A stretch of 11,234 bases of DNA, from positions 1 to 11,234 of the forward strand of contig JBMFOH010000042.1 of the NCBI GenBank assembly GCA_049969715.1, given 5' to 3'. This document shows, piece after piece, positions 1-11,234 of the stretch; position 1 is the stretch's first letter, and the number at the start of each line of letters is the position of its first letter. The notes below the pieces were generated by a model, which saw nothing but the letters and a program-made list of their open reading frames with translations, had not been told where the DNA came from and made no database searches. Both the position numbers and the translations under genes were made by a program. The stretch comes from JBMFOH01 sp049969715 [NCBI: bacterium]. GTDB lineage: Bacteria > DUMJ01.

Positions 1-30
1 AAGGAGTATGGTGTTACTGTTAGAAGCTAA
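1..30 (+). CDS. Possible 3' end of an upstream gene (partial)
   Basis: Frame 1 reads KEYGVTVRS and then stops at TAA (28-30), as the tail of a protein-coding gene cut by the window edge might. Only nine codons are visible, so no family can be named. Frame 2 also opens a short reading frame from an ATG at 8, preceded by AAGGAG, but it ends after 12 codons. The T-rich stretch just after the stop (31-45) has no GC-rich stem in front of it, so I do not call a terminator. This is a weak call. Confidence 0.25.
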   Translation, partial: KEYGVTVRS

Positions 31-117
31 ATTTTTCATTTTTTAATCCCTTACGATCTGAAATGAGTAATTTCTGAAAGTCAATTATTACTTATTGAGC
101 TTTTTATTTTTAGGATA

Positions 118-146
118 TTGGTGTAAAATACTATTATTGATAAAAT
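118..146 (+). promoter_or_regulatory. Candidate sigma-70-type promoter of the URO-D-like gene
   Basis: TTGGTG (118-123) and TAAAAT (141-146) are separated by 17 bp, the preferred spacing. Transcription would start near 153, leaving a leader of about 20 nt that contains the ribosome binding site (162-168). The -35 box matches the consensus only moderately. The -10 box is the start of the second copy of a 12-bp direct repeat. Confidence 0.45.
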
Positions 147-152
147 ACTATT
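124..152 (+). repeat. 12-bp direct repeat TAAAATACTATT in the promoter region
   Basis: TAAAATACTATT occurs at 124-135 and again, identically, at 141-152. The copies are offset by 17 bp, a little over one and a half helical turns. The second copy overlaps the candidate -10 box and the predicted transcription start. It could be a tandem regulator site, a duplicated -10 element, or chance in AT-rich DNA. Confidence 0.5.
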
Positions 153-172
153 TTCCAGAGAGAGGAGGAACT

Positions 173-1336
173 ATGACACATAGAGAAAGATTGCTAAGAT
201 GTCTTAGAGGAGAGTCAGTAGATAGGATTCCGGACTTTGAGTTTGGTGCATGGGATCAAACTATAGAAAGGTGGCACAATGAGGGCTTACCCAAGGAATA
301 TACAGGAGAGGATGCTTCTATAGATTATTACTTTCATACCGATAATATTGAATATGGACCTATGCCTAGGGTTAGAGTCGGACTTCTTCCAGGATTTGAA
401 TACAAGGTCCTTGAAGAGAAAGAAACCCATATTATAGTTCAGGATGGTGATGGAGCTATAGCTGAGATGATGAAGCCTGAGTATGGAGCATCAATCCCTA
501 AATACCTTAGGTTTGCTATAGAAACGAGAAAGGATTGGGAGAAGATTAGAGACGAAAGATTAAATCCCGATGACCCTCGAAGAGTTCCAGAGAATATAGA
601 TGAGCTATGTAAGCTTACATTCGATGCTGATTATCCAATATTTATTCAATGTGGATCGCTCTATGGATGGATAAGGAATTGGATGGGTGTAGAAAGGCTC
701 TCGGTAACGCTATATGATGATCCAGAATGGATAGAAGAGATGATGGAACATCTTACTATCCTTATGTTAAAGGTTTATGAGAGGATTGCCGGAAGGTGTA
801 AGATAGATATGGGACTTTGGTGGGAAGATATGTGTTATAGGCAAGGTCCTTTGATCTCACCAGGTATGTTTAAGAAGCTTATGGTTCCAAGATATAAAAG
901 AGTAACTGATTTCCTTAAAAGAGAGACTGGTTGTGAATTTCACATGTTGGACTGTGACGGAAATATAAATCAGCTAGTAGGATTATGGCTTGAAGGGGGG
1001 ATAAATGTTATGTTCCCACTTGAAGCAGCTCATACAGATGCGTATAAAATATCTGAGGAATTTGGTAAAAATATAGCCCTAAGAGGCTACTTTGATAAAA
1101 GGGCACTTATAAGTGGAAAAGAGGCAATAGATAGAGAGTTTGAAAGGCTTATGCCTCTTATAAGAAGAGGAGGTTTTATTCCTCATACAGACCATAGAGT
1201 TCCTCCTGATGTATCTTGGGGAAATTATAGATATTACAGGATGAAAAAGTGTAAGATTATAGGTAAGGAATGTAAAGAAGGAGATCCGAGAGATTTAGAG
1301 AGTTTTAGAAATTATAGTGTAACATTTTTAGGATAG
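173..1336 (+). CDS. Uroporphyrinogen decarboxylase (URO-D) superfamily protein, non-heme type
   Basis: A 387-aa cytoplasmic TIM-barrel protein of the URO-D superfamily, which includes uroporphyrinogen decarboxylase and the corrinoid methyltransferases MtaA/CmuA. Visible motifs are the N-terminal MTHRERLLRCLRGE with R18-x-P20, EDMCYRQGPLISP (218-230), LDCDGN (259-264), the FPLEAA strand (281-286) and the C-terminal GGFIPHTDHRVPPDVSWGNY (333-352). The last motif is typical of the uncharacterised URO-D-like proteins often found near sugar-catabolism genes, not of true heme HemE. The HxC...C zinc motif of methyltransferases is not clearly present: the equivalent stretch is HMLDC. The start is the ATG at 173, just after GAGGAGG (162-168). 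An in-frame TTG at 95 would lengthen the protein by 26 residues, but it lies upstream of the likely promoter. Family membership is firm; the reaction is unknown. Confidence 0.9.
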   Translation: MTHRERLLRCLRGESVDRIPDFEFGAWDQTIERWHNEGLPKEYTGEDASIDYYFHTDNIEYGPMPRVRVGLLPGFEYKVLEEKETHIIVQDGDGAIAEMMKPEYGASIPKYLRFAIETRKDWEKIRDERLNPDDPRRVPENIDELCKLTFDADYPIFIQCGSLYGWIRNWMGVERLSVTLYDDPEWIEEMMEHLTILMLKVYERIAGRCKIDMGLWWEDMCYRQGPLISPGMFKKLMVPRYKRVTDFLKRETGCEFHMLDCDGNINQLVGLWLEGGINVMFPLEAAHTDAYKISEEFGKNIALRGYFDKRALISGKEAIDREFERLMPLIRRGGFIPHTDHRVPPDVSWGNYRYYRMKKCKIIGKECKEGDPRDLESFRNYSVTFLG

Positions 1337-1342
1337 CGATAA

Positions 1343-2695
1343 TTAAATAGGGGGGGCTTTTCTTATAAAACTTCTTCGAAGATCATCTATAGAATAAGCC
1401 CCTTCTTCTTTTATCTTAGGTAGGAATACCCTGGATGATAGAAGTCTAAGAATAGATGAGAGGATAAAAAGGTAGTGGTAATTAGAAAGATGAAAGTGGA
1501 TAGTGTTTTCTAAAAGAGAGGATATTAGAGGGGATATATTTTCTATAAAGTAGCCTCCAATGATATAGGCCATAGCATTTCCAATAATTCCTACGAAAAA
1601 GTTTAATACTGCAATATACATAGACCTATTCTCATTAGGAGAGAGGGAAAGGGCAAAGTTGTTATAGGTTAGGTCTACCCCAGGCCAGAATAGACCAGCT
1701 AAAAGCTGAATTAGGATGATAAGGAATAACCAACTTTGTGGACTGGTAAAACACCACAACATAGGAAGAAATGATACGATAGTAGTACATATAATGGCGA
1801 CAGGTTTGTTACCGAACCTGTCGATCATTTTTCCCCATACCCTTACAAATATTACTGTGGCTAGATTCGATACCAGTTGAGCATAGAGAGCAATTTCAAA
1901 ATAGCTCATCCTAAGGTACTTTATCATATAGAGATTGAAATAGGGAGCAGCTATATTCAGACTAAAGCTCCAGGCTATAGAAAAAAAGAGATATTTTGAG
2001 AAGTAACTGTGGGATAAAACCTCCCTAAATGTATCAAAGATGTTTTCTCTAGGATTATTGCTGAATTTCATAGGTGGATCGTTGACCTTAGAATAGCATA
2101 GTATATCCAATATCCCAAATAAGGTAGCAATTCCGAATATGATAGAGAACCCTAATATTCCAGGAACAGTATCTAGAAATTTACCTATAATAAGTCCACT
2201 AATGAATGAGACTATTGTTGAGACCATACTTCTATAGCTAAAGAACCTACCTCTAATGTCTAAAGGGACAAGGTCTCCCATCCATGACATAAACGTTACA
2301 TTAAGAAATGCCCCCCCTATGGAGCTAAATACCAGGATAGAAACAAGAAGGTAGAAGAGAAGAATCCTATTGGATATAAAAAGCGGAAGAGTAGCTACAA
2401 AGATCCATAATGCTCTATTTATAAAGCCACTTAGGATAAAGAGTCTCTTTCTCTCCCTAGTCTTTTCTAAGACAAATGAAGCAAAAATCTGAACCGTTCC
2501 ACCAAGAACAGGCATAGCTAACATTACACCATAGAGGAGATCTCCAAATCTTAGCTCTTTAGCTAGACCTGCAATGGGAGTTCCAGTGGTTACATTAAGA
2601 AATACTACTCCAAAACAGATTCCTAAGATAACAAAGTTTAAACTCTGATTTAATTCCTTATTCTGGACAAACTCTGGGAATAGCAGTCTCTTCAT
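1343..2695 (-). CDS. Major facilitator superfamily (MFS) transporter
   Basis: A 450-aa polytopic membrane protein with about 12 hydrophobic segments, the usual MFS size. The first helix is about 18-40 and the halves are joined by a polar cytoplasmic loop at about 203-232. The loop between helices 8 and 9 carries the MFS motif-A remnant GKMIDRFGNKPVAI (288-301), and the matching loop in the first half is a basic EKTRERKR (77-84). WMGDLVPLDIRGRFFSYRS (138-156) is a loop conserved in an MFS subgroup found beside carbohydrate genes. Substrate and direction cannot be read from the sequence. It is the last gene of the operon, 30 bp after the GH123-like gene. Its start lacks a well-spaced ribosome binding site (see the separate entry). 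The last codons (APPI) are written over a C7 tract, and another seven-base tract (coding-strand G7, 2311-2317) lies inside the gene. Confidence 0.9.
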   Translation of the reverse strand: MKRLLFPEFVQNKELNQSLNFVILGICFGVVFLNVTTGTPIAGLAKELRFGDLLYGVMLAMPVLGGTVQIFASFVLEKTRERKRLFILSGFINRALWIFVATLPLFISNRILLFYLLVSILVFSSIGGAFLNVTFMSWMGDLVPLDIRGRFFSYRSMVSTIVSFISGLIIGKFLDTVPGILGFSIIFGIATLFGILDILCYSKVNDPPMKFSNNPRENIFDTFREVLSHSYFSKYLFFSIAWSFSLNIAAPYFNLYMIKYLRMSYFEIALYAQLVSNLATVIFVRVWGKMIDRFGNKPVAIICTTIVSFLPMLWCFTSPQSWLFLIILIQLLAGLFWPGVDLTYNNFALSLSPNENRSMYIAVLNFFVGIIGNAMAYIIGGYFIENISPLISSLLENTIHFHLSNYHYLFILSSILRLLSSRVFLPKIKEEGAYSIDDLRRSFIRKAPPI

Positions 2696-2703
2696 AGGAA
2701 GGA

Positions 2704-2725
2704 TTATAACATAATCTAGTCTCCT
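2704..2725 (-). promoter_or_regulatory. Ribosome binding site followed by a two-codon ORF (ATG TTA TAA) ahead of the MFS gene
   Basis: On the minus strand AGGAG (2725-2721) overlaps the region of the previous gene's stop codon and is followed 8 nt later by ATG TTA TAA (2712-2704). The MFS ATG at 2695 is only 8 nt beyond this TAA and has no Shine-Dalgarno sequence of its own. The leader therefore looks set up either for termination and reinitiation, or as the remnant of a longer N-terminus. The two ATGs are 17 nt apart, so one extra base would join them in frame. Confidence 0.5.
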
Positions 2726-4474
2726 TTATTCTAATGCCTCCAGAATAGCCGTTTTAAAAGCCTGATAGTCTTTATAATCTAGACTGTATAATTCTTCAGC
2801 TCTTTTGTTATAAGAGGGGCTGAAATCTAGAATATTCTTAGTTTTAAATATCTTTTCCCATAAGGCTTCTAATAGTGCTTGAGAATCTTTCTTGGTTCTT
2901 TTCAATATAGATATAAGTTCAAAGTCCTCTATTCCTCGTTTCAGATTCTTGTATCTTAAAGAGAGTATAGGACCACCATTCCATGATGGATATACAAAGT
3001 TTGTATCCCCAGCCTTCCAGTGAGGATATCTATACGAGATCCTTTCTCTCGGTTTTTCTGGCCATACTGTGTAATTCCATCTTAAGAATCCATCGAAACC
3101 AATGAATGCTGTAAGTATTCCAATGAGCCTACTCTCTACTAAGGGGGAAGAGATAAATGTATTAGGTTTAGGTGGCCAACAGCATACGTACCAAAGGAAT
3201 CTACCTTTTGTCTCTTCTTTCAATCTTTCTATTTCTTTCCATTTTTCACAGACACAAGGTAGTATCGGGACAAAGTCATCAATCTCATTTTTAAATCTAT
3301 CTATAAATTCTGAATGATTGATTGCTGCCTTAAATCTAAAACTAGGAGCGATCTCCTTGAGAAGGCTTAACCTCTTACTATACATCTCTAAATCCCCCGG
3401 TTCATCAGCAACTACTCTTACCTTCTCTATCAGTCTCTTTTCTATAAAGAATTGCTCTAGAGCTTTTATATAATCCCTTAATTCGTTAACACTCTTTATA
3501 TACTTATAAGACCCATCGGCTCTATCATAGTATCTAATCCTTATTGCATCTGGGTAATCTTCTATTATACCGTCATATCCATTTTCCGGATCTACCCAGA
3601 TGTTTATCAGTCCAAAAACCTCAATCTCTTTGTCAATCCCATAAGAGAAACAGATATCTATGTATCTTTCAATAATAGAAAAATCATAAATATATCTACC
3701 CTTCTCATCTTTTTCTATCCTTGCCATATTATATTCAAAAAGATCTGAAGGATAATTCTTTACTCTAAAACATCTCTGTCCTGACCAGGGTATTTCAGAT
3801 GCTATAATGGTAACTGCCTTTTGCCCTAACTCGGCTAGACTCTTTACGTACATTTCTATTATCCGAAAATGTTTATCACTCCAAAGATGTACTTCATGTT
3901 TCCTAGCTATATTTGATAGATGTTGCCAAAGGTCTAGATGAAATTCAAAGTCCTTTGGTTCAGGTATGACAACGTTTTTTACAGTAAGATTAACATTGAA
4001 AATTTTTATATTCCTTTCATCCTCAAACATTGATTGAGCATATAGTTTTACTTTTCCCCTATATATCCCTGGTTTTGTATCTTTAGGGATTGCAACCTCT
4101 ACCCATACAGGCTGGACATTTCCTTTAGGCACATATACTACTTCATCTTCGAGAAGGAGGTCTGATTTATAGATTCTATCATCATCCTCTACAAGACCAA
4201 TAGGATACATTTTTACTATTGCATCTGGAATATCATCTATTCTACAGCTTACTCTGATATTTAATAGTTGTCCATTTGGAGAGAATACTGCTCTCTTACC
4301 TACCGATAGCATAAGGTCTTCGTCTGATTTTATAAATAGCTGAAAGGCTATCCAATCCCTTCTGGCAGATACTAAAGATATCTCTGAATGTTCAAATATT
4401 TCTGGTGATTCTAACCCATCTACCCCATATTGATACTTATAACTTTCATCCATTAGACCGGATAGTATTTTCAT
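2726..4474 (-). CDS. DUF4091 / GH123-like glycoside hydrolase family protein
   Basis: A 582-aa protein resembling the DUF4091 / GH123 group (GH123 members are beta-N-acetylgalactosaminidases). The N-terminal third (to about residue 170) is beta-rich and ends in a strand-type linker. A TIM-barrel-like domain follows. VRVVADEP (352-359) places an Asp-Glu pair at 357-358, matching the adjacent Asp-Glu catalytic pair of GH123, which uses substrate-assisted catalysis through an N-acetyl group. Late-barrel motifs are FLWYVCCWPP (426-435) and FIGFDGFLRWNY (457-468), then YPSWNGGP and LKRGIEDFELI, all typical of DUF4091. No signal peptide is visible, so it should act in the cytoplasm on imported material. 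I chose the ATG at 4474 because GGAGG lies 8 nt upstream; an in-frame ATG at 4489 sits before that GGAGG and would add five residues. It starts 4 nt after the ATPase stop. True substrate is unknown. Confidence 0.85.
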   Translation of the reverse strand: MKILSGLMDESYKYQYGVDGLESPEIFEHSEISLVSARRDWIAFQLFIKSDEDLMLSVGKRAVFSPNGQLLNIRVSCRIDDIPDAIVKMYPIGLVEDDDRIYKSDLLLEDEVVYVPKGNVQPVWVEVAIPKDTKPGIYRGKVKLYAQSMFEDERNIKIFNVNLTVKNVVIPEPKDFEFHLDLWQHLSNIARKHEVHLWSDKHFRIIEMYVKSLAELGQKAVTIIASEIPWSGQRCFRVKNYPSDLFEYNMARIEKDEKGRYIYDFSIIERYIDICFSYGIDKEIEVFGLINIWVDPENGYDGIIEDYPDAIRIRYYDRADGSYKYIKSVNELRDYIKALEQFFIEKRLIEKVRVVADEPGDLEMYSKRLSLLKEIAPSFRFKAAINHSEFIDRFKNEIDDFVPILPCVCEKWKEIERLKEETKGRFLWYVCCWPPKPNTFISSPLVESRLIGILTAFIGFDGFLRWNYTVWPEKPRERISYRYPHWKAGDTNFVYPSWNGGPILSLRYKNLKRGIEDFELISILKRTKKDSQALLEALWEKIFKTKNILDFSPSYNKRAEELYSLDYKDYQAFKTAILEALE

Positions 4475-4478
4475 AATC

Positions 4479-5459
4479 TCATCCTCCATTCTTATAAAGC
4501 CAACATCTTACCCAATGATTACTGGCTACTTCTACCTCTGGTGGTGGGTCACTACATATATCCATCCTATTGTTACACCTAGGTGCAAACCTACATCCTT
4601 TAGGAGGATTGATTAAGTCAGGCGGTTCTCCTGGAGGAACCTCCTTCATTATCTTTCGGTTGTCTGGATCAGGCTCGGGGATACTAGAGAGGAGGGCCTT
4701 AGTATATGGATGGAATGGGTCTCTAATGAGATCTTTAGTTAATGCCCTTTCTACAATCTCTCCAGCATACATCGTAAAGATCCAATGGGTAAATGTTCTT
4801 ACTGTGGCTAGGTCGTGAGTTATATAGATGAGACTAGTGTTTAGTTTTTCTTGTAAGCTCTTGAGTAACTCTAAGATCTCTACTCTTACTGAAACATCAA
4901 GCATAGAGACAGGCTCATCAGCAACTACTAGTTTTGGTTTAGTGATAAGAGCCCTAGCTATTACTACTCTCTGCATCTGTCCACCACTGAGCATGTGAGG
5001 ATATTTTGATATGAAATCTTCTACTGGAGTCAATCTTACCTCTTCCAACATCTTAAATATCAATTCTCTCCTCTCTGATCTATCACCGATATCGTGGATG
5101 ATAAGGGGCTCTTCAAGTATTTTATATATACTAAAATGGGAAGGAAGCGCTCCAAAGGGGTCCTGCTGTACAAGCCCTGTTGCCTGCCTGTACCACTTGA
5201 TATTGTTAGAATCCACATCTGTTATATCCTTCCCTTCAAAGAATATCTTCCCTGATGTAGGCTTATATAATCTCAAAATAGTCTTTCCTAGAGTAGTTTT
5301 ACCACTACCACTTTCGCCTACTAAAGAGATAGATTCTCCTCTATTTAAGGTAAGATTTACGTTCTCTACTGCTCTAACATACACAGGATGGGACAGAAAC
5401 CCCTTTCTAATTTCAAACCATACCTTTAGATTTTCTACTCTTAGTAGTTCATCGCGCAT
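4479..5459 (-). CDS. Oligopeptide-type ABC importer ATPase, second subunit (OppF/DppF-like)
   Basis: A 326-aa cytoplasmic nucleotide-binding subunit that powers the importer with the neighbouring ATPase. Walker A is GESGSGKTT (48-56), the Q-loop is around Q98-Q99 in VQQDPFGAL, the signature is LSGGQ (157-161), Walker B is LVVADE (177-182) and the switch His is H215 in ITHD. All catalytic elements are intact. The C-terminal extension (about 250-320) is the oligopeptide/dipeptide transporter domain, with four cysteines at 289, 295, 302 and 319. In a thermophilic DppD homologue equivalent cysteines hold a [4Fe-4S] cluster. AAAGGAG precedes the ATG by 6 nt, and the gene overlaps the upstream ATPase by 11 bp. 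The family also imports oligosaccharides in thermophiles, so the name does not settle the substrate. Confidence 0.93.
   Translation of the reverse strand: MRDELLRVENLKVWFEIRKGFLSHPVYVRAVENVNLTLNRGESISLVGESGSGKTTLGKTILRLYKPTSGKIFFEGKDITDVDSNNIKWYRQATGLVQQDPFGALPSHFSIYKILEEPLIIHDIGDRSERRELIFKMLEEVRLTPVEDFISKYPHMLSGGQMQRVVIARALITKPKLVVADEPVSMLDVSVRVEILELLKSLQEKLNTSLIYITHDLATVRTFTHWIFTMYAGEIVERALTKDLIRDPFHPYTKALLSSIPEPDPDNRKIMKEVPPGEPPDLINPPKGCRFAPRCNNRMDICSDPPPEVEVASNHWVRCWLYKNGG
4483..4487 (-). promoter_or_regulatory. GGAGG ribosome binding site that decides the GH123-like start
   Basis: GGAGG (4487-4483) lies inside the last codons of the upstream ATPase gene (stop TGA at 4481-4479) and 8 nt before the ATG at 4474. 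The alternative ATG at 4489 overlaps the GGAGG and has no site of its own, so 4474 is preferred. The arrangement suggests translational coupling. Confidence 0.75.
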
Positions 5460-6426
5460 CCTTTTCTCCTTTAGCCAAATAGCATCTTACAAGATGGGTA
5501 TTGCTTACCTTAAATATAGGTGGTTCTTTTTCTTTGCAGATGTCCATTACAAAAGGACATCTTGGAGAGAACCTGCATCCTTGGGGAAGATTTATAAGAC
5601 TTGGTGGTGAGCCGGGAATAGATTTTAACTTTTTGTCCTCCTCTAATGTAGGAACACTTTCTAGAAGGAACTTAGTATATATATGAGATGGATTGTTATA
5701 GAATTCTTCCACAGGACTTATCTCTACAATTTCTCCTGCATACATAACAGCCATTGTATCAGCTAATTCACTGGTAAGTGCGATATCATGGGTTATAAAT
5801 ATATAGCTTAGTCCAAGTTCGTTTTTTAACGCCTTTAATAGATTTATTATATTCTCCTGAGTGATAATGTCCAAAGCAGATGTCGGTTCATCGAGAATAA
5901 TAATCTTTGGATTTGTGATGAGAGCCATTGCTATTACTACCCTCTGCTTCATTCCCCCACTTAGTTCAAAGGGATATCTTTCGGCAAAGGTTTCAGATAT
6001 TCCTACCAAGGAGAGGACTTCCCTTGCTCTCTTGAAGGCAGAATCTCTGTCCATACCATAATGGACCATTAATGGTTCTGCTACCTGGTATATTACCTTT
6101 AACACTGGATTTAGAGAGTTCATAGCGCTTTGAAATACCATAGAGACCTCTCGCCATAGGACCTCTTTTCTAAAAGACTCTTCAGAGAGGTTGAGTATAT
6201 TTTTGTTATTTATTATTATCTCTCCATTTACACTATTTATGTTTCTAGGGAATAGACGAATAAGTCCTCTTCCAAGAGAACTTTTACCACAGCCTGATTC
6301 TCCAACTATTGCTAATGTTTCTCCTTTTTTTATTTCAAAATTCACTCCATTTACTGCCCTTACCTCCCCCTTTCTTGTCCTATAAGAAATATTTAAATCC
6401 TTTACCTTTAGAATGACCTCGTCCAT
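5449..6426 (-). CDS. Oligopeptide-type ABC importer ATPase, first subunit (OppD/DppD-like)
   Basis: A 325-aa nucleotide-binding subunit, expected to form a heterodimer with the ATPase encoded next. Walker A is GESGCGKSS (42-50), with Cys at the fifth position. The Q-loop glutamine is Q99 in MVFQSAMNSLNP, the signature is LSGGMKQR (155-162), Walker B is IIILDE (175-180) and the switch His is H213. FQSAMNSLNP is typical of the OppD side. The C-terminal domain again carries four cysteines (284, 290, 297, 315) in the pattern GCRFSPRC...C...VRC. TAGGAG lies 5 nt before the ATG, and the upstream permease's TAG stop is part of that ribosome binding site, so the two genes are probably translationally coupled. 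Both ATP sites look functional. Confidence 0.93.
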   Translation of the reverse strand: MDEVILKVKDLNISYRTRKGEVRAVNGVNFEIKKGETLAIVGESGCGKSSLGRGLIRLFPRNINSVNGEIIINNKNILNLSEESFRKEVLWREVSMVFQSAMNSLNPVLKVIYQVAEPLMVHYGMDRDSAFKRAREVLSLVGISETFAERYPFELSGGMKQRVVIAMALITNPKIIILDEPTSALDIITQENIINLLKALKNELGLSYIFITHDIALTSELADTMAVMYAGEIVEISPVEEFYNNPSHIYTKFLLESVPTLEEDKKLKSIPGSPPSLINLPQGCRFSPRCPFVMDICKEKEPPIFKVSNTHLVRCYLAKGEKDAR

Positions 6427-6434
6427 GTTTTCTC

Positions 6435-7808
6435 CTATAACTCTTTTAGCTTAGGATTTACAATTCTATCTAATACAAAACCTAAGAGTGAGAATGATAT
6501 GGCAGTAAGGATGAGAAGGGCGGATGGTATTACTACCCAATATACATAACCCTTATATAAGGCTCCATTCTGGAAGGCATCTTCTAGAACTCTTCCCCAA
6601 GTAGGTTGAGTAGGGTCTAATACTCCAAACAAGGCAAGTATTGCTTCTAGAAATACATAAACAGGAACTGATGCTACCAGATTAGGAATGACAGGGGGAA
6701 GGATCTTAGGAATGATGTACAGGAATATTATTCTCCAGTTACTAGCCCCATAAGCCTGTGCTGCCTCTATATAGGGAAGATTTTTTACCTGAAGTACCAT
6801 GGCTCTGGTAGTCTTTATCCCAGATCCAAATATACTTAATACGATTACTACAAAAAGAAGGCTCCATATACTGAGCTTATAAAAGAGAGATATCATTATC
6901 ATAATAGGTAAGAATGGCAGAACCATATATATCTCTGTTAGTCTTTGAATTATTGCATCTATAGTTCCACCAAACCATCCACTGACAGAGGCAATACTTA
7001 GTTCTAGAAGGGTAATGCTTAATGAGGCACCAAGTCCAAATGACAGATCCAATGGGGTCCCCCAGAGAAGGGCTATCTGTATAGGCCTTCTCAAATGGTC
7101 TGTACCTGCTATTCCATATAATCTTCCATATACTACAAGCTCTCCGCTCAAGTGGTCACCCTTGTTAGCAAATTTTGTCTCTAATATTATTTTATAATCT
7201 CCTTTAAGCACATCTAATCTGTCTGAGTATTTCATAAAGAGGGCTCTAGGTACAGTTATTGAAAAATCTATAGGCTTTCCTATTCTAGATCTAATATCAT
7301 TATTTAGTCTATTCTCTAATGAAAAATCATTACTAAGATAGAGGGTATCATCTTCTGCCCTTATTGTGTGTTCTTCTAAAAATATTCTTTCTCCATCTGG
7401 TCTTTCCCAATACATCCTTACTATTGGTGGGTCTCCAGAGTATTTGGCTTTAAAAAATATGTTTATTTCAGTAGGAAAATCATCATAACTGAATGAGAAT
7501 CCTTTCTGTAAAGGATTTCCCTCGTTACTGTTAAAAGTTACATATATATTCCTTGGAAGATTTTTTCCTGAGAAGATGCCCCACCATATAGGTATTGCAT
7601 TTCTTGGCTTCTTTAAATGTGCTTCACTGCTATTCCACTCTTTTATGGCTTCACTGTAGGGAAAAAAGACTACCGTGTACACTGTGACTCCTAGGAAAAA
7701 AAGAAGAATTATCAGAGAAGCTACTCCAGCTCTATAACTTAAAACCTCTCTTAGAATCCCCTTAAGGCTATATTCGGAAATGATTTCATTATTATTTTCC
7801 CCTTCCAT
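6435..7808 (-). CDS. ABC importer permease, DppC-like, with a large extracytoplasmic insertion
   Basis: A 457-aa inner-membrane permease, far longer than the usual DppC/OppC (about 280-310 aa). A cytoplasmic N-terminus leads into the first helix (about 27-49). Residues about 50-234 form a hydrophilic, beta-rich region predicted to lie outside the membrane. Canonical DppC features then resume: GTD (235-237), where family members have GTDxxGRD, here GTDHLRRP; five further helices; and the EAA cytoplasmic loop YIEAAQAYGASNWRIIF (346-362), which docks on the ATPases. The insertion sits where canonical OppC has only a short loop between helix 1 and the GTD motif. The gene begins 4 nt after the DppB-like stop, with AAGGA overlapping that stop. 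The added domain probably contacts the unusual binding protein of this operon. Confidence 0.9.
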   Translation of the reverse strand: MEGENNNEIISEYSLKGILREVLSYRAGVASLIILLFFLGVTVYTVVFFPYSEAIKEWNSSEAHLKKPRNAIPIWWGIFSGKNLPRNIYVTFNSNEGNPLQKGFSFSYDDFPTEINIFFKAKYSGDPPIVRMYWERPDGERIFLEEHTIRAEDDTLYLSNDFSLENRLNNDIRSRIGKPIDFSITVPRALFMKYSDRLDVLKGDYKIILETKFANKGDHLSGELVVYGRLYGIAGTDHLRRPIQIALLWGTPLDLSFGLGASLSITLLELSIASVSGWFGGTIDAIIQRLTEIYMVLPFLPIMIMISLFYKLSIWSLLFVVIVLSIFGSGIKTTRAMVLQVKNLPYIEAAQAYGASNWRIIFLYIIPKILPPVIPNLVASVPVYVFLEAILALFGVLDPTQPTWGRVLEDAFQNGALYKGYVYWVVIPSALLILTAISFSLLGFVLDRIVNPKLKEL

Positions 7809-7812
7809 CGTT

Positions 7813-8868
7813 TTATCCTTGTATCCTCATTCTTGGATCTACTATTGCATACACTATATCTAGTATAAGTATTGTAATAGTTAAAAGATATGCATATATT
7901 ACTGTCACTCCTACTATTACGGGTGCATCAAAATAACTTATTGCCTGAGACATCGTTTGTCCTAATCCTGGCCAGTTGAAGATAAACTCGGTAACAATAG
8001 CCCCTGTCCAAGATGATATTACACTTAGGGCAAAACTAGTAATTATAGGAGGAAGTGAAGGACGTAAGATATATCGATACTCTATCTGCCGGGGAGAAAG
8101 TCCCTTTGCCTTTGCTACTTCTACATAATCTTCAGTAGAGTATATAAGAAAGAACGTCCTATTTTGGTATATTCCTAAGAAAAGAGATGCTATAATCCAC
8201 GATGTTAGTGGCAAGATCATATGTTTTAGGACACTTAGAAAGTAAGATATACCTCCAGGTGGAGGAGGATAGTCTACTAGCCCTCCTGAGGGAAGTATAT
8301 GAAACCAGGAGTAGAAGATCATTATGAGAAATATCCCGTAAAACCACCCAGGAATTACTGAACTTGGAGATAGAGATATGACAAGTTTATCCCAGAATGA
8401 TCCGTATCTTCTTGAGAGTCTCAAACCCAAGAATAGTGTCAATAAAAAATTTATTACTGTTGCAGTAGTAAAAAGCAGAACTGTTACAGGAAGTCTTTCC
8501 AAGATTATTGATTTCACTAATGTAGAACCACTATCACTTGTCATATACATAGCCCTTCCTAGGTTTAATGACATCGCATTTTTAAGATGATAGAGGCTTC
8601 GGATTGGAAATGGCATATCTAGGCCTCTCTTCTTCAATTCATGCCGAACTTTACTCTCTAGAAATCGTTTCTGTTCTTCACTGGATAGGTTTCTGAAGTT
8701 TGGATTATCCTTCATTGCCATTACGATATTTGTTCGAATTTCATTCTCGGCTATTTTATCTACATACCCACCTGCATTAGCGATTACTATGGTTAGATAT
8801 ACTGCAATAAGAACTGTTAGAAAGAGTGTAAATATCCTTTTTATTATAAACTTTAGTAGATTTTTTAT
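7813..8868 (-). CDS. ABC importer permease, DppB-like, probably starting at an ATA codon
   Basis: A 351-aa permease when read from the ATA at 8868. The first ATG (8721) gives only 302 aa and loses the first helix. The added 49 codons are open and read KNLLKFIIKRIFTLFLTVL followed by a hydrophobic stretch, which is the expected DppB N-terminus (helix at about 8-30). GGAGG lies 9 nt before the ATA, and no ATG, GTG, TTG or CTG occurs in frame between them and the 8721 ATG. Residues about 31-125 are a polar extracytoplasmic segment; helices 2-6 lie near 127-150, 173-189, 214-234, 271-293 and 317-339. The EAA loop is EDYVEVAKAKGLSPRQI (246-262), followed by YILRPSLPP, and DPR (344-346) is the family C-terminal motif. 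It pairs with the DppC-like permease. Family is firm; the start codon is inferred. Confidence 0.88.
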   Translation of the reverse strand: MKNLLKFIIKRIFTLFLTVLIAVYLTIVIANAGGYVDKIAENEIRTNIVMAMKDNPNFRNLSSEEQKRFLESKVRHELKKRGLDMPFPIRSLYHLKNAMSLNLGRAMYMTSDSGSTLVKSIILERLPVTVLLFTTATVINFLLTLFLGLRLSRRYGSFWDKLVISLSPSSVIPGWFYGIFLIMIFYSWFHILPSGGLVDYPPPPGGISYFLSVLKHMILPLTSWIIASLFLGIYQNRTFFLIYSTEDYVEVAKAKGLSPRQIEYRYILRPSLPPIITSFALSVISSWTGAIVTEFIFNWPGLGQTMSQAISYFDAPVIVGVTVIYAYLLTITILILDIVYAIVDPRMRIQG

Positions 8869-8877
8869 CTCAGTCGA

Positions 8878-8886
8878 CCTCCTTTT
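8878..8886 (-). promoter_or_regulatory. Ribosome binding site AAAAGGAGG for the DppB-like gene
   Basis: AAAAGGAGG (8886-8878) is a near-perfect match to the anti-Shine-Dalgarno sequence. It points at the ATA codon at 8868-8866 (9-nt spacing), while the first in-frame ATG is 156 nt away. This is the main evidence for the upstream, non-ATG start. Confidence 0.8.
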
Positions 8887-8892
8887 AAGATA

Positions 8893-8921
8893 GGGGGGGT
8901 AGCTATTTTAGCTGCCCCCCC
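8893..8921 (-). repeat. Strong G7/C7 hairpin between the binding-protein and permease genes
   Basis: Two 13-nt arms (8893-8905 and 8909-8921) pair around a 3-nt loop, with seven consecutive G-C pairs at the base and AGCTA/TAGCT next to the loop. One position mismatches: C against A on the operon transcript, G against U on the other strand. No T-run follows in the operon direction (TATCTTAAAAGG), so it is unlikely to be an efficient intrinsic terminator. By analogy with malE-malF-type intergenic hairpins, it probably protects the 3' end of the binding-protein mRNA and so raises its level above the permeases. On the opposite strand it is followed by TTAAAG, again a poor terminator. Confidence 0.75.
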
Positions 8922-8928
8922 TTAAAGA

Positions 8929-11040
8929 TTAATATTTTAAAAACTTGGCATTCCTTAATACTGCTGTATGAGCTACTATGTCTACCTTATCTAGATAGAA
9001 TGGACCATCACTTACCCAGAAGTGTCCATACTTTTCATACCACTTTCTTAGAGATGTGAATCTTTCTTTTGCCATAGTGGGCGTTACATACTTGCTAACG
9101 AAATTCTTAAATGGTATATATCCTTCTTTTTCGCTCCTATCAGTTATCTCTTTAAGGATAGATAGGCTTGGTCCTCCTATATAGTTGGTCCATTCTACAT
9201 TCTTCTCCTTAGCCTTATCTGCACTAAAAGCTAACTTTCCTTCTTCCTCTGCCTTTAGTCCTATAGAATAGACATGCCACGGTGTGTATCCAGAGAATAT
9301 AAGGTCTGTTGCAGTAAGCTCTGCATCAAGTTCTGAGTAATTTGTATAATATTCGATTACTAATGGATTTGTACTTCTCACTTTCCATGCTACAAACTGT
9401 TGTCTCCAGGTATTAAATGTGTCTACCCATGATTCGTCATAGAACTTACTATCCTGACTTGCCCTTTCAAAACCTATTATATAATCTACTATAAAGTCTG
9501 CTAGACTCATTACCGAACCGTCATGATAATGGAGCTTTCCAATGATATCTCCATAGTCAACTATAATCTTGGCATTAGCCTCTTTTACTCCTGCTTCTCC
9601 AGCGGTCTGCATAGTCTGCTTCTTTACATCCCATGCATACCAAGCATCACTAGGGACAGTAATTTTGTCTACCTTAGAAAACTTAAGCCATGTACTTTCG
9701 GGATTCTTAAACGTGGGGACATCTTTACGGACAGTCAATTCTATATCTTTGATATTTAGAAGTATGGGTAGTCCTGTAGTAGGATGCCATATACAGCTTC
9801 TTCCAAGAGTAGCATCTATCAATACATTATCGTAGGTCCAGTTAGAGCCTGCTACAGGATTCCAAGGGTCTACAATTACTTCTATATTTCCTGCCTTTAC
9901 ACTACCACCCCCTTTCCCAGAAATCTTCAGTGTGTAAGGCCATACTCTAGAGGCATATCCAGCTGCATAGTCTACAGCTATATCTATACCTTTTCTCCTA
10001 GCCCAAGAGGCATTCTGATCTACTAGGAATATCCTTACTGAGTCCTTCATTGCTAGGAATAGTGCCTTCTTCATAAGATTATTTCTCTCTGCCATACTTC
10101 TATATGTTCTCTGAGCGAGTTTGTTGCCGATGTCTCTAAATTCTTTTGTCGGTTTGTAAGCTCTCCATAGAGGAGAAAAAGACATAGATGAATCTGGCAG
10201 GTAGAAGAACTGGAAGTTGTCAGAAGAGTCTCTTGATACTACGGTAGTAATCCATCCACCAGTATAGATGTCCCATTTTCCTTCAGCAGGGTCTCCACTT
10301 GACCATAGAGGGGAGGCTTCCTTAGAAGTCTTATACATCCTTTCTACTTCAAAGCCTAGTTTCTCTAACTGGCCTGATATATAGTCTCCTATAGGTTTTC
10401 TCCTGTCCTCAGTCCTTATGAGAAATTTGATCGTTACTGTTTTCCCTTTATATGTCCATTTTCCTCCTTTTAGCTCTGCCCCCATTTTCTTCAGCTCATC
10501 AGAGATAACCTTCTTGCCTTTATTAAAATTATACTTATATGTTGATTCAATGCTTTGGATAGTGGATTTATATCTTTCATACTCTGGAAATCCTTTACTT
10601 AGAGGGACAAACTTTGGGGTAGCAAGCCCTCCCATTATCTCATCTACTATGTACTGTCTGTCTATAACTAGGTTCATTGCCTCTCGTATCTTTGGGTTAC
10701 TAAATGGATTGAACCTACCATCTTTATACTCTGGTCCTACTGGATTGAATGTGAGTTCATAGTATAAGCCAAACGACGTTCCATAGGTAAGTTGTGGATT
10801 CTCTTTGACGCTTCTAAAGAGCACCGGGTCATCTATCTCTTTATAGAAGATATCCATATCTCCTTTGGACATCATATCTATAGCTTTAGAAAGGTCCTTC
10901 TCTGGGAAGAACACTACCTCATCTACCCATCCGTTCTTGTTTATGTTTAATGTCTGGGCACTAGCAAGAGAGGTAGATATAAGAATAAAAACTAATGTTA
11001 CTAAAAGTGCTAACCTCTGCAAGCCTCCTTTTTTACCCAT
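8929..11040 (-). CDS. Secreted family-5 ABC solute-binding protein with circularly permuted motif order
   Basis: A 703-aa exported protein. Residues 1-28 are a signal peptide (basic MGKKGGLQR, a hydrophobic core, ASA before Q29), with no lipobox cysteine. It belongs to the SBP_bac_5 (oligopeptide-binding) family, but with its segments in an unusual order. GDMDIF (60-65) and REAMNLVIDR (119-128), normally in the second half, come first. QLEKLGFEVE (224-233) and WDIYTGGW (256-263) follow, then a Gly-rich SGKGGGS linker (374-380). Only after that come WNPVAGSN (393-400), HPTTGLP (419-425), LHYHDGS (503-509) and GPFYLD (679-684), which normally open the protein. The ATG at 11040 follows GGAGGTGA. 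The longer frame from a TTG at 11106 is rejected because that TTG is the -35 box. The ligand is unknown; a glycan or glycoside is possible from context. It is the first gene of the operon. Confidence 0.9.
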   Translation of the reverse strand: MGKKGGLQRLALLVTLVFILISTSLASAQTLNINKNGWVDEVVFFPEKDLSKAIDMMSKGDMDIFYKEIDDPVLFRSVKENPQLTYGTSFGLYYELTFNPVGPEYKDGRFNPFSNPKIREAMNLVIDRQYIVDEIMGGLATPKFVPLSKGFPEYERYKSTIQSIESTYKYNFNKGKKVISDELKKMGAELKGGKWTYKGKTVTIKFLIRTEDRRKPIGDYISGQLEKLGFEVERMYKTSKEASPLWSSGDPAEGKWDIYTGGWITTVVSRDSSDNFQFFYLPDSSMSFSPLWRAYKPTKEFRDIGNKLAQRTYRSMAERNNLMKKALFLAMKDSVRIFLVDQNASWARRKGIDIAVDYAAGYASRVWPYTLKISGKGGGSVKAGNIEVIVDPWNPVAGSNWTYDNVLIDATLGRSCIWHPTTGLPILLNIKDIELTVRKDVPTFKNPESTWLKFSKVDKITVPSDAWYAWDVKKQTMQTAGEAGVKEANAKIIVDYGDIIGKLHYHDGSVMSLADFIVDYIIGFERASQDSKFYDESWVDTFNTWRQQFVAWKVRSTNPLVIEYYTNYSELDAELTATDLIFSGYTPWHVYSIGLKAEEEGKLAFSADKAKEKNVEWTNYIGGPSLSILKEITDRSEKEGYIPFKNFVSKYVTPTMAKERFTSLRKWYEKYGHFWVSDGPFYLDKVDIVAHTAVLRNAKFLKY

Positions 11041-11047
11041 TCTTATT

Positions 11048-11055
11048 TCACCTCC
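11048..11055 (-). promoter_or_regulatory. Ribosome binding site GGAGGTGA of the binding-protein gene
   Basis: GGAGGTGA (11055-11048) is a full-length Shine-Dalgarno sequence ending 7 nt before the ATG at 11040. It fixes that ATG as the start and places the signal peptide at the protein's N-terminus. Confidence 0.88.
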
Positions 11056-11075
11056 GATAGATTTATTTTTGAGAT

Positions 11076-11087
11076 ATAGTATACTAT
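11076..11087. promoter_or_regulatory. 12-bp perfect palindrome ATAGTATACTAT over the -10 box (possible operator)
   Basis: ATAGTATACTAT is a perfect inverted repeat that contains the whole TATACT -10 element. A dimeric repressor bound here would block the promoter, which would suit a substrate-induced uptake operon. However, a TATACT box readily generates such symmetry in AT-rich DNA, and no regulator gene lies in the window. Confidence 0.35.
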
Positions 11088-11106
11088 TTATCCTTGCTTC
11101 TGTCAA
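11078..11106 (-). promoter_or_regulatory. Near-consensus sigma-70 promoter of the transport operon
   Basis: TTGACA (11106-11101) is a perfect -35 box and TATACT (11083-11078) is one base from TATAAT, with a 17-bp spacer. Transcription should start near 11071, giving a leader of about 31 nt that contains the GGAGGTGA site. No comparable promoter was found at the later gene junctions, so this one probably serves the whole operon. Confidence 0.85.
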
Positions 11107-11234
11107 ATAAGATTTGGACTCTTCAACTTTTTGCGTGGAGGAAACTTAAAAATATCTTCTTGCCAATTCCTCTAAATAACATTTTTATATCAGTTAGACG
11201 TTACAAATAAGTTTATTAAGAATGACCCCTTATA

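What the first reader, a model, noticed from the sequence alone, without database searches (positions are those of the whole stretch)
8929..11040. Binding protein looks like a circular permutation of the family-5 solute-binding fold
In ordinary SBP_bac_5 proteins the order is a dp-TG-P strand, then the HDG...A-D motif, then GPY, then a G-E/D-I-D-I segment, then R-A-x-x-x-A/V-I-D-R, then a return strand. Here the protein starts just before GDMDIF (60-65) and REAMNLVIDR (119-128), runs to the usual C-terminal half, passes a Gly-rich SGKGGGS linker (374-380), and only then shows WNPVAGSN, HPTTGLP (419-425), LHYHDGS (503-509) and finally GPFYLD (679-684). The old termini appear joined by the linker, and the new termini fall in lobe II between the GPY and G-D-I segments. 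I recall proteins of this general type in other thermophiles and Chloroflexota, but I do not know of a description of the permutation. It could alter how the protein docks on its permeases.
Basis: partly seen in the sequence, partly recalled or inferred. Interest (0 to 1): 0.75.

Follow-up and report, generated by a model that had tools for sequence, protein, structure and literature searches.

The report
Circularly permuted peptide-type binding protein
This gene encodes a nutrient-capturing transport protein whose two halves have swapped places along the chain, a rearrangement that looks old, is common in the heat-loving archaea examined and seems to have happened more than once, and for which our searches found no published description.

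Summary
Window 8929-11040 (minus strand, 703 aa) encodes a family-5 (SBP_bac_5, OppA/DppA-type) binding protein with its halves swapped. Residues 37-371 correspond to the C-terminal half of ordinary members, 374-703 to the N-terminal half. Thermococcus OppA (7fi3, ordinary order) matches both halves swapped by sequence and by predicted structure (Z 23.0 and 22.2).

Corrections: the "Gly-rich linker" resembles the GG[TV] start of some ordinary members, and the new ends map to the lobe holding the old termini, not lobe II.

It is not isolated. The class occurs in 19 of 29 genomes of a Korarchaeota-type phylum and 6 of 7 Dictyoglomota; 243 of 398 genomes of L004's phylum match its profile. Dictyoglomota apparently acquired it from archaea. 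One archaeal subfamily holds two other arrangements, and the window's cut site recurs in at least two lineages.

Where an OppC lies nearby (19 of 22 loci) it is long and carries a homologous extra domain; three loci have no permease nearby. Function (binding protein of an OppBCDF importer) is inferred; the ligand is unknown. Ten literature searches, seven with a permutation term, showed only a permuted cluster-B glucose-binding protein.

The parts
8929..11040 (-). gene of the circularly permuted family-5 solute-binding protein, 703 aa, ATG at 11040 with GGAGGTG upstream
10957..11040 (-). signal-peptide-like hydrophobic N-terminus (about residues 1-28, no lipobox cysteine seen)
   Evidence: sequence; hydrophobicity score; cleavage site inferred
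10909..10932 (-). new N-terminus: GWVDEVVF (residues 37-44), equivalent to the xPYLDKVxF segment that follows NPxYW in ordinary members
   Evidence: class-I rows start at a median position of 225 of the 526-position ordinary profile
9928..10932 (-). residues 37-371: equivalent of the C-terminal half of ordinary family-5 proteins
   Evidence: Pfam, hhalign, structural alignment
9895..9927 (-). junction of the old termini, KISGKGGGSVK (residues 372-382), resembling the GG[TV] start of some ordinary members
8932..9921 (-). residues 374-703: equivalent of the N-terminal half of ordinary family-5 proteins
   Evidence: model of residues 372-703 aligns to 7fi3_A 34..321, Z 22.2; profile match to 7fi3 63-307
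8989..9006 (-). GPFYLD (679-684), the GPY strand, now next to the new C-terminus
8892..8922 (-). stable RNA hairpin between the binding-protein stop and oppB
   Evidence: MFE of the 67-nt stretch -26.5 kcal/mol, z -3.27
7813..8868 (-). oppB-type permease (homologous reading extends upstream of the listed ATG at 8721; start codon unsure)
6435..7808 (-). oppC-type permease, 457 aa
7125..7670 (-). extra domain of about 180 aa in OppC ahead of the transport domain; found in 19 of 19 class-I loci in which an OppC was found
5449..6426 (-). oppD-type ATPase
4479..5459 (-). oppF-type ATPase
11078..11106 (-). sigma-70-like promoter TTGACA-17-TATACT upstream of the binding-protein gene (consensus match only; the scan found no more such sites than shuffles do)

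Best explanation
The protein is a natural circular permutant of a TkOppA-like family-5 (cluster C) solute-binding protein. The ancestral C- and N-termini are fused almost directly. The new termini lie in the loop that follows the GPY...NPxYW hairpin of domain I. Shown in silico: the swapped order, its conservation in a large class, and the operon with OppB, OppC, OppD and OppF in the window. Inferred: it folds to the usual two-lobed 'Venus fly-trap', binds an oligopeptide or oligosaccharide outside the membrane and hands it to OppBC. Also inferred: the permutation arose by tandem duplication and trimming, and the new C-terminus became the attachment point for surface modules in archaea (a membrane helix or a surface-layer-like tail), which the Dictyoglomota copies lack. 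The bacterial copies descend from an archaeal gene.
For: Profile of 5 permuted proteins against PDB sequences: 7fi3 E 5.3e-51 in two swapped blocks (profile 464-712 to chain 63-307; 116-289 to chain 399-583). hhalign of 61 permuted rows (52 used after its filter) against 8 ordinary ones: 109-436 to 232-520 (E 6e-20, probability 99.2) and 551-755 to 109-227 (E 1.4e-5, probability 80.2), swapped. AlphaFold2 full-length model residues 64..345 to 7fi3_A, Z 23.0, rmsd 2.5, 253 aligned, and residues 90..345 to 1xoc 263..492, Z 19.7; model of residues 372-703 to 7fi3_A 34..321, Z 22.2, rmsd 4.3, 267 aligned. In all 61 class-I rows the first match to the ordinary profile starts at position 213-291 (median 225), none at its start. 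The class is present in 19 of 29 (binding-protein part) and 6 of 7 genomes. Tree: the three Dictyoglomota-group rows lie inside archaeal class I; holding the 26 archaeal rows as one clade is rejected (p-AU 0.0006). A membrane-helix-like C-terminal end is present in 42 of 61 class-I rows and in 0 of the 6 Dictyoglomota-group rows, the window's included.
Against: The window protein itself gives one Pfam match, not two; in native order only 7 of 61 class-I rows gave two or more hits to the ordinary profile, 3 of them swapped by the script's rule. The full-length model is weak (mean pLDDT 62.5, pTM 0.50), and stretches 20-92, 340-424 and 676-703, which should form much of lobe I, are below 50, so the rejoined lobe was not seen in a confident model. 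The printed 7fi3 range for the N-terminal half is 83..723 (first and last aligned residue), so its placing on the C-terminal half rests on the other rows and on sequence. For the C-terminal half, structures other than 7fi3 score at most Z 6.6, a level that may mean only a common arrangement. In 3 of 22 class-I loci no permease lies within the stretch read (L096, L097, L101). There is no ligand, docking or expression evidence.
Confidence: 0.95

Rival explanations
1. The two halves come from different genes that were fused (a chimera of half binding proteins), and only resemble a permutation.
For: The N-lobe half is far more divergent than the other half.
Against: Both halves have the same closest solved relative, 7fi3, including its enlarged N-lobe domain (Z 22.2 against 6.6 for the next structure). 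In class II both halves score alike against the ordinary profile and rotating them gives one colinear match (L107: 173.9 + 159.3 bits native, 353.3 rotated).
Confidence: 0.03
2. Sequencing or assembly artefact, or a joined pair of genes.
For: None beyond the oddity itself.
Against: Same order in 61 distinct proteins, including ones on contigs whose lengths equal the published D. turgidum and D. thermophilum chromosomes.
Confidence: 0.005
3. The permuted protein works only as a domain-swapped dimer or oligomer, each lobe I built from two chains, so that the junction of the old termini bridges molecules.
For: A family-5 domain-swapped dimer is in the PDB (AliC 8qlh, title); the junction is short.
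Against: No direct evidence; the short junction also fits closure within one chain, as the old termini are neighbours in lobe I (recalled from OppA).
Confidence: 0.05
4. The protein no longer serves transport (surface or sensor protein).
For: Archaeal members carry membrane helices, Ig-like or S-layer-like modules (weak Pfam hits), and 3 of 22 class-I loci have no permease in the stretch read.
Against: It is the first gene of an OppBCDF operon in the window; 19 of 22 class-I loci have OppB and OppC beside it; the OppC domain co-occurs genome by genome.
Confidence: 0.05

Closest known systems
TkOppA, oligopeptide permease A of Thermococcus kodakarensis (PDB 7fi3)
   Same: closest solved relative of both halves; same enlarged N-lobe domain; branches with or inside the permuted class in the tree
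   Different: ordinary order of the halves; solved with a bound pentapeptide (entry title), whereas the ligand here is unknown
SBP_bac_5 / cluster C binding proteins (OppA, DppA, NikA, AppA, TM1223)
   Same: family profile, half-structures, OppBCDF-type operon
   Different: what matches Pfam positions 147-352 comes first in the chain, and the equivalent of the profile's start comes after it
Tp0684 / MglB-2 of Treponema pallidum, 'Type Ic / Cluster Bc' circularly permuted glucose-binding protein (PMC4990184; abstract and passages seen)
   Same: a natural circular permutation of an ABC-importer binding protein; its authors also raised anchoring as a possible reason
   Different: cluster B sugar-binding fold, another cut site, another lineage

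Membership tests
SBP_bac_5 (PF00496) | score above the curated gathering cut-off | tested here: met
   78.5 bits against 32.4
SBP_bac_5 (PF00496) | colinear order of the whole profile | tested here: not met
   only positions 147-352 matched, at the protein's start; swapped blocks on 7fi3 and on an ordinary profile
SBP_bac_5 (PF00496) | both halves of the cluster C fold | tested here: met
   VIA-align Z 23.0 and 22.2 to 7fi3 for the two halves; assembly of the rejoined lobe not confidently modelled
SBP_bac_5 (PF00496) | operon with OppB, OppC, OppD, OppF | tested here: met
SBP_bac_5 (PF00496) | secreted (signal peptide or anchor) | tested here: inconclusive
   hydrophobic N-terminus; no signal-peptide predictor on hand
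SBP_bac_5 (PF00496) | binds an oligopeptide, nickel complex or oligosaccharide | not testable with these tools
   needs purified protein
Type Ic / Cluster Bc permuted sugar-binding proteins (Tp0684) | cluster B fold | tested here: inconclusive
   the sequence family is SBP_bac_5 and the structural rows shown are family-5-type proteins; no cluster B model was compared directly
Type Ic / Cluster Bc permuted sugar-binding proteins (Tp0684) | circularly permuted topology | tested here: met

The most novel reading that the evidence does not exclude
Family-5 binding proteins of thermophilic archaea undergo circular permutation again and again. The loop after NPxYW in domain I is a permutation hot spot, used independently by at least two lineages (the class of this window, and a subfamily that sits inside ordinary-order proteins). 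In that subfamily the gene was probably permuted twice in series (ordinary order, then a cut after the DPDN segment, then the NPxYW cut). The ordinary-order Thermococcus OppA may even be a reversal from a permuted ancestor. The driving force would be re-siting of the terminus that carries the membrane or surface anchor.
Probability: 0.65. Interest if true: 0.85.

Novelty: new variant of a known kind. Interest (0 to 1): 0.74.

Why it matters
Natural circular permutations that become the standard form of a large class are uncommon (my general knowledge), and for ABC-importer binding proteins the only published natural case that our searches showed is a cluster B sugar-binding group. Here a whole class in Thermoproteota and Korarchaeota-type genomes is permuted, and related classes use the same or another cut. 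Pfam reports these proteins mostly as partial SBP_bac_5 matches, so the rearrangement is easy to miss. They are natural topology variants with which to test whether a binding protein's termini matter for folding, anchoring and docking on the importer. The case also gives a likely archaea-to-bacteria transfer and an OppC domain that accompanies the permuted protein and fits no Pfam family well.

Tried and rejected
NCBIfam gave only weak partial hits, mostly to nickel and peptide binding proteins. In the plasmid collection 35 records matched weakly over at most 44% of the protein (20 rows shown, mostly GsiB-type) and none matched the OppC segment; the one IMG/VR scan, with two patterns, found no relative. 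One clade of classes I and II without TkOppA was rejected (p-AU 2e-48); class I without TkOppA as one clade was not rejected (p 0.062 and 0.162), so one event plus a reversal and two events are both open. Overlap of the new ends (a trace of tandem duplication) was looked for: class II profile matches overlap by up to 17 positions in some rows, but this could be alignment overrun, so no claim is made. I considered that the OppC insertion is tied to permutation as such and rejected it: one class II system (L138) has a 309-aa OppC and the class III/IV OppCs give no match to the domain. Other phyla, Chloroflexota included, could not be searched. The very long frames of L036 and L104 were taken as start-codon overcalls and not followed.

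Full report
What was checked. The open frame at window 8929-11040 on the minus strand encodes 703 aa from an ATG with a good ribosome-binding site.

Order of the halves. Pfam PF00496 matches residues 38-269 with profile positions 147-352 of 368, so the start of the profile is missing at the protein's start. Single-sequence comparison with the PDB finds 7fi3, the ordinary-order OppA of Thermococcus kodakarensis, in two blocks in swapped order. A profile from five permuted proteins (window, L001-L004) raises this to E 5.3e-51 with blocks 464-712 to chain 63-307 and 116-289 to chain 399-583. Profile against profile (61 permuted rows, 8 ordinary rows) gives two alignments, again swapped, with E 6e-20 and 1.4e-5. 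In native order only 3 of the 61 show the swapped second hit to the ordinary profile by plain HMMER, because the N-lobe half of this class is divergent.

Structure. The full-length AlphaFold2 model is weak (mean pLDDT 62.5, five sequences), but its confident N-terminal half aligns with the C-terminal half of family-5 structures: B. subtilis AppA 1xoc residues 263-492 Z 19.7, and 7fi3 Z 23.0 (printed range 83..723, first and last residue only). Residues 372-703 modelled alone (pLDDT 77.0) align over 267 residues with 7fi3 34..321, Z 22.2. In 48 of the 50 listed rows the matched range ends by residue 321, so it is the N-terminal half; but rows other than 7fi3 score Z 6.6 or less. The two halves thus fit the two halves of one structure in swapped order. 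That the rejoined lobe closes in one chain is inferred, not modelled.

Details corrected. The 'Gly-rich linker' SGKGGGS resembles the start of ordinary members: KKGGTLV, RYGGVLR and KTGGTLT in L005, L009 and L013, all from G001; the other 5 of the 8 ordinary rows used, from archaeal genomes, lack it. GG is kept at residues 378-379 in 44 of 61 permuted rows, and class II shows FGGTL-like motifs there. The new C-terminus maps near OppA residue 208 (1b52, Z 5.8); by the OppA domain boundaries I recall (domain I: about 1-44, 169-270, 487-517) this is lobe I, not lobe II.

How common. With the five-row profile, 22 of 29 genomes of the phylum of L003 match; in 19 the match covers the binding protein (in G014 split over two contigs), and in 3 (G006, G027, G029) only the C-terminal extra part. 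In the phylum of L001, 6 of 7 match, one of them split over two contigs. In the phylum of L004, 243 of 398 match at E 1e-15; not every match is printed or was checked for full length. From fetched loci, 78 frames, 61 of them distinct and the window's among them, run colinearly with the permuted profile from before position 70 to beyond 690; that span (and over 150 bits) was the selection rule, and contig-end fragments and C-terminal-part-only matches were left out. Two contigs of the L001 phylum have the exact lengths published for D. turgidum and D. thermophilum (1,855,560 and 1,959,987 bp; PMC5167688, passages seen), so I take this phylum as Dictyoglomota. That the L003 phylum is Korarchaeota is recalled from the organism name. 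The window's protein groups with the Dictyoglomota rows; no genome is held for the window, so its species is not known.

Origin. Trees used rows rotated to ordinary order and part of the rows: 29 of 61 class-I rows, 20. The Dictyoglomota-group rows lie inside archaeal class I (99-100% SH-aLRT), and forcing the 26 archaeal rows into one clade is rejected (p-AU 0.0006). Transfer from archaea to Dictyoglomota is the simple reading, given that only three phyla were sampled. TkOppA joins class I; class I as a clade without it is not rejected (p 0.062 and 0.162).

Other permuted classes. Class II (L016 type, 603 aa and longer) matched colinearly over most of its length in 11 of 151 genomes. Nine rows were used (L114, a near copy, and L117 were left out); all 9 show two hits to an ordinary profile in swapped order, with profile ranges starting at 211-243 and ending at 492-522 first, and 33-42 to 221-233 second (read; the script's stricter rule counted 7). 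Rotation turns L107 from 173.9 plus 159.3 bits into a single 353.3-bit match. The 16 ordinary controls that built the profile give single colinear hits, as do two ordinary proteins outside it (L103 first system, L153); a third (L156) gives two pieces in ordinary order. A further subfamily holds two topologies: L127-L130 and L011 begin with the ordinary C-terminal tail (class III), whereas L131-L136 begin after NPYYW (class IV); matches to L127 run at 37-48% identity. Of 121 genomes searched with the class III protein, 12 matched: 4 class III, 6 class IV, and 2 at 30% identity of which one (G058, L153) was checked and has ordinary order. The subfamily is one clade (100%) inside ordinary-order proteins (95-97%), with two class III rows branching first; the order among the rest is unresolved (quick tree). 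So the window's cut site was, by parsimony, used at least twice independently, and one lineage was probably permuted twice.

Context. Of 22 class-I loci with room on both sides, 19 have OppB and a long OppC (457-489 aa), and all 19 OppCs match the extra domain; 3 (L096, L097, L101) have no permease in the stretch read. L002, L003, L092 and L148 are cut by a contig or stretch end and were not counted. The domain is homologous across class I, fits no Pfam family convincingly (4 families, each matched by 1 of 11 members, best E 0.0064) and co-occurs by genome: 19 of 19 class-I genomes in the L003 phylum have it and 1 of the other 10 does (G013); in Dictyoglomota 6 of 6 and 0 of 1. Operon co-inheritance explains this as well as contact would. 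Of seven class II loci, four have a long OppC (478-518 aa), one a 309-aa OppC, one a fused OppB-OppC frame and one (L142) none in the stretch; none matches the class-I domain, nor do the OppCs of classes III and IV.

Why permute. In class I, 42 of 61 rows end in a membrane-helix-like stretch, 13 end in a tail that looks surface-layer-like or calcium-loop-like (two weak PF05124 hits, both below cut-off), and the 6 Dictyoglomota-group rows end at the binding-protein fold itself. The ten class III/IV proteins measured have an N-terminal helix-like stretch and no C-terminal one. Re-siting the anchor is therefore my preferred reason (inference); the authors of the permuted Tp0684 paper raised the same idea for cluster B (PMC4990184, passages).

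Function. Binding protein of an OppBCDF importer is inferred from family and operon. Peptide is suggested by TkOppA; a glycan is suggested by the GH123-type gene overlapping oppF in the window, but no relative of that gene was found in the 45 other loci compared.

Literature. Ten searches of the held library were run. Seven carried a permutation term (9, 34, 36, 79, 80, 82, 91; some returned nothing); the others sought TkOppA, SSO1273 and Dictyoglomus binding proteins. Among the titles and abstracts listed I saw no permuted family-5 binding protein; I opened two papers. Most subscription-journal papers, and preprints, are not held. The D. turgidum genome paper lists seven annotated oligopeptide/dipeptide systems (passage); the passages seen say nothing of permutation.

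Noticed in passing
window 8721-8910 (minus strand): oppB has no ATG, GTG or TTG between the in-frame stop at 8910 and the ATG at 8721, although homology runs further upstream; an ATA at 8868 lies 9 bases after AGGAGG. Either an ATA start or a sequence change.
   Followed up: partly
window 8892-8922: Strong G/C-rich hairpin between the binding-protein gene and oppB (67-nt stretch -26.5 kcal/mol, z -3.27); could set the binding protein's higher expression.
   Followed up: partly
window 7125-7670: About 180-aa domain in OppC ahead of the transport domain, homologous in class-I systems of archaea and Dictyoglomota, without a convincing Pfam family.
   Followed up: partly
window 2726-4489: GH123-type glycoside hydrolase gene overlaps oppF by 11 bases, followed by an MFS gene; a URO-D family gene lies beyond on the other strand. 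None of the three has a relative in the 45 other loci compared.
   Followed up: partly
L131-L136 against L127-L130 and L011: One archaeal binding-protein subfamily with two different circular permutations; L127-L136 have an N-terminal membrane-helix-like stretch (L011 not measured).
   Followed up: yes
L049:7462-9723: 754-aa frame in a class II system that joins OppB-like and OppC-like permeases in one chain.
   Followed up: no
L003, L022-L027, L029-L033 C-termini: Permuted binding proteins end in a domain with DxNxNGxVD calcium-loop-like motifs; two of those scanned have weak S_layer_C (PF05124) likeness below cut-off. The same region of the profile matches the ends of other proteins (L039-L041, L044, L045).
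   Followed up: no
L004, L016, L012, L008: One archaeal genome (G004) holds class I, class II and class III permuted binding proteins (two different cut sites) beside an ordinary one (L008).
   Followed up: partly
L096, L097, L101: Class-I permuted binding proteins without any OppB or OppC frame in the 20 kb stretch read.
   Followed up: no
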